In this document: positions 1 through 64,000 of the stretch, piece after piece
Layout of the letters: every line of letters starts with the position of its first letter
Numbering within the stretch: position 1 is the stretch's first letter
Source of the DNA: Sedimenticola sp.
Lineage (GTDB): Bacteria; Pseudomonadota; Gammaproteobacteria; Chromatiales; Chromatiaceae
NCBI GenBank assembly: GCA_002869585.1
Contig: PKUO01000045.1
Coordinates: 124,001 to 188,000, forward strand
DNA length: 64,000 nt
Direction of reading: 5' to 3'
The notes under the pieces: generated by a model
Seen by the model: the letters and a program-made list of their open reading frames with translations, nothing else
Databases searched by the model: none
Told to the model about the DNA's origin: nothing
Made by a program: the position numbers and the translations under genes

Positions 1-263
1 AGGCACAGGAGCGTCTGGCCCAGGAAGAGGTGGTGGGCGAATCCGGCGGCGGCCTGGTCAAGATAACCATTAACGGCAAGCATGAAGTGCGTCGTGTCGA
101 GATCGACGACAGCCTGGTCGGCGATGATAAAGAGATGTTGGAGGACCTGATTGCCGCTGCGATCAACGATGGCGTGCACCGTGTTGCTGACAAGATGCAG
201 TCGAGCATGTCTGATGTGACCGCCGGTATTGGCTTGCCGCCGGGCTTCAAACTCCCATTCTGA
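1..263 (+). CDS. ybaB: YbaB/EbfC nucleoid-associated protein, 5' end missing
   Basis: This is the C-terminal part of a small dimeric DNA-binding protein of the YbaB/EbfC family; the reading frame is open from base 3, so the start lies before the window. Visible family signatures are the segment around [12 protein letters not shown], the [14 protein letters not shown] helix and the closing [12 protein letters not shown]. The family binds DNA as a dimer and is normally encoded directly before recR, as here, where recR begins 19 bases after the TGA. Its cellular role is loosely defined: nucleoid association and possibly a link to recombinational repair. The identification is secure. Confidence 0.95.
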
Positions 264-282
264 GACAGGTTGCGAAACGTCC

Positions 283-882
283 GTGAGCACCGGTCAACCC
301 CTGCTGGAACAACTGATGGAGGCGCTGCGCTGTCTGCCGTGTGTTGGGCCGAAATCCGCACAACGCATGGCCTTTCACCTGCTGGAGCGCAACCGTGAAG
401 GTGGTCGCCGGCTGGCGTCGGTGATGGCCCAAGCAATGGAAAAGATAGGTCACTGTCAGCGTTGCCGGACCCTGAGTGAAACCGATTTATGCAGGCTCTG
501 CATCAATCCGAACCGCAATGACGCCCAGCTCTGTATTGTCGAAACCCCGGCAGATGTGGTGATACTCGAACGTGTGACCGATTACCGTGGCCGCTATTTC
601 GTCCTCGGTGGGCACCTATCGCCTCTGGATGGTATTGGCCCGCGGGAACTGGGGCTTGACCTACTGGATAAACTTTTATCCGAAGGCCATGTCCAAGAGA
701 TGATACTGGCGGTAAACCCCACGGTTGAGGGGGAGGCGACTTCACATTACATCAGCGAGATGGGCAAGGAGCGTGCAATCCAGGTGACCCGGATAGCCCA
801 CGGTGTTCCTCTCGGTGGTGAACTGGAGTATGTTGATGGGGGTACCCTGTCCCATGCCTTTGCTGACCGGCGCGTGCTTTGA
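283..882 (+). CDS. recR: Recombination mediator protein RecR
   Basis: RecR acts with RecF and RecO to load RecA onto single-stranded DNA at gaps. The 199-residue product has the family order: an N-terminal helix-hairpin-helix region ([18 protein letters not shown]), a four-cysteine zinc finger (CQRC and CRLC), then a Toprim domain ([14 protein letters not shown]) ending in the usual [16 protein letters not shown]. The frame is open further upstream to 229, but I place the start at GTG 283 because that gives the normal RecR N-terminus ([14 protein letters not shown]) and length (E. coli RecR is 201 residues), and because a start at 229 would overlap ybaB. Co-transcription with ybaB is likely. 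Confidence 0.95.
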
Positions 883-927
883 ACTGTGAAACCGTCATAA
901 GTATTTGATTCTGAGAGATGTAAAACG

Positions 928-1272
928 ATGGATGATTGTCTATTCTGTAAGATGGTAGCCGGTGAAATAACACCGGATGTGGTGTATGAGGACGACGATG
1001 TGCTGGCGTTTCGTGATCTCTCGCCCCAGGCGCCTGTGCATAATCTGGTCATACCCAAGCGGCATATCAGCACCCTGAACGACCTCTCCGTGGAAGATGC
1101 CGAACTGATGGGCAAACTGTTTCTGACTGCGCAGAAAATCGCGGTGCAGGAGGGGATAGATCAGCAGGGCTACCGTACTGTGGTCAACTGTAATAAGGAT
1201 GCAGGACAGACAGTGTTTCATATCCATATGCATGTGCTGGGCGACCGGTCATTCAGCTGGCCGCCAGGCTGA
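928..1272 (+). CDS. hinT: HIT-family purine nucleotide phosphoramidase (HinT-like)
   Basis: This 114-residue protein belongs to the histidine triad superfamily, Hint branch, which hydrolyses AMP-lysine and other nucleoside phosphoramidates in the cytoplasm. The N-terminus CLFCKMVAGEI with Cys-x-x-Cys, the VIPKRHISTLNDL strand and the triad VFHIHMHVLG (His-x-His-x-His) near the C-terminus are all present. Length and ends are normal for the family. It follows recR by 45 bases, without a visible terminator, so read-through from recR is possible. Confidence 0.93.
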   Translation: MDDCLFCKMVAGEITPDVVYEDDDVLAFRDLSPQAPVHNLVIPKRHISTLNDLSVEDAELMGKLFLTAQKIAVQEGIDQQGYRTVVNCNKDAGQTVFHIHMHVLGDRSFSWPPG

Positions 1273-1295
1273 TGGCCCGTGACTAACGGTTGAGT

Positions 1296-1616
1296 ATGAA
1301 TATCTCCGATTCCATTGCTGGTTCAGTCTACTATTCGCCGGTCAGTAAGGCGCTGACGCCGGTTCAGCCCCCTATGCCTGTTCAGGGGACGCCAAAGAAA
1401 CAGCCTGAGAACAACTACCCGCAAGCGGTCTTGACCTCTACCCGGGCAGCACGGGAATCTGTCCAGGCCCGTGCCGAGGTGTTGATTCAGCGCAACGCTG
1501 CTGATGAATCGCTGAGTGGCCGAAGCCGACAGGCCATCGCCTCCTATCGCGCCCTGGATGAGACCCACGAGCGTGAGATGATCAGTTCTCTGCTGGGCAT
1601 TGACGAATACGCCTGA
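1296..1616 (+). CDS. Small hypothetical protein, Ser/Ala/Gln-rich
   Basis: I do not recognise this 106-residue protein. It has no signal peptide or membrane segment. The first half is low in complexity and rich in proline and polar residues (VQPPMPVQGTPKKQPENN). The second half looks helical and charged (AARESVQARAEVLIQRN, then HEREMISSLLGIDEYA). The frame also opens with TTG at 1290; ATG 1296 is the first methionine. It follows the HIT gene by 23 bases on the same strand and converges with the radical SAM gene. The organisation resembles small proteins of flagellar or surface systems, but nothing here proves that. Confidence 0.6.
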   Translation: MNISDSIAGSVYYSPVSKALTPVQPPMPVQGTPKKQPENNYPQAVLTSTRAARESVQARAEVLIQRNAADESLSGRSRQAIASYRALDETHEREMISSLLGIDEYA

Positions 1617-1637
1617 TCTACCAATCGGTTTCCGAAT

Positions 1638-3149
1638 CTACAAATGCCTGATCTGGCGTGATTGATGTTTGCCGGTGGCGGTTTTACCGGTAGTCCGGGA
1701 TTCTGCCGGTTTGTTCTGCAATAGGCGCGGCAGCCCCTTGATGCCCGACGCGGCAAAATCTGCTTCCAGGGCGGTTCTGGATTGAAGCCTATCCAGGCCC
1801 AGACGCTCGGTCATTCCCTCAAACAACAGGTCGAACAACCGTTTCAGGGCGATTTTATGCACCTGCGCGGTCTCCCGGTAGAGCCAGTCGCAGAGCGCGT
1901 AAAAGCGCTGGAATGGGGCATCCCCGAGTACCAGCGGCAGTGCAGTACGAAAGCGTCCCGAGTTGGCGATCATCTCCCAGTAACGGGCGAAACGGTTAAG
2001 CGTCTGCATCTGCTGGAAGTCGATCAGGTGGGTTGAGAGGATGTCGTAGGGTGGATTGGGGTTATAGCGCATGTCGAAATGCCCGGTGTGCCTGGTGATC
2101 GGTGTTCCTCTCAGCCGTTTCAGCACACCAATCTGGATCTCGTGGGTCCCCAAGGCGACCAGACGATCAAAGCCTTTGGCAAAGCTCTCCAGCGACTCAC
2201 CCGGCAGACCTATGATCAGATCGGCATGGATGTGGGCCGAGGTGTGGGCGTGCAGCCAGCGCAGGTTTTCACAGGTCTTGGCATTGTCCTGCCTGCGACT
2301 GATCAGGGCTTGGACCTCCGGGTTGAAGCTCTGTACTCCAACCTCAAACTGTAACGATCCGGCCGGAAAGCGTGGGAGCAGTGCTTTCAGTGATGGCGGC
2401 AGGCGGTCCGGGATGATTTCGAAATGGAGAAACAGGCCGCTGTCGATGCGCTCCAGAAAAAACTGCAGCAGCCGGTCGGTGGTTTTGCTGTCGAGGTTGA
2501 AGGTGCGGTCGACGAATTTGAAATGCCGGGCACCGCGTTCAAATAGATCCTGCATGGCGGCCAGGAAAGGCTCCAGGGGAAAGCCCCAAGAGGTTTTGTC
2601 CAACGCCGAAAGACAGAATTCACATTTGAACGGACAGCCCCGGGAGGCCTCGACGTAGAGTACGCGGTTGGCGATATCCTCGTCGGTATACAGGGCGTAG
2701 GGGAGGGTGATGGTCTTGAGGTCGGGCAGGATGCCAGAGTAGACCTTTGCGGGTGTGTGACCTTCCAGGATCTCCCGGCACAACTGCGCGAACAGCAGGT
2801 CAGCCTGCCCCGGAATGATGTGTTCGGCGTATTCGAAGATCTCCTGTTCCTGCCATTCATGGCTGATCTCCGGTCCACCAAGAACAATGGTGAGTTCCGG
2901 CCTGAGCCGTTTTAACAGCTTCACCAGGCGCGTGGTCTGCTCGATATTCCAGATGTATACGCCAAACCCGATGATTGTCGGATTATGGCTCAGCAGCTCC
3001 TCGGCGATGTCTATCGGCCAGGGTTCGAGGGTGAATTCGATGATCCTGGTACGGGGTTGCAGCGCGGCCATGTTCGCCAGCAGGTATCTCAAGCCCAGGG
3101 AGGCGTGGATATAGCGTGCGTTGAGGGTGCAGAGCAGGATCTCGGACAC
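1638..3149 (-). CDS. B12-binding domain radical SAM protein
   Basis: The 503-residue product has an N-terminal cobalamin-binding (B12-binding) Rossmann domain, seen from the start NARYIHASLGLRYLLANM through IIGFGVYIWN and VLGGPEIS, and then a radical SAM core with the cluster motif CPFKCEFC (Cys-x3-Cys-x2-Cys) near residue 190. A C-terminal helical domain of about 130 residues resembles the DUF4080 type. Such proteins use S-adenosylmethionine and a 4Fe-4S cluster, often with cobalamin, for methylation or rearrangement of an unknown substrate. The stop of sprT lies only two bases before the ATG, so sprT and this gene are almost certainly co-transcribed. The substrate cannot be read from the sequence. 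Confidence 0.85.
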   Translation of the reverse strand: MSEILLCTLNARYIHASLGLRYLLANMAALQPRTRIIEFTLEPWPIDIAEELLSHNPTIIGFGVYIWNIEQTTRLVKLLKRLRPELTIVLGGPEISHEWQEQEIFEYAEHIIPGQADLLFAQLCREILEGHTPAKVYSGILPDLKTITLPYALYTDEDIANRVLYVEASRGCPFKCEFCLSALDKTSWGFPLEPFLAAMQDLFERGARHFKFVDRTFNLDSKTTDRLLQFFLERIDSGLFLHFEIIPDRLPPSLKALLPRFPAGSLQFEVGVQSFNPEVQALISRRQDNAKTCENLRWLHAHTSAHIHADLIIGLPGESLESFAKGFDRLVALGTHEIQIGVLKRLRGTPITRHTGHFDMRYNPNPPYDILSTHLIDFQQMQTLNRFARYWEMIANSGRFRTALPLVLGDAPFQRFYALCDWLYRETAQVHKIALKRLFDLLFEGMTERLGLDRLQSRTALEADFAASGIKGLPRLLQNKPAESRTTGKTATGKHQSRQIRHL

Positions 3150-3151
3150 GT

Positions 3152-3739
3152 TCAGTCGGACCGGTTCGCCTGTTTGACCGCCGGTTGCAGTGTCTGATTA
3201 CAGTGGATGCAGCTGTAGCTTGTCTGACCGCGACTGATCCGGTTATGGCGGATGGCGCTCAGCTGATGGGTGCGGCAACCGCAAACATAGCGGTAACGGG
3301 TGATCTGTCGTCGCCGGACGGTTGAAACCGGATAACTGTGACAGCGCCGTGTATCGGCATTGAACAGTCCCATGACGCTTTTCCACTCTTTGCCGTGGGG
3401 TTTGATACGCCGACCGAAGGCGCAGTAGGCGATCACATGGGCCACTTCGTGGGGTACTGTTCTGGCGATGAACTCCTCCCGGTTGTCTGCCAGCAGTTGA
3501 AGATTGTAGCGGATCTCCAGGGTTCGATTACGGTGCAGCCTGACTTGCCCGGCGGCGGTGCCTCGCAGGTCGAAGCGTATCTCGACTGCGGGAACCCGGA
3601 TGTCAAAATGCTGTGCCGCCTGGTTTAGCAGTTCAGCAGTCAGGGCTTCTGCCTGCTGAAAAAGCGCATTCAGCTCGCTGAATTTGGTAGAAGTTGTTTG
3701 GCGGTCTGGCATTGGCATCACTCTCTCTGCTTCCGGCAT
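3152..3739 (-). CDS. sprT: SprT-family zinc metallopeptidase-like protein
   Basis: SprT/Spartan-type protein of up to 195 residues. The zinc-binding HExxH motif appears as PHEVAHVIAY, followed by the conserved PHGKEWKSVM, and a C-terminal zinc ribbon is formed by YVCGC and CIHC, all in the same order as E. coli SprT. In eukaryotes the related domain cleaves DNA-protein crosslinks; the bacterial role is not settled. ATG 3739 gives the longest frame. ATG 3718 is an alternative with a purine-rich stretch (AGAGAG) just upstream, giving a 188-residue protein. The gene lies 21 bases after the kinase gene and directly precedes the radical SAM gene. Confidence 0.9.
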   Translation of the reverse strand: MPEAERVMPMPDRQTTSTKFSELNALFQQAEALTAELLNQAAQHFDIRVPAVEIRFDLRGTAAGQVRLHRNRTLEIRYNLQLLADNREEFIARTVPHEVAHVIAYCAFGRRIKPHGKEWKSVMGLFNADTRRCHSYPVSTVRRRQITRYRYVCGCRTHQLSAIRHNRISRGQTSYSCIHCNQTLQPAVKQANRSD

Positions 3740-3760
3740 GATAACCGAAACCTGTTGCGG

Positions 3761-5101
3761 TTACAGCGCAGAGGCGATGGTCGAGGTCTTTTCCAGGCGT
3801 TCCGCCAGGGTTTTCAGTAGTTCCTTGTTGAACTTGGTCTGCAGATGATCCGAGGCCTGGGTGAGCGCCTCGCTTTTTATCTTCAGCAGGGTCACCGGCA
3901 TGGTACTGATCACATTGGCGTTGCGTCTTTTCTTGGCGCCATTGATATAGGCAGTTTCACCAAATACCTCGCCGCCATCGATGATCCCCAGTAGCTTGCT
4001 GTTTTTGACAATGCGCGCGGTGCCTGAAGCGAGAATGAACAGGGAGTTGCCGACCTTTCCCTCCTCCAGCAACTTCTTGTTCGCGGGAAAATCCCGCCAG
4101 CTGCTGATACGCAGTACTTCCCATAGCTCGACATCGGTGAAGTCGTGGAAAAAGTTCAGTTTTTTCAATGTGTTGAATTTTCGGGTGTCTGATATGTCGG
4201 TGGAGTTCAGTTCCAGTTTTTCATTCACCTGGGATAGATCGGCGGAGAACTCCTTCCAGGTTTGATAGCGGATGCCGGGCTCTTTTTCCAGGCAACGCAT
4301 GACGATCGATACCACCTCTTTCGGGAGGTCGGGGCGCACCGAATCGAGCTGAACCGGTGGCTGCTTGGATATTTTCTGAATCAGTTCGTACTGGTTCTTG
4401 GCCGAGAAGGGGAGCTTGCCGCTCAGCATCAGATACATCACCACGCCCAGTGAGTAGATGTCGGTCTGGTGGCTGAGTTTTTCTCCCCGCACCTGTTCCG
4501 GAGACATGTAGCTGGGCGTTCCGATGGCATCGACAATCTGGGTCAGTTCCGAATCTGCCATCTGGGCTGCGCCGAAATCACTGATTTTGACGTCGGTTCC
4601 CTGGGTGACAAGGATGTTTGCGGGTTTGATGTCTCTGTGGATCAGGCCGTTGCGATAGGCGTAGTCCAGGGCATTGGCGCATTTGAAGGCGATTTCCACT
4701 ACCTGATCGACGGGCAGCAGATGCTCCGGGGTGCAGAAGGCCTTGAGCGTCTGCCCGGCGACATACTCCATGACGATGTAATGCATGTTGTGTTCGCTGC
4801 CGGCATCATAGACGCTGACGATATGAGGATGCCGCAATTTCCCCGCGAGGCTGGCCTCGTTGATGAACATCTTCTTGAAGCGTCCGCCGTTGACCGGATC
4901 GTTGAAGATCCCCTGGTGGGCTATTTTTATCGCCACCTCGTTACTGTTGAAGGGGTCTTCGGCCAGATATACAGAGGCGGTAGCGCCTCGGCCTATCAGG
5001 CGCTTGATCTGGAATTTTCCGATGGTTGTCCGGGTTAGGTCTTCGATGTCGCTTACCTGTAATGTTGCTTTTCGAGCGGTACCGAGACCATTTCTGTCCA
5101 T
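3761..5101 (-). CDS. Hanks-type Ser/Thr protein kinase with C-terminal cyclic-nucleotide-binding domain
   Basis: Residues about 27-290 form a complete eukaryote-like kinase: glycine loop IGRGATASVY, catalytic lysine in VAIKIAH, catalytic loop HRDIKPANILV, metal-binding DFG in ISDFGAAQM and the APE-like motif YMSPEQ. Residues about 315-440 form a cAMP/cGMP-receptor-like domain (FFHDFTDVELWEVL, then GGEVFGETAYINGAKKRR). No membrane segment is seen, so the kinase is probably cytosolic, and a bound nucleotide or other ligand may control it. The ATG lies inside the upstream gene (49-base overlap), which implies translational coupling with that unknown protein. All catalytic residues are present, so it should be active. 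Targets are unknown. Confidence 0.92.
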   Translation of the reverse strand: MDRNGLGTARKATLQVSDIEDLTRTTIGKFQIKRLIGRGATASVYLAEDPFNSNEVAIKIAHQGIFNDPVNGGRFKKMFINEASLAGKLRHPHIVSVYDAGSEHNMHYIVMEYVAGQTLKAFCTPEHLLPVDQVVEIAFKCANALDYAYRNGLIHRDIKPANILVTQGTDVKISDFGAAQMADSELTQIVDAIGTPSYMSPEQVRGEKLSHQTDIYSLGVVMYLMLSGKLPFSAKNQYELIQKISKQPPVQLDSVRPDLPKEVVSIVMRCLEKEPGIRYQTWKEFSADLSQVNEKLELNSTDISDTRKFNTLKKLNFFHDFTDVELWEVLRISSWRDFPANKKLLEEGKVGNSLFILASGTARIVKNSKLLGIIDGGEVFGETAYINGAKKRRNANVISTMPVTLLKIKSEALTQASDHLQTKFNKELLKTLAERLEKTSTIASAL

Positions 5102-5991
5102 CTCTTGAGAAATGCGTCGGAGTCGTCAAGGAATTGCCGGGTGCTTTTCGGCATGGGCACTCGTGCCTCTGAAAGATACGTGATAAGCGCGGCTCCGGTC
5201 GTGATCAACTTCACGCCCCGTTCAATATGCCGGTTGGTCTCCTCGGAAGCCCCGGGTATGGTATCCGGGCTGAACTGCTCCAGGGCTTCACGGGCCGCAA
5301 TGAAAGCCGGCCAGACCTGGAAGAAGGCCGAGTCGCTCTTCATGGTTTCGATCTGTAGTTTGGATGTGCTGGCGTAGTTGGTGACCAGCGGGATTACGCC
5401 TTTGAAAATATCGATGTGGCTAAATGTCGTCAGCAGACGGTCGGTAACCCGGTCGATGTCCCGCATGGTCTGGGCAATCTTGCAGTAGCGCGAGGTGAAA
5501 AGCTGTGACAGGGGTTGGGTGAAGGCCTTGAGCGGCTCCCCCCATAATTCATCAATACCCTCTTCACCGCTATAGTGCTTGACCTGCTTGCCCAGTTCCA
5601 ACGCCTCGCGGAAGCAATCCTCACACTCCACCATCAATGGGTTGTTGTGCTCGACCTTGACGCCCTTTTCTTCCAGATCAACCACGGCGGTGAAGATATC
5701 AGTCGCCCGGTTGAACAGGGCACCGGCCAGCATGGCGCCATTCACCCGCTTTCTCGCCGGATTCTGTTCCTGCTCGTAGGCGGCCCGCGCCTCTTCCAGG
5801 CAACTGCCTGGTGTGTTGATTCCGGATTCGGTGTGGTGAAAGGTTCTTCTGGTGAGGCTGTCTATGAAATGCTTGCGGCTTGCCAGTGTGTCTTCGGGCA
5901 GAGGGTAGTGGCGAATCCAGTACCCGTCGTAGAAAACACATTCTTTACCATCTATGAATCGCAATGATCCATTATCGGGTAGTTGTTTCAT
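5053..5991 (-). CDS. Conserved-looking hypothetical protein translationally coupled to the kinase
   Basis: I do not recognise this soluble protein of about 312 residues. It starts with a strand-rich segment (SLRFIDGKECVFYDGYWI) that could form a small domain, and the rest is predicted to be mostly helical, with charged helices such as CLEEARAAYEQEQNPARK and RYCKIAQTMRDIDRVTDRL. No enzyme motif or membrane segment is evident. The frame also permits a TTG start at 6015; ATG 5991 is the first methionine. Its last 49 bases overlap the kinase start, so the two are probably made in fixed proportion. A substrate, scaffold or regulator of the kinase is the obvious inference, without direct proof. Confidence 0.8.
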   Translation of the reverse strand: MKQLPDNGSLRFIDGKECVFYDGYWIRHYPLPEDTLASRKHFIDSLTRRTFHHTESGINTPGSCLEEARAAYEQEQNPARKRVNGAMLAGALFNRATDIFTAVVDLEEKGVKVEHNNPLMVECEDCFREALELGKQVKHYSGEEGIDELWGEPLKAFTQPLSQLFTSRYCKIAQTMRDIDRVTDRLLTTFSHIDIFKGVIPLVTNYASTSKLQIETMKSDSAFFQVWPAFIAAREALEQFSPDTIPGASEETNRHIERGVKLITTGAALITYLSEARVPMPKSTRQFLDDSDAFLKRWTEMVSVPLEKQHYR

Positions 5992-6264
5992 TGTCTTCGT
6001 TAACTCAGTTCCCAAGGCAGTTGGGTATCACTTACCCATCCGACGATCAGTCAGCGTCCTCTAGGAAAATATAATGTAAAAGCCGGGATATTTTAGCCTG
6101 TTTATCCTTATAGGAAACAATCTTTTTCATTCAGGGAATTTCCGTCGTCCCGATGTCTCGGCAACCGTTGTTGTCAGGGGGCAATAACCCTGCTTCGGGT
6201 ACTGGAGAAACGGCAGGCCAAAAAAGGTACAATAGTCCCGAAATTCCAGACTGAGACATACCCT

Positions 6265-6561
6265 ATGTGTATTGGCATCCCGATGCAGATTATCGAACAG
6301 CGTGAATATACGGCACTCTGTCGCGGGCGCAGCGGTGAGCAGGAGATCAATACAATAATCACCGGTCCCCAGCCTGAAGGGGCCTGGGTATTGAGCTTCC
6401 TTGGTTCAGCCCGGGAGGTGATCACCGCAGAAGACGCCAGGAGGATCCAGGACGCAATGGATGCGGTGGATGCGGTGATGCGCGGTGAGGATATAGATAT
6501 CGATGACTATTTTCCGGACCTGGCCAGGCCGGGCAGAAAACCGGGTACTGTTGACGGTTAG
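6265..6561 (+). CDS. hupF: HypC/HupF-family hydrogenase maturation chaperone, orphan
   Basis: The 98-residue protein begins MCIGIPMQI, the signature N-terminus of HypC-type chaperones, whose Cys2 contacts the iron centre and the HypD partner during assembly of the NiFe hydrogenase active site. The second half (WVLSFLGSAREVITAED, then a helix and an acidic tail ending DYFPDLARPGRK) looks like HupF, the HypC paralogue that protects hydrogenase maturation under oxygen. No hydrogenase structural gene or other hyp gene lies in the window, so its partners must be encoded elsewhere. The gene stands alone between divergent and downstream unrelated genes. Confidence 0.85.
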   Translation: MCIGIPMQIIEQREYTALCRGRSGEQEINTIITGPQPEGAWVLSFLGSAREVITAEDARRIQDAMDAVDAVMRGEDIDIDDYFPDLARPGRKPGTVDG

Positions 6562-6638
6562 CTTCCCGATAAAGGCGTTTTGGACTGAAACGCTACCACT
6601 TCTTGCATGGCTCTTTTACAATACAGTCACTCTATGAC

Positions 6639-6646
6639 GAAGGGAG
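6639..6646 (+). promoter_or_regulatory. Ribosome binding site deciding the acyl-CoA synthetase start
   Basis: The stretch GAAGGGAG is followed five bases later by ATG 6652. It supports that start over the earlier in-frame ATGs at 6607 and 6634, neither of which has a comparable site at proper spacing. Confidence 0.7.
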
Positions 6647-6651
6647 TGACC

Positions 6652-8352
6652 ATGGATACCCTTGAAAAATTGACCCTTGAGGCGCTTTTTGAGCACAGCA
6701 TTGAGCGCTATTCCGACAATACCTGCCTCTCCTGGGTCGATGGCGAGGGGTTTACCTACCGTGAGTTTGGCGAGCAGGTTCAGGTATTGCGGGAGTTTCT
6801 GGCGGACCAGGGTGTTTCCCGTGGAGATCGGGTGGCGCTGCTGGGGGAAAACATGCCGAACTGGGGCGTGGCCTACTTTGCCATAGTCACCATGGGGGCG
6901 GTGGTTGTTCCCATTCTTCCTGAATTTCATCCCAGTGCTGTTCACCACATCCTGCGCCATGACGAATGCAAGGGGCTGTTTGTATCCGAGAAGCTCTATT
7001 CAAAAGTGGAAGAGTTCAAGTATGAGACCTTGACTGTGTACATGCTGCTGGATGATTTCAGTATCATCCCCCCGGACACCCCGAAAGACAGGCTCTCCCG
7101 GACGATTCAGGCAGGTAAGAAAGAGTTCGATAAGCTGAAAGAGGCTGCCGGGCGAAAGTTGAAACGCACCGCGGCGACCGATGTGTCGCCGGATGATCTC
7201 GCCTGCATCATCTATACATCGGGCACCACGGGCAATTCAAAAGGGGTGATGCTCAGTCACGGTAACCTGATGTTTGATGCAGAGGCGGCCGCGAAGGTTG
7301 TCCCTATTTACGAGGATGACCGTTTTCTCTCCATCCTGCCACTGTCGCACACCTACGAATGCACCCTGGGGTTTATTCTCCCGTTGCGTTGGGGTGGAAG
7401 CATCTACTATCTGGATAAACCACCGACCGCCAAGGTGCTGTTGCCGGCCATGGCGAAGATCAGGCCAACGGCAATCCTTTCGGTACCGCTGGTGATTGAA
7501 AAGATCTACAAGATGCGCATCCAGCCCAAGTTCAACGCCAACTGGCTGATACGCAATCTCTATGCGATTCCGCTGGTGAGAAAGAAGCTGAACAGAATCG
7601 CCGGGAAAAAACTGCTGGAGACATTTGGTGGCAGCCTGCGCTTCTTTGGGATTGGCGGCGCTGCGGTCGCCTATGAGACAGAGAAGTTTCTCAAAGAGGC
7701 GGGCTTTCCCTACGCCATCGGTTATGGTCTGACCGAGACAGCACCGCTGGTGGCCGGTTCCACGCCTTTCAACACCCGCTTGCGTGCAGTCGGACCGGTT
7801 TTTCCCGGTATCGAGGTGCAGATCGTCGAACCCAATCCTGATACCGGCGAGGGAGAGATCCGCGTAAAAGGCGGTAATGTGATGCAGGGCTACTACAAAG
7901 CGCCGGAAATCAATAAAGAGGTGTTTGCCGGGGATGGCTGGTTCTGCACCGGGGATCTGGGGTTCATCGACGACGAGGGGTTTCTGCATATCCGCGGACG
8001 ATTGAAGAACATGATCCTTGGGGCATCCGGCGAAAACATCTACCCGGAGGAGATTGAATCGGTCATCAATGAAGAGGATATGGTGCTTGAGTCGTTGGTG
8101 TTTCAGGATGAGGGCAGGCTGGTAGCGCGCGTCCATCTGGATTACGACAAACTGGACGAACGTTTCAACAGCCGGAAGCTGCCTGAATCCGAGTTGAGGA
8201 TCAAGGTCGATGAGGTGCTGAACCAGATTCAGAAATCAACCAACAGCAAGGTCTCCGGCTTCTCACGCCTGAGTAAAATTATCGAGCAGACAGAACCCTT
8301 CGAAAAAACCCCGACGATGAAGATCAAGCGTTTTCTCTATGTCACCGGCTAG
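6652..8352 (+). CDS. AMP-dependent long-chain acyl-CoA synthetase
   Basis: The 566-residue protein is a member of the ANL adenylating superfamily. The P-loop-like motif IIYTSGTTGNSKGVMLSH, the motif YGLTETAPLV, the WFCTGDLGFIDDEGFL hinge region and a C-terminal catalytic lysine in EKTPTMKIKRFL are all visible. It activates a fatty acid with ATP and transfers it to coenzyme A, so it feeds beta-oxidation or phospholipid remodelling. The extended segment around residues 290-330 (KIRPTAILSVPLVIEKIY) is typical of the long-chain FadD15/AAE-like branch. The exact chain-length preference cannot be read. It lies 90 bases after hupF and ends ten bases before the convergent rlmA. Confidence 0.88.
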   Translation: MDTLEKLTLEALFEHSIERYSDNTCLSWVDGEGFTYREFGEQVQVLREFLADQGVSRGDRVALLGENMPNWGVAYFAIVTMGAVVVPILPEFHPSAVHHILRHDECKGLFVSEKLYSKVEEFKYETLTVYMLLDDFSIIPPDTPKDRLSRTIQAGKKEFDKLKEAAGRKLKRTAATDVSPDDLACIIYTSGTTGNSKGVMLSHGNLMFDAEAAAKVVPIYEDDRFLSILPLSHTYECTLGFILPLRWGGSIYYLDKPPTAKVLLPAMAKIRPTAILSVPLVIEKIYKMRIQPKFNANWLIRNLYAIPLVRKKLNRIAGKKLLETFGGSLRFFGIGGAAVAYETEKFLKEAGFPYAIGYGLTETAPLVAGSTPFNTRLRAVGPVFPGIEVQIVEPNPDTGEGEIRVKGGNVMQGYYKAPEINKEVFAGDGWFCTGDLGFIDDEGFLHIRGRLKNMILGASGENIYPEEIESVINEEDMVLESLVFQDEGRLVARVHLDYDKLDERFNSRKLPESELRIKVDEVLNQIQKSTNSKVSGFSRLSKIIEQTEPFEKTPTMKIKRFLYVTG

Positions 8353-8362
8353 GACTCGTGCG

Positions 8363-9211
8363 TTATTGCGCCAAGGCGTACCGATCGACGATAAAATCGA
8401 CCTCGGTGACCAGCTCCGCAAGGTCGGCAATCTGCTGCTGTTTCTCCCTGCTCGCCTGCCAGTAGTAGGGCGTCATCGCTAGCAGATTGCTTATGTCCTC
8501 CTGCCGTACCGTTATCGGGTAGCTCAGACGGGTCTCCTGTTGATGGCTCAGCCCATCAAGCAACACGGCCCTGGATTGATGCGGATGGGCGTCGTCGTAG
8601 ACCAGCTGGCGCAGGGCAAACAGGTGTCTGGACTCTGGCCGGACATTGAGGAAAATTCCTCCAGGTTTCAACGCACGGACAATCTCTGGAACATAGGATG
8701 GCGCGAATATCGCGTAGATGATGTCGATACTGCCGTCCGCCACGGGCAATCGGCTATTGCTGGCCACCGCAAACGGCAGGTCGGGATAACGCCTGGCGGC
8801 CATGCGGATCGCCTCTTTCGAGATGTCGATACCGGCGAGCATTGTCCCTGTGGTCGTATCAGTCAGGCATGTATAGATATGCTGAGTGTAATAACCCTCA
8901 CCACAACCGATATCGAGTAGCTGAACACTCTCCGCTGGGTTCGCGGTGAGATGCGACCGACAACAGGAGCCGACCAGATCTGCCAGGGCATCGTAGTAGC
9001 CCTGTTCCAGAAACTCGCGTCGGCAGCGCGACATCATCCGGTCATCACCGGGATTAGCGCTGTGTTTCTGGTTTGCCAGGAGTAGATTGACATAGCCCTC
9101 CCTGGCCAGGTCGAAGAGATGCCCGGATGCACAGCTAAACGAGCCATTTCCCAGTATCAGTGGATGGGCGCAGACGGGACACAGCCAGGGTGGGGGATTG
9201 GTTTCGATCAT
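8363..9211 (-). CDS. rlmA: 23S rRNA (guanine-N1)-methyltransferase RlmA-like
   Basis: The 282-residue protein has the N-terminal zinc finger of RlmA (CPVC, then CASGH), the linker FDLAREGYVNLLL and a Rossmann-fold SAM-dependent methyltransferase domain with motif I LLDIGCGEGYYTQ. RlmA methylates N1 of G745 in helix 35 of 23S rRNA, and relatives modify G748. I chose ATG 9211 rather than the upstream methionine at 9268 because it begins just before the zinc finger and because the longer form would overlap nudC. nudC ends 29 bases upstream, so the two may share a transcript. Confidence 0.9.
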   Translation of the reverse strand: MIETNPPPWLCPVCAHPLILGNGSFSCASGHLFDLAREGYVNLLLANQKHSANPGDDRMMSRCRREFLEQGYYDALADLVGSCCRSHLTANPAESVQLLDIGCGEGYYTQHIYTCLTDTTTGTMLAGIDISKEAIRMAARRYPDLPFAVASNSRLPVADGSIDIIYAIFAPSYVPEIVRALKPGGIFLNVRPESRHLFALRQLVYDDAHPHQSRAVLLDGLSHQQETRLSYPITVRQEDISNLLAMTPYYWQASREKQQQIADLAELVTEVDFIVDRYALAQ

Positions 9212-9240
9212 CGGTCTCGTTTGTATGGGGTTAGGTAGGG

Positions 9241-10155
9241 CTAGCCTGGAATTCGGCCATCCAGCCAATCGCCGATCAGTCGGTAGGCGATGGAATCCCG
9301 ACTGGGGAGTAGCAATCCGGAGCTGCCTTGACGGATGCTGTCCCGGTCAAACCAGGCAGCCGATTCAAGTTCGTTGTCATTCAGGCTGATCGCCAGGTCT
9401 TTTGCCCGGGCGTAAAAACCCAGCATGATCGAGGAGGGGAAGGGCCAGGCCTGCGATGAGTGATAGTGAATGGCCTCGATGTCAATGCCGACCTCTTCCT
9501 GCACCTCCCGCCTGACCGCGTCTTCAAGGCTTTCCCCTGGTTCGACGTAGCCTGCGAGGACCGAGTGGCGGCCTGCAGGCCACTGGGGCTGTCTTCCCAG
9601 CAGGCAGAGGTCGCCGTGGTGGATCAACATGATCACGGCAGGATCAATGCGTGGATAGATCTGGTGAGCGCATGCACTGTTGGTGCACTGCCGCTGATGT
9701 CCTGCGCGCAGCATGATTGCGGGATGCCCACATCTGTTGCAGAACCGATGATGGGCATTCCAGTGCACCATGGCACGGGCGTAGGCGAGTAATGCACCAC
9801 TGGCATGATCGAGCAGGGTGCCGAATTTACGCAGATCGAACCATTCGGTCTGCTGTTCGGCACCAGCGAGGCTTGGCGGCTGCGCAAGATGTGACAGATC
9901 AACAGCCACCCAGGGGTGATTATCACTATCCATGCCGAGGAAAATTTGCTCTGTCTGTGCGGATAACAGCTTCCCCAGTTCTCCTCTGGTGCATACCTTC
10001 GGCTGACTACCTGATGAGACAGGGTGGCGGTTGCGCCAAAGCGGCAGAATCTGGGTCTGGTCGCTGTCAATCACACGCTCAAGCCAGGTGGAGTCCTCGC
10101 GCTGAGCATCCATGCGATCGAGCCTACAGCCACTGTAGTGGTTGGTTGTCTTCAT
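9241..10155 (-). CDS. nudC: NAD(H) pyrophosphatase / RNA decapping Nudix hydrolase NudC
   Basis: The 304-residue protein shows the four-cysteine zinc ribbon (CNRCGHP and CTNSAC), the Nudix box GYVEPGESLEDAVRREVQEE and, just after it, SSQAWPFPSSIMLGF, which matches the SQPWPFPxS signature that separates NADH pyrophosphatases from other Nudix enzymes. NudC splits NAD(H) into NMN(H) and AMP and removes NAD caps from RNA. Length is slightly above that of E. coli NudC (257), mainly in the poorly conserved N-terminal domain. It precedes rlmA on the same strand. Confidence 0.94.
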   Translation of the reverse strand: MKTTNHYSGCRLDRMDAQREDSTWLERVIDSDQTQILPLWRNRHPVSSGSQPKVCTRGELGKLLSAQTEQIFLGMDSDNHPWVAVDLSHLAQPPSLAGAEQQTEWFDLRKFGTLLDHASGALLAYARAMVHWNAHHRFCNRCGHPAIMLRAGHQRQCTNSACAHQIYPRIDPAVIMLIHHGDLCLLGRQPQWPAGRHSVLAGYVEPGESLEDAVRREVQEEVGIDIEAIHYHSSQAWPFPSSIMLGFYARAKDLAISLNDNELESAAWFDRDSIRQGSSGLLLPSRDSIAYRLIGDWLDGRIPG

Positions 10156-10195
10156 ATCCTTGCCGGATCGCTGCGGGATGGGTGGTCAATAGCCA

Positions 10196-10822
10196 CTAGC
10201 GGCTGCCTTGGTAGCTGGCCATCAATGCGGCGGCGCCCATGAATATCGATCCGAAGATACGATTCTGCCAGCGCTGGTGCCTTTCGCTTTTCATCCAACG
10301 GGTCAGGTTGGCGGCCAGGGTGGCGTAGCCGATCATCACCCCGATATCTACCAGAATCAGCGTACTCCCCATGATGGTGAACTGTTCCAGTTGGTGGTCG
10401 CTGGCGGGATTGAGAAACTGCGGAAACAGGGCGACCAGAAAAACCGTGGCTTTTGGGTTGGTGAGATTGACAAAAGTGGCCTTCCAGAATCGGCGAGTGG
10501 CCGATTCCGGCGCAGACTTCATTGAGCTAATGGCCAGGGGCGGCTCACGGAATTTGCTGTATCCCAGCCAGAGCAGATAGGCCACGCCAATCCACTTGAT
10601 GATGTTGAAGGCGGTATTTGAGGAGGCGATCAACGCCCCCAGTCCGATACCGACCAGCACTATTTGCGTCCCGAATCCCAGTTGCAGGCCGAGGATCGCC
10701 GGAAACGTCTGCCAGACACCGTAGCGCATGCCATTACTCATGGTATTGATGGCGCCTGCCCCTGGCGAGAGGGAGATGAGGAGTGCAGCAAGGAAGAAGG
10801 CGAACCAGATTTCAGGATTCAT
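10196..10822 (-). CDS. LysE/RhtB-family amino-acid exporter
   Basis: This 208-residue inner-membrane protein has about six hydrophobic segments and the family signature in the first helix, ISLSPGAGAINTMSNGMRYG, together with IKWIGVAYLLWLGYSKFR. LysE/RhtB proteins export amino acids such as lysine, threonine or homoserine lactones by proton antiport. The substrate here cannot be predicted. The gene ends 40 bases before nudC begins on the same strand. The region between it and divergent dsbC (about 160 bases) should hold promoters for both. Confidence 0.9.
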   Translation of the reverse strand: MNPEIWFAFFLAALLISLSPGAGAINTMSNGMRYGVWQTFPAILGLQLGFGTQIVLVGIGLGALIASSNTAFNIIKWIGVAYLLWLGYSKFREPPLAISSMKSAPESATRRFWKATFVNLTNPKATVFLVALFPQFLNPASDHQLEQFTIMGSTLILVDIGVMIGYATLAANLTRWMKSERHQRWQNRIFGSIFMGAAALMASYQGSR

Positions 10823-10982
10823 AGTGCTAGCGGGTCCAGGTTTGTGTTGCGAACAATCTTTGGTGCTCGGTGAGGAAATATTCTAAACTGGCAGACAATT
10901 TTTGTGGACAAGTACATTCATGGAATGTTTTATCAAATGGCTTGTCATACCAGTGTTAACTAAAACCACCAAGAGCACATCT

Positions 10983-11711
10983 ATGAAAAGAATCTTACCT
11001 GTTTTCCTTGGAATACTGTTGCCGATCTGTGGGTTTGCCGATCAGCAGGCCGATATTGAGCAGCTGAAAGGCAACCTGACCAAGGAGATGCCAGAATTGA
11101 CCATCAGCGAGATAAAGACCACGCCGATTGATGGGCTTTATCAGTTGATCACCGGTTCACGCCTGTTTTATCTCACGCCTGATCTGAAATACGCCTTTCG
11201 CGGCAGTATTATCGAACTCGACAGTCAGACGGATATCACCGCCAGAGACCAGGGTAAGCTCTCGATGCAGGCGATCGAGAACATAGGTGAGCAGAATATG
11301 GTTATTTTCGAGCCAAAAGAGGGCAAGGCCGAGCGCACAATTACGGTTTTTACCGATACATCCTGCCCCTACTGCGCACGTCTGCATGAAGAAGTGCCGA
11401 CCTTGAACGAAGCCGGAATCCGGGTGCGCTATCTGCTCTACCCCCGCGCCGGCATTGGTTCTGATGCCCACAAGGTGCTGCAGAGCATATGGTGTTCCGA
11501 TGATCGTCAACAGGCCCTGACCGATGCCAAGGCTGGCAAGGATATCGGAGAAAAGAGCTGTGATAATCCGATCCCGCAGCACATGGAGCTCGCCCGGCTG
11601 GTCGGCCTGCAGGGGACGCCTCTGATTTTTACCGATGCCGGTGAAATGGTAAGCGGTTATCGTCCCGCCAACATCCTGATCGAGAGCATCAAGAACAGCA
11701 AGCCACTCTAA
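10983..11711 (+). CDS. dsbC: Periplasmic disulfide isomerase DsbC
   Basis: The 242-residue precursor starts with a signal peptide (MKRILPVFLGILLPICGFA), followed by the DsbC dimerisation domain (IEQLKGNLTKEMPELTI) and a thioredoxin-fold catalytic domain with active site SCPYCARLH and the cis-proline region GLQGTPLIF. DsbC corrects wrong disulfides in the periplasm and is kept reduced by DsbD. The second cysteine pair (WCSDD and KSCDN) is also typical. I placed the start at ATG 10983, which gives the signal peptide at the N-terminus; the frame is open upstream to 10902. A hairpin terminator follows the stop. Confidence 0.95.
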   Translation: MKRILPVFLGILLPICGFADQQADIEQLKGNLTKEMPELTISEIKTTPIDGLYQLITGSRLFYLTPDLKYAFRGSIIELDSQTDITARDQGKLSMQAIENIGEQNMVIFEPKEGKAERTITVFTDTSCPYCARLHEEVPTLNEAGIRVRYLLYPRAGIGSDAHKVLQSIWCSDDRQQALTDAKAGKDIGEKSCDNPIPQHMELARLVGLQGTPLIFTDAGEMVSGYRPANILIESIKNSKPL

Positions 11712-11732
11712 GCAACAGTAGGCCAGCTTCGG

Positions 11733-11761
11733 AAAAAGGGCTCTTTATTGGGCCTTTTTTT
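11733..11761 (+). terminator. Intrinsic terminator after dsbC
   Basis: AAAAAGGGCTC pairs with GGGCCTTTTT (two G-T wobbles) around the loop TTTATT, followed by further T residues. It begins 22 bases after the dsbC stop. Confidence 0.8.
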
Positions 11762-11853
11762 ATCAATTAAATCAGTAGCTTAAAGTCTCTTTTCGGCTGT
11801 TTCCTGATTTTGGTTGCACATCACCCTGTAATCAGACAAACTCAAGAATCACA

Positions 11854-11859
11854 TATAAT
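11854..11859 (+). promoter_or_regulatory. Candidate -10 element for the exported protein gene
   Basis: A consensus TATAAT lies 51 bases before the ATG at 11911, after the dsbC terminator. No good -35 hexamer was found at 17 bases (ATCAGA), so this is only a candidate. Confidence 0.4.
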
Positions 11860-11910
11860 AAATGAATCAGACCAGCTGTCTGGTACTGATATGTCACAGG
11901 AGGTTTGGTT

Positions 11911-12792
11911 ATGCGTAAAACTGCTTTAGGATGGCTGTTCTTTTCATTTCTGGTTGCCTGTTCTGCGGCAATGGCTGCCAACGATGGAAGATTTAGCCCA
12001 TTTACACTGGGTTCCAGTTCGGCCGGCACCTTAGCCGATAAACTGGATGGTGTTCGAAATGCACTGCAACAAAACGGCTTTCAGATAGCGGGTGAATATG
12101 CCCCCTACGATGGCGCCCATATTCTGATTGTCAGCAACGATGGCATGCGCAAGGCCGCGGGTAATTCCGACATGGGTGGTTATGGTGCGGCGGTAAGGGT
12201 CGCGCTCACCGAGAGTGAAGGTCAGGTTCAGGTCAGTTATACCTCGCCGGCATGGATGGCCCAGGTGTATCGCATGGCGAATGATGGTTCTGCTGTCGCC
12301 AACAGCCTGAAGGCGGCTCTCGGCGCCGAGAAGGATTTTGGATCAGAGGGTGGTCGCACTGCGGACAATCTCCGCAAATATCACTATATGATGTTCATGC
12401 CCTATTTTGACGATCAGGTAACACTGGCCGAGTACGGTTCGCACCAGGAAGCGGTAACCGCGGTGAATGATGCACTAGCGGCCGGGAAGGGTGGCGCCTC
12501 CAAGGTCTACCAGATCGATGTCGATGGCAAGGACGAGACGCTGATTGGCGTTGCCCTGAAACAGGGTGATGGCGCCGATGCCACGGTAATGGGTGTCACC
12601 GATTCTGGCGCCTTGAAACACACCGCACATCTGCCTTATGAAATGCTGGTATCAGGCAACAAGGTCTACATGCTGCATGGCAAATTCCGCATTGCCCAGA
12701 GCTTTCCGGATCTGACCATGGGTACATTCATGAAGATCTCTGCCGCTCCGGATGCCATCGAGGTTTCACTGCGCGCAGCCGCGGGGAAGTAA
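11911..12792 (+). CDS. Exported protein of unknown function
   Basis: The 293-residue precursor starts with a clear signal peptide (RKTALGWLFFSFLVACSAAMA) after a strong ribosome site, AGGAGG at 11898-11903, seven bases before ATG 11911. The mature part seems to hold two alpha/beta halves: the first runs from TLADKLDGVRNALQQNGF to about residue 125, the second from VYQIDVDGKDETLIGVAL to the end. The phrase GTLADKLDGVRNALQQNGFQI is faintly like DUF302 proteins, but I cannot confirm that family. Cysteines are absent from the mature part. It has its own candidate promoter and a strong terminator, so it is a monocistronic periplasmic or outer-membrane-facing protein. Confidence 0.75.
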   Translation: MRKTALGWLFFSFLVACSAAMAANDGRFSPFTLGSSSAGTLADKLDGVRNALQQNGFQIAGEYAPYDGAHILIVSNDGMRKAAGNSDMGGYGAAVRVALTESEGQVQVSYTSPAWMAQVYRMANDGSAVANSLKAALGAEKDFGSEGGRTADNLRKYHYMMFMPYFDDQVTLAEYGSHQEAVTAVNDALAAGKGGASKVYQIDVDGKDETLIGVALKQGDGADATVMGVTDSGALKHTAHLPYEMLVSGNKVYMLHGKFRIAQSFPDLTMGTFMKISAAPDAIEVSLRAAAGK

Positions 12793-12815
12793 TCAAGTTT
12801 GAGTCTGGACTGATT

Positions 12816-12849
12816 GAACCGGCTTTCGATTTTCGGGAGCCGGTTTTTT
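12816..12849 (+). terminator. Intrinsic terminator after the exported protein
   Basis: AACCGGCT and AGCCGGTT form a perfect eight-base stem around a 13-base loop, followed by a run of T. On the other strand no T run follows, so it serves the plus-strand gene only. Confidence 0.85.
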
Positions 12850-12871
12850 CACGAATGGGTGTGAATATCAA

Positions 12872-13852
12872 TCATGGCCGATTGGCCAGAATGATCACCC
12901 GCTTCGGCGCGGGATAGCCCTCAACGGTTTTTTCAGGGTTTTTCGGGTCGAGATAATCGGCCAGCGATTCGAATTGCATCCACTCGGTGGCGTGCTGCTC
13001 TTCCACTGTGGTCACTGAAACGTCAATGACGCGGATATTGTTATAGCCACAACGCGCCAGCCAGCCCTCCAGGGTTGCAGTGGTAGGGATAAACCAGACG
13101 TTCCGCATTTTCGAATAACGATCCCTGGGCACCAGTGACTCACCCTCGGCGCCATCGATCACCAGGGTGTCGAGCACCAGTTCACCGTCTGGACGGAGCG
13201 CCCCTTTCAGCTCCAGTAGATGATCCAGGGGCGAGCGGCGATGGTAGAGCACACCCATGGAAAAGACGGTGTCGAAAGCGCTTAGATCAGCAGGCAGGGC
13301 CTCAATACCCAGGGGAATGAAGTGGACCGGCCAGTGTTCCCCGAAGAAATGGCGGATCATCAAAAACTGGGCAAGAAACAACTGGCTGGGGTCGAGCCCA
13401 ATGACCAGTTCCGCGCCAGCTCCAATCATGCGCCAGCAGTGATAGCCACTGCCGCAGCCGATATCCAGCACCTTGCGGCCGGTAAGGGGCGCAATCTGAT
13501 CTTTCAGACGATCCCATTTCCAGTCAGATCGCCATTCCGTCTCGATATGAACACCGTGAATATCGTAGGGGCCCTTGCGCCAGGGACTGAGCTTCAACAG
13601 CTGCTGTTTCAGCTCAAACCGCTGCTTTTCGCTTATCCTCTGACTGCTTCGGACACTGATCAGCCCTGTGTTCAGATCAATGTGATCCGCTGGAATTACG
13701 GGTAATGCCCGGATGATTTGTAGCCAGTCGCTGAGATTGCCGTGCAGATAGTCATCGAAGCGCTGTTTGAGTTGGCCGGGCAGCATGCTGGCCCAGCGCT
13801 GCATCGGCTCATGGCTCCGCATGATCTCAAGCAGGGTTTGGTAATCGATCAT
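12872..13852 (-). CDS. cmoB: tRNA U34 carboxymethyltransferase CmoB
   Basis: CmoB transfers the carboxymethyl group of carboxy-SAM to 5-hydroxyuridine at tRNA position 34, giving cmo5U, which widens decoding. The 326-residue protein has the family's long N-terminal region (WRKGPYDIHGVHIETEWRSD, also found in E. coli CmoB) and a methyltransferase domain with VLDIGCGSGYHCWRM and FDTVFSMGVLYHRRSPLDH. The start ATG 13852 overlaps the cmoA stop as ATGA; a longer frame to 13885 exists but is unlikely. E. coli CmoB has 323 residues. Confidence 0.97.
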   Translation of the reverse strand: MIDYQTLLEIMRSHEPMQRWASMLPGQLKQRFDDYLHGNLSDWLQIIRALPVIPADHIDLNTGLISVRSSQRISEKQRFELKQQLLKLSPWRKGPYDIHGVHIETEWRSDWKWDRLKDQIAPLTGRKVLDIGCGSGYHCWRMIGAGAELVIGLDPSQLFLAQFLMIRHFFGEHWPVHFIPLGIEALPADLSAFDTVFSMGVLYHRRSPLDHLLELKGALRPDGELVLDTLVIDGAEGESLVPRDRYSKMRNVWFIPTTATLEGWLARCGYNNIRVIDVSVTTVEEQHATEWMQFESLADYLDPKNPEKTVEGYPAPKRVIILANRP

Positions 13853-14583
13853 TTTCTGGCTACCAGGGAGACGAAATTGAAGCACTGGAACCAGAGGTCA
13901 GCGCGGGCAAAGCCGGCTTGTTTGAGGCGTCGATAATGCTGCTCCAGGGTTTCGGGGATCAACACTTTTTCCAGTGCTGAGCGTTTTTGACTGATCTCCA
14001 GGTCGTTGTAGCCATTGGCGCGTTTGAAGGCGTGGTGCATTTCGATCTGCAGCGCCTGTGCCACAGGATCGGCAAAGGCGATTTTTTCCGACAGAATCAG
14101 GATTCCCCCAGGCCGCAGTCCGGTGTGGATTTTTTTCAACAATTCCAAGCGCTGTTCGAGATCGATGAATTGCAGGGTGAAGTTGAGAATCACCAGCGAG
14201 GCGTTGTTGATCTGCGTGTTGATTACATCTTCACAGATAAGTTTCACACGGGTTTCTGTGGTTTGCAGTGCGAGATTTGATTGCGCCTGTTTTAGCATCT
14301 CTTCGGAGTTGTCTATGGCAAGGAGTTCACACTCCCTGGCCTTGATTCCTTCGAGCACCGCAAAGGATGATGCGCCAAGGGAACAGCCCAGATCATAAAT
14401 CCGGCTGTTATTCTGTACGTATTCCCCAGCCAGAACTCCGGTCATAGCAATCACCGTGGAATAACCGGGCACCGAACGCTTGATCATATCGGGAAAGACT
14501 TCAGCCACGCGCCGGTCGAAGACAAAGTCATCCACTTTGTCCAGGTTTTCGGCGTAGATTCTGTCTTTTCGTCGGTCGGTCAT
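13849..14583 (-). CDS. cmoA: Carboxy-S-adenosyl-L-methionine synthase CmoA
   Basis: CmoA makes carboxy-SAM from SAM and prephenate for use by CmoB. The 244-residue product shows FVFDRRVAEVFPDMIKRSVP, SAM-binding IYDLGCSLGASSFAVL, and SLVILNFTLQFI, all typical. The stop overlaps the cmoB start by four bases, so the pair is translationally coupled, matching the cmoA-cmoB order seen in other gammaproteobacteria. The region to the divergent gloA (95 bases) presumably holds both promoters. Confidence 0.97.
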   Translation of the reverse strand: MTDRRKDRIYAENLDKVDDFVFDRRVAEVFPDMIKRSVPGYSTVIAMTGVLAGEYVQNNSRIYDLGCSLGASSFAVLEGIKARECELLAIDNSEEMLKQAQSNLALQTTETRVKLICEDVINTQINNASLVILNFTLQFIDLEQRLELLKKIHTGLRPGGILILSEKIAFADPVAQALQIEMHHAFKRANGYNDLEISQKRSALEKVLIPETLEQHYRRLKQAGFARADLWFQCFNFVSLVARK

Positions 14584-14678
14584 TGTGGTGTACTGTCCGC
14601 TACTGAAAAAGTGGACAGATTATACAGCCTTGCAGGCTGGAGTCGGAAATACTCCGGCCACAATCAAGAGGAAACGAT

Positions 14679-15065
14679 ATGAGAATTCTGCATACCATGA
14701 TTCGCGTTGGCGATCTTGATGCCTCGATAGGTTTTTATACCGAAGTGCTGGGCATGAGTCTGTTGCGGCGGAGCGAGTATCCGGAGGGTGAATTCACCCT
14801 GGCTTTTCTTGGATACGGCAATGAGCGGGAAAACACCGTGATCGAGCTCACCTATAACTGGGGGGTGAGTAGTTACGAGATGGGTAACGGATTTGGCCAT
14901 CTTGCCATCGAGGTGGATGATGTCTACCAAGCCTGTGATGAAATTCGCACACGCGGGGGCAAGATCATACGTGATGCCGGACCCATGAATGCCGGAACAA
15001 CCATTATCGCTTTTATCTAGGATCCTGACGGCTATCAGATAGAGTTGATCGGTAAAAAGTCCTGA
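14679..15065 (+). pseudogene. gloA: Lactoylglutathione lyase (glyoxalase I) with in-frame TAG
   Basis: Glyoxalase I turns the hemithioacetal of methylglyoxal and glutathione into lactoylglutathione. The frame matches E. coli GloA throughout: [28 protein letters not shown] and [10 protein letters not shown], with metal ligands His5, Glu56 and His74 in place. Codon 114, which is Glu in E. coli (AFVEDPDGY), is TAG at 15018-15020. The same frame then continues DPDGYQIELIGKKS to a TGA at 15063, and includes the fourth metal ligand Glu122. Termination at TAG gives a 113-residue protein that lacks this ligand. One base change (GAG to TAG) explains it. A sequencing error, a recent pseudogene or read-through are all possible. 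Confidence 0.85.
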
Positions 15066-15083
15066 TGGTGGCAATCAGAAATG

Positions 15084-15527
15084 TCAGATGGATTCAATCG
15101 TCCCGGGGCGAGAGATCAGCATGAAAATCAGGCTGATGGACCAGAGCGCCAAGGCCATCAACAAGGCCCCGCCCATAACCGTATAGACTATGGCAAACAG
15201 CATGGGCAGTTCAGCCAGGGTGGCTGTCAAAATAATTTTGCGCATCAGATTCTGACTATTGATCGGGTCGCCCTGAGAGAATTCTGTTGTCCGCCAGCGC
15301 TGCTGATCAACACGCGAACGGCCCTTCGATCTGACCAGAAAAAAGGGCAGGGCGGAGAGAAGGCCAACAATAAACAGGGTGTGGAGGATGCGCTCCTCTA
15401 CCTGCGGGGCCAGGTTCTGGGTCGAGAAAAACCAGATTACCCCGCCCATAATCAATACACCGGAGAGTAGCGATAGCCAGACCATGTTGGCGATCTGGTT
15501 GAGATTTATAGTAGGCTTATCGGACAC
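15084..15527 (-). CDS. Four-helix inner-membrane protein of unknown function
   Basis: I do not recognise this protein. It has four predicted membrane helices: VWLSLLSGVLIMGGVIWFF, LHTLFIVGLLSALPFFLV, ATLAELPMLFAIVYTVMG and LMALALWSISLIFMLI, with a short polar loop in the middle. The start is uncertain. The frame is open to ATG 15566, but that would put the first residues across the hairpin at 15541-15569; GTG 15527 (then SDKPTINLNQ) is my choice, though no clear ribosome site precedes it. It lies downstream of ppk on the same strand. Confidence 0.6.
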   Translation of the reverse strand: MSDKPTINLNQIANMVWLSLLSGVLIMGGVIWFFSTQNLAPQVEERILHTLFIVGLLSALPFFLVRSKGRSRVDQQRWRTTEFSQGDPINSQNLMRKIILTATLAELPMLFAIVYTVMGGALLMALALWSISLIFMLISRPGTIESI

Positions 15528-15541
15528 TGGATAGATTCTCG

Positions 15542-15570
15542 CGCACGGTGGCTGGGAAGCTGCCACCGTG
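15542..15570 (-). repeat. Perfect inverted repeat after ppk
   Basis: GCACGGTGGC and GCCACCGTGC form a ten-base perfect stem with a loop of about nine bases, 25 bases beyond the ppk stop. No T run follows on either strand, so it is not a standard intrinsic terminator. It may stabilise the 3' end of the ppk message or act as a processing site. Coordinates are good to within a base or two. Confidence 0.6.
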
Positions 15571-15594
15571 CTGCTGGGTTTAAATTACATTTAA

Positions 15595-17805
15595 TCAGCG
15601 GATGTTCCGGCCTTTCGGGAACTTGCGCTTGCCCTTGATCTCCTTGTCGATCCGCTTGGTCCGTTTTTGTGCGGCCAGAATCAGCAACTCCTGGCTGCCT
15701 GTGCTTTCAGACTCGGACGTTGGCTGTCTCTGTATGTAACTGCCATCCGTCTGCATGTCCCAAGCGCTTCTCTGGTCATTCAGTTGCGTGTCCAGGATGT
15801 GACGCAGTTCGGTGCGCAACTTAGGATCTTCAACGGGTGTGACAACTTCCACGCGAGATTCCAGGTTTCGTTTCATGGCATCGGCAGAGCCAATGAAATA
15901 CTCCTCTTCACCGCCGTTCTGGAAATAGTAGATACGGGTGTGTTCCAGGAAACGTCCAACGATACTGATAACACGGGCATTTTCGGATAAGCCCTTCAGA
16001 CCCGGACGGAAACGGCAGGTGTCACGCACGATCAGGTCAATCTTAACCCCGGCCAGAGAAGCTTCGTACAACGCCCGGGTGATGTCGACATCTTCCAGGG
16101 CGTTCATTTTGAATTGAATCAAACCGGTTTTTTCACTGGTGTGGATCTTGATTTCACGCTTGATCTTCGCCAACAGCGCCTGTTTCAGCATCTTTGGGGA
16201 AGGCAGCAATTTGCGGTAATTGCGTTCCGGTGTATAGCCGGTAGTCAGATAATTAAACAGTTCCGTGGCGTCGCGGCCGATATCCTCATCATTCGTCAAC
16301 AGGCCAAGATCGGAATAGAGACGCGCCGTTCCCGCATGATAGTTGCCGGTGCCGATGTGCATGTAGCGCTTGATGCCGCCGTAATCTTTACGCACCACCA
16401 GGATAATTTTGGAGTGGGTTTTCAGGCCCACCACACCAAAAGTGACATGGATACCCACCTCTTCCATTCGAGTCGCCCACTGGATATTGGCCGCCTCATC
16501 AAACCGCGCCTTCAGTTCCACCACGACCGCTACCTGTTTGCCGTTGCGCGCGGCCCTTACCAGATACTCCACCACCTTGGTATCTGATGATGTCCGGTAT
16601 AGCGTCATCTTGATGGCGCGCACTTTGGGGTCTGAACTGGCCTCTTTAAGAAAGCGCTCTACAGAGGTGGCGAATGATTCGTACGGATGCTGCAGAAGCA
16701 GTGGTCCACGTTCGCGGATGATGTGGAAAATATTGCGGCTATCCCTCAACTCCGGGTGATCCATGGCCTGGTGCGGAACATCATGCAGTTCGGGGATGTC
16801 GAGGGAGGAGATTTCGAACAGATCGCGCATCGCCTGCATGCCCACAACCTCGTGAACATCGTTGGTTTCATCCAGGAACAGCTCTGCAGCCAGCATGCCG
16901 CGGTGAATCTCATCCATGTTTTTCTGCACCTGGAGACGCACAATAGGGGCAAAACGCCGATCTCTCAGTTCTGACTGGATCATCGAAAGCAGATCGTCGG
17001 CATGCTCTTCGCTGCGCTCGGTGTTGGCGTTTCTTGTTACCCGAAACAACTCGCTGGCTACAATTTCCATGTCTGGTAACAGCATCTGGAGATTATTGGA
17101 AATGATGTCTTCGAGTCTGACAAAGTGATTTCTGTCCGGCAGCTTGAGGAACCGCGGAATGCCCGCGCCTACCGGCACCTTGATGCGCGTCAGCGATGTC
17201 TTATCGGATGCGCCTGGATAGCGCACCTGCACCAGCAGATTGAGTGACAGGTTCGAGATGAAAGGGAAGGGGTGTGCCGGATCAATCGCCTGGGGCGTCA
17301 TCAGCGGAAAGATGTTCTGATAATAATAGTCCCGCAAATAGGACTGCTCCGACTGATTCAGGTTGGTGAATTCAACAATCGAGACACCATGCTCCTCCAG
17401 GAGTTTTAGCAGTTCGAGAAAGATCCTGCGCTTATCGGCTTCAAACTCGCGGACAATATTGTTTGACTCATCCAATTGCTGCTGCGGGGTGCGACCATCG
17501 ACTGTGGGTAAGGACATGCCTGCGCCGACCTGTTGTTTCAGGCCGCCGATGCGTTTCATGAAAAACTCATCGAGGTTGGCGCTGACAATGGCAATGAATT
17601 TCAGTCGCTCGAGCAACGGGACCCGGGGGTCGTCGGCCTGATGCAGCACTCGCTTATTGAACTCCAGCCAGGTCAGTTCGCGGTTTAGATAGAGTTCGGG
17701 TGAACTCAGATCCCATTCATTTGGAGGGTTTTTTTCTGGGGCAGGCACCGTTTTCTCTTCAAGAGCCGCAGCGACACTTTTCGCCAATGGGGTTCGATCT
17801 GGCAT
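15595..17805 (-). CDS. ppk: Polyphosphate kinase 1
   Basis: The 736-residue enzyme reversibly polymerises the gamma phosphate of ATP into polyphosphate. Recognisable parts are the N-terminal domain (YLNRELTWLEFNKRVLHQA), the head domain SANLDEFFMKRIGGLKQQV, and the two phospholipase-D-like C-terminal domains with the phosphohistidine region MTLYRTSSDTKVVEYLVRAA and LKTHSKIILVVRKD, where His is the phosphorylated residue. I prefer ATG 17805 over 17814 because AAGGA lies about nine bases upstream of it. A C-terminal basic tail (KRTKRIDKEIKGKRKFPKGR) extends beyond the core. The gene probably has its own promoter in the long upstream gap. Confidence 0.96.
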   Translation of the reverse strand: MPDRTPLAKSVAAALEEKTVPAPEKNPPNEWDLSSPELYLNRELTWLEFNKRVLHQADDPRVPLLERLKFIAIVSANLDEFFMKRIGGLKQQVGAGMSLPTVDGRTPQQQLDESNNIVREFEADKRRIFLELLKLLEEHGVSIVEFTNLNQSEQSYLRDYYYQNIFPLMTPQAIDPAHPFPFISNLSLNLLVQVRYPGASDKTSLTRIKVPVGAGIPRFLKLPDRNHFVRLEDIISNNLQMLLPDMEIVASELFRVTRNANTERSEEHADDLLSMIQSELRDRRFAPIVRLQVQKNMDEIHRGMLAAELFLDETNDVHEVVGMQAMRDLFEISSLDIPELHDVPHQAMDHPELRDSRNIFHIIRERGPLLLQHPYESFATSVERFLKEASSDPKVRAIKMTLYRTSSDTKVVEYLVRAARNGKQVAVVVELKARFDEAANIQWATRMEEVGIHVTFGVVGLKTHSKIILVVRKDYGGIKRYMHIGTGNYHAGTARLYSDLGLLTNDEDIGRDATELFNYLTTGYTPERNYRKLLPSPKMLKQALLAKIKREIKIHTSEKTGLIQFKMNALEDVDITRALYEASLAGVKIDLIVRDTCRFRPGLKGLSENARVISIVGRFLEHTRIYYFQNGGEEEYFIGSADAMKRNLESRVEVVTPVEDPKLRTELRHILDTQLNDQRSAWDMQTDGSYIQRQPTSESESTGSQELLILAAQKRTKRIDKEIKGKRKFPKGRNIR

Positions 17806-18134
17806 TTTAAACATCCTTAATTGCGAGACATTCAGCCGCTATCGGGTACCTGCTAAAGCGACAACATGCTGAAAATAAATAGGTTTAATCGTTATTATTC
17901 AGTACAACCGCGCAGTGTTTCAATTGATTCGGATTGATGCTGCAGAATCGGCAACAACCGGCGCCAGCGTAGCGTCAGGGAAAAGCATCCCGGAAAGGCA
18001 ACTGTCCGTACAGTTTGTACTAGCAAAATCCCGAGCGAACGCTATGTAACCTTTTAATTCTAGCTCAAATTCAGGCTTTAGGGCATGTTCGGGCTGTAAC
18101 TTCCCGCTTGGGTTTTTATATGACTTGATCAGGC
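17806..18134. other. Non-coding stretch upstream of ppk
   Basis: No credible gene was seen on either strand. A possible ppk promoter on the minus strand is TTGAAA (17918-17923) and AATAAT (17894-17899) with an 18-base spacer; it is weak. The small inverted repeat ACTGTCCGTACAGT is at about 18001-18014. I did not find a convincing Pho box. Confidence 0.5.
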
Positions 18135-18164
18135 AAAAAAAAACCTGGCAGTAGGTGCCAGGTT
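18135..18164 (-). terminator. Strong intrinsic terminator of the candidate sRNA
   Basis: On the minus strand AACCTGGCA and TGCCAGGTT pair perfectly around the five-base loop CCTAC and are followed directly by nine T. This is a textbook rho-independent terminator. It lies about 260 bases past dapE and is best explained as the end of the small transcript beginning near 18307. Confidence 0.88.
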
Positions 18165-18307
18165 AAATATATAAAACCACCAAAGGAGGATGGAGGAGAT
18201 AAAAGAAACGATGCGACTCAACACTACTGCGATACTGCCTTTGGCTAAGCCGCATCGTTCTTTTAAGCGATCACTACAACAACACCGCTAGGGCATTAAT
18301 GATCGTT
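18135..18307 (-). ncRNA. Candidate small regulatory RNA, about 173 nt
   Basis: A promoter-like pair (-35 TTGACA, -10 TATTCT) and a strong terminator bound this stretch on the minus strand, with no protein gene between them. The RNA would form a long hairpin: the arm at 18251-18264 (minus strand AAAAGAACGATGCG) pairs with the arm at 18201-18215 (CGCATCGTTTCTTTT) with one bulged base and a loop of about 35 bases. After the hairpin comes the C-rich single-stranded stretch CTCCTCCATCCTCC (18185-18198), which is complementary to Shine-Dalgarno sequences, and then the terminator. That layout fits a trans-acting sRNA that blocks translation starts. It is not 6S, tmRNA, RNase P or 4.5S RNA as far as I can recognise. 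Confidence 0.6.
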
Positions 18308-18313
18308 AAAATA

Positions 18314-18343
18314 AGAATACACTAATATATTAAAGTCTGTCAA
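18314..18343 (-). promoter_or_regulatory. Sigma70-type promoter of the candidate sRNA
   Basis: The minus strand carries a consensus -35 TTGACA (18338-18343) and -10 TATTCT (18314-18319, four of six consensus bases) with an 18-base spacer. The expected start point is near 18307. It lies 77 bases beyond the dapE stop. Confidence 0.65.
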
Positions 18344-18420
18344 CCTTTTCTCGCAGAATTGATCAGAAAATGGTGTTTAGATCGATTTTAGGAAAATAGA
18401 TACTTTATTGATATTTCGAT

Positions 18421-19909
<1,489 letters not shown>

Positions 19910-19965
19910 AACAACCTCGCAGGGGATTCGGGACTGGGGTCGGATCGACCTCAGTCCCAGGAGTG

Positions 19966-20787
19966 TCAGATATCGCGCAGCAGTTCGTTGATACCCACTT
20001 TGCCACGGGTTTTTTCATCGACCTGCTTGATGATCACCGCGCAGTAGAGGCTATGGCTACCATCCTTGGATGGCAGGCTGCCGGGAACCACCACTGAGCC
20101 GGCAGGGACTCGGCCGAAGCTGATTTCGCCGGTTTCACGGTTGTAGATCTTGGTTGACTGACCGATGTAGACGCCCATCGAGACCACCGCGCCTTCTTCG
20201 ACGATCACGCCTTCAACGATTTCGGAGCGTGCGCCGATGAAACAGTTGTCCTCGATAATGGTGGGCGCGGCCTGCAACGGTTCAAGAACACCGCCAATAC
20301 CGACGCCACCGGAGAGATGGACGTTTTTGCCGATCTGGGCACATGAGCCGACGGTTGCCCAGGTATCGACCATGGTCCCGCTGTCGACATAGGCGCCGAT
20401 GTTGACATAGGAGGGCATCAGTACGGTGCTGGGTGCGATGTATGAGCCTTTGCGCGCTGTTGCCGGTGGAACAACGCGCACGCCGGTTTCGCGGAACTCC
20501 CGCGAATTGATATCGGCATACTTGGAAGCAACCTTGTCGTAGTAGTTGGTGAAGCCGCCCTTCATGAACCAGTTGTCCTGGATTCTGAATGAGAGCAGGA
20601 CGGCCTTTTTCACCCAATCATTGACGACCCATTCACCATCCCGTTTCTCGGCAACGCGGATCTCGCCGCGATCCAACTGCACGATGGCCTCTTCAACGGC
20701 ATCCTTCACTGAGGTGCTGACATTTCTTGGCGTGATCTCGGCCCGTTTCTCAAAGGCCTCGACGATGATCGACTGGATATCGCTCAT
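19966..20787 (-). CDS. dapD: Tetrahydrodipicolinate N-succinyltransferase DapD
   Basis: DapD transfers succinyl from succinyl-CoA to tetrahydrodipicolinate. The 273-residue sequence has the expected N-terminal helices ([15 protein letters not shown]), then a left-handed parallel beta-helix of hexapeptide repeats ([37 protein letters not shown]) and the C-terminal [12 protein letters not shown] choose ATG 20787, which is preceded by GGAG and matches E. coli DapD (274 residues); the frame is open further to 20862 into dapC. It lies 22 bases after dapC. Confidence 0.97.
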
Positions 20788-20809
20788 GATTTTCTCCGGA
20801 TTAGGATTT

Positions 20810-22006
20810 TTATAGGGATTCGATATATTTTCGCATACGTTTGGCCGCATCGATACACTCATCCACCGATGCCACCAGCGCCATTCTGATTCGGTTGCTG
20901 CCAGGGTTGCTGCCGTTCACCTCGCGCGACAGGAAGCTGCCGGGTAATACCGTGATATTTTCCTTCTGGAACAGCCCCTGGGTGAACGCGATGTCGGAAA
21001 TGGGCGTGCCTGGCCAGAGGTAGAAACCCGCTTCAGGCAGTTCAACATCCATCACATCCCTCAGAATGTGATGGACGGCTTCAAGTTTCTGGCGATAAAG
21101 ACGCCGGTTTTCGCGGACATGCTCCTCATCCTGCCAGGCCACGAGGCTCGCTGCCTGGTGGTGGGGCGGCATCGCGCAACCATGATAGGTACTATAGAGG
21201 AAATAGCCCTTCATTATCTCCTTGTCGCCAGCCACAAACCCGGAGCGCAACCCCGGTACGCTGGAGCGCTTTGACAGGCTGTTGAAGACGATGCAGCGCT
21301 CGAAGCGGGTGTTGCCCATCTGCGCTGCCGCCTGCAACAGACCGGGAGGCGGGTTGTCTTCATCGCGGTAGATTTCCGAGTAGCACTCATCCGAGGTGAT
21401 GATGAAATCATGCTTTTCTGCAAGACGGATCAACTGCTGCAGGGTCTCGATGTCAATCACCGCTCCGGTCGGGTTGCCAGGTGAGCAGATGTAGAGCAGT
21501 TGGCAGCGCTCCCAAACCGATGTCTCAACGGCCGCATAGTCGGGTATGAAGCCGTTGGCAGCGTTGCAGGGCAGGTAATGGGGCTCGGCGCCGGCGAGCA
21601 GGGCGGCGCCCTCGTAGATTTGATAAAACGGGTTGGGCATCACCACCAGTGGTTTGCTGTCCGGATTGATCACTGCCTGGGCGAAGGAGAACAACCCCTC
21701 CCTGGAGCCATTCACCGGGAGTACCTGATGCTCGATATCAAACGCATGCTCTGCCAGGCCGTAGCGATTGACCAGCCAGTCGGCAATCGCCTGCCGCAGG
21801 GCTTCGGAGCCTTTGGTGACCGGGTAACTCCCCAATCCCTGTGTCTGGCCGGCAACCGCTTCGCGAATAAACTGCGGGGTGGGGTGCTTGGGTTCCCCAA
21901 TCGACAGCGGGGTATGGGGTAGCGCCGCTGGCGGTGTGATGCCCTGCTTAATCTCGGCAAGCTTCTGGAAGGGGTAGGGTTGCAGTGTTTCCAGGTATGG
22001 GTTCAT
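20810..22006 (-). CDS. dapC: Succinyldiaminopimelate transaminase DapC
   Basis: This 398-residue class-I PLP-dependent aminotransferase has the DapC-type N-terminus ([15 protein letters not shown] and [14 protein letters not shown]), the PLP lysine in [20 protein letters not shown] and [20 protein letters not shown] at the end. It makes N-succinyl-LL-diaminopimelate from the keto acid with glutamate as donor. Its place directly before dapD supports the dedicated function, rather than the ArgD-type enzyme that does this job in E. coli. Confidence 0.94.
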
Positions 22007-22094
22007 GGAGTGTCGGTTCTTGTGTATTGAATGGCGATTTCAAAAATAAGGCGCGTAGTATAGGTGAAACGGCTGACCAGACCAATGTGCGCAA

Positions 22095-24734
22095 TCAGGC
22101 CGTCAATCTTTCCCTGATAGCCTGTTCCAGACACTCAAACTGCTCCCGCTCGGATAGCGGCCGGTCCTGCTTGTCGGTGATGAAAAAGGTATCCTCGGCC
22201 ACCGCGCCGATGGTAGAAATCTTGGCGTTAACCAGGCGTATGCCGCAGGCAGCGAAGCCGTAACCTATCTGGGAGAGCAGCCCGGGTCGGTCATCGGCAA
22301 CCAGTTTCATGATGGTGCGCAGGTTGCCGCCGTCCGGGGCGAAGTCGATCCGGGTCGGGGTGGAAAAGTGTTTGAGCTGACGGGGGATTCTGCGCGATAC
22401 CCGTGCGTCACTGTCGTCCGGATGGCTGATGGCGTAGCGCAGCTTCCCCTGTAAATCTTCGATGCGGCCTGGGTCTTCTACCGGACGGCCATCCTCCTCG
22501 AGCACCAGAAAGCTGTTCAAAGCGTAGCCGGTATCAGCCGTCTCCAGACGCGCGTTGACGATGTTCAATCCCTGTTGGCTGAGCAGGCTGGTGGTCAGAG
22601 CGAACAGATCATCCTGGTCTCGGCAGTAGATAAACAGCTCGGTGCCACCACGGGTCGCTGATTTTCTGAATACGACCAGCGGTAACTCCTCCGGTTTGGC
22701 AGACAACACCTGTTTGGTCTGCCAGGCGATCTCCTCCCAGGTCTGCTGCAGGAAGTAATCAAGGGTCAGGGTCAGCCAGTGGGCGTTGGCATCCTCGGGC
22801 TCAAAGCCATCGGCCTTCAGCAGATGCCGCGCACCCGCCTGTTTGTTCTGGATGATCTCATCCCGCTCCTGGGGTTTCTCAAGACCTCGCAGCAGTGCCT
22901 GCTTGGTGGTGTTGTAGAGTTCGCGCAGCAGGGCGTTTTTCCAGCTGTTCCATTTTTTCGGATCGGTGGCCCGTATGTCGGCGACGGTGAGCAGGTAGAG
23001 ATAATCAAGGCGTTCCGGGTTTTTCACCTGGTCGGCGAATTCAAAAATGACGTCCGGATCACTGATATCCTTGCGTTGCGCCGTGATAGACATCAACAGG
23101 TGTTTGTTCACCAGCCAGGAGACGAGTTCACTGTCATGGTTGCTCAGCCCGTGGGCCTTGCAGAACGCCATCGCATCCGAGGCTCCCAGTTCGGAATGGT
23201 CACCGCCGCGACCCTTGGCGATGTCGTGAAAAAGGGCAGCCAGATAGATGAGTTCGTGCTTCGGCAGACGTTCGATAATGTCGCTGCACAGGGGGAATTC
23301 GGCTCGGTGTTCGGGGACCGCAAAGCGTCTGAGGTTGCGTATCACGAACAGCGTATGCTCATCGACCGTGTAGACATGAAACAGGTCGTACTGCATGCGA
23401 CCGACTATGTTTGAAAACGCCGGAATATAGCTCGCCAGAATGCCGTAGCGGTTCATGCGTCGCAATTCGTGGGTGATGCCGGTCGGTTGCCGCAGGATCT
23501 CCATGAACAGGCTTCTTGAGCGCAGGTCGGCACGGAATCTGTCATCGATCAGGTGCCGGTGGCTGCGTATCAGGCGGATGGTGCTGGCCCGGACGCCGTA
23601 CAATTCAGGATGCTGCTCCATGACCAGAAACAGCTCCAGTAACGCCAGTGGATTGTCTGCGAAGACGTTCTCATGCACCACTTCCAGGAAGCCGCTGCGC
23701 GATTGAAAGTGGCTGTTGATCGGTTTGGGCGCATCGAGGTGGCATTTCAGCAGTATGACCTCCTGAAACAGCTGCAACAGCATCTCATTCATGCGGTTCA
23801 GCAGTATCGCGGTGCGGTAGTACTGCTGCATGAATTTCTCCACGCCGAGCCCGTTTTCGTCGTCGACGAAACCGAATTTGCTGGCCAGGGTACGCTGATG
23901 ATCGAACAGAATCCTATCTTCACGGCGCCCGGCGATGATGTGCAGTGCGAAGCGAATGCGCCATAACAGCTCTTCACCCTTTTTCAGGTCGCGAAATTCC
24001 AACTCGGTAAGAAAACCGTGAGATACCAGCTCATCCATGGTTTCGGCGCCGTAGTGACGCTTTACCACCCAGCCGACCATCTGGATGTCGCGCAGACCGC
24101 CGGGACTCTCCTTAATATGGGGCTCGAGATTGGAGACGCTGTGGTCGTATTTCTCATAGCGTTTTTTCTGCTCTTCCCATTTGGCCCGGAAAAAACGTTC
24201 GGATGGCCATATCCGGTCCGGTCCGGTAGCCTTGCGCAGCTCTTTGTAGAGCTGGCTGGGACCGATCAGCAGTCGGGACTCCATGAGATTGGTGGCGACG
24301 GTGATATCATGCTCCGCCTCGCGCACCGACTCATCTATAGTGCGAACGCTATGGCCAACCTCCAGACCAATGTCCCAGAAGAAGGTAAGGAGTTCGCTCA
24401 GCGGCTCGGACAGGTGGTCCTGATTCCCTCCGCCCAGCAAGATCATCAGATCGATGTCCGATGCCGGGTGCAGTTCGCCCCGTCCGTAACCACCGACCGC
24501 CAACAATACGCAATCCGCGTCCGCAGGGATTTTCATCTGCCAGGCCTGGATCAGGATGATGTCGATCACCTTGGCCCGCAACTGTACCAGTTCGGTGACG
24601 GGCACTTCCTGCTCGAAAAATTCGATCAGTTTCGCATTGCAGCTTTTGACTGCATCCCGAAAGAGCGGCAACGGATTGTAAGATTCAGCGACCTCTTTTC
24701 TGAATAGCTCCTGGTTGATGATTCGGTGGGGCAT
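22095..24734 (-). CDS. glnD: Bifunctional uridylyltransferase/uridylyl-removing enzyme GlnD
   Basis: GlnD senses glutamine and modifies the PII proteins GlnB/GlnK, which set glutamine synthetase activity and Ntr gene expression. The 879-residue protein shows the nucleotidyltransferase motif GGYGRGELHPASDIDLMIL, the PII-removing HD domain (LAALFHDIAKGRGGDHSELG) and two C-terminal ACT domains (ELFIYCRDQDDLFALTTSLL and IMKLVADDRPGLLSQIGYGF). Length matches E. coli GlnD (890). The ATG lies one base after the map stop, an arrangement shared with many gammaproteobacteria. Confidence 0.97.
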   Translation of the reverse strand: MPHRIINQELFRKEVAESYNPLPLFRDAVKSCNAKLIEFFEQEVPVTELVQLRAKVIDIILIQAWQMKIPADADCVLLAVGGYGRGELHPASDIDLMILLGGGNQDHLSEPLSELLTFFWDIGLEVGHSVRTIDESVREAEHDITVATNLMESRLLIGPSQLYKELRKATGPDRIWPSERFFRAKWEEQKKRYEKYDHSVSNLEPHIKESPGGLRDIQMVGWVVKRHYGAETMDELVSHGFLTELEFRDLKKGEELLWRIRFALHIIAGRREDRILFDHQRTLASKFGFVDDENGLGVEKFMQQYYRTAILLNRMNEMLLQLFQEVILLKCHLDAPKPINSHFQSRSGFLEVVHENVFADNPLALLELFLVMEQHPELYGVRASTIRLIRSHRHLIDDRFRADLRSRSLFMEILRQPTGITHELRRMNRYGILASYIPAFSNIVGRMQYDLFHVYTVDEHTLFVIRNLRRFAVPEHRAEFPLCSDIIERLPKHELIYLAALFHDIAKGRGGDHSELGASDAMAFCKAHGLSNHDSELVSWLVNKHLLMSITAQRKDISDPDVIFEFADQVKNPERLDYLYLLTVADIRATDPKKWNSWKNALLRELYNTTKQALLRGLEKPQERDEIIQNKQAGARHLLKADGFEPEDANAHWLTLTLDYFLQQTWEEIAWQTKQVLSAKPEELPLVVFRKSATRGGTELFIYCRDQDDLFALTTSLLSQQGLNIVNARLETADTGYALNSFLVLEEDGRPVEDPGRIEDLQGKLRYAISHPDDSDARVSRRIPRQLKHFSTPTRIDFAPDGGNLRTIMKLVADDRPGLLSQIGYGFAACGIRLVNAKISTIGAVAEDTFFITDKQDRPLSEREQFECLEQAIRERLTA

Positions 24735-24735
24735 G

Positions 24736-25503
24736 TCAGTTGCGTTCTTCTTTACGAAGGGTCAACACCTGGTGGCCTTCTTCAGTGACCAGAATGGTGT
24801 GCTCCCACTGGGCGGAAAGCGAGCGGTCCTTGGTCACAACGGTCCAGGCATCGGGCAGGAGTTTTACGTAGCGCTTGCCGGCATTGATCATCGGCTCGAT
24901 GGTGAAGCACATGCCTGCCTGCAGGCTTATTCCGGCACCCGGATTGCCATAGTGGAGTACCTGGGGGTCTTCATGAAATTCACGGCCGATGCCGTGCCCA
25001 CAATACTCCCTGACCACCGAGTAGCCATTGGGTTCGACAAACTGCTGGATGGCGTGGCCGATATCACCCAGGGTGGTACCGGGTTTAACCTGCTCGATAC
25101 CTTTCCACATGGCATCATGCGCGACCGAAACCAGCCTTTTGGCCAGCACCGAGGGTTCACCGATAAAGAACATCTTGCTGGTGTCGCCGTGGAATCCATC
25201 CTTGATCACGGTGATATCGATATTGACGATATCCCCTTTCTTCAGGGTCTTGTTGCCCGGAATGCCATGGCAGACCTGGTGATTCACCGATGTGCAGATG
25301 GACTTGGGAAAGCCGCGATAGTTCAGCGGGGCAGGGATCGCATCCTGGGTGTTGACGATGTAGTCGTGGCAGAGCTGATTCAGTTCATCCGTGGTTATGC
25401 CGGGGATGACGTGAGGTTCGATGAAGTCCAGCACGTCGGCTGCCAGTCTTCCAGCTACCCGCATTTTCTCGATTTCGTCGGGGGTTTTGATAACTATGCT
25501 CAT
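24736..25503 (-). CDS. map: Type I methionine aminopeptidase
   Basis: Map removes the initiator methionine from nascent proteins. The 255-residue enzyme carries the conserved HQVCHGIPGNKTLKKGDIVN, with metal ligands Asp in NIDITVIKDG and DTSKMF, His in YCGHGIGREFHEDP, Glu in FTIEPMINAG and the final Glu in WEHTILVTEEG. I chose ATG 25503 (SIVIKTPDEIEKM follows), since the longer frame to 25761 would cross the rpsB leader and has no family match. It is divergent from rpsB, the classical map-rpsB arrangement. Confidence 0.97.
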   Translation of the reverse strand: MSIVIKTPDEIEKMRVAGRLAADVLDFIEPHVIPGITTDELNQLCHDYIVNTQDAIPAPLNYRGFPKSICTSVNHQVCHGIPGNKTLKKGDIVNIDITVIKDGFHGDTSKMFFIGEPSVLAKRLVSVAHDAMWKGIEQVKPGTTLGDIGHAIQQFVEPNGYSVVREYCGHGIGREFHEDPQVLHYGNPGAGISLQAGMCFTIEPMINAGKRYVKLLPDAWTVVTKDRSLSAQWEHTILVTEEGHQVLTLRKEERN

Positions 25504-25561
25504 ATTCGGGTCGTTTCCTGAAAACTCGGCAAAAAATAAGGTATTAGGCGGACTCGGATGA

Positions 25562-25590
25562 TTGTTAGTACAGGCGCGATATGGTATAAA
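25562..25590 (+). promoter_or_regulatory. Sigma70 promoter of rpsB-tsf with GC-rich discriminator
   Basis: TTGTTA (25562-25567) and TATAAA (25585-25590) are 17 bases apart. The following ACGCGCC is GC-rich, as in stringently controlled ribosomal promoters. The expected start point is near 25597, which leaves an RNA leader of about 148 bases. Confidence 0.7.
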
Positions 25591-25596
25591 ACGCGC

Positions 25597-25744
25597 CCCG
25601 GAATCGCAAACGATCCGTGGAGATTGCCAGATATGGCGGTCATATACTACACACACGCACCGGCACGACTGTTGGGGTGCCTGGGAAACCGGGTCGACAG
25701 TTGGGGTTCGTGGAGGACTAACCCGTACAATTCGGAGTACACTA
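25597..25744 (+). promoter_or_regulatory. rpsB 5' leader, probable S2 autoregulatory element
   Basis: The leader can fold into CGACTGT (25666-25672) with ACAGTTG (25697-25703), enclosing CCTGG-GAAA-CCGGG (25680-25693, a GNRA-type tetraloop stem). A second stem pairs GGGTT (25704-25708) with AACCC (25720-25724) and shows GGAGG in its loop. The latter GGAGG is too far from the start to be the ribosome site, which is GGAG at 25733-25736. Known gammaproteobacterial rpsB leaders bind S2 to repress rpsB and tsf; this is a probable example. Confidence 0.6.
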
Positions 25745-26539
25745 ATGAGCAACGTTTCCATGCGCCAGATGCTCGAGGCTGGCGTGCATTTCGGTCATCA
25801 GACCCGCTATTGGAGCCCCAAGATGGGGGCTTACATCTTCGGTCATCGCAACAAGATTCACATCGTTAATCTTGAAAAGACCCTGCCGCTCTTCAAAGAT
25901 GCCATGAATTTCATCGGCAAACTGTCATCAAATGGCGGTAAGGTATTGTTTGTGGGTACAAAACGTGCCGCACGCGACACCATTAAAGAAGAAGCGGAAC
26001 GCTGTGGTATGCCTTACGTCAACCACCGTTGGCTGGGTGGCATGCTGACCAACTTCAAGACCATCAAGCAGCGCATCAAGCGCCTGAAACAGCTTGAGTC
26101 AATGTTCGCCGACGGCACCATTGAGCGCTTCAACAAGAAAGAGGCTCTGGGTCTGAGACGCGAACTGGAAAAGCTGGAGCGCAGTCTCGGTGGCATCAAA
26201 AATATGGACGGTCTGCCTGATGTCATGTTCGTTATCGATACCGGACACGAAGATATCGCTATCGCAGAGGCACGCAAGCTGGGCATCCCAGTGGTAGGTG
26301 TCGTGGATACCAACAACGATCCGGAAAACATCGACTACGTCATTCCGGGTAACGATGATGCGATTCGCGCCATCCAGCTCTACGTGCAGGGTGCATCTGC
26401 AGCTGTTCTCGAAGGCCGTGCAAGCGCTGCCCATCTGGGTGGTGGTGCCGACGACTTCGTGGAAGTGGAAGAGAAAGCTCAGGCCAAGCCCAAGGCTGAG
26501 CCGAAGGCCGAAGCAAAAGCCGAGCCTGCGTCAGAGTAA
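25745..26539 (+). CDS. rpsB: 30S ribosomal protein S2
   Basis: S2 sits on the 30S subunit between head and body. The 264-residue protein shows [56 protein letters not shown] and [20 protein letters not shown]. The last 30 residues are a lysine/alanine/proline/glutamate-rich tail ([15 protein letters not shown]), longer than in E. coli S2 (241). The ATG at 25745 is chosen because it gives the conserved N-terminus; the frame is open through the leader. Confidence 0.98.
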
Positions 26540-26566
26540 TCCACCGCACTGCTGTACACCATACAG

Positions 26567-26598
26567 CACCCCTGTTCTGGCTTGCAGATACAGGGGTG
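26567..26598 (+). terminator. Hairpin between rpsB and tsf
   Basis: CACCCCTGT and ACAGGGGTG form a perfect nine-base stem with a 14-base loop. The sequence after it (TCTGATTAAATTT) has no solid T run, so it may be a weak attenuator that lowers tsf expression relative to rpsB. Confidence 0.55.
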
Positions 26599-26636
26599 TC
26601 TGATTAAATTTATAGAATATTGAGGGACTTAGAAAC

Positions 26637-27530
26637 ATGGCCATTACTGCCTCATTGGTAAAGGAACTGCGTGAGCGTACCGGTTCCGGCATGATGGAAT
26701 GCAAAAAAGCTCTGGTTGAAACCGATGGCGACATCGAAGCTGCAATTGAGTTGATGCGTAAATCAGGTCAGGCGAAAGCCGCCAAGAAATCCGGACGAAC
26801 TGCCGCTGAAGGCGTCATAGTCATCAAGTTCAGTGACGATGCCAAGAAAGCGGTCATGGCGGAAGTCAACTGCGAAACCTACTTTGTCGCTAAGGACGAA
26901 AATTTCAACTCCTTCGCCGATGCTGTGGCGGACCGGGCGCTCAATACCGACGTGGATAGCGTCGAAGCCCTTCTGGAGCAACCGCTGCATGACGGTGAAG
27001 AGACTACTGTTAATACCGCCCGTGAAGCGCTGATTGTGAAAATCGGCGAGAACATGAATGTGCGCCGTTTTAAGCGTTTCGAGACCAGTGCCGGCCAGTT
27101 GGTCAGCTATTCTCACGGTGTTCGCATCGGTGTTGTGGTCGAGCTTGAGGGTGGCAACGAAGAACTGGGCAGGGATATTGCCATGCATGTGGCCGCGACC
27201 AACCCGGTTTGCGTCTCCGAGGCACAGGTGCCGGCTGAGTTGATAGAGAAAGAGCGTGAGATCTACAAGGTCCAGGCCCTCGAGAGCGGCAAGCCGGAAA
27301 ATATCGTCGACAAGATTGTCGAGGGTCGTGTCAGCAAATATCTGGCGGAAATCACCCTGGTTGGCCAGCCTTTCGTCAAGGATCCTGACCAAACTGTAGG
27401 CAAGCTGCTTAATGCAGCCAATGCCAAGGTGCTGGGATTTGCCCGTTTCGAAGTCGGCGAAGGCATCGAAAAGCGACAGGAGAATTTCGCTGAGGAAGTG
27501 GCTGCCCAGGCAGCACAGGCGAAAGGCTAA
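26637..27530 (+). CDS. tsf: Elongation factor Ts
   Basis: EF-Ts exchanges GDP for GTP on EF-Tu. The 297-residue protein begins with the UBA-like domain ([20 protein letters not shown]), contains the conserved [20 protein letters not shown] and [15 protein letters not shown], and ends with the coiled-coil region. It is slightly longer than E. coli EF-Ts (283). It is preceded by GAGGGA about nine bases before the ATG, and is followed by a strong terminator. Confidence 0.98.
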
Positions 27531-27549
27531 GACTTATTTAGGCACCACG

Positions 27550-27580
27550 CCGATCCCGGTGCAGGCCGGGATCGGTTTTT
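27550..27580 (+). terminator. Intrinsic terminator after tsf
   Basis: CCGATCCCGG and CCGGGATCGG form a perfect ten-base stem around the loop TGCAGG and are followed by TTTTT. It ends the rpsB-tsf transcript; pyrH must therefore have its own promoter or depend on read-through. Confidence 0.88.
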
Positions 27581-27613
27581 GTCTGAAGACTTATCAGGAT
27601 CTATAGAGCTAAG

Positions 27614-28336
27614 ATGTCAGAAACCATCGGCCAAAGAATATTGCTGAAAATCAGCGGCGAAGCGCTGATGGGGCAGGGTGACTTTGGAATCGATCCCCAG
27701 GTCATTGCCCGTGTGGCTGCCGACATCCGCGATCTGGTCGAAATTGGTATCCAGGTTGGTCTGGTTATCGGCGGGGGTAACATCTTCCGCGGTGAAGGAC
27801 TGGCCAAGGCTGGGGTTGATCGCGTTTCCGGTGACCATATGGGTATGCTGGCAACAGTGATGAATTCCCTGGCGATGCAGGATGCGTTGCAGAAAATCGG
27901 TGTAAAGGCGCGCGCCATGTCTGCCATAAAGATGGAACAGGTGTGCGACTTTTATGTGCAGCGACAGGCCGTGGCGCATCTTGAAGCCGGTGAAGTGGTA
28001 ATTCTGGCTGCAGGTACCGGGAACCCCTATTTCACCACGGATTCCGCCGCAAGTCTGCGCGCCATAGAGATTGGTGCGCAAATGATGATCAAGGCGACCA
28101 AGGTGGACGGCATCTATTCCGCTGATCCGATGAAGGACCCTGATGCAGAATTTTACCCGCGCCTGAGCTATGATCGTGCCTTGGCCGAGGGATTGAAGGT
28201 AATGGACGCAACAGCCATTGTGTTGTGCCGGGATAACAGCATGCCTCTGCGCGTTATGAATATTAATAATGAGGGGGCACTGCTTCGCTTAATGCGGGGA
28301 GAGGATATTGGTTCCCTGGTAGAGAGTGGAGACTGA
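27614..28336 (+). CDS. pyrH: UMP kinase
   Basis: PyrH phosphorylates UMP to UDP in pyrimidine synthesis and is a hexameric amino-acid-kinase-fold enzyme, activated by GTP. The 240-residue product shows [50 protein letters not shown] and [20 protein letters not shown]. The length matches E. coli PyrH (241). frr starts one base after its TGA (ATG 28338), so the two are coupled. Confidence 0.98.
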
Positions 28337-28337
28337 G

Positions 28338-28895
28338 ATGATTGATGACGTAAAAAAAGATGCCGCTGAACGCATGGGCAAAAGTGTTGAAGCATTGGGT
28401 CACGAGTTGGCCAAAGTCCGTACCGGACGCGCCCACCCCAGCCTGCTTGATCATATTTCTGTCTCCTACTATGGTTCTCAGGTTCCTCTGAATCAGGTTG
28501 CCAATGTCAATGTGGAAGATGCCCGTACACTGGCAATCTCTCCATGGGAAAAGAACATGGTCGGACCGGTTGAAAAGGCGATCATGAACTCGGATCTTGG
28601 CCTCAACCCAAATACCGCAGGTACTGTGATTCGCGTTCCGCTGCCACCGTTGACAGAAGAGCGCCGCAAGGATTTGATCCGCGTGGTCAGAGGTGAAGCC
28701 GAACAGTCACGTGTTGCAGTACGCAATATCCGACGAGACGCCAATAGCGAGCTGAAAAATCTGGTCAAGGAGAAGTTGATCTCCGAGGATGATGAACGCC
28801 GGGGTCAGGAAATTATTCAAAAATTGACCGATCAGCACATCAAAGAGGTGGATGACCTGCTTGCCGAGAAAGAAGAAGATCTGATGTCTCTCTGA
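28338..28895 (+). CDS. frr: Ribosome recycling factor
   Basis: RRF splits post-termination ribosomes together with EF-G. The 185-residue protein contains [20 protein letters not shown], the hinge [19 protein letters not shown] and [18 protein letters not shown], all standard. The ATG at 28338 is taken as the start because it begins the family's normal N-terminus ([17 protein letters not shown]); an in-frame codon at 28326 would overlap pyrH. Confidence 0.98.
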
Positions 28896-28923
28896 TCCCT
28901 GGCGACAGGTATTCAGACGAGCC

Positions 28924-29691
28924 ATGCCAGACACTGACGCCAAGGGAATTCACGGCCTCACCAGGCTACCCCGTCACATTGCCATCGTCATGGACGGTAA
29001 TGGACGCTGGGCTCAGCAACGCGGTCTGCCGCGAACAGCCGGTCATAAAGCAGGCGTGAATGCCGTCAGAAACGCCGTTGAACTGTGCGGTCAGTACGGT
29101 GTAGAAGTTCTCACCCTGTTTGCCTTCAGCAGTGAAAACTGGAAAAGACCTCAGAAGGAGGTCAGCCTGTTGATGGACCTGTTCTTCTCCGCCTTGCATC
29201 GCGAGGTCAAGCGGCTCAACCGGAACAATGTTCGTCTGCGAATTATTGGCGAGCGCACAGCCTTTTCCACAAAACTCCAGGAACGTATCCACGCCGCCGA
29301 GGAGATAACCGCCGGGAATAGTGGCCTGGTGCTTCAGGTCGCGGCCAATTACGGGGGGCGTTGGGACATTACCCAGGCAGCAAGGCAGATCGCCGCCAGA
29401 ATCGAAACCGGGAATCTGACCTCCGCCGAGATCAATGAAGCCTTGCTGTCGGAATATCTCTGCTTCCACGAATTGCCCGATCCCGATCTGTTCATCCGCA
29501 CTGGCGGTGAGCAACGCCTGAGCAATTTCATGCTGTGGCAGGCAGCCTATACCGAACTGTATTTCACCGAGGCGCTGTGGCCTGATTTCGATGCGATGGC
29601 ATTCAGCCAGGCCCTGCAATCCTTCCAAAGTCGCGAGCGACGTTTTGGGAAGACCGGCGAACAGGCCCGGTCAGAAACGGGCAAGGATTAA
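28924..29691 (+). CDS. uppS: Undecaprenyl diphosphate synthase
   Basis: UppS adds eight isopentenyl units to farnesyl diphosphate, making the C55 carrier for peptidoglycan and O-antigen. The 255-residue cis-prenyltransferase has the catalytic MDGNGRWAQQRGLPR, AGHKAGVNAVR, LFAFSSENWKRP and the C-terminal DLFIRTGGEQRLSNF. No membrane segment is seen, as normal for this peripheral enzyme. It precedes cdsA by a few bases. Confidence 0.97.
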   Translation: MPDTDAKGIHGLTRLPRHIAIVMDGNGRWAQQRGLPRTAGHKAGVNAVRNAVELCGQYGVEVLTLFAFSSENWKRPQKEVSLLMDLFFSALHREVKRLNRNNVRLRIIGERTAFSTKLQERIHAAEEITAGNSGLVLQVAANYGGRWDITQAARQIAARIETGNLTSAEINEALLSEYLCFHELPDPDLFIRTGGEQRLSNFMLWQAAYTELYFTEALWPDFDAMAFSQALQSFQSRERRFGKTGEQARSETGKD

Positions 29692-29697
29692 GGCATT

Positions 29698-30519
29698 ATG
29701 CTAAATCAGCGGGTCATCACAGCCTTGATTCTCTTGCCACTTGTCCTCGGGGCCGTATTTCTTCTGCCGACAGGGGGGTTCGCCATCGCGGTGGCGCTGG
29801 TCGTACTGTTGGCGGGCAGGGAGTGGCTGGCATTGGCCAGGCTGAACGGCACCAACCAGACGATGGGTTTTTTTATTGCGCTTTTGGCCATCATGGGCGC
29901 AGGTTATCTGCTCATTACCCACACCGCATCAGGTATCTACCTGTTCGCTGCGATATCCCTCTGGTGGTTTTACACCGTCATCTTTTTGATACGCTACAAT
30001 CCGGCAAACGCCACGCAGGCAGGCGTTCTGCTTAAATCCGGGTATGGAGTCCTGTTGTTATCATCCGCCTGGCTGGCGCTGGTCGCTATCCATGGTTTTT
30101 CTGATGACGGACCATGGTTGGTGTTGTTCACCATGTCATTGACCTGGGTCGCTGACACGGCCGCCTATTTTAGTGGCATGCGTTGGGGGCGTGTGAAGCT
30201 GGCACCGAACATCAGTCCTGGAAAGACCCGCGAAGGGGTCTATGGCGCCCTGTTCGGGGCCATGCTCTGGGGGCTGCTGCTGGCCTGGTGGCAACCGCAG
30301 CTAGGCCATCCGTTGGTGTTGATTCTCTTTTGTATCCTGCTCTGTCTGGTCTCGGTTTCCGGTGATCTGTTCGAGAGCCTGCTGAAGCGTCAGGCGGGAA
30401 TCAAGGACAGCGGTAATCTGCTGCCAGGCCACGGCGGAGTGCTGGACAGGATTGACAGCCTGATTGCCGTGGCCCCGGTTTTCGCCTTTGGTCTCTATCT
30501 CTCGGGAGCATCCGCATGA
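29698..30519 (+). CDS. cdsA: Phosphatidate cytidylyltransferase
   Basis: CdsA makes CDP-diacylglycerol from phosphatidic acid and CTP in the inner membrane. The 273-residue protein has about eight hydrophobic segments and the family signature near the C-terminus ([22 protein letters not shown]), followed by [15 protein letters not shown]. The ATG overlaps no neighbour; its TGA overlaps dxr by four bases. Confidence 0.96.
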
Positions 30520-31697
30520 TCGGACTGACTATCCTCGGTTCCACCGGATCGATCGGCGTCAGCACTCTGGATGTGGCCGGGCGCCATACTGATCGTTACA
30601 GAGTGATCGCACTCAGCGCAAACCGGGATGTCGATGGGATAGAAAAACAGTGCCTGGCGTTCAAGCCCGAGTTTGCGGTGATGGCCGATCCGGCTGCAGC
30701 CAAAGCGCTGAAGACAAGGCTCTCCTCCCATGGTCTGATGACCCAGGTGCTGGCCGGTGTTGAGGGGCTTGAAACGGTCGCTGCCCTACCTCAGGTGGAT
30801 TATGTGATGGCGGCAATCGTCGGTGCGGCGGGATTGTTACCTGCGCTCGCAGCTGTCAGAGCAGGAAAACGCATACTGCTCGCGAACAAGGAGTCTCTGG
30901 TGGTTTCCGGCGAGCTGTTTATTCGCGAGGCGGAGGATCACGGCGCAGAAATTCTGCCTATCGACAGTGAACACAATGCGCTGTTTCAATGCATGCCGGC
31001 CAACTTTCAGCAGGGTCTGGAAGAGGTCGGGGTGACGCGCATTCTGCTCACAGCCTCCGGGGGGCCCTTTCGTACGATGCCGCTGGAGTCCTTGTCAGCG
31101 GTAACGCCCGATCAGGCCTGCGCCCATCCGAACTGGTCGATGGGACGCAAGATATCCGTTGACTCCGCAACAATGATGAACAAAGGGCTGGAGGTTATCG
31201 AGGCCTGCTGGCTCTTCCATACCCGCCCGGACAAGATCCAGGTGGTGCTGCACCCGCAAAGCGTCATACATTCCATGGTGGAGTACAGCGACGGCTCTAT
31301 TCTCGCCCAGTTGGGCAACCCGGATATGCGCACGCCAATCGCCCATGCGCTGGCCTGGCCTGAGCGTATCAGTTCCGGCGTTGCCTCTCTGGATCTGTTC
31401 CAGGTGGCGCGGCTGGATTTTGAGGCGCCGGACCTGGAACGTTTTCCCTGTCTCGCACTGGCCTATCGGGCCATCGAGGCCTCAGGCACCGCACCGGCAA
31501 TTCTGAATGCCGCAAACGAAGTCGCGGTCGATGCCTTTCTGACGGGGCGGATCGGTTTCACCCGGATTGCGACCCTGATCGAGGATGTCCTTGCCAAGAT
31601 GCCTATCGATCATGATCCGGATTTGGAGCACCTGCTCGCGGTGGATGCAGAAGCGCGCCGCATCGCGGAACAATCAATAGTGAGCCGGGTCTCATAG
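30516..31697 (+). CDS. dxr: 1-deoxy-D-xylulose 5-phosphate reductoisomerase
   Basis: Dxr (IspC) carries out the NADPH-dependent second step of the methylerythritol phosphate route to isoprenoids. The 393-residue protein has the NADPH site [17 protein letters not shown], the catalytic segments [15 protein letters not shown] and [12 protein letters not shown], and [14 protein letters not shown]. The ATG lies inside the cdsA stop (ATGA), so translation is probably coupled. Confidence 0.97.
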
Positions 31698-31702
31698 TCG
31701 AT

Positions 31703-33112
31703 ATGGACTCACTATTCTTCACGCTTGCATCCTTTATCGTTGCGCTGGCCATACTGATCGCAGTGCATGAATTCGGGCATTTCTGGGTCGCCAGAAAGCT
31801 GGGCGTCAAAGTGCTGCGCTTCTCCATCGGTTTCGGCAAACCCCTTTGGCGTTATCAGGAGGCCAGTGAGCCCGCATCCAATCCCTCTCAGGGCCTTGCC
31901 AGCAAAGCCGGGGATGGCACCGAATATGTGATAGCGGCCATCCCGCTGGGCGGTTACGTCAAGATGCTGGATGAGCGCGAGGGTGAGGTGGCGGAATCCG
32001 AACAGCACCGTGCATTCAATCGCCAGAGCATCCCGGTGCGCAGCGCCATAGTCGCCGCCGGACCACTCTTCAATTTTATCTTCGCGATACTCGCCTTCTG
32101 GTTCATTTTCATGGTGGGCGATACCGGAACGCGGGCCATCGTGGGGGAGATCAAGCCGGACTCAATGGCGGAGATTGCCGGATTTCAGACGGGCGACGAA
32201 ATTTCCCATATTGGTAACCGCTATTCCCCCACCTGGGAGTCGGCGCTCTACGCGTTTCTCTCCGAATCGGGCGCTGATGATGACATACCCGTCAAAGTGA
32301 CCGATGCCTCGGGAATACAGCAGACACGATTGCTTCCCTCAGGCCAGCTGGCTGAGTTGATAGATCAGGGCAACCCCCTGGATTCGATCGGTCTGTCGCC
32401 CAAGCGACCAACCATACCTCCGGTTCTCGGACAGATAGTGGCGGGTGACCCAGCCGATAAGGCCGGGCTTGTGGCGGGTGATGAGGTCCTGTCAGTGGAT
32501 GGGGTGCAGATAGACAGTTGGCAGGAATTTGTCAGCTACGTCAGAAAAAATCCAGGGAAAACCATCGATCTTGATGTACAGCGCGATGGTCAGGGTATCC
32601 CCCTGCAGGTGGTGGTCGGAAAACAGGTGGTTGAGGGTGAGTTGATCGGGCGTATCGGCGCAGGTGTCTCGGTGCCGGATGATCTCTATGATGATTACCG
32701 AACCGTGATTCGTTACGGACCGGTGGAAGCGATAGGTGTCTCAGTGAGTAAAACCTGGGATATGTCGATTTTTCTGGTGAAGATGGTTGGCCGGATGATC
32801 ACCGGACAGGCCTCGGTCAAGAACCTCAGCGGTCCCATCTCGATCGCACAAACAGCCGGAAAGTCGGCCAGCTACGGTTTTGCCTATTTCGTTAAATTCC
32901 TGGCGCTGGTGAGCATCAGCCTGGGGGTACTCAACCTTCTGCCCATTCCGGTGCTCGATGGCGGGCATCTGTTCTTTTTCCTGATTGAGGCGATCAAGGG
33001 TGGTCCTCTGTCGGAACAGGCGCAGTTGCAGGGGCAAAAAATCGGGATGATCCTGCTGCTGGCTTTGATGGCGCTGGCCTTCTATGTCGATATCGCCCGT
33101 TTGCTGGGATAG
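31703..33112 (+). CDS. rseP: Site-2 intramembrane metalloprotease RseP
   Basis: RseP cuts the anti-sigma factor RseA inside the membrane after DegS and thereby releases sigma E. The 469-residue protein shows the zinc motif AVHEFGHFWVARKLGV in the first membrane helix, two PDZ domains (residues about 135-290) and the C-terminal LNLLPIPVLDGGHLFFFLIE. It is slightly longer than E. coli RseP (450), mainly because of a short insertion after the first helix (ASEPASNPSQGLASKAGDG). It follows dxr by five bases. Confidence 0.96.
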   Translation: MDSLFFTLASFIVALAILIAVHEFGHFWVARKLGVKVLRFSIGFGKPLWRYQEASEPASNPSQGLASKAGDGTEYVIAAIPLGGYVKMLDEREGEVAESEQHRAFNRQSIPVRSAIVAAGPLFNFIFAILAFWFIFMVGDTGTRAIVGEIKPDSMAEIAGFQTGDEISHIGNRYSPTWESALYAFLSESGADDDIPVKVTDASGIQQTRLLPSGQLAELIDQGNPLDSIGLSPKRPTIPPVLGQIVAGDPADKAGLVAGDEVLSVDGVQIDSWQEFVSYVRKNPGKTIDLDVQRDGQGIPLQVVVGKQVVEGELIGRIGAGVSVPDDLYDDYRTVIRYGPVEAIGVSVSKTWDMSIFLVKMVGRMITGQASVKNLSGPISIAQTAGKSASYGFAYFVKFLALVSISLGVLNLLPIPVLDGGHLFFFLIEAIKGGPLSEQAQLQGQKIGMILLLALMALAFYVDIARLLG

Positions 33113-33253
33113 TACCGAAAGTTTCATTATACTATGGCGTTTTACAGGCTATTCCCAAGAGACAAAGCATCTGCAGAAGGATAGGTCAGAGGGGTTATCT
33201 GACAGAAGCCGGCAAACTGGTGGTGTTTGGGGTAATTTTCATAATAATCAGAC

Positions 33254-33262
33254 TGATATAAT
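33254..33262 (+). promoter_or_regulatory. Extended -10 promoter immediately before bamA
   Basis: TGATATAAT fits the extended -10 consensus TGnTATAAT exactly. The last T is at 33262, so the start point is expected at about 33269, which is the A of the bamA ATG. No Shine-Dalgarno sequence precedes that ATG. Confidence 0.55.
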
Positions 33263-33268
33263 CAAAAC

Positions 33269-35566
33269 ATGAATTCAGTTATTAAGTTATTGGGTGCTTT
33301 GATGCTCGTTACGGCCGGCTACCTTCCGGTGTCTGCGACGGCCGAAACTTTCACTATCAAGGATATCCGGGTCGAAGGTCTGCAACGCATTTCAGCGGGG
33401 ACGGTGTTCAATTACCTGCCGGTGAAAATTGGCGAACAGATTGAATCTGAAAAGACCGGGGATATCATCCGGGACCTGTTCAAAACCGGCTTCTTCAAAG
33501 ATGTCAGGCTGGAGAGGGAGGACGATGTACTGATTGTATTCGTCACTGAACGTCCCGCCATCGCGAAAATTGATATCTCCGGCAATAAGTCACTGGAGAA
33601 GGAGCAGTTGCTGCTTGCCCTCAAGGATATCGGTCTGGCCGAAGGGCGGGTGTTTAACCGCTCGGTGCTGGATAAGATCGAACAGGAACTGCAGCGCCAG
33701 TATTTCAGTCAGGGCAAGTACGCGGTGAAACTCGAATCGACTGTCACACCACTGGAAAGAAACCGCGTTGCCATTGCGATTGACATCTCGGAAGGCATGA
33801 CCGCCAAGATCAAGCAGATCAATATCATCGGGAACCGGGCCTTCGAGGAAGATGATCTGCTCGATGAGTTTGAGCTGAGTCCTCCCACCTTCTGGTCGTT
33901 TTTTACCAAGAATGACCAGTATTCAAAGCAGAAGCTCTCGGCTGATCTGGAAACCCTGCGGTCCTATTATCTGGACCGGGGCTATATCAATTTCGAAATC
34001 ACCTCCACCCAGGTCTCCATTACTCCGGATAAGAAGGACATCTATGTCACCATCAACCTCGCCGAGGGGGATGTCTACAGCATCAGCGATATCAAGCTGG
34101 CAGGACAGATGGTGGTCGCCAAGGAGGATATCTTCCCGCTGATTCACCTGACGCGGGGAACGGTTTTTTCACGCAAGGATGTGCTGGAGAGCTCTGAGCG
34201 CATCACCCGGATGCTCTCCAACAAGGGCTACGCATTCGCCAACATAAACAGCATTCCGGAGATCGATGAAGACAACAAGCAGATAGCGATTACCTACTAT
34301 GTCGATCCGGGTAGCCGTGTCTATGTGCGCCGGGTGAACATGCGTGGAAATTACAGCACGCGCGATGAAGTGCTGCGTCGGGAGATGAGGCAGATGGAGT
34401 CTGCCTGGTTCTCCAGCGAACTGGTGAGCCGTTCCAGGGAGCGTCTGCAACGCCTCGGTTATTTTGATGATGTAACCATTGAGACCCCGGCGGTTCCCGG
34501 CTCGACGGACCAGGTGGATATCAATGTCGGGATTACCGAGAAACCCATGGGCAATCTCATGGCGGGTCTCGGTTTTTCCCAGGCGGACGGCTTTATTCTC
34601 AGCGCCAGTATCACCCAGAATAACTTTCTCGGTACCGGCAAGCGGGTCAGCCTGGCGTTCAATAACAGTAGCTCAAACACCCACTACGAACTTGGCTACG
34701 ACAACCCCTACTATACGGTTGATGGCATCAGCCGGGGTTTTACCCTGAGTTACAAGAAGACCGATTTTGACGAGGTCGATACTGCACGTTACCTGACCGA
34801 CATAGGCCTGATCGGTGTGGATTTTGGTATTCCTATCAGTGAGACTGATCGAATCAAGTTCAACTTCGATCTGGTGGATACCACCTTCAAGATCCCGGAT
34901 GACGCCTCGGATGAGATCGCCCAGTACAAGTTGGATAACGGCGACAGCTTTCTCGACTTCAGGCTGGGGAGCAGCTGGACGCGGGATTCGCGTAACTCAT
35001 CACTGCTGCCGACCAGAGGCGGGCTGCAGCGCTTCTCCGCCAGTGTCACCCTGCCGGGTAGCGATCTGGAGTATTACAAGGTCGCCTACAAACACAAACG
35101 CTACTTTCCGCTGAATAAGACTTTCACCCTCGCGCTCAATGGTGACATTGCCTACGGTGATTCTTACGGAGATACCAGTTACATGCCCCTGTGGGAAAAC
35201 TACTTCGGTGGCGGCGTGAGAACGGTCAGGGGCTTCAGGGACTACAGTCTCGGTCCCAGAGACAGCAATGACGACCCATTGGGCGGCAATATGCGTCTCG
35301 GCGCGAATGCCGAACTGTTTTTTCCCGCGCCGTTCAAAGCGGCGGAAAAGTCTGTCAGGTTGGGCCTGTTTCTTGACGCGGGCACCATCTATGACACCTC
35401 CCGGGGTTCCGGGTTCGATACCGGGGAATTCCGCTATTCAGCCGGTCTCTCGCTGCTCTGGCTATCACCGCTGGGGCCACTGGGCATGAGCCTGGGTATG
35501 CCGCTAAATGATCAGTCCAGTGATGACCTTGAAGTCTTCCAGTTCACACTGGGCACTACCTTCTAA
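33269..35566 (+). CDS. bamA: Outer membrane protein assembly factor BamA
   Basis: BamA inserts beta-barrel proteins into the outer membrane. The 765-residue precursor has a signal peptide ([20 protein letters not shown]), five POTRA domains (from [19 protein letters not shown] to about residue 420) and a C-terminal 16-stranded barrel, with the conserved [13 protein letters not shown] loop and a terminal phenylalanine in FQFTLGTTF. No ribosome site is visible before the ATG (AATCAAAAC precedes it), while an extended -10 lies seven bases upstream. It precedes skp, as expected. Confidence 0.97.
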
Positions 35567-35581
35567 TTTTGGAGAATTGCC

Positions 35582-36106
35582 TTGAAAACAACAGTATTAG
35601 GGATTTTATTTTCAGGCCTGCTGATTGCAGCAACACCTCCATTGCATGCCGAGCAGTACAAGATAGGTATTGTCAATCCGAATGCACTGGTTGAAAGCTC
35701 ACCTCAATATGAGGATGTCAGAAAAGATCTGGAGGCAGAATTCGATCGCCGCAACCAGGATCTGATCAGCAAGCAGAAACAGTTGAAGAAACTTGAAGAC
35801 AAACTGGCGACCGATGGCGCAGTGATGAGCACAGACGAGGTACAGCGTCTGGAGCAGGATATCCGCACCCATCGCCGCAATCTCAACCGGGTGCGCGACG
35901 AGTACCGGGAAGACCTGAATCTGCGTCGCACTGAAGAGTTCAATAAACTGCTGAAGCAGGTTTCGGAAGTGGTCCACCAGGTAGCCGAGCAGGAGAATTT
36001 TGACATCATCCTGAGCCAGGGCGTGGTGTACGCGAGCAAGCGTGTCGATATGACCAAGAATGTCCTCGACCGCTTGATTGAACAATACAAGCAGAACAAA
36101 AAATAA
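35582..36106 (+). CDS. skp: Periplasmic chaperone Skp (OmpH)
   Basis: Skp captures unfolded outer-membrane proteins in the periplasm. The 174-residue precursor has a signal peptide (TTVLGILFSGLLIAATPPLHA), KIGIVNPNALVESSPQYEDV, and a long charged coiled-coil tentacle region (QKQLKKLEDKLATDGAV onward). The start codon is TTG at 35582, preceded by GGAGA with about six bases of spacing; no in-frame ATG before the signal peptide exists. It lies 15 bases after bamA. Confidence 0.95.
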   Translation: MKTTVLGILFSGLLIAATPPLHAEQYKIGIVNPNALVESSPQYEDVRKDLEAEFDRRNQDLISKQKQLKKLEDKLATDGAVMSTDEVQRLEQDIRTHRRNLNRVRDEYREDLNLRRTEEFNKLLKQVSEVVHQVAEQENFDIILSQGVVYASKRVDMTKNVLDRLIEQYKQNKK

Positions 36107-36121
36107 CATATAGGTTGCCGC

Positions 36122-37159
36122 ATGGCATTTCGGTTAGGAGAGCTGGCGGAACTTATCGGTGCCCGGGTGCAAGGCGACCCGGACACCGAAATCAGCCATG
36201 TAGATACCATTCAGGATGCCACTCCTGGCGCAATCTGTTTTCTCGCCAACCAGAAATACCACCGTCATCTTGCGGATACCCAGGCCTCCGCGGTAATTCT
36301 TGGGGCGGAATATCTGGATGATTGTCAGGCCAACGCCCTGGTCTGTGATAATCCTTATCTGGCTTATGCTCGCATTGCCGCGTATATGTACCCCAGAGAG
36401 GTTAAGGCTGGAGGCATAGATCCATCGGCCGTGGTCTCGGAACAGGCCACCGTATCGCCGGACGCATGGGTTGGCCCCCAAGCTGTGATCGAAGCGGGTG
36501 TGGTGGTCGCGGCGCGTGTTCAGATTGGCCCGGGCTGTGTGGTCTGCCGGGATTCGACGCTGGGCGATGACAGCCAACTGGTAGCCAATGTCACTCTTTG
36601 CCCCGGAACCCAGATCGGTCGTCGAGTCCTCATTCATCCAGGTGCGGTGATCGGCAGCGATGGTTTTGGCTTGGCGAACAACCGGGGACAGTGGGAAAAA
36701 GTGCCGCAGCTCGGCAGGGTGATCATCGGTGATGATGTTGAAGTCGGCGCCAATACCACCATCGACCGCGGCGCTCTGCGCGATACGGTGATCGCAGACG
36801 GCGTCAAGCTGGATAACCAGATCCAGATTGCCCACAACGTGCAGATTGGTGAGCATACTGCGATCGCGGGATGTGCTGGAATTGCAGGCTCCACGACAAT
36901 TGGCAAGTATTGTTCGATCGGAGGCGGTGTTGGTATCGCAGGGCATCTGGAAATAGGGGATAATGTGCACTTTTCCGGACAGTCACTGGTGACCCGGTCA
37001 TTTAAGGAGCCCGGTTATTACAGTGGAAATTTCCCAGCGATGGCCAATAGTGAATGGCGAAAGACTGTTGCCAGGATTCGCCGTATGGAAGATATGATGA
37101 AGCGTTTGAAGGCGCTGGAAAAAAGTCTGCCTTCGATCCAGGAAAACGACACAGAGTAG
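36122..37159 (+). CDS. lpxD: UDP-3-O-acylglucosamine N-acyltransferase LpxD
   Basis: LpxD adds the second acyl chain to UDP-3-O-acylglucosamine in lipid A synthesis. The 345-residue protein has the uridine-binding N-terminal domain ([20 protein letters not shown]), a long left-handed beta-helix of hexapeptide repeats, with catalytic His in [19 protein letters not shown], and a C-terminal helix ([14 protein letters not shown]). Length and order match E. coli LpxD (341). Confidence 0.97.
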
Positions 37160-37254
37160 CCCTCTTACTCTTACCTGAATAACGACTAAACAAACAATTA
37201 TAAAAACCTATTTGATCATCGACATCCGGGATGTACGGTGACAGGAGGCAAATT

Positions 37255-37704
37255 TTGAGCGTCATGGACATCAATAAGGTGCTGAGCTTGTTGCCGCACC
37301 GCTACCCTTTTTTGCTGATTGACCGGGTCTTGGAATTTGAAAAAAACCACCGGCTGTTGGCAATAAAAAATGTGACCTACAACGAACCCTTTTTCAATGG
37401 TCATTTCCCCATCAGACCAGTGATGCCAGGTGTGCTGATTGTCGAGGCAATGGCCCAGGCAACCGGCCTGCTGGCGATGGAGTCCAACCCCGAAACCAAC
37501 ACGGAAACCTCAATCTATTTGTTTGTTGGAATCGATAAAGCCCGCTTCAAGCGGCCGGTCGAACCCGGTGATCAGCTCGAGATCGAGGTATTTCAGAAAG
37601 GCATGAAACGGGGCATTGGCATTTTTTCCGGGACGGCCAAGGTGGATGGCAAGATTGCCGCCACGGCTGACATCATGTGTACTGCCAGGGATTTTGCTGC
37701 TTGA
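37255..37704 (+). CDS. fabZ: 3-hydroxyacyl-ACP dehydratase FabZ
   Basis: FabZ dehydrates beta-hydroxyacyl-ACP in fatty-acid elongation and competes with LpxA for the same substrate. The 149-residue hot-dog-fold protein contains [18 protein letters not shown], catalytic His in [16 protein letters not shown] and catalytic Glu in [10 protein letters not shown] choose TTG 37255, because AGGAGG (37243-37248) is six bases upstream; the next ATG, at 37264, would be 15 bases from it. E. coli fabZ also starts with TTG and gives 151 residues. Confidence 0.95.
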
Positions 37705-38471
37705 TCGATCCGAAGGCTGTTATTGATCCCAAGGCGGAGGTAGATGAGGGCGTCACGATTGGCGCTTTCTCGATTATCAGTGCGGATGTTCGTATCGGAA
37801 AGGGCACGGTGGTTGGCCCCCATGTGGTCATCAAGGGTACAACCAGGATCGGTGAGGATAACCACATCTTCCAGTATGCCTCAATCGGCGAGGATCCTCA
37901 GGATAAGAAGTATGCCGGTGAGCAGACCCGGTTGGAAATCGGCGATCGCAATGTCATTCGTGAATTCGTAACCATGAACCGGGGCTCGGTTCAGGATGCC
38001 GTGGCCACCCGCATCGGCAACGACAACCTGTTCATGGCCTATACCCATGTCGCCCACGATTGCCAGATCGGCAATCACGTGATTATGGCGAATGCCGCTT
38101 CGCTGGCTGGGCATGTGAAAATCGACGATTGGGCCATTCTCAGTGGTTTTACCATGGTTCATCAGTTCAGTCATATTGGCGCCCACAGCTTCTGCGGCAT
38201 GGGATCGGCAATCAACAAAAACGTACCGCCCTACGTCACTGTCAGTGGACAGCCTGCCAAACCCTATGGCATCAATTCGGAGGGTTTGCGTCGGCGTGGT
38301 TTCGATGACGAGGTGATTACCCAGATCAAACGGGCCTACAAACTGATCTACAAGAAAAACATCAGGCTGACAGAGGCCGTCTCGATACTGATGGAGATGC
38401 GGCAGGAGTGCGACGAACTGGCGCCGCTGCTGCACTTTATAAAGCACAGTGAGCGCAGCATCGTTCGCTGA
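37701..38471 (+). CDS. lpxA: UDP-N-acetylglucosamine acyltransferase LpxA
   Basis: LpxA starts lipid A synthesis by acylating UDP-GlcNAc. The 256-residue protein has hexapeptide repeats, catalytic His in [17 protein letters not shown], and the C-terminal helices ([18 protein letters not shown]). The likely start is TTG 37701, overlapping the fabZ TGA (TTGA), because it gives the normal N-terminus [20 protein letters not shown]. An in-frame ATG at 37677 would add eight residues inside fabZ. E. coli LpxA has 262 residues. Confidence 0.94.
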
Positions 38472-39634
38472 TGGACCCTGGCTCCGTGCTCAGAGTGGGA
38501 ATAGTCGCTAACGAACCTTCCGGGGATATCCTTGGTGCAAGTCTGATCAAGGCAATCAGGCAGTGCGTGCCAAATGCCAGTTTCGAGGGGGTCGGCGGTC
38601 CTGAAATGATCAGCCAGGGTTGCAACACTCTCTATCCCATGGAGCGACTCTCGGTAATGGGATTGATCGAGGTGCTCAAGCATCTGCCGGAGCTGCTCTC
38701 AATTCGCAAAGGGCTGTTAAGGCACTTCAGTGATAATCCCCCCGATGTTTTCATCGGTATCGACGCCCCGGATTTCAATCTTGATCTGGAGCGTAAACTC
38801 AAGCAGAGAGGCATACCCACGGTTCACTATGTCTGCCCGACGGTATGGGCATGGCGCCCGAAAAGGGTGAAAAAGATACGTGCTGCTGCAGATCTGGTGC
38901 TGAGCATCTTTCCCTTCGAAAAGGAGTTTCTCAAGCCCCATGGCGTTAATGCCGCTTACGTGGGGCACCCCCTCGCCGATGACATAGCGATGGATACCGA
39001 TGCCAGCGCTGCGCGAAAACGCCTCGGACTTGATCCGCATGCCCGGTTCATTGCCTTGCTTCCAGGAAGCCGGCTCAGTGAGATCGAGACGCTCTCGGCA
39101 GACTTTCTCAGGGCGGCGGCAATCTGCGCTGGAAAATATCCCGATCTGCAGTTTGTCGTGCCGCTGATCAATCAGAAAGTCAGGGAAAGGTTTGAGCAGA
39201 TATTGAATGAGGTATCGCCGCAGCTGGCTGTCACACTGGTTGACGGACACTCGCGCGATGCCATGCAGGCGGCTGAATTGGTGCTGACGGCATCGGGTAC
39301 GGCTACGCTCGAGGCCTTGCTGCTGAAACGTCCGATGGTGGTCGCCTACCGGTTGAACAGGTTGACCTACTGGATTGTCGATACCTTCAACCTGGTCAAC
39401 GTGCCCTATGTCTCGATGGCGAATCTACTATCGGAAGAGCCTCTTGCAGCAGAATTTATCCAGGATGCGGTAACCCCGGAAGCCCTGTCAGGGGCGCTGA
39501 TCGATCTTCTCGACGCACCAGAGAAGACAGCGCAGATAGCCCGGTCCTATGCCCGGCTGCATAACGAACTGAAACAGGATGCCGGTGCCAGGTCCGCTGA
39601 AGCGGTTTTGGCGCTGGTGAAGAAGCATGCTTGA
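38471..39634 (+). CDS. lpxB: Lipid A disaccharide synthase LpxB
   Basis: LpxB joins UDP-2,3-diacylglucosamine to lipid X. The 387-residue glycosyltransferase (family GT19) shows [18 protein letters not shown], the [13 protein letters not shown] segment, [36 protein letters not shown]-like binding region and [11 protein letters not shown]. The ATG overlaps the lpxA stop by one base. The lpxD-fabZ-lpxA-lpxB order is conserved. Confidence 0.97.
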
Positions 39635-40217
39635 TCTGGAACTTCCCGAGACTGTTCTTGTGGCGGGCGTCGATGAAGTGGGGCGCGGTCCGCTGGCTGG
39701 TCCCGTGGTCGCCGCTGCGGTTATCCTCGATCCTGAACAGCCGATTGACGGACTGGCGGATTCGAAGAAGCTGTCGGAGAAAAAACGCGAGTATCTGGCG
39801 GCAATCATTCGTGAGCGCTCCCTCAGTTGGGCGTTGGGACGTGCCGAGGTGGAGGAGATAGACAGACTCAATATCTTTCATGCCAGCATGTTGGCCATGG
39901 CGCGTGCGGTACAGGCACTCAAGGTAGCCCCGGAATTCGCCCTGATCGACGGTAATCATTGCCCGGCCCTTGCCTGCGAGACACGTGCCATTATCAAAGG
40001 CGACAGCCTGGTGCCGGCCATAAGCGCGGCATCAATCATTGCCAAGGTTGCCCGGGATAACGAACTGGTTGAACTGGACAGGCGCTTTCCCGGCTATGGT
40101 CTGGCCAAGCATAAAGGCTACCCCACCAGGCAGCATCTGGCTGCCCTGGAGGCGCTGGGTATTACTCCTGTTCACCGGCGTTCCTATGCCCCGGTCAAAC
40201 GATTGCTGGGCGACTGA
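39627..40217 (+). CDS. rnhB: Ribonuclease HII
   Basis: RNase HII removes ribonucleotides embedded in DNA and RNA primers. The 196-residue protein has the catalytic [19 protein letters not shown], the [11 protein letters not shown] segment and ALIDGNHCP, with Asp in [15 protein letters not shown] as the last acidic residue. The ATG overlaps lpxB by eight bases. In E. coli the next gene is dnaE, but here the oxidase cluster intervenes on the opposite strand. Confidence 0.97.
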
Positions 40218-40224
40218 GCAGCGC

Positions 40225-41013
40225 TCAGTCGGGCTCTACCAGGTCCCGGTAGGCGTGCCAGGTGGCATGACCGACCAGCGGCATGGTCACAATCAGGCCA
40301 ATATAGAAGGTCACCAGGCCGACCCCGACAAACATGGTAATCAGGCAGGCCCAGAGCAGCATCGGGCGCCAGTTCATGCGAACAGCCTGTACGCTGGTCT
40401 GCATGGCGCGGACCAGGTCGATGTCGCGATCCATCAGTAGTGGCACGGTGATTGCGCTGATAGCAAAGGTGAACGCCGCCATCAGGCCGCCGGAAGCTAT
40501 GCCCCAGAACAGAAAGGCAGCGCTCTCTCCGGAGAGAAACACCTTTGGGATGAAGTTTTCCCAGGTTGGTATGGGTTGATCGAAGAACAGCGCGAACACC
40601 AGGTTGGCTATCATCATCCAGACCAGCAGGATGAACACCAACACGACACACATACCGCCGAGATAGACTGGATTGGCTCTCCAGGCAGTCAATATTTGAC
40701 CGAAGGAGACCGGCTGATTTTGTTCCAGTGATGCGCTGATCTTGTAAAGGCCGAGCCCCAAAACAGGCGCCACCAGAAAAAATCCGGCAGCAAGCGGTGG
40801 GATAATGAAAAAGGTATTCCCATAGATCAGTCCCAGTGTCAGCAGCAGACTGACCAGGAAAAAGATAACGCCGTAACTCAGGCTGTATTTAAGTGAAACT
40901 GTCAGATCCTTCCAACCGGCAGCCAGCCACTGCCAGGGATGATCAAGGGTGATCTGCCTGATTCTTGGCAGGGCCGGGTGCTGGGTATCTGATGCGCTTG
41001 TCACTCCAATCAT
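40225..41013 (-). CDS. DUF2189-family integral membrane protein
   Basis: The 262-residue protein has about six hydrophobic segments (YGVIFFLVSLLLTLGLIYG, FFLVAPVLGLGLYKISA, LVFILLVWMMIANLVFALFF and others) and looks like DUF2189, a family often found next to cytochrome oxidase genes. The conserved basic/aromatic N-terminal stretch (LDHPWQWLAAGWKDLTVSL) is characteristic of that family. Its function is unknown; a role in oxidase assembly or membrane regulation is only inferred from location. It is 12 bases downstream of sco. Confidence 0.8.
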   Translation of the reverse strand: MIGVTSASDTQHPALPRIRQITLDHPWQWLAAGWKDLTVSLKYSLSYGVIFFLVSLLLTLGLIYGNTFFIIPPLAAGFFLVAPVLGLGLYKISASLEQNQPVSFGQILTAWRANPVYLGGMCVVLVFILLVWMMIANLVFALFFDQPIPTWENFIPKVFLSGESAAFLFWGIASGGLMAAFTFAISAITVPLLMDRDIDLVRAMQTSVQAVRMNWRPMLLWACLITMFVGVGLVTFYIGLIVTMPLVGHATWHAYRDLVEPD

Positions 41014-41025
41014 GATGATCTCCTA

Positions 41026-41721
41026 CTACTGTTGATTTTCCATTACGAGGTTTGCGCTGTTAGCGATGCTTATGAAATCCCGAGCCATCAGGTCCGGACT
41101 GTGAGGTGCACTGAAGATTGCAGCGAGGCGTCCCTGTGGATCGACCAGCAGCATGCTTGCCGAGTGATCAACAAGGTAGTCCGAGGAGCTACTGCCTGGC
41201 TGATCCACCCGTTGGTACAGGATGCCGAGTTGATCAGTCAACTGGCGCAGTGCTTGATGGGGAGCCGTTGCGCCCACGATTTCGGGATTGAAGTAGTCGA
41301 TATAGGGGCCTAGCCTCTCCAGTGAATCGCGTTCCGGGTCCACCGAGATAAAGACAAAACCGGCATTATCACCAGAACCCTGGTCTTTGAGTTGATGATC
41401 AATCTGGTTGAAGACGGTCAGGGTGGTGGGGCAGATGTCGGGACAATGGGTGTAACCGAAGGCCAGAAAAGTCCATTCTTTTTTCAATGAATCCAGGTTG
41501 AAAGGCTGACGCTCATCATTTGTTAGGGTGAAGGACTGGAGGGGTCTTGGTTGAGATAACGCGGTGGCGCTGTGCAGCACAACCGGATCATTCGTCAGCT
41601 TTGTCTCAAATGCCCCGAGGCCAAACCAGAGCCCAGCGGCAAGCGCCAGGATTGCGAGAATAGGTAAAATAGCGCTTGGTAGCTGGGGTTTGTGATGTTT
41701 GGGGTTCAGTGCCGTTTTCAT
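41026..41721 (-). CDS. sco: SCO1/SenC-family copper chaperone
   Basis: SCO proteins deliver copper to the CuA site of oxidase subunit II. The 231-residue protein has an N-terminal membrane anchor (ILPILAILALAAGLWFGLG), a thioredoxin fold with the CxxxC copper motif in THCPDICPTTLTVF, FVFISVDPERDSLERL, and the conserved His in VDHSASMLLVDPQG. The ATG overlaps the ctaA stop by four bases. It is the first downstream partner in the heme and copper assembly block. Confidence 0.94.
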   Translation of the reverse strand: MKTALNPKHHKPQLPSAILPILAILALAAGLWFGLGAFETKLTNDPVVLHSATALSQPRPLQSFTLTNDERQPFNLDSLKKEWTFLAFGYTHCPDICPTTLTVFNQIDHQLKDQGSGDNAGFVFISVDPERDSLERLGPYIDYFNPEIVGATAPHQALRQLTDQLGILYQRVDQPGSSSSDYLVDHSASMLLVDPQGRLAAIFSAPHSPDLMARDFISIANSANLVMENQQ

Positions 41722-42764
41722 GCCGCGTCTCCTATGCCCTGCACCGAATTCAACCGGGTGGTTTGTGTCTGTGCCTGTTTTTGGGCGACTGGACTCATAG
41801 CGTGAATCAGGCTGATCATGGCAAGCAACAGGAGTGCTGCTCCGCCGTTATGGGCCACGGCCAGAGGCAGGGGCAGTTGCCAGATGACGTTGCTGATGCC
41901 CAGGCTGATCTGTAACAACAGTGCGCCAAGCAACAGCATAGCGCCACGCCGATGGGATGGATGCCTGGCGCTGCGCCACACCAGTGCCCCCAGTGTTCCC
42001 AGGTAAAGCAGAAGCAACAGGGCGCCGGCGCGGTGGGTAAGATGGATCGCAGTACGGCCGCCGCTGTTGAGAATCCCGAACTCATAGTCCACGCCCAGTT
42101 CACGCCAGAGGGTGAAACCCTCATCGAACTCTGCTGCCGGCCACCAGAGCCCGCTATAACAGGTGGGAAAATCGGGGCAGGCGAGAGCGGCGTAATTGGA
42201 ACTGGTCCATCCGCCGAGGAGTATCTGGCCACACAACAGCGCCAGGCCGATCCAGGTCCATTTGCGTAGCCCGACCAGGGAGTTGTCTCCCGCCAGCCAC
42301 CGCCCTTGGCGCAGGGTCAGCCACCAGAGCAGTGCCAGCGTCGACAGGCCCCCGGCAAGATGGGTGGTGACTATGGCCGGGTGGACTTTCAGGGTGACCG
42401 TCCACATGCCGAGCAGCGCCTGAAAGATCACCAGAGCCAGGAGCAGTGAGGGAAGCAGTACCGGCAGGCCGAAGCGACGATTGCGCCAGGCCAGCAGGGT
42501 GATGATGAGTATCCCCACGCCCAGGCTGCCGGCCAGGTAGCGATGGATCATCTCTTTCCAGGCCTTGGCCGGTTCCAACGGCCGCTGGTTGGCAAAGGCG
42601 TCATGCTGCAACTCACTCGGGGGGATTATCCGGCCGTAACAGCCGGGCCAGTCCGGACAGCCAAGCCCGGCATTGGAGAGCCGCACATAGGCGCCGAGCA
42701 TGATCACCGCCAGGGCCAGCAGGGCGATTAGCGCGGATAGTTTTGCAAATCGCGTTCGCTTCAT
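41718..42764 (-). CDS. ctaA: Heme A synthase (COX15/CtaA)
   Basis: CtaA oxidises the methyl of heme O to give heme A for the aa3 oxidase. The 348-residue protein has about eight membrane helices and the heme-binding histidines in EMIHRYLAGSLGVGI, VTTHLAGGLSTL, AIHLTHRAGALLLLLYLG and AVAHNGGAALLLLAM. The paired cysteines are visible at GCPDWPGCYG and ACPDFPTCYSGLWWP, as in the COX15 class. ATG 42764 is taken because it gives the typical start (KRTRFAKLSALIALLALAV); the upstream frame opens into the divergent gene. Confidence 0.94.
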   Translation of the reverse strand: MKRTRFAKLSALIALLALAVIMLGAYVRLSNAGLGCPDWPGCYGRIIPPSELQHDAFANQRPLEPAKAWKEMIHRYLAGSLGVGILIITLLAWRNRRFGLPVLLPSLLLALVIFQALLGMWTVTLKVHPAIVTTHLAGGLSTLALLWWLTLRQGRWLAGDNSLVGLRKWTWIGLALLCGQILLGGWTSSNYAALACPDFPTCYSGLWWPAAEFDEGFTLWRELGVDYEFGILNSGGRTAIHLTHRAGALLLLLYLGTLGALVWRSARHPSHRRGAMLLLGALLLQISLGISNVIWQLPLPLAVAHNGGAALLLLAMISLIHAMSPVAQKQAQTQTTRLNSVQGIGDAA

Positions 42765-42819
42765 GAGAGGGCCATCACCTACAATGTCCGGCAACCGAAG
42801 CGCCTGGAGCGGAACAGAG

Positions 42820-44202
42820 ATGAGCGAAACGCCGATACCCCGGATTGAGATCGAAATCGTCCCGGCAGACGATGTGGGCTGTCGGCTGGCCACCGGTTGG
42901 CTGGTACTCGGCGTCAGTGCACTGGGACTTGCCGGTCTGTTTGCCGTGCTGCTGGTGTTGGCGCGCACGCCGGTTCTTCAGGAGCTGTTTCCGAGCCTCG
43001 ATTTCTTTCGCACTGCGTTGGTGGTCCATGTCGATCAATCGGTGCTGATCTGGTTTCTCGCCTTCGGTGGTGTGCTCTGGAGTCTCGGCATGCAGGGAGA
43101 AAAACACCTGCGTGCCCGTTGGCTGGCGCTGTTTATCGCCGCTACGGGCTGCCTGCTGGTGGCTGCTGCACCCTTCCTCGGGGCGGGCGATCCGCTGATG
43201 AATAACTATATTCCGGTATTGCGCCACCCCCTGTTCCTTTTTGCGCTGGTGATATTCGGACTGGGCATGCTGCTGCAGATCACCCTCTATCTGGCTGCAG
43301 ACTGGGGATTGCATGCGGTGTTCTGGAACCGGCCATTGCGGATTGGCGTGCTGAGCGCGGCCCTGGCCAGCCTGATCGCCCTGGCCGCTATTGCCTGGAG
43401 CGGACTGATGCTCTCCAGCAGCGCCTGGCAGCTGGAAGCCTATTATGAATATCTGTTCTGGGGTGGCGGCCATGTCCTGCAGTTTGCCTACACACAACTG
43501 CTTCTCGTGGCCTGGCTGTGGATGGCCAGGGTGTGTGGTGTGGCATTGGCTGTTCCCGAACGCCTGCTGACCCTGATTCTGATACTGGGCGTGCTCCCTC
43601 TGCTTTCGGTGCCTGTGATCTATGCGCTCTACCCGGTGGATTCCGGAGAGGCACGCCTGGCCTTTACCCGGCTGATGCAATTTGGCAACGGGCTGGCGGC
43701 TGTGCCGATCGGTCTGATCCTGCTGGTTGGATGGTGGCGCAGTCGTGGGCGGCGTGAAGAGGATAAGGTTCCCGCTTACCGTGCGCTGCAGGCCTCTTTT
43801 CTGCTGTTCTTTGCCGGTGGGCTGTTGGGCTCCCTCATCGCCGGGGTCAACACCATCATCCCGGCGCACTACCACGGTTCGATTGTCGGCGTGACGCTCG
43901 CTTTCATGGGGTTGACCTATCTGCTGCTGCCGCGCCTGGGTTTTGGATTCCCCAGGGGACGCATGGCCAGAACCCAGCCGGTGATCTATGCGATTGGCCA
44001 GTTTCTGCATATCGGCGGACTGGCCTATTCCGGAAGCATGGGGGTACAGCGCAAGACTGCCGGCAGCGCCCAGGGGCTGGAACTGCTGCAGGCCAAGTTG
44101 CCGATGGCGGTGATGGGTATTGGCGGATTGCTTGCGGTAATCGGCGGTATCCTGTTTGTGTTGGTGGTGCTGAAGGCCTTCAGGCAGCGCGGCCGTGCGT
44201 AG
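42820..44202 (+). CDS. Heme-copper oxidase subunit I-like protein without the CuB histidine pair
   Basis: This 460-residue protein with about 12 membrane helices resembles cbb3/NOR-type subunit I. His70 (TALVVHVDQSVLIWFLAFGG) matches the low-spin heme ligand, His218 (WGGGHVLQFAYTQLLL) the first CuB ligand in the GHPEV/GHNAV helix, and His350 and His352 (PAHYHGSIVGVTL) the ligands of the heme pair. The HH pair expected in helix 7 is absent: the equivalent stretch reads LLSVPVIYALYPVDSGEARL. The protein thus probably binds hemes but is unlikely to reduce oxygen. It starts at ATG 42820 and is divergent from ctaA with 55 bases between them. Confidence 0.75.
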   Translation: MSETPIPRIEIEIVPADDVGCRLATGWLVLGVSALGLAGLFAVLLVLARTPVLQELFPSLDFFRTALVVHVDQSVLIWFLAFGGVLWSLGMQGEKHLRARWLALFIAATGCLLVAAAPFLGAGDPLMNNYIPVLRHPLFLFALVIFGLGMLLQITLYLAADWGLHAVFWNRPLRIGVLSAALASLIALAAIAWSGLMLSSSAWQLEAYYEYLFWGGGHVLQFAYTQLLLVAWLWMARVCGVALAVPERLLTLILILGVLPLLSVPVIYALYPVDSGEARLAFTRLMQFGNGLAAVPIGLILLVGWWRSRGRREEDKVPAYRALQASFLLFFAGGLLGSLIAGVNTIIPAHYHGSIVGVTLAFMGLTYLLLPRLGFGFPRGRMARTQPVIYAIGQFLHIGGLAYSGSMGVQRKTAGSAQGLELLQAKLPMAVMGIGGLLAVIGGILFVLVVLKAFRQRGRA

Positions 44203-44268
44203 TACGGATGCCGTTGCGCAGGGCTTTTCCCGGAGAGCAATTTTGATATCTGCCAAATCTCCCATCGT

Positions 44269-45183
44269 TCAAATCAGTCCCAGAAGCGGCGCCATGTAGT
44301 GATCGACCAGCAGCACCGCGAACATAGCGGTTAGATAAAAGATGGAATAACCGAAGGTCGGCATCGCCAGGTCATCACCCTCATCACGCAACAGTCGCCA
44401 TGCGCGCAGTACGAAACCGGCCCCGAGAACGACTGCGCCGGAGAGATAAATCAGGCCGCTCATGCGGGTGATGAAGGGCATCAGCGATACCGCGAACAGC
44501 ATCAGGGTATAGAGCAGGATCTGCAGTTTGGTGAATGCCACGCCGTGAGTCACTGGCAACATGGGAACCCCGGCCTTGGCGTACTCCTTGCGCCGCTTGA
44601 TAGCGAGCGCCCAGAAGTGGGGCGGGGTCCAGACAAAGATCAGCAGCAACAGCAGCAGGCCATGGGTGTGCAGTTCACCGGTAACGGCTGTCCAGCCCAG
44701 CAGGGGTGGCGCGGCGCCGGCAATACCCCCCCAGACGATATTCTGGGGTGTGCGGCGTTTCAGATAAACGGTGTAGATAACCGCGTAGCCGATGAAGGCG
44801 CTGAAGGTCAGGGCGGCGGTCAGCAGATTGACAAACATCACCAGGACCAGCATGGCCACGGCAGCCAGAGAGAGGGCAAAGGTCAACGCGTGGGGTGTGT
44901 CCATCTCGCCGGAGGGGAGGGGGCGGTCCTGGGTGCGTTCCATCAGCGCATCGATATGCTGATCGACGATATGGTTGAGCGCGGCTCCTGCCGCGGCTGC
45001 CAGTCCGATTCCGATCAGGCCGAACACCAGGGGTTGCCAGGGCACCAGTGAGGGTGAAGAGAGCAGCATTCCCACCAGGGCCGTGAAGAGAATGAGCGCC
45101 ACCACCTTGGGCTTGGTCAGATCATAGTAACGACGCCATGAGATGGCTTGAACCTTCTGTAATGCAATGTCACCGATGGCCAT
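44269..45183 (-). CDS. ctaB: Protoheme IX farnesyltransferase (CtaB/CyoE)
   Basis: CtaB makes heme O by adding farnesyl to heme B. The 304-residue UbiA-family prenyltransferase has nine hydrophobic segments, YYDLTKPKVVALILFTALVG, the substrate-binding NHIVDQHIDALMERTQDRPL with its aspartates, and WALAIKRRKEYAKAGVPMLP. The start ATG 45183 has AAAGGTG about eight bases upstream. A longer GTG start at 45192 is less likely. The ORF overlaps the end of the SCO-like gene by 14 bases. Confidence 0.95.
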   Translation of the reverse strand: MAIGDIALQKVQAISWRRYYDLTKPKVVALILFTALVGMLLSSPSLVPWQPLVFGLIGIGLAAAAGAALNHIVDQHIDALMERTQDRPLPSGEMDTPHALTFALSLAAVAMLVLVMFVNLLTAALTFSAFIGYAVIYTVYLKRRTPQNIVWGGIAGAAPPLLGWTAVTGELHTHGLLLLLLIFVWTPPHFWALAIKRRKEYAKAGVPMLPVTHGVAFTKLQILLYTLMLFAVSLMPFITRMSGLIYLSGAVVLGAGFVLRAWRLLRDEGDDLAMPTFGYSIFYLTAMFAVLLVDHYMAPLLGLI

Positions 45184-45799
45184 ATTGTGCACCTTTGATC
45201 CAGTTTTTCGAGGCCTTCATCAGGCGCTCCATGTCTTTGAGTATCGCCTTTGCCGGGGCGTTCTGGGCATAGCGCATCATCAGCTGGCCCATCGGGTCGA
45301 GCAGGTAGATGCGATTGTCAGCGTCGAGCGGGTCGGGGTTCAGTGTTGTCAACTGATCGCTGGTGATAATGATCTGCATACCCTGAAACCTGCGCGACAG
45401 CTGTTGCAGTTCTTCCGCTGGAGGGGCGTCCTTGAGCACCAGCAGCCGTTCCACGGCAAGGCTGCTCTCGCCCAGTGCCAAGCGAATCTGCTGCAGATCG
45501 GTCATGCGTGCCTGGCAGTTGTCGTCACACCCCTTGGCGTACAACGCCAGCATGGTCCACTTGCCCGCCAGTGAATCGCTGTTGAAGGCAAGGCCGTCCA
45601 GTTGCCGCAGTTCAATATCCCCTGGGAAGGGGATTGACGGCTGAATCAGTTCGCCCTGGTTGCTGCGTCCGGATGGCATGTATTGCGGATTGAGGTAAAA
45701 GAACCAGGCGCTGACGGAGGGCAGGGCAAAGACCAACAGCAGCATCCACAAGGGTAACAGGCGACGCATCGGTCCCAGTGTTATTGCGGCGGTGCTCAT
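45170..45799 (-). CDS. SCO-like cytochrome oxidase assembly protein
   Basis: The 209-residue product has one N-terminal membrane anchor (LLPLWMLLLVFALPSVSAWFF) and a thioredoxin-fold exported domain. It carries a CxxxC pair in YAKGCDDNCQARMTDLQQI, similar to the copper site of SCO proteins, but is a distinct family that sits in the same position in Pseudomonas oxidase clusters. A role in copper delivery or disulfide reduction during oxidase assembly is inferred. ATG 45799 is chosen because it overlaps the SURF1 stop as ATGA and gives a normal anchor; the longer frame lacks support. Confidence 0.8.
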   Translation of the reverse strand: MSTAAITLGPMRRLLPLWMLLLVFALPSVSAWFFYLNPQYMPSGRSNQGELIQPSIPFPGDIELRQLDGLAFNSDSLAGKWTMLALYAKGCDDNCQARMTDLQQIRLALGESSLAVERLLVLKDAPPAEELQQLSRRFQGMQIIITSDQLTTLNPDPLDADNRIYLLDPMGQLMMRYAQNAPAKAILKDMERLMKASKNWIKGAQYGHR

Positions 45800-46533
45800 G
45801 TGTGTTCTCCAGTGGCCGCAGTGGGTACCAGTGTGAGTTTCAGATAGATGATGATGGCAATCAGGGCAAAGGCGAACCACTGCAGGGCATAGCCGATGTG
45901 CATCATCTGTTTCGGGGCTTCCCGTGGCCAATTGCGAACAAAACCGTGTTCATCGGCCGGGCTCTGGAGAATCACAAAAGGCTCCAGTGGAAAAGCGACA
46001 TTGGCAGCAAAAAGACCCGTGGTGAGGTAGGGCCAGCGCTTGCCCCAGTCATTCGCCGCGTTTTCGTCGCTGTGCAGTTTCAGAGCAGGTGCCGAAGGGA
46101 TGCTGATTTCACCACTAATCCGCTGAACGCCGTTGGGAATGGCTGCATCGGGCAGGTCGGGATGCCGTGTGTCGGCTATCCAGCCGCGATTGATCAGCAC
46201 GCGTACATTCGATCCCTGAATCTGTAACGGGCTGATCACATGAAAGCCATTATGTCCTCCCATGCGGCGGTTCTCGATAAAAAACTGGAGCTCCTTCTCG
46301 AATGTGCCTTGTACCTGCACTTTGCGAAAATGCAGTTCCTGAGGATCCTGCACCAGTGCCTGCAATTCAAATGCAGGGAGTTCGCCTCGCGCGGTGATCT
46401 GCTGCGCCAGTTGCAGTTTCTGCTCGGCGCGGTCCAGTTGCCAGACACCCAAAGCGATAAATACCGGCACCGGAAGCGCCAGCAGCAGTGTTGGAAAGGT
46501 GCGGAATTGGAAATGATACTCGTTAAATCTCAT
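45796..46533 (-). CDS. SURF1-family oxidase assembly protein
   Basis: SURF1 helps insert heme A into subunit I. The 245-residue protein has two membrane helices, one at the N-terminus (FPTLLLALPVPVFIALGVWQ) and one at the C-terminus (HIGYALQWFAFALIAIIIYL), with the periplasmic domain between. Family motifs GVWQLDRAEQK, VLINRGWIADTRHP and NWPREAPKQMMHIGYALQWF are visible. ATG 46533 is preferred over the upstream start at 46629, which would run into the divergent DUF2909 gene. Confidence 0.92.
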   Translation of the reverse strand: MRFNEYHFQFRTFPTLLLALPVPVFIALGVWQLDRAEQKLQLAQQITARGELPAFELQALVQDPQELHFRKVQVQGTFEKELQFFIENRRMGGHNGFHVISPLQIQGSNVRVLINRGWIADTRHPDLPDAAIPNGVQRISGEISIPSAPALKLHSDENAANDWGKRWPYLTTGLFAANVAFPLEPFVILQSPADEHGFVRNWPREAPKQMMHIGYALQWFAFALIAIIIYLKLTLVPTAATGEHT

Positions 46534-46618
46534 TCGACTGCTATATTCCCTATAATCACACTCAGTTATTTCGCGATGTTGCACTGTCACTGCACCCCGG
46601 TTATCCGTGGAGAAACTA

Positions 46619-46834
46619 ATGGACATCATTTATAAACTGCCGATTTTTCTGATCCTGGCCTTCATTGTTTTTTCGCTGGCCGAGGGTATGTATTTTCTCG
46701 CCAAGGATGATGGCAGTGCCGATAAAACCCGCCTGGTGAAGGCGCTGACCATACGTATTGTCCTCTCCATTGCGCTATTCGGATTTCTCATCATCGGCTA
46801 CCTGTTCGGCCTGTTGCAGCCCCATGGGTTGTGA
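46619..46834 (+). CDS. DUF2909 twin-transmembrane protein
   Basis: This 71-residue protein has two membrane helices (LPIFLILAFIVFSLAEGMYFL and LTIRIVLSIALFGFLIIGYLF) joined by a short loop (DGSADKTRLV). It matches DUF2909, a twin-transmembrane protein usually found within aa3-type oxidase clusters. Its function is unknown. ATG 46619 has GGAGA about eight bases upstream. It is on the opposite strand to its neighbours, divergent from the SURF1 gene and convergent with coxC. Confidence 0.85.
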   Translation: MDIIYKLPIFLILAFIVFSLAEGMYFLAKDDGSADKTRLVKALTIRIVLSIALFGFLIIGYLFGLLQPHGL

Positions 46835-46872
46835 TCCTGTTGTCCGATTTTCATCGCCCGCAGTTCCCAGAC

Positions 46873-47748
46873 TCATAACCAGTAGACAAAGACAAACAGT
46901 CCCAGCCACACCACATCCACAAAATGCCAGTACCAGGCCACGGCCTCAAAGGCAAAGTGGTTATGGGGTGAGAAATGGCCCTTCATGGCGCGCACCATGA
47001 TTGCCATCAGCATGATCGCCCCCATGGTGACGTGAAAGCCGTGAAAGCCGGTCAGCATGTAAAAGGTTGAGCCGTAGACTCCGGAGTTCAGGGTCAGATT
47101 CAGCTCATGGTAGGCATGGCTGTATTCCCAGGCCTGGAGAATGACGAACAGCAGACCCAGCGCAATGGTCGCGCCCAGTCCAGCAACAAGTTGTCGGTGA
47201 CTGTTGATTTTCAGCCCCCAATGCGCCCAGGTCACCGTCGCTCCAGATGTGAGCAGGATCAGGGTATTCATTGCGGGTATTCCCCAGGCGCCCATCGGGG
47301 TGAAGCCGCCGCCGACATTGTCAGGACCAGCGCTGGGCCACTGAGCGGTGAACTGGTTGTAAAGCAGTTCATTGGTGGCGCCAAGATAACCCACGCCGCC
47401 CAGCCAGGGCAGGGCGATGTTGCGGATGTAAAACAGGGCGCCGAAAAAACTGATGAAGAAGAACACCTCTGAGGCGATGAACCAGAGCATTCCCTGGCGA
47501 AAAGAACGATCCACCTGGGCGTTGTAACAGTCAGTCAGGTTCTCCTTGACGACATCACCGAACCAACCGAAAAACATCACGCTGAGCATTATCAGCCCGA
47601 TTACTACCAGCCAGATTCCGAATCCGACATCATTGATCGCCAGCGCCGTGCCGCACAGCAACAGAAAAACCGAAAGCATGGCGATGATCGGCCAGGGACT
47701 GGCATCCGGAATGTAGTAATCGTGGTGTCCATGTTCCGCCGTGGTCAT
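46873..47748 (-). CDS. coxC: Cytochrome c oxidase subunit III
   Basis: The 291-residue integral membrane protein has seven hydrophobic segments. Family marks are SPWPIIAMLSVFLLLCGTAL, RQGMLWFIASEVFFFISFFGALFY with the Glu of helix 3, LTGFHGFHVTMGAIMLM and the terminal FEAVAWYWHFVDVVWLGLFV. It closes the structural set begun by coxB and coxA. ctaG lies 49 bases upstream on the same strand. Confidence 0.96.
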   Translation of the reverse strand: MTTAEHGHHDYYIPDASPWPIIAMLSVFLLLCGTALAINDVGFGIWLVVIGLIMLSVMFFGWFGDVVKENLTDCYNAQVDRSFRQGMLWFIASEVFFFISFFGALFYIRNIALPWLGGVGYLGATNELLYNQFTAQWPSAGPDNVGGGFTPMGAWGIPAMNTLILLTSGATVTWAHWGLKINSHRQLVAGLGATIALGLLFVILQAWEYSHAYHELNLTLNSGVYGSTFYMLTGFHGFHVTMGAIMLMAIMVRAMKGHFSPHNHFAFEAVAWYWHFVDVVWLGLFVFVYWL

Positions 47749-47797
47749 TTACTTGCCCCTTTCGCTAGCCTGTTTTTATTCATATCGATGGCCGGAT

Positions 47798-48376
47798 TCA
47801 TTTGGCGACCACCGTGAATGGCTTTTCATTATTCATATCAAGCCGCATGAAGTTATAGGAAATGGTCAGAGAGCTGATATCGTTTGGGAGATCAGGCGAT
47901 ACCGAAAAACGCAAGGGCATATGTTTCGATTCCAGCCCCTTCAGGCTCTGCTGACGAAAGCAGAAACATTCCATCTTGTTGAAGAAGGCATTGGCCTGCC
48001 AGGGCACGACACTGGGTATCGCCTGGCCCAGGATCTCGCTAGAAGAGCGGTTCTCGGCAATAAAATCCATCTCATTCACCTCGCCGAGGCGTACCCGCAA
48101 CTTTCTCTCCTGTGCCTGAAAATTCCAGGGCAGATCGGGATGTACAGTGCTGTCGAACTTGACCGTGACCCAGCGGTCGCTGACCGATTGATTCGCTGCC
48201 ACGGTTGATGCGGTGGTCTGCGTTCGCTGCTGCACCGACTGGACGCCGGTGATCTGGCAGAGGAAACAGTAAAGGGGAACCATGGCAAAGCCAAAACCGA
48301 ACATGCCGAGCGTGATAGCTGATAGCATCAGTAGGGTTCGGCGGTTCTTGCTCTGCAGATTCTGTTCGCCGGCCAT
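47798..48376 (-). CDS. ctaG: Cytochrome c oxidase assembly protein CtaG/Cox11
   Basis: CtaG delivers copper to the CuB centre of subunit I. The 192-residue protein has an N-terminal anchor (LLMLSAITLGMFGFGFAMVPL) followed by the conserved YCFLCQITGV, where the two cysteines belong to the first copper motif, and a C-terminal immunoglobulin-like domain with the copper motif FCFRQQSL containing a further cysteine. It starts one base after the stop of the small membrane gene. Confidence 0.95.
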   Translation of the reverse strand: MAGEQNLQSKNRRTLLMLSAITLGMFGFGFAMVPLYCFLCQITGVQSVQQRTQTTASTVAANQSVSDRWVTVKFDSTVHPDLPWNFQAQERKLRVRLGEVNEMDFIAENRSSSEILGQAIPSVVPWQANAFFNKMECFCFRQQSLKGLESKHMPLRFSVSPDLPNDISSLTISYNFMRLDMNNEKPFTVVAK

Positions 48377-48377
48377 G

Positions 48378-48569
48378 TCAGTTAGCGCTCGTTGCGATCC
48401 GGTAGAGTCCCTGCCAGAAGGGAATGGAAGTGAGCATCACCAGCAGGGCGAACAAACCGATGGCCCAGGCGGTGCGTATGTTCCGCTTGTGCCGTTCGAT
48501 GTCATTTGCCGTGCGGGGTTGTATGCCCGCGTGTTGTTTGTCGTTACTCATCTCGATGGTTCTGTTCAT
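48378..48569 (-). CDS. Small cytochrome oxidase assembly-type membrane protein
   Basis: The 63-residue protein has a charged N-terminal half (NDIERHKRNIRT) and a single membrane helix (WAIGLFALLVMLTSIPFW). It lies between coxA and ctaG, where a short single-helix protein is usual in these clusters. The ATG at 48569 overlaps the coxA stop by four bases; an alternative ATG 48551 would give 57 residues. Its exact role is not known. Confidence 0.78.
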   Translation of the reverse strand: MNRTIEMSNDKQHAGIQPRTANDIERHKRNIRTAWAIGLFALLVMLTSIPFWQGLYRIATSAN

Positions 48570-50164
48570 TTGATTTGTGGCGCCGTGGTCCAGCTATGGA
48601 AGGGTGGTGGTGAGGGCAGTTCCCACTCCAGTCCATTGGCCCCTTCCCAGACTCGTGCGCTGGCCGGTTTGCCACCCCTTATCGTCTTGATGATGATGTA
48701 GAGCAGCAGCAGGTGACTGAGCCCGAAGATCATGGCGCCTACACTTGAGACCATGTTGAATTCGGTGAACATGATGTTGTAGTCGATAATGCGTCGTGGC
48801 ATGCCTGCCAGTCCGAGGAAGTGCTGGGGGAAGAAGGTCAGGTTGAAGCCGATCACATTGATCCAGAAAAAGATCTTGGCCAGACGTTCGTCGTACATGT
48901 TACCGGTCCACTTCGGCAGCCAATAAAACACGCCGGCAAACAGGCCGAAGACCGCCCCCGGGAGCAGCACGTAATGGAAATGGGCGACCACGAACATCGA
49001 ATCGTGATACTGCATATCGGCTGGCACCACGGCCAGCATGATTCCGGTGAGTCCACCGAACGAGAACATCAGTAGGATGGCCACTGCGAACAACATCGGC
49101 GTCTCGAAGGTCATGGAACCCCGCCACATGGTGGCGATGTAGTTGAATACCATCAGTCCCACCGGTATGGAGATGATGATTGTGCCGATCATGAAGTAGC
49201 TGACCGCCGCCAGCGACATGCCGATGGTGTACTGGTGGTGGGCCCAGACGACCATGCCGATAAACATGATGGCGATCATCGAGCCGACCAGGGATTTGTA
49301 GCCAAACAATGGCTTGCGCGCAAAGGTGGGGATGATCGAGGCGAGCACCCCGAACGAGGGCAGGATCAGCACATAGACCTCGGGATGACCAAAGAACCAG
49401 AACAGGTGCTGGAACAGCACCGGATCACCACCGCCGGCGGCATTGAAGAAACTGGTGCCGAAGTGCCGGTCAAACAGCAGCATGGTGACGCCTCCGGCCA
49501 GTACCGGTACCACCAGGATCAGCAGGAAGGCGGTGACCAGCCAGGTCCAGACGAAGATCGGCATTTGCATCAGATTCATGCCCGGCGCGCGCATGTTGAA
49601 AATGGTGACAATGATGTTGATCGAGGCCAGCACCGAGGAGATGCCGAGCAGATGGATGGCGAAGATCAGGAAGTCCATGGACATTCCCACCTGCAGTGAC
49701 AGCGGCGGATAGAGCGTCCACCCGGTGTTGATCTGGCTGCCGCCGCCAGGGAAAAAGGGGACGACAAAGGAGAGCATGAGCATGGTTGCCGCGGCAGGCA
49801 GGATCCAGAAGCTCAGATTGTTCATGCGTGGCAGCGCCATGTCAGGCGCACCGATCATCAGCGGGATCATCCAGTTGGCGAGCCCCGCTGCGGCGGGCAT
49901 CACCGCCCCGAAGATCATGATCAGTGCATGGTTGGTGACCAGGTTGTTGTACAGATCGGGTTCGAGCAGCTGCAGACCCGGCATGAACAACTCTGCGCGG
50001 ATCAGCATCGCGCTGGCCCCGCCCAGGAAGAGCATGACCAGTGCGAATATCAGATACATGGTGCCGATGTCTTTATGGTTGGTCGACATCAGCCAGCGCC
50101 GCATGCCCCTGGGAGGCCCGTGGTGTTCGTGATCGTTAGCAGGCGCAAGTGTCGCGGTTGACAT
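48566..50164 (-). CDS. coxA: Cytochrome c oxidase subunit I (aa3 type)
   Basis: The 532-residue subunit I has the standard 12 helices and all ligands: helix 6 FWFFGHPEVYVLILPSFG with the CuB His and cross-linked Tyr, helix 7 VVWAHHQYTIGM with the His pair, and VVAHFHYVLLPGAVFGLF with the heme ligands. The GHPEVY glutamate and the K-channel residues place it in the A family. It reduces oxygen to water with proton pumping. It is flanked by coxB upstream and assembly genes downstream. Confidence 0.97.
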   Translation of the reverse strand: MSTATLAPANDHEHHGPPRGMRRWLMSTNHKDIGTMYLIFALVMLFLGGASAMLIRAELFMPGLQLLEPDLYNNLVTNHALIMIFGAVMPAAAGLANWMIPLMIGAPDMALPRMNNLSFWILPAAATMLMLSFVVPFFPGGGSQINTGWTLYPPLSLQVGMSMDFLIFAIHLLGISSVLASINIIVTIFNMRAPGMNLMQMPIFVWTWLVTAFLLILVVPVLAGGVTMLLFDRHFGTSFFNAAGGGDPVLFQHLFWFFGHPEVYVLILPSFGVLASIIPTFARKPLFGYKSLVGSMIAIMFIGMVVWAHHQYTIGMSLAAVSYFMIGTIIISIPVGLMVFNYIATMWRGSMTFETPMLFAVAILLMFSFGGLTGIMLAVVPADMQYHDSMFVVAHFHYVLLPGAVFGLFAGVFYWLPKWTGNMYDERLAKIFFWINVIGFNLTFFPQHFLGLAGMPRRIIDYNIMFTEFNMVSSVGAMIFGLSHLLLLYIIIKTIRGGKPASARVWEGANGLEWELPSPPPFHSWTTAPQIK

Positions 50165-50189
50165 GGGTTAGCTCCTCTAAATTCAGACC

Positions 50190-51311
50190 CTAGCGGGCGG
50201 CATTGACATCGGCGGGTTGGACCACATCGCCGGTATCGTTGCCCCAGGCATTGCGTTCATAGGTGATGATGGAGGCGATCTCCAGGTAATTCAGGCTATT
50301 CCAGGGCTGCATGGCCGTTCCTTCCTTGCCATTCAGGACGATCTTCAGGTGTTCGCTGATACTGCCGGTGGCGATGGGGCTGCCCTTGAGTGCCGGAAAT
50401 GCCGGAGGCAGACCCAGACCGGTGATCTGGTGGCAGGCCGAACACTTGCTGTTGTAGAGGCCCTTGCCTTTCTCGAACAGATCCTCCTTGCTCCACACCT
50501 TGTCAGCCGAGGCTTCCGCCAGCGCGGCGACCTTCAGCGTCTTCTGTTCTTCCACCCAGCTGTTGAACTGTTCCTGGGATACCGCCTCGACCACCAGTGG
50601 CATGCGTGAATGCCAGGTGCCACACAGCTCGGCGCACTGGCCGCGGAATACCCCCTCGCGGGTGATCTCGGCCCAGGTCTCGGTCACATAACCGGGGATG
50701 GCGTCTTTCTTGAAACCCAGTTCAGGGACCCAGAAGGCGTGCAGTACGTCAGCGGAGGTGTGCAGAAAACGGATTCGGGTATTGGTAGGCAGCACCAGGC
50801 GCTTGTCTACTTCCCGCAGATAGAGGTCACCGGCCTTCTCCTCGGGGGTGTAGCGGCTCTCCACCTTGATGTCGTGATCCAGGTACTCGAACTCCCACCA
50901 CCACTGGTGGCCGATCACTTTGAGGTCCATCAGTTTCTCATCCTTGGGCACCACCCAGATTTTCTCCAGGGTCTTCTGGGCCGAGTTGGCGATGGTCAGA
51001 TCCACAGCAAGCACCATGGCCGGAACAAAGATCCAGGACCAGTTTCCAAACCAGGTTTCGTGGAAGTGCTGGTCGGCCTGGTAGCCTCGGCTCTTGCGGT
51101 GAAAAAAAATGGAGTAGAGGATGAATGAAAAAACGATGATCAGCAGAACAGTGGTAATCCGCATGGTGAGCATGTGCACATCATAGATTTCCTGTGCAAC
51201 GGGTGCCGCCGGGGTGGGGAAGTTGATTCCAAGTTCGCCAAGGGCGGTTTCACTGCAGAAGAGAAGAGTGAATAACGACAGAATGCGTATTCTTGCTTTG
51301 GCGCGCGGCAT
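50190..51311 (-). CDS. coxB: Cytochrome c oxidase subunit II with fused cytochrome c domain
   Basis: The 373-residue precursor has a signal peptide (ARIRILSLFTLLFCSETALG), two membrane helices, a CuA domain with VIGHQWWWEFEYLD and GQCAELCGTWHSRMPLVVEA (both cysteines, His and Met), and a C-terminal class I cytochrome c domain with CSACHQITG and a late Met ligand in GTAMQPWN. Such a fusion is the caa3 type. ATG 51311 is chosen because GAGGAG lies just upstream, and the longer frame overlaps the DUF2244 gene. Confidence 0.95.
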   Translation of the reverse strand: MPRAKARIRILSLFTLLFCSETALGELGINFPTPAAPVAQEIYDVHMLTMRITTVLLIIVFSFILYSIFFHRKSRGYQADQHFHETWFGNWSWIFVPAMVLAVDLTIANSAQKTLEKIWVVPKDEKLMDLKVIGHQWWWEFEYLDHDIKVESRYTPEEKAGDLYLREVDKRLVLPTNTRIRFLHTSADVLHAFWVPELGFKKDAIPGYVTETWAEITREGVFRGQCAELCGTWHSRMPLVVEAVSQEQFNSWVEEQKTLKVAALAEASADKVWSKEDLFEKGKGLYNSKCSACHQITGLGLPPAFPALKGSPIATGSISEHLKIVLNGKEGTAMQPWNSLNYLEIASIITYERNAWGNDTGDVVQPADVNAAR

Positions 51312-51325
51312 AACACTCCTCATCC

Positions 51326-51871
51326 TCATACGTTGAGTCCCGGGACATCAATGCCATTCATCGAAGGGTGGTTGGGTTTGGTCTGCTGTGAATTCACATG
51401 ACAGTTCAGCCTGGCTTTTAACGCCTTTGCCAGTTGCAGCCGTTCGTCCTCCACCAGTCGTGCTGCAATCTCAAATTGCATGCCATGGCATGCGAGGTAG
51501 AGCTTGCTGGGATACCAGCCGCTGGGGTCCTGTTGGAGTTTCATCTGAACCCAGTGTCTGGGCAGGGTGGTGATGTTAGTGACGCCATTCCGACCTTTGC
51601 ATATGCGAAGGTCGGGGCCGTCGATTTCGATGGACTCCCAAGTGGAACACCAGCGTGAGTTGAGATAGATGCCGATCGCCAGCACCAGTATCTCCAGTCC
51701 GGCAAAGGGGAGAATCAGCCAAGCCCCCTGAGCAACGAAGTAGAGTGCCACGCCAGCAATGCAGGCACTGAGGAAGAGAAACAGCAGCTTCATTCTCACC
51801 CAACCCAGTGCGCAATTGCTCTGCAGGGTGTAAATGCAGACATCAGGATCGGTTTCCTGGATAGCCACCAT
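51326..51871 (-). CDS. DUF2244-family membrane protein
   Basis: The 181-residue protein has two adjacent membrane helices (MKLLFLFLSACIAGVALYF and LILPFAGLEILVLAIGIYL) and a C-terminal cytosolic domain with WESIEIDGPDLRICKGRNG and LPRHWVQMKLQQDPSGWYPS, matching DUF2244. The family accompanies cytochrome oxidase or amino-acid genes; its role is unknown. It is the first gene of the minus-strand oxidase operon, ahead of coxB. Confidence 0.85.
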   Translation of the reverse strand: MVAIQETDPDVCIYTLQSNCALGWVRMKLLFLFLSACIAGVALYFVAQGAWLILPFAGLEILVLAIGIYLNSRWCSTWESIEIDGPDLRICKGRNGVTNITTLPRHWVQMKLQQDPSGWYPSKLYLACHGMQFEIAARLVEDERLQLAKALKARLNCHVNSQQTKPNHPSMNGIDVPGLNV

Positions 51872-52037
51872 GCCTCTGCTCCTATTTCAAATAAGTAGGA
51901 TGTTCAGACTGCAACGCCCTTGGCACAGTACAAACCGACTTCACTTAAACCTGTTACTGCGGTGAAAACCGGCAAGTCAATGCTATGGTTTGAATGTGAA
52001 TTATTTTTAAATAAGAATGATTCATATTATTAGAAAA

Positions 52038-52053
52038 ATCAATAAATATTGAT
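52038..52053. repeat. Palindrome overlapping the FNR-type site
   Basis: ATCAAT and ATTGAT form a perfect inverted repeat around AAAT. Its right arm is shared with the left half of the FNR-type box at 52049, so two half-sites overlap. Confidence 0.6.
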
Positions 52054-52062
52054 ATAAATCAA
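52049..52062. promoter_or_regulatory. Perfect FNR/Anr-type operator
   Basis: TTGATATAAATCAA is an exact match to the FNR/Anr consensus TTGAT-N4-ATCAA. It lies 178 bases upstream of the DUF2244-coxB operon and 264 bases upstream of dnaE. Repression of a high-oxygen oxidase under low oxygen is the natural reading. Confidence 0.65.
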
Positions 52063-52325
52063 ATTATTAGAAAATAAGCCACTACTGATGTCTTGGTGGA
52101 TTTCTCTGAAGAATCAGAAAACGTGTCCGGATCAATGCTTGTGAAATCACCCTGTTTCACTGATAGGCCCCCAGTTAACTGTATGAAATCTGCGCTGTGT
52201 TGCTCTTATTTGGTCAATATCGCCCGAATGCTCTTCATCCCCATGCTCCGGCCAATGTAGAATGCCTGTCACGAAGTTTAACGATAGGTTTTGGCGCTGG
52301 CAGGATTGCGGGTAAAGTTATTCAG

Positions 52326-55300
52326 ATGACACAGGCTTTTGTCCATTTACGGGTCCACACCGAATACTCTTTGGTCGATGGGGTAGTCCGGATCAAACCC
52401 CTGGTGAACAGTGCGGCAAAGCTGGGCATGCCGGCTGTCGCTGTCACCGATCAATCCAACCTGTTTCATCTGGTCAAGTTCTACAAGGCGGCAATGGCCA
52501 CTGGGGTAAAGCCCATTTGTGGTGTCGATGCCTGGATTCGCGATCCCCAGAACGCCAATAACCCGTTTCGCCTGGTGTTTCTGATTCAGGATAATACCGG
52601 CTACAAGAATCTCACCCGGCTGGTCTCTCGCAGTTATCGCGAGGGGCAGCATCTTGGCAAAGCGATGATGGAGCGGGAGTGGCTGACCGGCGATAGCTGT
52701 GCCGGGCTGATCGCTCTTTCCGGGGGCAGGGGGGGCGACATCGGCCGGGCACTGCTCAGCGGAAACCCGGTTGAGGCAACTCGTTACCTGCACGACTGGC
52801 TGGATATTTTCGGCGATCGCTTCTACCTCGAACTGCACCGCACCGGCAGACCGGATGAGGAGCGCGTGCTGCATGAGAGTGTGGCCCTCGCGACCAATTA
52901 CGATATCCCGGTAGTGGCGACCAACGATGTGCGCTTTCTCAAGGTAGATGATTTCGAGGCCCACGAGGTGCGTGTCTGTATCCATGAGGGCCGCACCCTG
53001 GATGACCCGCGACGGCCCAAGTATTTCAGCGAACAGCAGTATCTGCGCACCCCGAAGGAGATGCGCGAACTCTTCTCGGATATCCCCGAGGCGCTGGAAA
53101 ATACCCTGGAGATCGCGAGACGCTGCAATTTGGAGTTGAAGCTTGGGGAAAATTTCCTGCCGGACTTCCCCATCCCCGAAGGGCTGTCGACCGCCGAGTT
53201 CTTCTCCCAGGAATCGAAAAGGGGGCTGGAGCAGCGCCTGCAGCGAATTCTCGACCCTACAGATCCGCAATATGCAGAGCATCACAAGATTTATGACGAG
53301 CGCCTGCAGATCGAACTGGATGTTATCAACCAGATGGGGTTTCCCGGTTATTTCCTGATCGTGGCCGACTTCATCCAGTGGGCCAAGGATAACGCCATTC
53401 CGGTGGGGCCGGGGCGTGGCTCTGGCGCCGGTTCACTGGTCGCTTATGCGCTTAAAATCACCGATCTTGATCCGATTGAGCACGATTTGCTGTTTGAGCG
53501 TTTTCTCAACCCCGAACGTGTCTCGATGCCTGACTTTGATGTCGATTTCTGCATGGACAACCGCGACAAGGTAATCGACTACGTGGCGCGCAAGTACGGG
53601 CGCGATTCGGTCTCACAGATCATCACCTATGGCTCGATGGCGGCCAAGGCGGTGGTTCGGGATGTGGGGCGGGTACTCGGCCACCCCTACGGGTTTACCG
53701 ATCGCATCGCCAAGATGATTCCCTTTGAAGTCGGAATAACGCTCGACAAGGCGCTGAAAGAGAACGAGGAGCTGGGCCAGGCCTACAAGGAGGACGAAGA
53801 GGTCACCCAGCTGATCGATATGGCGCTGAAGTTGGAGGGTCTGACCCGAAATGCGGGTAAGCATGCGGGAGGAGTGGTGATCTCTCCCGGCCTGTTGACC
53901 GACTTCTCGCCGCTCTATTGCGAGGCGGGGGGAGAGAATCTGGTCACCCAGTTCGACAAGGATGACGTGGAGCAGGTCGGGCTGGTGAAGTTCGACTTCC
54001 TCGGCCTGCGCACCCTGACCATCGTCGATTGGGCACTGCGCACTGTCAACCGTCAGCGCCAGAAACAGGGGCTCGAACCGATCGACATCACCGGCATCCC
54101 GATGGATAACGAAGCAGCCTTTCGCTTGCTGAAAAACTGCGAGACAACTGCGGTATTCCAGCTGGAATCCCGCGGTATGAAAGAGCTGATCAAGAAGTTG
54201 CAACCCGACTGTTTCGACGACATCACCGCCTTGGTGGCGCTCTATCGTCCCGGTCCCTTGCAGTCCGGCATGGTGGATGACTTCATCGCACGCAAGCATG
54301 GTCACCAGGAGGTGGTTTACCCCCATCCCGCGCTGGAGCCTATCCTGCAATCCACCTACGGGGTGATTCTCTACCAGGAACAGGTGATGCAGATTGCCCA
54401 GGAACTGGCGGGATATACCCTCGGCGGCGCTGATCTGCTGCGCCGGGCCATGGGCAAGAAAAAGCCGGAAGAGATGAAGAAGCAGGGGGAGATCTTTCGC
54501 GCCGGCGCTGTAGAGCGGGGGGTGGAGGAAGATACGGCCACCTACATCTTCGATCTGATGGAGAAGTTTGCCGGCTACGGCTTCAATAAATCACACTCGG
54601 CGGCCTATGCCCTGGTCTCCTATCAGACCATGTGGCTCAAGGCCCTCTATCCGGCGGCATTCATGGCGGCCGTGTTATCGGCGGATATGGACAGCACCGA
54701 CAAGGTGGTCACTCTGATCGATGAGTGCCGAAGCATGAAGTTGCATGTGACGCCGCCGCATATCAATCTCTCCGAACGCGTTTTTACCGTTTCGGGTGAC
54801 GACACGGTGGTCTATGGCCTGGGGGCGATCAAGGGTGTGGGCGAGTCGGCCATCGACAGCATCATCGAGGCGCGCAATACCGATGGAACTTACCATGACC
54901 TGTTCGAGTTCTGCCGACGTATCGATTTGCGCAAGGCCAATCGCCGGGTGCTCGAATCCCTGATCCGGGCCGGGGCGCTGGATGAACTCGGGACCAATCG
55001 TCGAACCCTGATGGAACAGCTACCATTGGCCTTGAAAATGGCAGAGCAGCATCACGCCATGCAGGCCGCAGGTCAGGATGATCTGTTCGGGATGTCGGAA
55101 CCGGAAACCGCTTCGGCGCCGGATCTGCAGGTGATCCCCACCAATCTCGAAGAGTGGGATGAGGAGTTGCGTCTGCAGGGGGAAAAAGAGACCCTCGGGC
55201 TCTATCTCACCGGCCATCCTATCGATCGCTACGAAGCTGAGTTGCAAGGCCTGGGCGTAACACGTATCTCCAAACTGTCACTGGAATCCCTGGGTATTTC

Positions 55301-55919
55301 AGCGACACCGGGCAATGGCAACCAATTCCGCAAGCGTGGCGGCGGGCAGCGGGTGATGATCGCCGGGCTGTCGGTGAGCGTCAGTCATCGGCCAACCCCG
55401 CGTGGACGCATGGGGACGGTTGTGCTCGATGATCGTAGCGGCCGTATCGAGGCTACGCTTTTCTCGGAGGTGTACGAGGAGTACCGGGAACAACTGGTGG
55501 CTGACCGGATTCTGGTGCTGGTCGGCAATCTCGGCTACGACGAATACCGTGGCGGGTTGAGCCTCCGGGCAGAACAGATCATGGAGTTCGAACATGCGCG
55601 CAGCCTGAATGCCAGTTATCTCAAACTGACGCTGGATTGGCGCAGCCTGCTCGAGCGGGGTATTACCCCCACCAATTTTACCCGTGAGCTGGCCCATATC
55701 ATATCGGCCTATCAGGGTGGGCATTGCGGGTTGCGCATCAACTATGTCGGGGAGACAGCCAAGGGCGTGCTCGAACTGGGTGCCAACTGGCAGGTGAAAC
55801 CCACCGATGAATTGCTCAAGCGGCTGAATAAATTTTTATCTCCCGGCAGTGTTGAGGTGGTCTATGGGCTAAAAAGACAGAAGACAGATAAAGAGCCTGC
55901 CGCTGGCAATTTTGCTTGA
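52326..55919 (+). CDS. dnaE: DNA polymerase III alpha subunit
   Basis: DnaE is the replicative polymerase. The 1197-residue protein begins with the PHP domain (FVHLRVHTEYSLVDGVVRIK), continues with the family C polymerase core holding the catalytic aspartates in MPDFDVDFCMDNRDKVIDYV and the palm/fingers segments, including GPGRGSGAGSLVAYAL and RPGPLQSGMVDDFIARKHG, then has an OB-fold near residue 1030 (VMIAGLSVSVSHRPTPRGRM). It is a little longer than E. coli DnaE (1160). ATG 52326 is chosen from family comparison. Confidence 0.97.
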   Translation: MTQAFVHLRVHTEYSLVDGVVRIKPLVNSAAKLGMPAVAVTDQSNLFHLVKFYKAAMATGVKPICGVDAWIRDPQNANNPFRLVFLIQDNTGYKNLTRLVSRSYREGQHLGKAMMEREWLTGDSCAGLIALSGGRGGDIGRALLSGNPVEATRYLHDWLDIFGDRFYLELHRTGRPDEERVLHESVALATNYDIPVVATNDVRFLKVDDFEAHEVRVCIHEGRTLDDPRRPKYFSEQQYLRTPKEMRELFSDIPEALENTLEIARRCNLELKLGENFLPDFPIPEGLSTAEFFSQESKRGLEQRLQRILDPTDPQYAEHHKIYDERLQIELDVINQMGFPGYFLIVADFIQWAKDNAIPVGPGRGSGAGSLVAYALKITDLDPIEHDLLFERFLNPERVSMPDFDVDFCMDNRDKVIDYVARKYGRDSVSQIITYGSMAAKAVVRDVGRVLGHPYGFTDRIAKMIPFEVGITLDKALKENEELGQAYKEDEEVTQLIDMALKLEGLTRNAGKHAGGVVISPGLLTDFSPLYCEAGGENLVTQFDKDDVEQVGLVKFDFLGLRTLTIVDWALRTVNRQRQKQGLEPIDITGIPMDNEAAFRLLKNCETTAVFQLESRGMKELIKKLQPDCFDDITALVALYRPGPLQSGMVDDFIARKHGHQEVVYPHPALEPILQSTYGVILYQEQVMQIAQELAGYTLGGADLLRRAMGKKKPEEMKKQGEIFRAGAVERGVEEDTATYIFDLMEKFAGYGFNKSHSAAYALVSYQTMWLKALYPAAFMAAVLSADMDSTDKVVTLIDECRSMKLHVTPPHINLSERVFTVSGDDTVVYGLGAIKGVGESAIDSIIEARNTDGTYHDLFEFCRRIDLRKANRRVLESLIRAGALDELGTNRRTLMEQLPLALKMAEQHHAMQAAGQDDLFGMSEPETASAPDLQVIPTNLEEWDEELRLQGEKETLGLYLTGHPIDRYEAELQGLGVTRISKLSLESLGISATPGNGNQFRKRGGGQRVMIAGLSVSVSHRPTPRGRMGTVVLDDRSGRIEATLFSEVYEEYREQLVADRILVLVGNLGYDEYRGGLSLRAEQIMEFEHARSLNASYLKLTLDWRSLLERGITPTNFTRELAHIISAYQGGHCGLRINYVGETAKGVLELGANWQVKPTDELLKRLNKFLSPGSVEVVYGLKRQKTDKEPAAGNFA

Positions 55920-56095
55920 TTGGAGGCCGGTTATAAAACTAGAATCCGGGTTACTGTTGGTATTATTGTTTATATAAAACAAATAATTAAATAAATAATA
56001 TAATGTTGTTTATAACCATTGGTATTGGCAATTATTTACAGACTCGTCACTTAACATTCTCTTATGATGCTCTGTAAACTCTGCATTTATTCCGG

Positions 56096-56101
56096 TATAT
56101 T
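56096..56101 (+). promoter_or_regulatory. Candidate -10 element immediately before accA
   Basis: TATATT ends at 56101, seven bases before the A of the accA ATG. The -35 region (CTGTAA with 18-base spacing) matches the consensus at only three positions. No Shine-Dalgarno sequence precedes the ATG. Confidence 0.4.
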
Positions 56102-56107
56102 TCGCCC

Positions 56108-57064
56108 ATGAATCTTAACTTCATAGAATTTGAACAACCGATTGCCGAACTTGAGGCGAAGATCGAAGAGCTGAGACTCGTTGGCGACGACAACGAGATC
56201 AACATCCAGGATGAAATCACACGCCTGGAAAGCAAGAGTCGCACACTGACCGAGTCCATCTTTTCTAATCTCAAGCCCTGGCAGATTGCACAAATTGCGC
56301 GCCATCCCCAGCGCCCTTACATGTTTGAATACATCGAGCAATTGTTCGATGACTTCCAGGAGTTGCACGGTGACCGGGCCTTCGCAGACGATCATGCCAT
56401 TGTTGGCGGCGTCGCGCGTTTTCAGGGCAAATCGGTGATGCTGATAGGTCACCAGAAAGGCCGTGATACCAAAGAGAAGATCTATCGGAACTTCGGTATG
56501 CCGCGACCGGAAGGCTACCGCAAGGCCCTGCGTCTGATGCAGACCGCCGAGCGTTTCAAAATGCCGGTGCTGACCTTCATCGACACGCCGGGCGCTTATC
56601 CGGGCATTGGGGCGGAAGAGCGTGGCCAGAGTGAGGCCATCGCCCGCAACCTGCTGGTGATGGCGGGGTTGCGCGTGCCGATCATCAGCACCGTGGTTGG
56701 CGAAGGCGGTTCCGGCGGGGCGTTGGCCATTGGTGTCGCCGACCGGGTGATGATGCTTGAGTACAGCACCTATTCCGTTATCTCTCCTGAAGGTTGCGCC
56801 TCGATTCTGTGGAAGAGTGCGGAAAAGGCATCACTGGCAGCCGAGGCCATGGGAATCACATCCAGCCGCCTCAAGGAACTGGAACTGATAGATACCATTG
56901 TTCCAGAACCGCTGGGTGGCGCCCATCGTGATATGCAGACCATGGCGAGAAATCTTCGAAATGCCCTGTCCGAGACACTGGAGGCCCTGCAGGAGTTATC
57001 CATCGACAAGCTTCTTGAAGATCGTTATCAGCGGCTGATGTCTTACGGTGATTTCACCAGTTGA
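56108..57064 (+). CDS. accA: Acetyl-CoA carboxylase carboxyltransferase subunit alpha
   Basis: AccA forms the carboxyltransferase of acetyl-CoA carboxylase with AccD, making malonyl-CoA. The 318-residue protein matches the family throughout: [80 protein letters not shown] and [20 protein letters not shown]. It is 188 bases after dnaE, separated by an AT-rich gap, as in the E. coli dnaE-accA order. No ribosome binding site is seen upstream. Confidence 0.97.
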
Positions 57065-57090
57065 TCAACCGTCTTCCGTGGAAGCCGAGT

Positions 57091-57136
57091 CCCGTTAAAC
57101 GCCCTTCCGGACTTCCCGGAAGGAACCGCTAACGGG
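57091..57136 (+). repeat. Nested double stem between accA and tilS
   Basis: CCCGTTA (57091-57097) pairs with TAACGGG (57130-57136), enclosing CCTTCCGG (57103-57110) and CCGGAAGG (57116-57123). No T run follows, so it is not an intrinsic terminator. It ends 12 bases before the tilS ATG and could affect tilS translation or message stability. Confidence 0.55.
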
Positions 57137-57148
57137 TAGACTCACCGC

Positions 57149-58471
57149 ATGCCTCTTTCACCAGAAATCCTCTCAGAACGCATCGCGGGTTTACCTGATT
57201 CAAAACGTCTGTTGCTGGGCTTCAGCGGCGGCCTGGATTCCCAGGTTCTGCTGCATCTTCTCGCGGGTCTGAAAGGTGAACACTCCTTTGAGTTGATCGC
57301 TATCCATGTAAATCATGGTCTGCAGGAGGCTTCGGCCGACTGGGGAAGAGACTCTGACGCGGTGTGCAAAGCGCTGAAAATCCCCTATAAACAGATCGAT
57401 CTGAAAATAGAGCGGGTCAAAGGTCAGAGCCTGGAAGCCCAGGCAAGAAATGCCCGCTATCACGCGTTTCAGCAGGAGATGCAAGAAGGTGATGTGCTGG
57501 TTACCGCGCACCATCAGGATGATCAGGCCGAGACTATGATGCTGCAGTTGCTTCGCGGAAGTGGCGTCAGTGGACTGGCAGCTATGCCTGAACTGGCAGC
57601 GTTTGGTCCCGGGCATCTTTTTCGCCCACTGCTGGATGTCTCCCGCTCAGATCTGGAATCGTATGCCAATACCCAGGGTCTCAGGTGGGTGGAGGATGCC
57701 AGCAATCTGGACACCGATTTCGATCGCAATTATCTGCGCCACAACATTTTCCCCCTGCTGAAACAGCGCTGGCCGGGAGTGGGCAGAACCCTGTCACGCA
57801 GTGCGGGCTACTGCGCTGAGGCCAGGGATCTGCTGGAAGTGCTGGCAGAGCAGGATCTGGCCGCTGTTATTAATAGAGCTGAGAACACGCTCTCTGTTCC
57901 GGGATTGGCGGGATTGTCGGATGCGCGCGCCCGGTCGGTGTTGCGACACTGGATTCAGCAAAGTGGTTTCAGTTATCCAAACAGCAAACGTGTGCATGAA
58001 ATTACTACCGGTGTGATTCACGCTCAAATAGACCGCACTCCTGTTGTGCAGTGGCAGGGGTGTGAAGTCAGACGGTATCGTGACAGGCTGTTCATCATGC
58101 CACCTCTACAGTTTCCAAGCGAAGGGTTGGTAATGGCGTGGAATGGCGAGGGCATGCTCGAGTTGCCCTGCGGTCTGGGTCGAGTAACGTTGTCCGACAG
58201 TGCCAACGGCATCCCTCGGGAGAGAATTGTCAGGCGCAGGCTGACGATTGCGTTCGATTCCAGCGGCCTGCGTTATTATCCAGCGGGTCAGCATTCCAGT
58301 CGTAGCCTGAAAAATTACTTTCAGGAGCAGGGGGTCCCGCCCTGGCAACGGGGAAGGATTCCGCTCTTATTCGCTGAAGGCGAACTGCTTGCTGTGGGAG
58401 ACCTTCTGGTCAATGCCCCTGTTGATACGCTTCCCGATCAGAACTGCGCTCGTCTAAACTGGCTTAAATAG
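57149..58471 (+). CDS. tilS: tRNA(Ile)-lysidine synthase
   Basis: TilS attaches lysine to C34 of the AUA-reading tRNA(Ile), changing its identity. The 440-residue protein has the N-type ATP pyrophosphatase motif LLLGFSGGLDSQVLLHLL, VTAHHQDDQAETMMLQLLRG and the C-terminal domains ending in the ACT-like GDLLVNAPVD region. Its length equals that of the E. coli enzyme (432) within a few residues. It follows accA as in other gammaproteobacteria. Confidence 0.95.
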   Translation: MPLSPEILSERIAGLPDSKRLLLGFSGGLDSQVLLHLLAGLKGEHSFELIAIHVNHGLQEASADWGRDSDAVCKALKIPYKQIDLKIERVKGQSLEAQARNARYHAFQQEMQEGDVLVTAHHQDDQAETMMLQLLRGSGVSGLAAMPELAAFGPGHLFRPLLDVSRSDLESYANTQGLRWVEDASNLDTDFDRNYLRHNIFPLLKQRWPGVGRTLSRSAGYCAEARDLLEVLAEQDLAAVINRAENTLSVPGLAGLSDARARSVLRHWIQQSGFSYPNSKRVHEITTGVIHAQIDRTPVVQWQGCEVRRYRDRLFIMPPLQFPSEGLVMAWNGEGMLELPCGLGRVTLSDSANGIPRERIVRRRLTIAFDSSGLRYYPAGQHSSRSLKNYFQEQGVPPWQRGRIPLLFAEGELLAVGDLLVNAPVDTLPDQNCARLNWLK

Positions 58472-58656
58472 TCACTAAATTCTTTCTTAACTACTTTACT
58501 TCGCCCTCCATGTTGCTCTTTGGGAAATTAACAATAAATTCCTAAAGTATTTTCCAGTTCTGACGATATTTAATCCCGAGAAGCAAATGATTATCCAGCT
58601 CTGTTGGGTCAGTAATCAATCTGGTGCAGAGAGCAACTTTTCAATTGGAGCGAGAC

Positions 58657-59154
58657 ATGACAAAGCAGTCGGGATTTACACTCATAGAACTTATTATTGT
58701 TATTTTGATACTCAGTATTTTAGCGGCGACCGCTTTGCCACGCTTCATTGATGTTCAGGATGATGCGAAAGAGGCAGCGGTGGCCGGTGTTGGTGGTGCA
58801 TTTGCCTCCGGTATCGCACTGGCCCATGCGCAGTGGTTTGCAAATGGGGCAGTCGCGACAGCCGGATTGATCCCAGGATATGGATCAAGTACAGGTGATG
58901 TTTATGCCAATACATCAGGTTGGCCCATTGATGACTCATCATCAACGGCTTCCTGTACCGGCGTTTGGAATGGTCTTCTGCAGACTGGTGCTCCTACAGT
59001 CGGAGTAGCGGCAACAACCGCTGCGGCTACTACTGATTACTATGTAACAGCGGATGTACCGGCATCGAATATCTGTACTTTTACATATACTGCCGATGAT
59101 ACGAAGAATATTGCTTACAACAATAGTACAGGTGCAGTTACTGTTACTAAGTAA
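58657..59154 (+). CDS. mshA: MSHA-like type IV major pilin
   Basis: The 165-residue prepilin has the class IV leader and N-methylated helix [20 protein letters not shown], cleaved after the Gly of QSG, followed by ALPRFIDVQDDAKEAAVAGV, as in MSHA pilins, then a globular C-terminal part with a disulfide pair (Cys in TASCTGVW and SNICTFTY). The start ATG 58657 has GGAG six bases upstream. It faces the msh accessory operon tail-to-tail and ends in its own terminator. MshA versus MshB cannot be fully settled. Confidence 0.8.
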   Translation: MTKQSGFTLIELIIVILILSILAATALPRFIDVQDDAKEAAVAGVGGAFASGIALAHAQWFANGAVATAGLIPGYGSSTGDVYANTSGWPIDDSSSTASCTGVWNGLLQTGAPTVGVAATTAAATTDYYVTADVPASNICTFTYTADDTKNIAYNNSTGAVTVTK

Positions 59155-59173
59155 ATCCAGTTTATATGAAGCG

Positions 59174-59204
59174 ACATAGGGGCAGAATAGGCCCCTATGT
59201 TTTT
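59174..59204 (+). terminator. Intrinsic terminator after the pilin gene
   Basis: ACATAGGGGC and GCCCCTATGT form a perfect ten-base stem around the loop AGAATAG and are followed by TTTT. It begins 19 bases after the pilin stop. Confidence 0.9.
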
Positions 59205-59277
59205 GACTAGCAGTAAACCTTTATATTCTTATTATCCCTTTCGCTTTAAAGCTTCTTTGGGCTTTTTCTTATTATTG

Positions 59278-59703
59278 TTATGGGATGAATTGCACTTCAA
59301 TTTTCCTTTGAACCATCGGGTTTAAAGCATCTGTCCCAGCCGTTCCTACACTGTTGATGATATATAAAGTTTTCCCGCCGATATGGGTTGCCGTAGTTGT
59401 AGCAGTGAACCAGGTGCGATCTGTCGAAACTGCAGAGTTTGTCGCTACTCCTGTACCCCCGTGAATAAGGTCATAGGCAGCCCAGTCTACGCCGCTCTCT
59501 GCACTGTAGAGAGCCTGAGCTGAATACCATTCATTGATGACCTCGGTATTGCCAACCGTGGTCAGGCGAGTTATCAGTGCACCTAGAACAGCCAATCCGG
59601 TGATCAGAAATATCCCGGCGATAATGGATACCCCGGCCTGATTGTGAGGCGTCGAAAAACTGGGTAGTTGCGGCTTAAGGTGTATTTCTGATCTGTATTT
59701 CAT
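59278..59703 (-). CDS. mshP: MSHA biogenesis protein MshP-like
   Basis: The 141-residue protein has one hydrophobic helix near the N-terminus (AGVSIIAGIFLITGLAVLGA), then SAQALYSAESGVDWAAYDLI, which matches MshP/PilX-type minor pilin-like proteins, where the short cytoplasmic leader lacks the standard prepilin cleavage site. A helper role in pilus assembly is likely. The start ATG 59703 overlaps mshO by 29 bases; a longer frame to 59763 has no support. Confidence 0.78.
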   Translation of the reverse strand: MKYRSEIHLKPQLPSFSTPHNQAGVSIIAGIFLITGLAVLGALITRLTTVGNTEVINEWYSAQALYSAESGVDWAAYDLIHGGTGVATNSAVSTDRTWFTATTTATHIGGKTLYIINSVGTAGTDALNPMVQRKIEVQFIP

Positions 59704-60514
59704 GATATAGCTCGATCGTTTCTTTACCTTTGCTGAGTTGTAATTCGATTCGCATTGTTCCACTGGACTGCGGTGTTCCCGCTACATAGGTAAAGTCGAT
59801 ATTGTCGATACCAGTAGCCAATAGCGGGTCGGTCGCAGACCAGTCTTGTGCCATATCGTAGTCAGTTGCGCCATTGGCGCGATGCCACCTCAAACTGCCG
59901 TTCAGCATGCCTATTTCATGGGTGTAATCCGCGATCTGGATATGCTTCCCGGGAGAATCATTGGGAAATTGATGGGCTGCAAATGAGATAATCTTTCCAT
60001 TAACAGTGCCATCCGGCGTGATTTGTGTATTGGCAATGGCCGTGACTGGAACCATGGTTGTGCCGCTGATGAGATTGTTGGGCGATGCATTGGCGATCAC
60101 AAGCAATTCATTGGTCTGATAGTTGAGCCCCGGGGCAATCAGGTAGAGATTGGTTTTGTTTTTTGATTTCTCAAAACGCCGGGAAGGCACGGCGAAGGCA
60201 GTGCCAAAATCATCGGTAGCGGCGATATATCGTCCGCCAGTGCGGGACGTGATGAACTCAATGCCTTCTGCTGTGGTTCCATCGTTGATGACGCTGATGC
60301 TATTGGGTACAGCATGTCGCAATTCCCTGGCAATGCGCTCAATGACCAGGCGACCCTGGGATGTAAGTAGAACTCTGGCTTCGGTGTCTGCGTAACTACT
60401 GATGGCCATGTTAATGATTGGCGCGAGAATCCCCGAGATAACGCTGATGAGCACGGTGGTGGTAATCAACTCAATGAGTGTGAAGCCATGTTGCTGTCTG
60501 GATACTGTAGTCAT
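59675..60514 (-). CDS. mshO: MSHA pilin-like protein MshO
   Basis: The 279-residue protein has a prepilin leader and N-terminal helix ([19 protein letters not shown]) followed by a large globular part with RLVIERIARELRHAVPNSI, a stretch typical of MshO. It is a minor pilin or pseudopilin of the MSHA set. Its ATG overlaps the mshD stop by four bases and its end overlaps mshP. Confidence 0.85.
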   Translation of the reverse strand: MTTVSRQQHGFTLIELITTTVLISVISGILAPIINMAISSYADTEARVLLTSQGRLVIERIARELRHAVPNSISVINDGTTAEGIEFITSRTGGRYIAATDDFGTAFAVPSRRFEKSKNKTNLYLIAPGLNYQTNELLVIANASPNNLISGTTMVPVTAIANTQITPDGTVNGKIISFAAHQFPNDSPGKHIQIADYTHEIGMLNGSLRWHRANGATDYDMAQDWSATDPLLATGIDNIDFTYVAGTPQSSGTMRIELQLSKGKETIELYHEIQIRNTP

Positions 60515-61242
60515 ATGTTCAACCTATATGCGATCAAACTTATGCTCTCACCCATTGGAGTAGTGACAGTGACTTCTATCCGCCGTACATCATCCGCAGG
60601 TATGCCATTCCAGGCCTCGGCTGTGACTGTTACGGTCGCCGTGTAGTTGTCGTACCCAGGCATTACTGAATCACCATCTGCTGCCGATTGGTCCGGATAC
60701 TGGGGAGGGGAATTTGACAGACCGTTGAAATCATCGATATCATCAAACTTGTCGCGATTTTCGCCATCCGGTCCGCAGTTGCTAGGTGTGATACCGCAAT
60801 CTGATGTGCTGGTTTGATCGCCGAGATCCAGCCATGTCACCGTACCATCGCTGAATGAACTGCCATCTATAGCCCAAATTGGTTCAGCAGCCGAGGATGT
60901 GCCGGTCGTGACTGCTTCGTATTTGTGGCTGTTGGGACTACTCGGGACGACTGTGGCCCCTGGAGTATAGGTTGTCGTCGCCGACCAGACGGCGCCGCAA
61001 TTGCCATCGGGTGTTATCACACAGCCTCCACCCATTGGTGTACTTTCATCCCAGCGCTTGCCTAGTATTTCATCCATATAGGCACTGGCGACTGCCACGG
61101 CTTTTTGGCGTATTAGCGGTTCATGGCTATGGCTGGCATTTACCATGTAGAGAAATATCACGCTCAATACGGCAATGCCGACGATGACAATAAAGATGAT
61201 TGTCTCGATTAGTGTAAAACCCTGGTTATTGCGCATATGCAT
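60511..61242 (-). CDS. mshD: MSHA minor pilin MshD-like, with an inserted module
   Basis: The 243-residue minor pilin has the prepilin leader and helix (QGFTLIETIIFIVIVGIAVL), followed by PLIRQKAVAVASAYMDEILG, as in MshD. A module of about 57 residues (85-141, from VWSATTTYTPGATVV to SDGTVTWLDLG) interrupts the family pattern between ESTPMGGG and GPDGENRDKFDDIDDFN. It resembles a repeat type from phage tail and other extracellular proteins. After the insertion the MshD pattern resumes (YDNYTATVTVTAEAWN). The start overlaps mshC by 17 bases. Confidence 0.8.
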   Translation of the reverse strand: MHMRNNQGFTLIETIIFIVIVGIAVLSVIFLYMVNASHSHEPLIRQKAVAVASAYMDEILGKRWDESTPMGGGCVITPDGNCGAVWSATTTYTPGATVVPSSPNSHKYEAVTTGTSSAAEPIWAIDGSSFSDGTVTWLDLGDQTSTSDCGITPSNCGPDGENRDKFDDIDDFNGLSNSPPQYPDQSAADGDSVMPGYDNYTATVTVTAEAWNGIPADDVRRIEVTVTTPMGESISLIAYRLNI

Positions 61243-61699
61243 ATCCTGTCAAGCGCGCCAGATTAACTACTACGCTATCACTGCCTGCGATAACAGGGAT
61301 GGATACATCACTGTCCTCAGGTTCAGAGCAGGCAGGCAGTGCTCCCGAGCAGGTAGGTTTCCCACGGCTGTCGAAGCTTATAGTGCCGGTCAGTCCAAGA
61401 GCGATATTGCTCCATGTTCCAGAGTAGGCCGCGCTACGGGTCATTGGATCAAAGATGTCTACTCCACCCTGGCTAACTCTATAACCATTTGCTTGCATAT
61501 CAACCTGATAATGAGTATCGCCACTGTGGGTCATGGACATTTCCTGCGCATACTTTATGGCTTAAAGTAGTTCGCCGGCTGCGGCCCGTGCATCAAAAAC
61601 TTTTGATGTGAGGCGTGGTGCTGCATATATGGCGAGTATGCTTAAAATGAAGATCACTGTGATTAACTCAATGAGTGTGAATCCATGTTGCCGCTTCAT
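61226..61699 (-). pseudogene. mshC: MSHA pilin-like protein MshC interrupted by in-frame TAA
   Basis: The reading frame begins at ATG 61699 with a perfect prepilin leader ([18 protein letters not shown]), runs for 45 codons to GELL, meets TAA at 61562-61564, and then continues in the same frame as AIKYAQEMSMTHSGDTHYQ to the stop at 61226. The family has Gln or Glu at this spot, so one base change (CAA or GAA to TAA) explains it. The start overlaps the mshQ stop by four bases. A restart at ATG 61540 would lack the helix needed for assembly. Total length without the stop would be 157 residues. Confidence 0.82.
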
Positions 61700-64000
61700 C
61701 GGATCTCTCTCCAGTGGATAAAGCGGTCATCACCCCTGTAGATACCAAAATGGGCAACGGCAGGTGATCCTCCGAGCAACCAGGATGGCCATGCTGGTGT
61801 GACCACAGTTTCTCCCCCGTTGCTATCTGCTTGCAGGGTGAGGCGAATATCGGCTTTACCCCCGATAAGAGAGAGAGGTGGGGTAGGAGTGGCCAATGTG
61901 CTAACACCGCTATCAGCTTTACTGTAACCCAGTTCTATCACAGAGTTATAAGTCAACGCTGCATTGGTACAACTATCATCAGTATTCACAACCCATTGGC
62001 TACCATTCCAATGCGTGGCGCCGATTGTAACCTCCAGGTATTCTCCGGCATTACCCATTGTGCCATAGCTGTCCTGAGAGAAACCCTGGCCATAACGTAG
62101 TTCTGCACCCGTTATACTGGATATTACAAAGCCGTTTCCTGTATCGCCGTCGTTGATATTGCAGTTTGCACTCGCCACATCGAAGCAGACTCCATCGCTG
62201 TCTGTCAGGTCTGATGGGGTGAGCGTGAGATCCACCAACGCATTGAAAGGGGCTTCTTCATTGGCGGGACGGCTGTACATGAATCTTGAATTGCTGAGTG
62301 CAATGAGCGGAGGGGTTGAATCGAAGTCTGCATCTCCTATGAGAGTCGTAGTTCCCTGGATTTCACGGCTGAGAACTGCCATTGTTGAGGTAGAGTTATT
62401 GAAAGCCCTGCCATTCAAAGAAGAGTCTAGTTTCCAGAAATCCGCGCCGTAGTTTTGGGTAAATACACCATGCAAGTTTTCCGCGGTAATTATAAACTCC
62501 GGATCAACGGCGAATCCGAACCCTCCGGTTGAAGGCTCTTGGCCGAGATAAGTGAATGCTGTGCTGTGCACAGCTTCACAGGCATTGTTAAATAATGGTG
62601 TATTGGAAGTGACTAGCAATCTGGCAGGATAGAAGCGGCCGATGTCGTCGCTGGTTGATGGCTGGATAGTTTCGCCGAAATAGCTGAACTGGGGTGTTGC
62701 TGTGAATGTAAATGCACCCACCTCGGAGACTGTTTGTACAGATAAATGAGTGCCATTGTCACTATCGATAAAGTCAATGTTGTTTGTTCCGATGGTTCCC
62801 GAATTACCACCAGTAGGTGCAATCAGCGTGTGTTCCATGCCAATGCTGTTGAGCATAAAATTGGGAGTCACTGTATTGCCTGAGCAGAACTGGGCGTCGA
62901 GTTCACCTCCGGTTTCCCAGGCAACTGCCTTGATCGTCAAGTTGAATGATTCACCGGCTTTTTTAAAAGCTGAACAACCGGCATAAGGGCTTGTGCAACT
63001 GGAATTGCTATCATTAGACTCGATACAGAGTCCGGCAGGTTTGGTTGTGAAAATATTACTGTTACCCGAGAGGGTGAAAGCTGGGTGATCAGGTGTTGTT
63101 GGGAGCTCTTTTTTTGCATGCAGGACGACCTGTCCTGCATCGGCGTAGTTGAATGTGAAGGGGGCAATTCCATTGGCGTCGAAAGTCAGGTTGACAGTGC
63201 TGTAAGCGCTGACGCTGCCTTGGGAATTATCCTCAATGGATGTCCCAGATATAGAGACGCCATTGGCCGTTTTACAAGTTGACGGGTTGTAGCACTCGAA
63301 AGCCATCTGGATGGATTGTGGCCCGGCTAGGCGCGCATCGCAGGCACCAGTATCTGTGTTGGTCTCTATTGCCCGTAACGTCAATGTTTGATTTCCAGGC
63401 GCCAGGTGTGATGATTTTCCGGCAATTTGTGTAGCAATGGCAGAGGCCACGCCGTCGGCATAGAAGCGGAAGGCTGTGTCCACAAAGGCTAGGCCCGGAT
63501 CGGCGGCAGGGGATTCTGTTGCACCATTGCTATCGATGATGTTGATATTGATGGGTGTACTTACTGGCGTTGGGGTCAGTCGCTGAATGCCTAGCGTGAC
63601 CTGCGATTCAGTCCCATCAAAAACATAGGTAGCCTTACCACCCCCAAGGTAAATCAGGCTGCCGCCACCAGTGATTTTTGTCCAGTTGTCCGCAGCTGGA
63701 GATGTACTTATATTTATAGTGTGACCAGCCGCCGGTGAATATGGGTTACCATCTATACCAATGACAGTTATCGTCACAGGTTCAGTCTCACAGGTAACCG
63801 CTGGGGATGTCAGTGATATTTCGTAGTGATCCAATTGCACACAAGGATAGAAACCACAGACACGAGGGGAACCATCCCAATTGTTTCCGCTACGCTGGTT
63901 GACATAAAGTGTGTTGATTTGAGCGCTGTTTATCGCTTCCGGAAAAATCAGCAATTCGTCTAACAGACCTTCCCAGTCCTGACTCAACTCAAAATCACCG
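61696..64000 (-). CDS. mshQ: MshQ-like large exported protein, 5' end beyond the window
   Basis: The visible 767 or so residues begin with the end of a LamG-like domain ([19 protein letters not shown]), continue with a long region of repeated beta domains, and end in a region like DUF6701, the C-terminal part of MshQ ([20 protein letters not shown] and [19 protein letters not shown]). The protein is rich in Cys pairs, Ser, Thr and Asn, as in secreted adhesins. It is probably surface-exposed and linked to the MSHA pilus. The frame is open to the right window edge, so the start lies outside. Confidence 0.82.

What the first reader, a model, noticed from the sequence alone, without database searches (positions are those of the whole stretch)
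18135..18307. Candidate small RNA with anti-Shine-Dalgarno stretch downstream of dapE
On the minus strand a -35 TTGACA, 18 bases, and -10 TATTCT lead into about 173 bases without a gene, ending in a perfect terminator (nine-base stem, nine T). The RNA can form a long hairpin (18201-18215 with 18251-18264). It then exposes CTCCTCCATCCTCC, complementary to ribosome binding sites, ahead of the terminator. This is the standard layout of a translation-blocking sRNA. I recognise no known family.
Basis: partly seen in the sequence, partly recalled or inferred. Interest (0 to 1): 0.75.

Follow-up and report, generated by a model that had tools for sequence, protein, structure and literature searches.

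The report
S17-like anti-Shine-Dalgarno small RNA
Between dapE and ppk this sulfur-bacterium relative carries a small regulatory RNA whose near-invariant 22-base core mimics the ribosome's mRNA-binding tail; it is a gammaproteobacterial cousin of the Burkholderia/Bordetella 'toxic small RNA' (S17) family, fused to an extra hairpin with a conserved loop of unknown role.

Summary
In detail: minus-strand promoter, gene-free ~173 nt, intrinsic terminator, a very stable fold (z = -6.5), and a C-rich anti-Shine-Dalgarno stretch. It is conserved. The core CTCCTCCATCCTCCTTTGGTGG (18198-18177), normally followed by a terminator, occurs with at most 1 mismatch in 68 of 369 sampled Gammaproteobacteria (reversed-pattern control 0), often behind a shared promoter TTGACA-N11-ATATTAGAAAAT. 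'No known family' does not hold: the 3' half is a divergent relative of Rfam RF02278 (Betaproteobacteria toxic small RNA; B. cenocepacia ncS27/bdhR1, B. pertussis S17). The window copy scores 33 bits against a cut-off of 50, but intermediate sequences bridge the gap, and a model built from gamma members finds RF02278 members. The long hairpin is real: 11 of 14 pairs change on both sides in relatives, 0 of 500 shuffles. It carries a nearly invariant 21-nt loop shared with a second paralogous sRNA found beside DAHP-synthase genes. That paralog, not the window copy, has an FNR-like operator exactly 23 nt upstream of its -10 box. Most likely mechanism, inferred: Hfq-assisted blocking of ribosome-binding sites, after cleavage in the U-rich linker as in S17. 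New variant of a known kind; expression and targets untested.

The parts
18314..18343 (-). sigma70-type promoter: TTGACA (18343-18338), family element ATATTAG (18328-18322), TATTCT (18319-18314)
   Evidence: for hexamers; of 91 unique family members, 71 have TTGAC upstream and 36 of those have ATATTAG/ATATAAG, 30 at offset 17, 5 at 18 and one at 15
18135..18307 (-). predicted primary transcript, about 173 nt
   Evidence: promoter to end of T tract; fold z = -6.5
18296..18309 (-). TTAACGATCATTAA: possible remnant of the FNR-like operator TTGNNAATTNTCAA seen in most relatives; no -10-like hexamer 23 nt downstream here
   Evidence: operator and 23-nt spacing present in relatives, absent in the window copy; remnant status is inference
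18268..18305 (-). 5' hairpin 1
   Evidence: a similar hairpin can be drawn only in the same-genus copy L007
18200..18265 (-). long hairpin 2
   Evidence: inner 14 pairs 96.8% paired over 11 relatives, 11 of 14 pairs with changes on both sides, 0 of 500 shuffles
18223..18243 (-). near-invariant 21-nt apical loop CAAAGGCAGTATCGCAGTAGT
   Evidence: 89% mean identity in the loop against 38-43% in the stem arms, 24 distinct sequences of paralog types A and B
18199..18204 (-). U-rich linker before the core, candidate RNase E cleavage site by analogy with S17
   Evidence: at the foot of hairpin 2, unpaired or near-unpaired; processing is inference from PMC11722255
18177..18198 (-). core CTCCTCCATCCTCCTTTGGTGG: two anti-Shine-Dalgarno stretches, short hairpin with loop UCCUCCUU
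18135..18164 (-). intrinsic terminator and U tail
   Evidence: terminator helix covaries across the family, all 9 pairs with changes on both sides

Best explanation
The locus encodes a trans-acting, probably Hfq-dependent small RNA of the S17 / ncS27 (RF02278-like) kind. SHOWN by sequence comparison: a conserved transcription unit with a near-invariant 22-nt core followed by an intrinsic terminator, preceded in this subfamily by a covarying long hairpin with a near-invariant loop. INFERRED: the ~173-nt primary transcript is cleaved in the U-rich linker before the core to give a ~65-nt stable form; its CUCCUCC end and UCCUCCUU loop, which resemble the 16S rRNA 3' tail, pair with purine-rich ribosome-binding sites and block translation of many mRNAs, probably in carbon or transport metabolism as in Burkholderia and Bordetella. 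The upstream hairpin is a second module whose loop binds an unknown partner or restrains the core in the uncut RNA.
For: Fold z = -6.5. Core with at most 1 mismatch in 68 of 369 class genomes, 0 with the reversed pattern. 68 of 71 core-matched members have a T tract downstream; terminator covaries. Shared promoter TTGACA-N11-ATATTAGAAAAT. Hairpin covariation. RF02278 covariance model finds 47 of 85 relatives at E <= 0.01, none over its cut-off. The gamma-built model R1 finds f108 and f189 sequences that are over the RF02278 cut-off. L242 has gamma core and ATATTAG promoter yet scores 65.6 bits, over the RF02278 cut-off of 50. Hfq gene present in the same genome. Direct repression of BP2158, Hfq dependence and RNase E processing shown for S17 (PMC11722255); growth attenuation and RBS-centred predicted targets for ncS27 (PMC5688073).
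Against: No transcript data. The window copy fails the RF02278 gathering score (33.2 against 50). No convincing extended target in the host genome: sites within 3 mismatches of the core complement number 23 outside the sRNA genes against 11 for the reversed pattern, and few lie at start codons. Core hairpin pairs are too invariant for covariation to test. Processing site not observed.
Confidence: 0.78

Rival explanations
1. The RNA is mainly a lock-and-release regulator: in the full-length form the loop (GCCAAAGG) pairs with the core (CCUUUGGU), hiding the anti-Shine-Dalgarno loop, and cleavage or a signal frees it.
For: The duplex is stronger than the core hairpin: -12.9 against -5.2 kcal/mol for the window copy. 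In Bordetella, over-expressed S17L had no effect on BP2642A and mmsB (PMC11722255).
Against: No covariation: a loop does not pair clearly better with its own core than with other sequences' cores (mean -13.0 against -12.4). Pairing is lost in L027 and weak in L189. The loop is conserved well beyond the pairing segment.
Confidence: 0.2
2. The element is only the 3' UTR and terminator of dapE, or a read-through terminator region before ppk; the C-rich stretch has no regulatory role.
For: It lies downstream of dapE on the same strand and upstream of ppk.
Against: It has its own promoter of a family-specific type. The core and terminator occur at unlinked loci in many genomes, including C8 of the same genome. 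The hairpin covaries.
Confidence: 0.05
3. The conserved core is a sponge or 16S-tail mimic that binds ribosomes, another sRNA or a ribosomal protein rather than mRNA ribosome-binding sites.
For: The UCCUCCUU loop resembles the 16S 3' tail (established knowledge); near-invariance across many families is more than an ordinary seed usually shows.
Against: The Betaproteobacterial relative S17 acts on an mRNA ribosome-binding region, and ncS27's predicted sites centre there (PMC11722255, PMC5688073).
Confidence: 0.08
4. The transcript codes for a small peptide (30-31 aa frames at 18163-18255 and 18129-18224).
For: Open frames exist; S17L has a putative 32-aa frame overlapping the core (PMC11722255).
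Against: The 30-aa frame is broken in the closest relative (L007: ATG directly followed by TAG). Conservation follows base pairing and is nucleotide-level in the core.
Confidence: 0.03

Closest known systems
Betaproteobacteria toxic small RNA, Rfam RF02278 (B. cenocepacia ncS03, ncS05, ncS27/bdhR1, ncS62)
   Same: C-rich 5' end and first hairpin followed directly by the terminator hairpin; several unlinked copies per genome; homologous by bridging sequence L242 and by reciprocal model hits.
   Different: Window copy scores 33.2 bits against a cut-off of 50; different core spelling; carries a long 5' hairpin with a conserved loop; found in Gammaproteobacteria of the Chromatiaceae/Sedimenticola kind.
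Bordetella pertussis S17 (S17L about 190 nt, RNase E-processed to S17S 67 nt)
   Same: Long primary transcript ending in a conserved C/U-rich core plus terminator; 27-nt core reported 100% conserved within Betaproteobacteria (PMC11722255).
   Different: S17 sequence itself was not available for alignment here; the 5' hairpin-with-loop module is not described for S17 in the passages read; S17 is Bvg-controlled.
anti-hemB, Rfam RF02837
   Same: UCCUCC stretch plus terminator; 33.9 bits over the same bases.
   Different: Below the 49.5-bit cut-off; upstream structure differs; fewer relatives match it.
Neisseria NmsRA/NmsRB (RcoF) sibling sRNAs
   Same: Two anti-Shine-Dalgarno stretches, repress metabolic mRNAs, toxic or growth-slowing in E. 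coli (PMC5362039).
   Different: Not shown homologous; tandem pair in Neisseria.
FnrS (E. coli), named from memory
   Same: An FNR-type regulator probably switches on the paralogous (type B) sRNAs.
   Different: Regulatory parallel only; the window copy itself lacks an intact site.

Membership tests
RF02278 Betaproteobacteria toxic small RNA | covariance-model score at or above the gathering score (50 bits) | tested here: not met
   window 33.2 bits; no genome among 85 relatives over cut-off
RF02278 Betaproteobacteria toxic small RNA | common ancestry with the family (bridging sequences, reciprocal model hits) | tested here: met
   L242 (gamma core and promoter) 65.6 bits to RF02278 and 61.9 bits to R1; R1 finds f108 and f189 members
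RF02278 Betaproteobacteria toxic small RNA | double hairpin: C-rich hairpin directly followed by intrinsic terminator | tested here: met
RF02278 Betaproteobacteria toxic small RNA | growth inhibition when over-expressed | not testable with these tools
   experimental
S17 (B. pertussis) | RNase E processing of a long form to a ~67-nt form | not testable with these tools
   a U-rich linker lies at the equivalent place
S17 (B. pertussis) | Hfq dependence | tested here: inconclusive
   Hfq gene present; binding not testable
RF02837 anti-hemB | gathering score 49.5 bits | tested here: not met
   33.9 bits
RF00444 PrrF | gathering score 90 bits | tested here: not met
   21.6 bits; the model R1 does weakly hit genuine PrrF genes, through a short UCUCC stretch and terminator
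NmsR/RcoF | two unpaired anti-Shine-Dalgarno stretches | tested here: inconclusive
   one in a loop, the other partly in a weak stem; homology not tested

The most novel reading that the evidence does not exclude
A composite sRNA class of Chromatiaceae/Sedimenticola-type bacteria: two paralogs per genome (type A after dapE, type B beside DAHP-synthase genes) pair an S17-like ribosome-binding-site blocker with a second module, a rigid covarying stem displaying a near-invariant 21-nt loop that recognises an unknown partner; most copies sit behind an FNR-type anaerobic operator, so the pair would link anaerobic respiration to broad translational repression.
Probability: 0.45. Interest if true: 0.68.

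Novelty: new variant of a known kind. Interest (0 to 1): 0.55.

Why it matters
The RF02278/S17 family is described for Betaproteobacteria in the papers read here. These data extend its kind to many gammaproteobacterial families with a 22-nt core that barely changes, which suggests an old and general post-transcriptional regulator missing from Rfam in this class. The hairpin with an invariant loop offers a clear second question: what binds a 21-nt loop kept unchanged while the stem beneath it turns over completely? The FNR-like operator in the paralogs makes the physiological signal directly testable.

Tried and rejected
Rfam at gathering score (only t44 elsewhere in the window). tRNA (none). 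Peptide coding (frame not conserved). Carriage by viruses: core absent from viral contigs; no plasmid match. Near-perfect targets of the core in the host genome: mostly within ORFs; the best-placed are an accC-like and a fadJ-like start region (L167, L173; gene names from my reading of the N-termini), weak evidence. Exact-pattern scan of named genomes for the loop: mostly unrelated hits, with Ca. Sedimenticola endophacoides the informative one. Loop outside the family: the three best hits inspected (L268, L273, L275) have no core or terminator, and the rest were not inspected. Intramolecular loop-core pairing: energetically good, no covariation. Covariation of the core hairpin: untestable because it is nearly invariant; L027, L208 and L228 keep a hairpin in another spelling or register, which is only anecdotal support.

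Full report
OBSERVATION. On the minus strand, TTGACA (18343-18338), an 18-base spacer and TATTCT (18319-18314) precede a gene-free stretch that ends in a 9-pair terminator stem and a T tract. The promoter match alone is within chance for a 2.5-kb stretch. The predicted RNA folds far better than shuffles (z = -6.5), with hairpin 1 (18305-18268), long hairpin 2 (18265-18200), a weak core hairpin (18196-18177) and the terminator (18164-18142). The flanking genes are dapE and polyphosphate kinase 1.

FAMILY. A search of the same and related genomes showed that bases 18198-18173 are almost perfectly conserved in most genera of the family, often at more than one place per genome. The core CTCCTCCATCCTCCTTTGGTGG with at most one mismatch occurs in 68 of 369 class genomes, never in the reversed-pattern control. 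Members are followed by an intrinsic terminator whose nine pairs all covary, and many share TTGACA-N11-ATATTAGAAAAT. Some genomes carry two or three copies in tandem (L119, L120, L136). The host genome holds at least two strong core members: the window copy (74.5 bits) and C8:22189-22247 (68.6 bits).

RELATION TO KNOWN RNAs. At relaxed thresholds the window matches RF02837 (33.9 bits) and RF02278 (33.2 bits), both under their cut-offs. RF02278 finds 47 of 85 relatives, none over cut-off, and 36 of 350 class genomes at E <= 1e-5, two of them over cut-off. A model built here from gamma members (R1) finds those two over-cut-off members (L204, L205) and other f108 and f189 genomes; several of these score 65-73 bits to RF02278. 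L242 links the two groups: gamma-like core, ATATTAG promoter, and 65.6 bits to RF02278. I therefore treat the window RNA as a divergent homologue but not a formal member. R1 also weakly hits genuine PrrF genes, which I read as a shared short UCUCC stretch plus terminator.

THE EXTRA MODULE. In the Chromatiaceae-like family, two long paralogs share hairpin 2. That family label rests on one genome, G016, whose contig C59 has the same length and match position as a Ca. Sedimenticola endophacoides record. Type A (window) has the full core and lies after dapE in three genomes checked, with ppk on the other side in two and ppk also near a fourth copy (L008). Type B has a shortened CUCCUCC core and lies after a gene whose C-terminus reads as a class II DAHP synthase, often facing one that reads as class I DAHP synthase (gene names from my reading of the sequences). 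The stem turns over (38-43% identity between sequences) while the 21-nt loop stays at 89%. For type A, 96.8% of stem cells are paired against 32-42% when the partner is slid, with 11 of 14 pairs changed on both sides and 0 of 500 shuffles as good. The loop's role is unknown. It can pair with the core more strongly than the core hairpin does, but without covariation.

CONTROL. All 13 type B copies and 8 of 12 type A copies carry TTGNNAATTNNCAA or a close variant, 23 nt upstream of the position expected for a -10 hexamer. That is the geometry of a class II CRP/FNR-activated promoter (established knowledge). Copies of this operator elsewhere in the host genome lie upstream of an octaheme tetrathionate-reductase-family cytochrome and between two multiheme cytochrome genes, among others, which fits an anaerobic regulon but is inference. 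The window copy, L007, L054 and L064 lack it; the window instead has the TTGACA/ATATTAG promoter and only a degenerate palindrome at 18309-18296.

MECHANISM. For Bordetella S17, RNase E processing, Hfq dependence and direct repression of BP2158 have been shown (PMC11722255). For ncS27, over-expression attenuated growth and predicted interactions centre on ribosome-binding sites (PMC5688073). Hfq is encoded in the host genome. By homology I infer that this RNA blocks ribosome-binding sites through CUCCUCC and the UCCUCCUU loop. Targets in this organism are not established: complementarity searches gave few start-codon-proximal sites.

LIMITS. 

Noticed in passing
25632-25722 (+): t44 RNA (RF00127) above gathering score, 70.2 bits.
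   Followed up: no
L017:2724-3039: Group I intron hit (RF00028, 86.5 bits) in a relative's locus about 1.2 kb from an sRNA copy.
   Followed up: no
L120, L119, L136: Two or three tandem copies of the core sRNA, each followed by its own terminator-like hairpin.
   Followed up: no
promoters of family members, e.g. L013, L020, L112: ATATTAG sits in the promoter spacer just before the -10-like GAAAAT at a fixed distance from TTGACA; an unidentified regulator or unusual promoter recognition may explain it.
   Followed up: partly
host genome C8:22189-22247 (+) (L002, L235): Short-form paralog of the sRNA in the same genome, with the consensus core and promoter-like element.
   Followed up: partly
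host genome C87:16644-16800 (L003, L266): Type B paralog with TTGCGAATTCGCAATGC operator; own-genome copies of a similar operator also precede multiheme cytochrome genes.
   Followed up: partly
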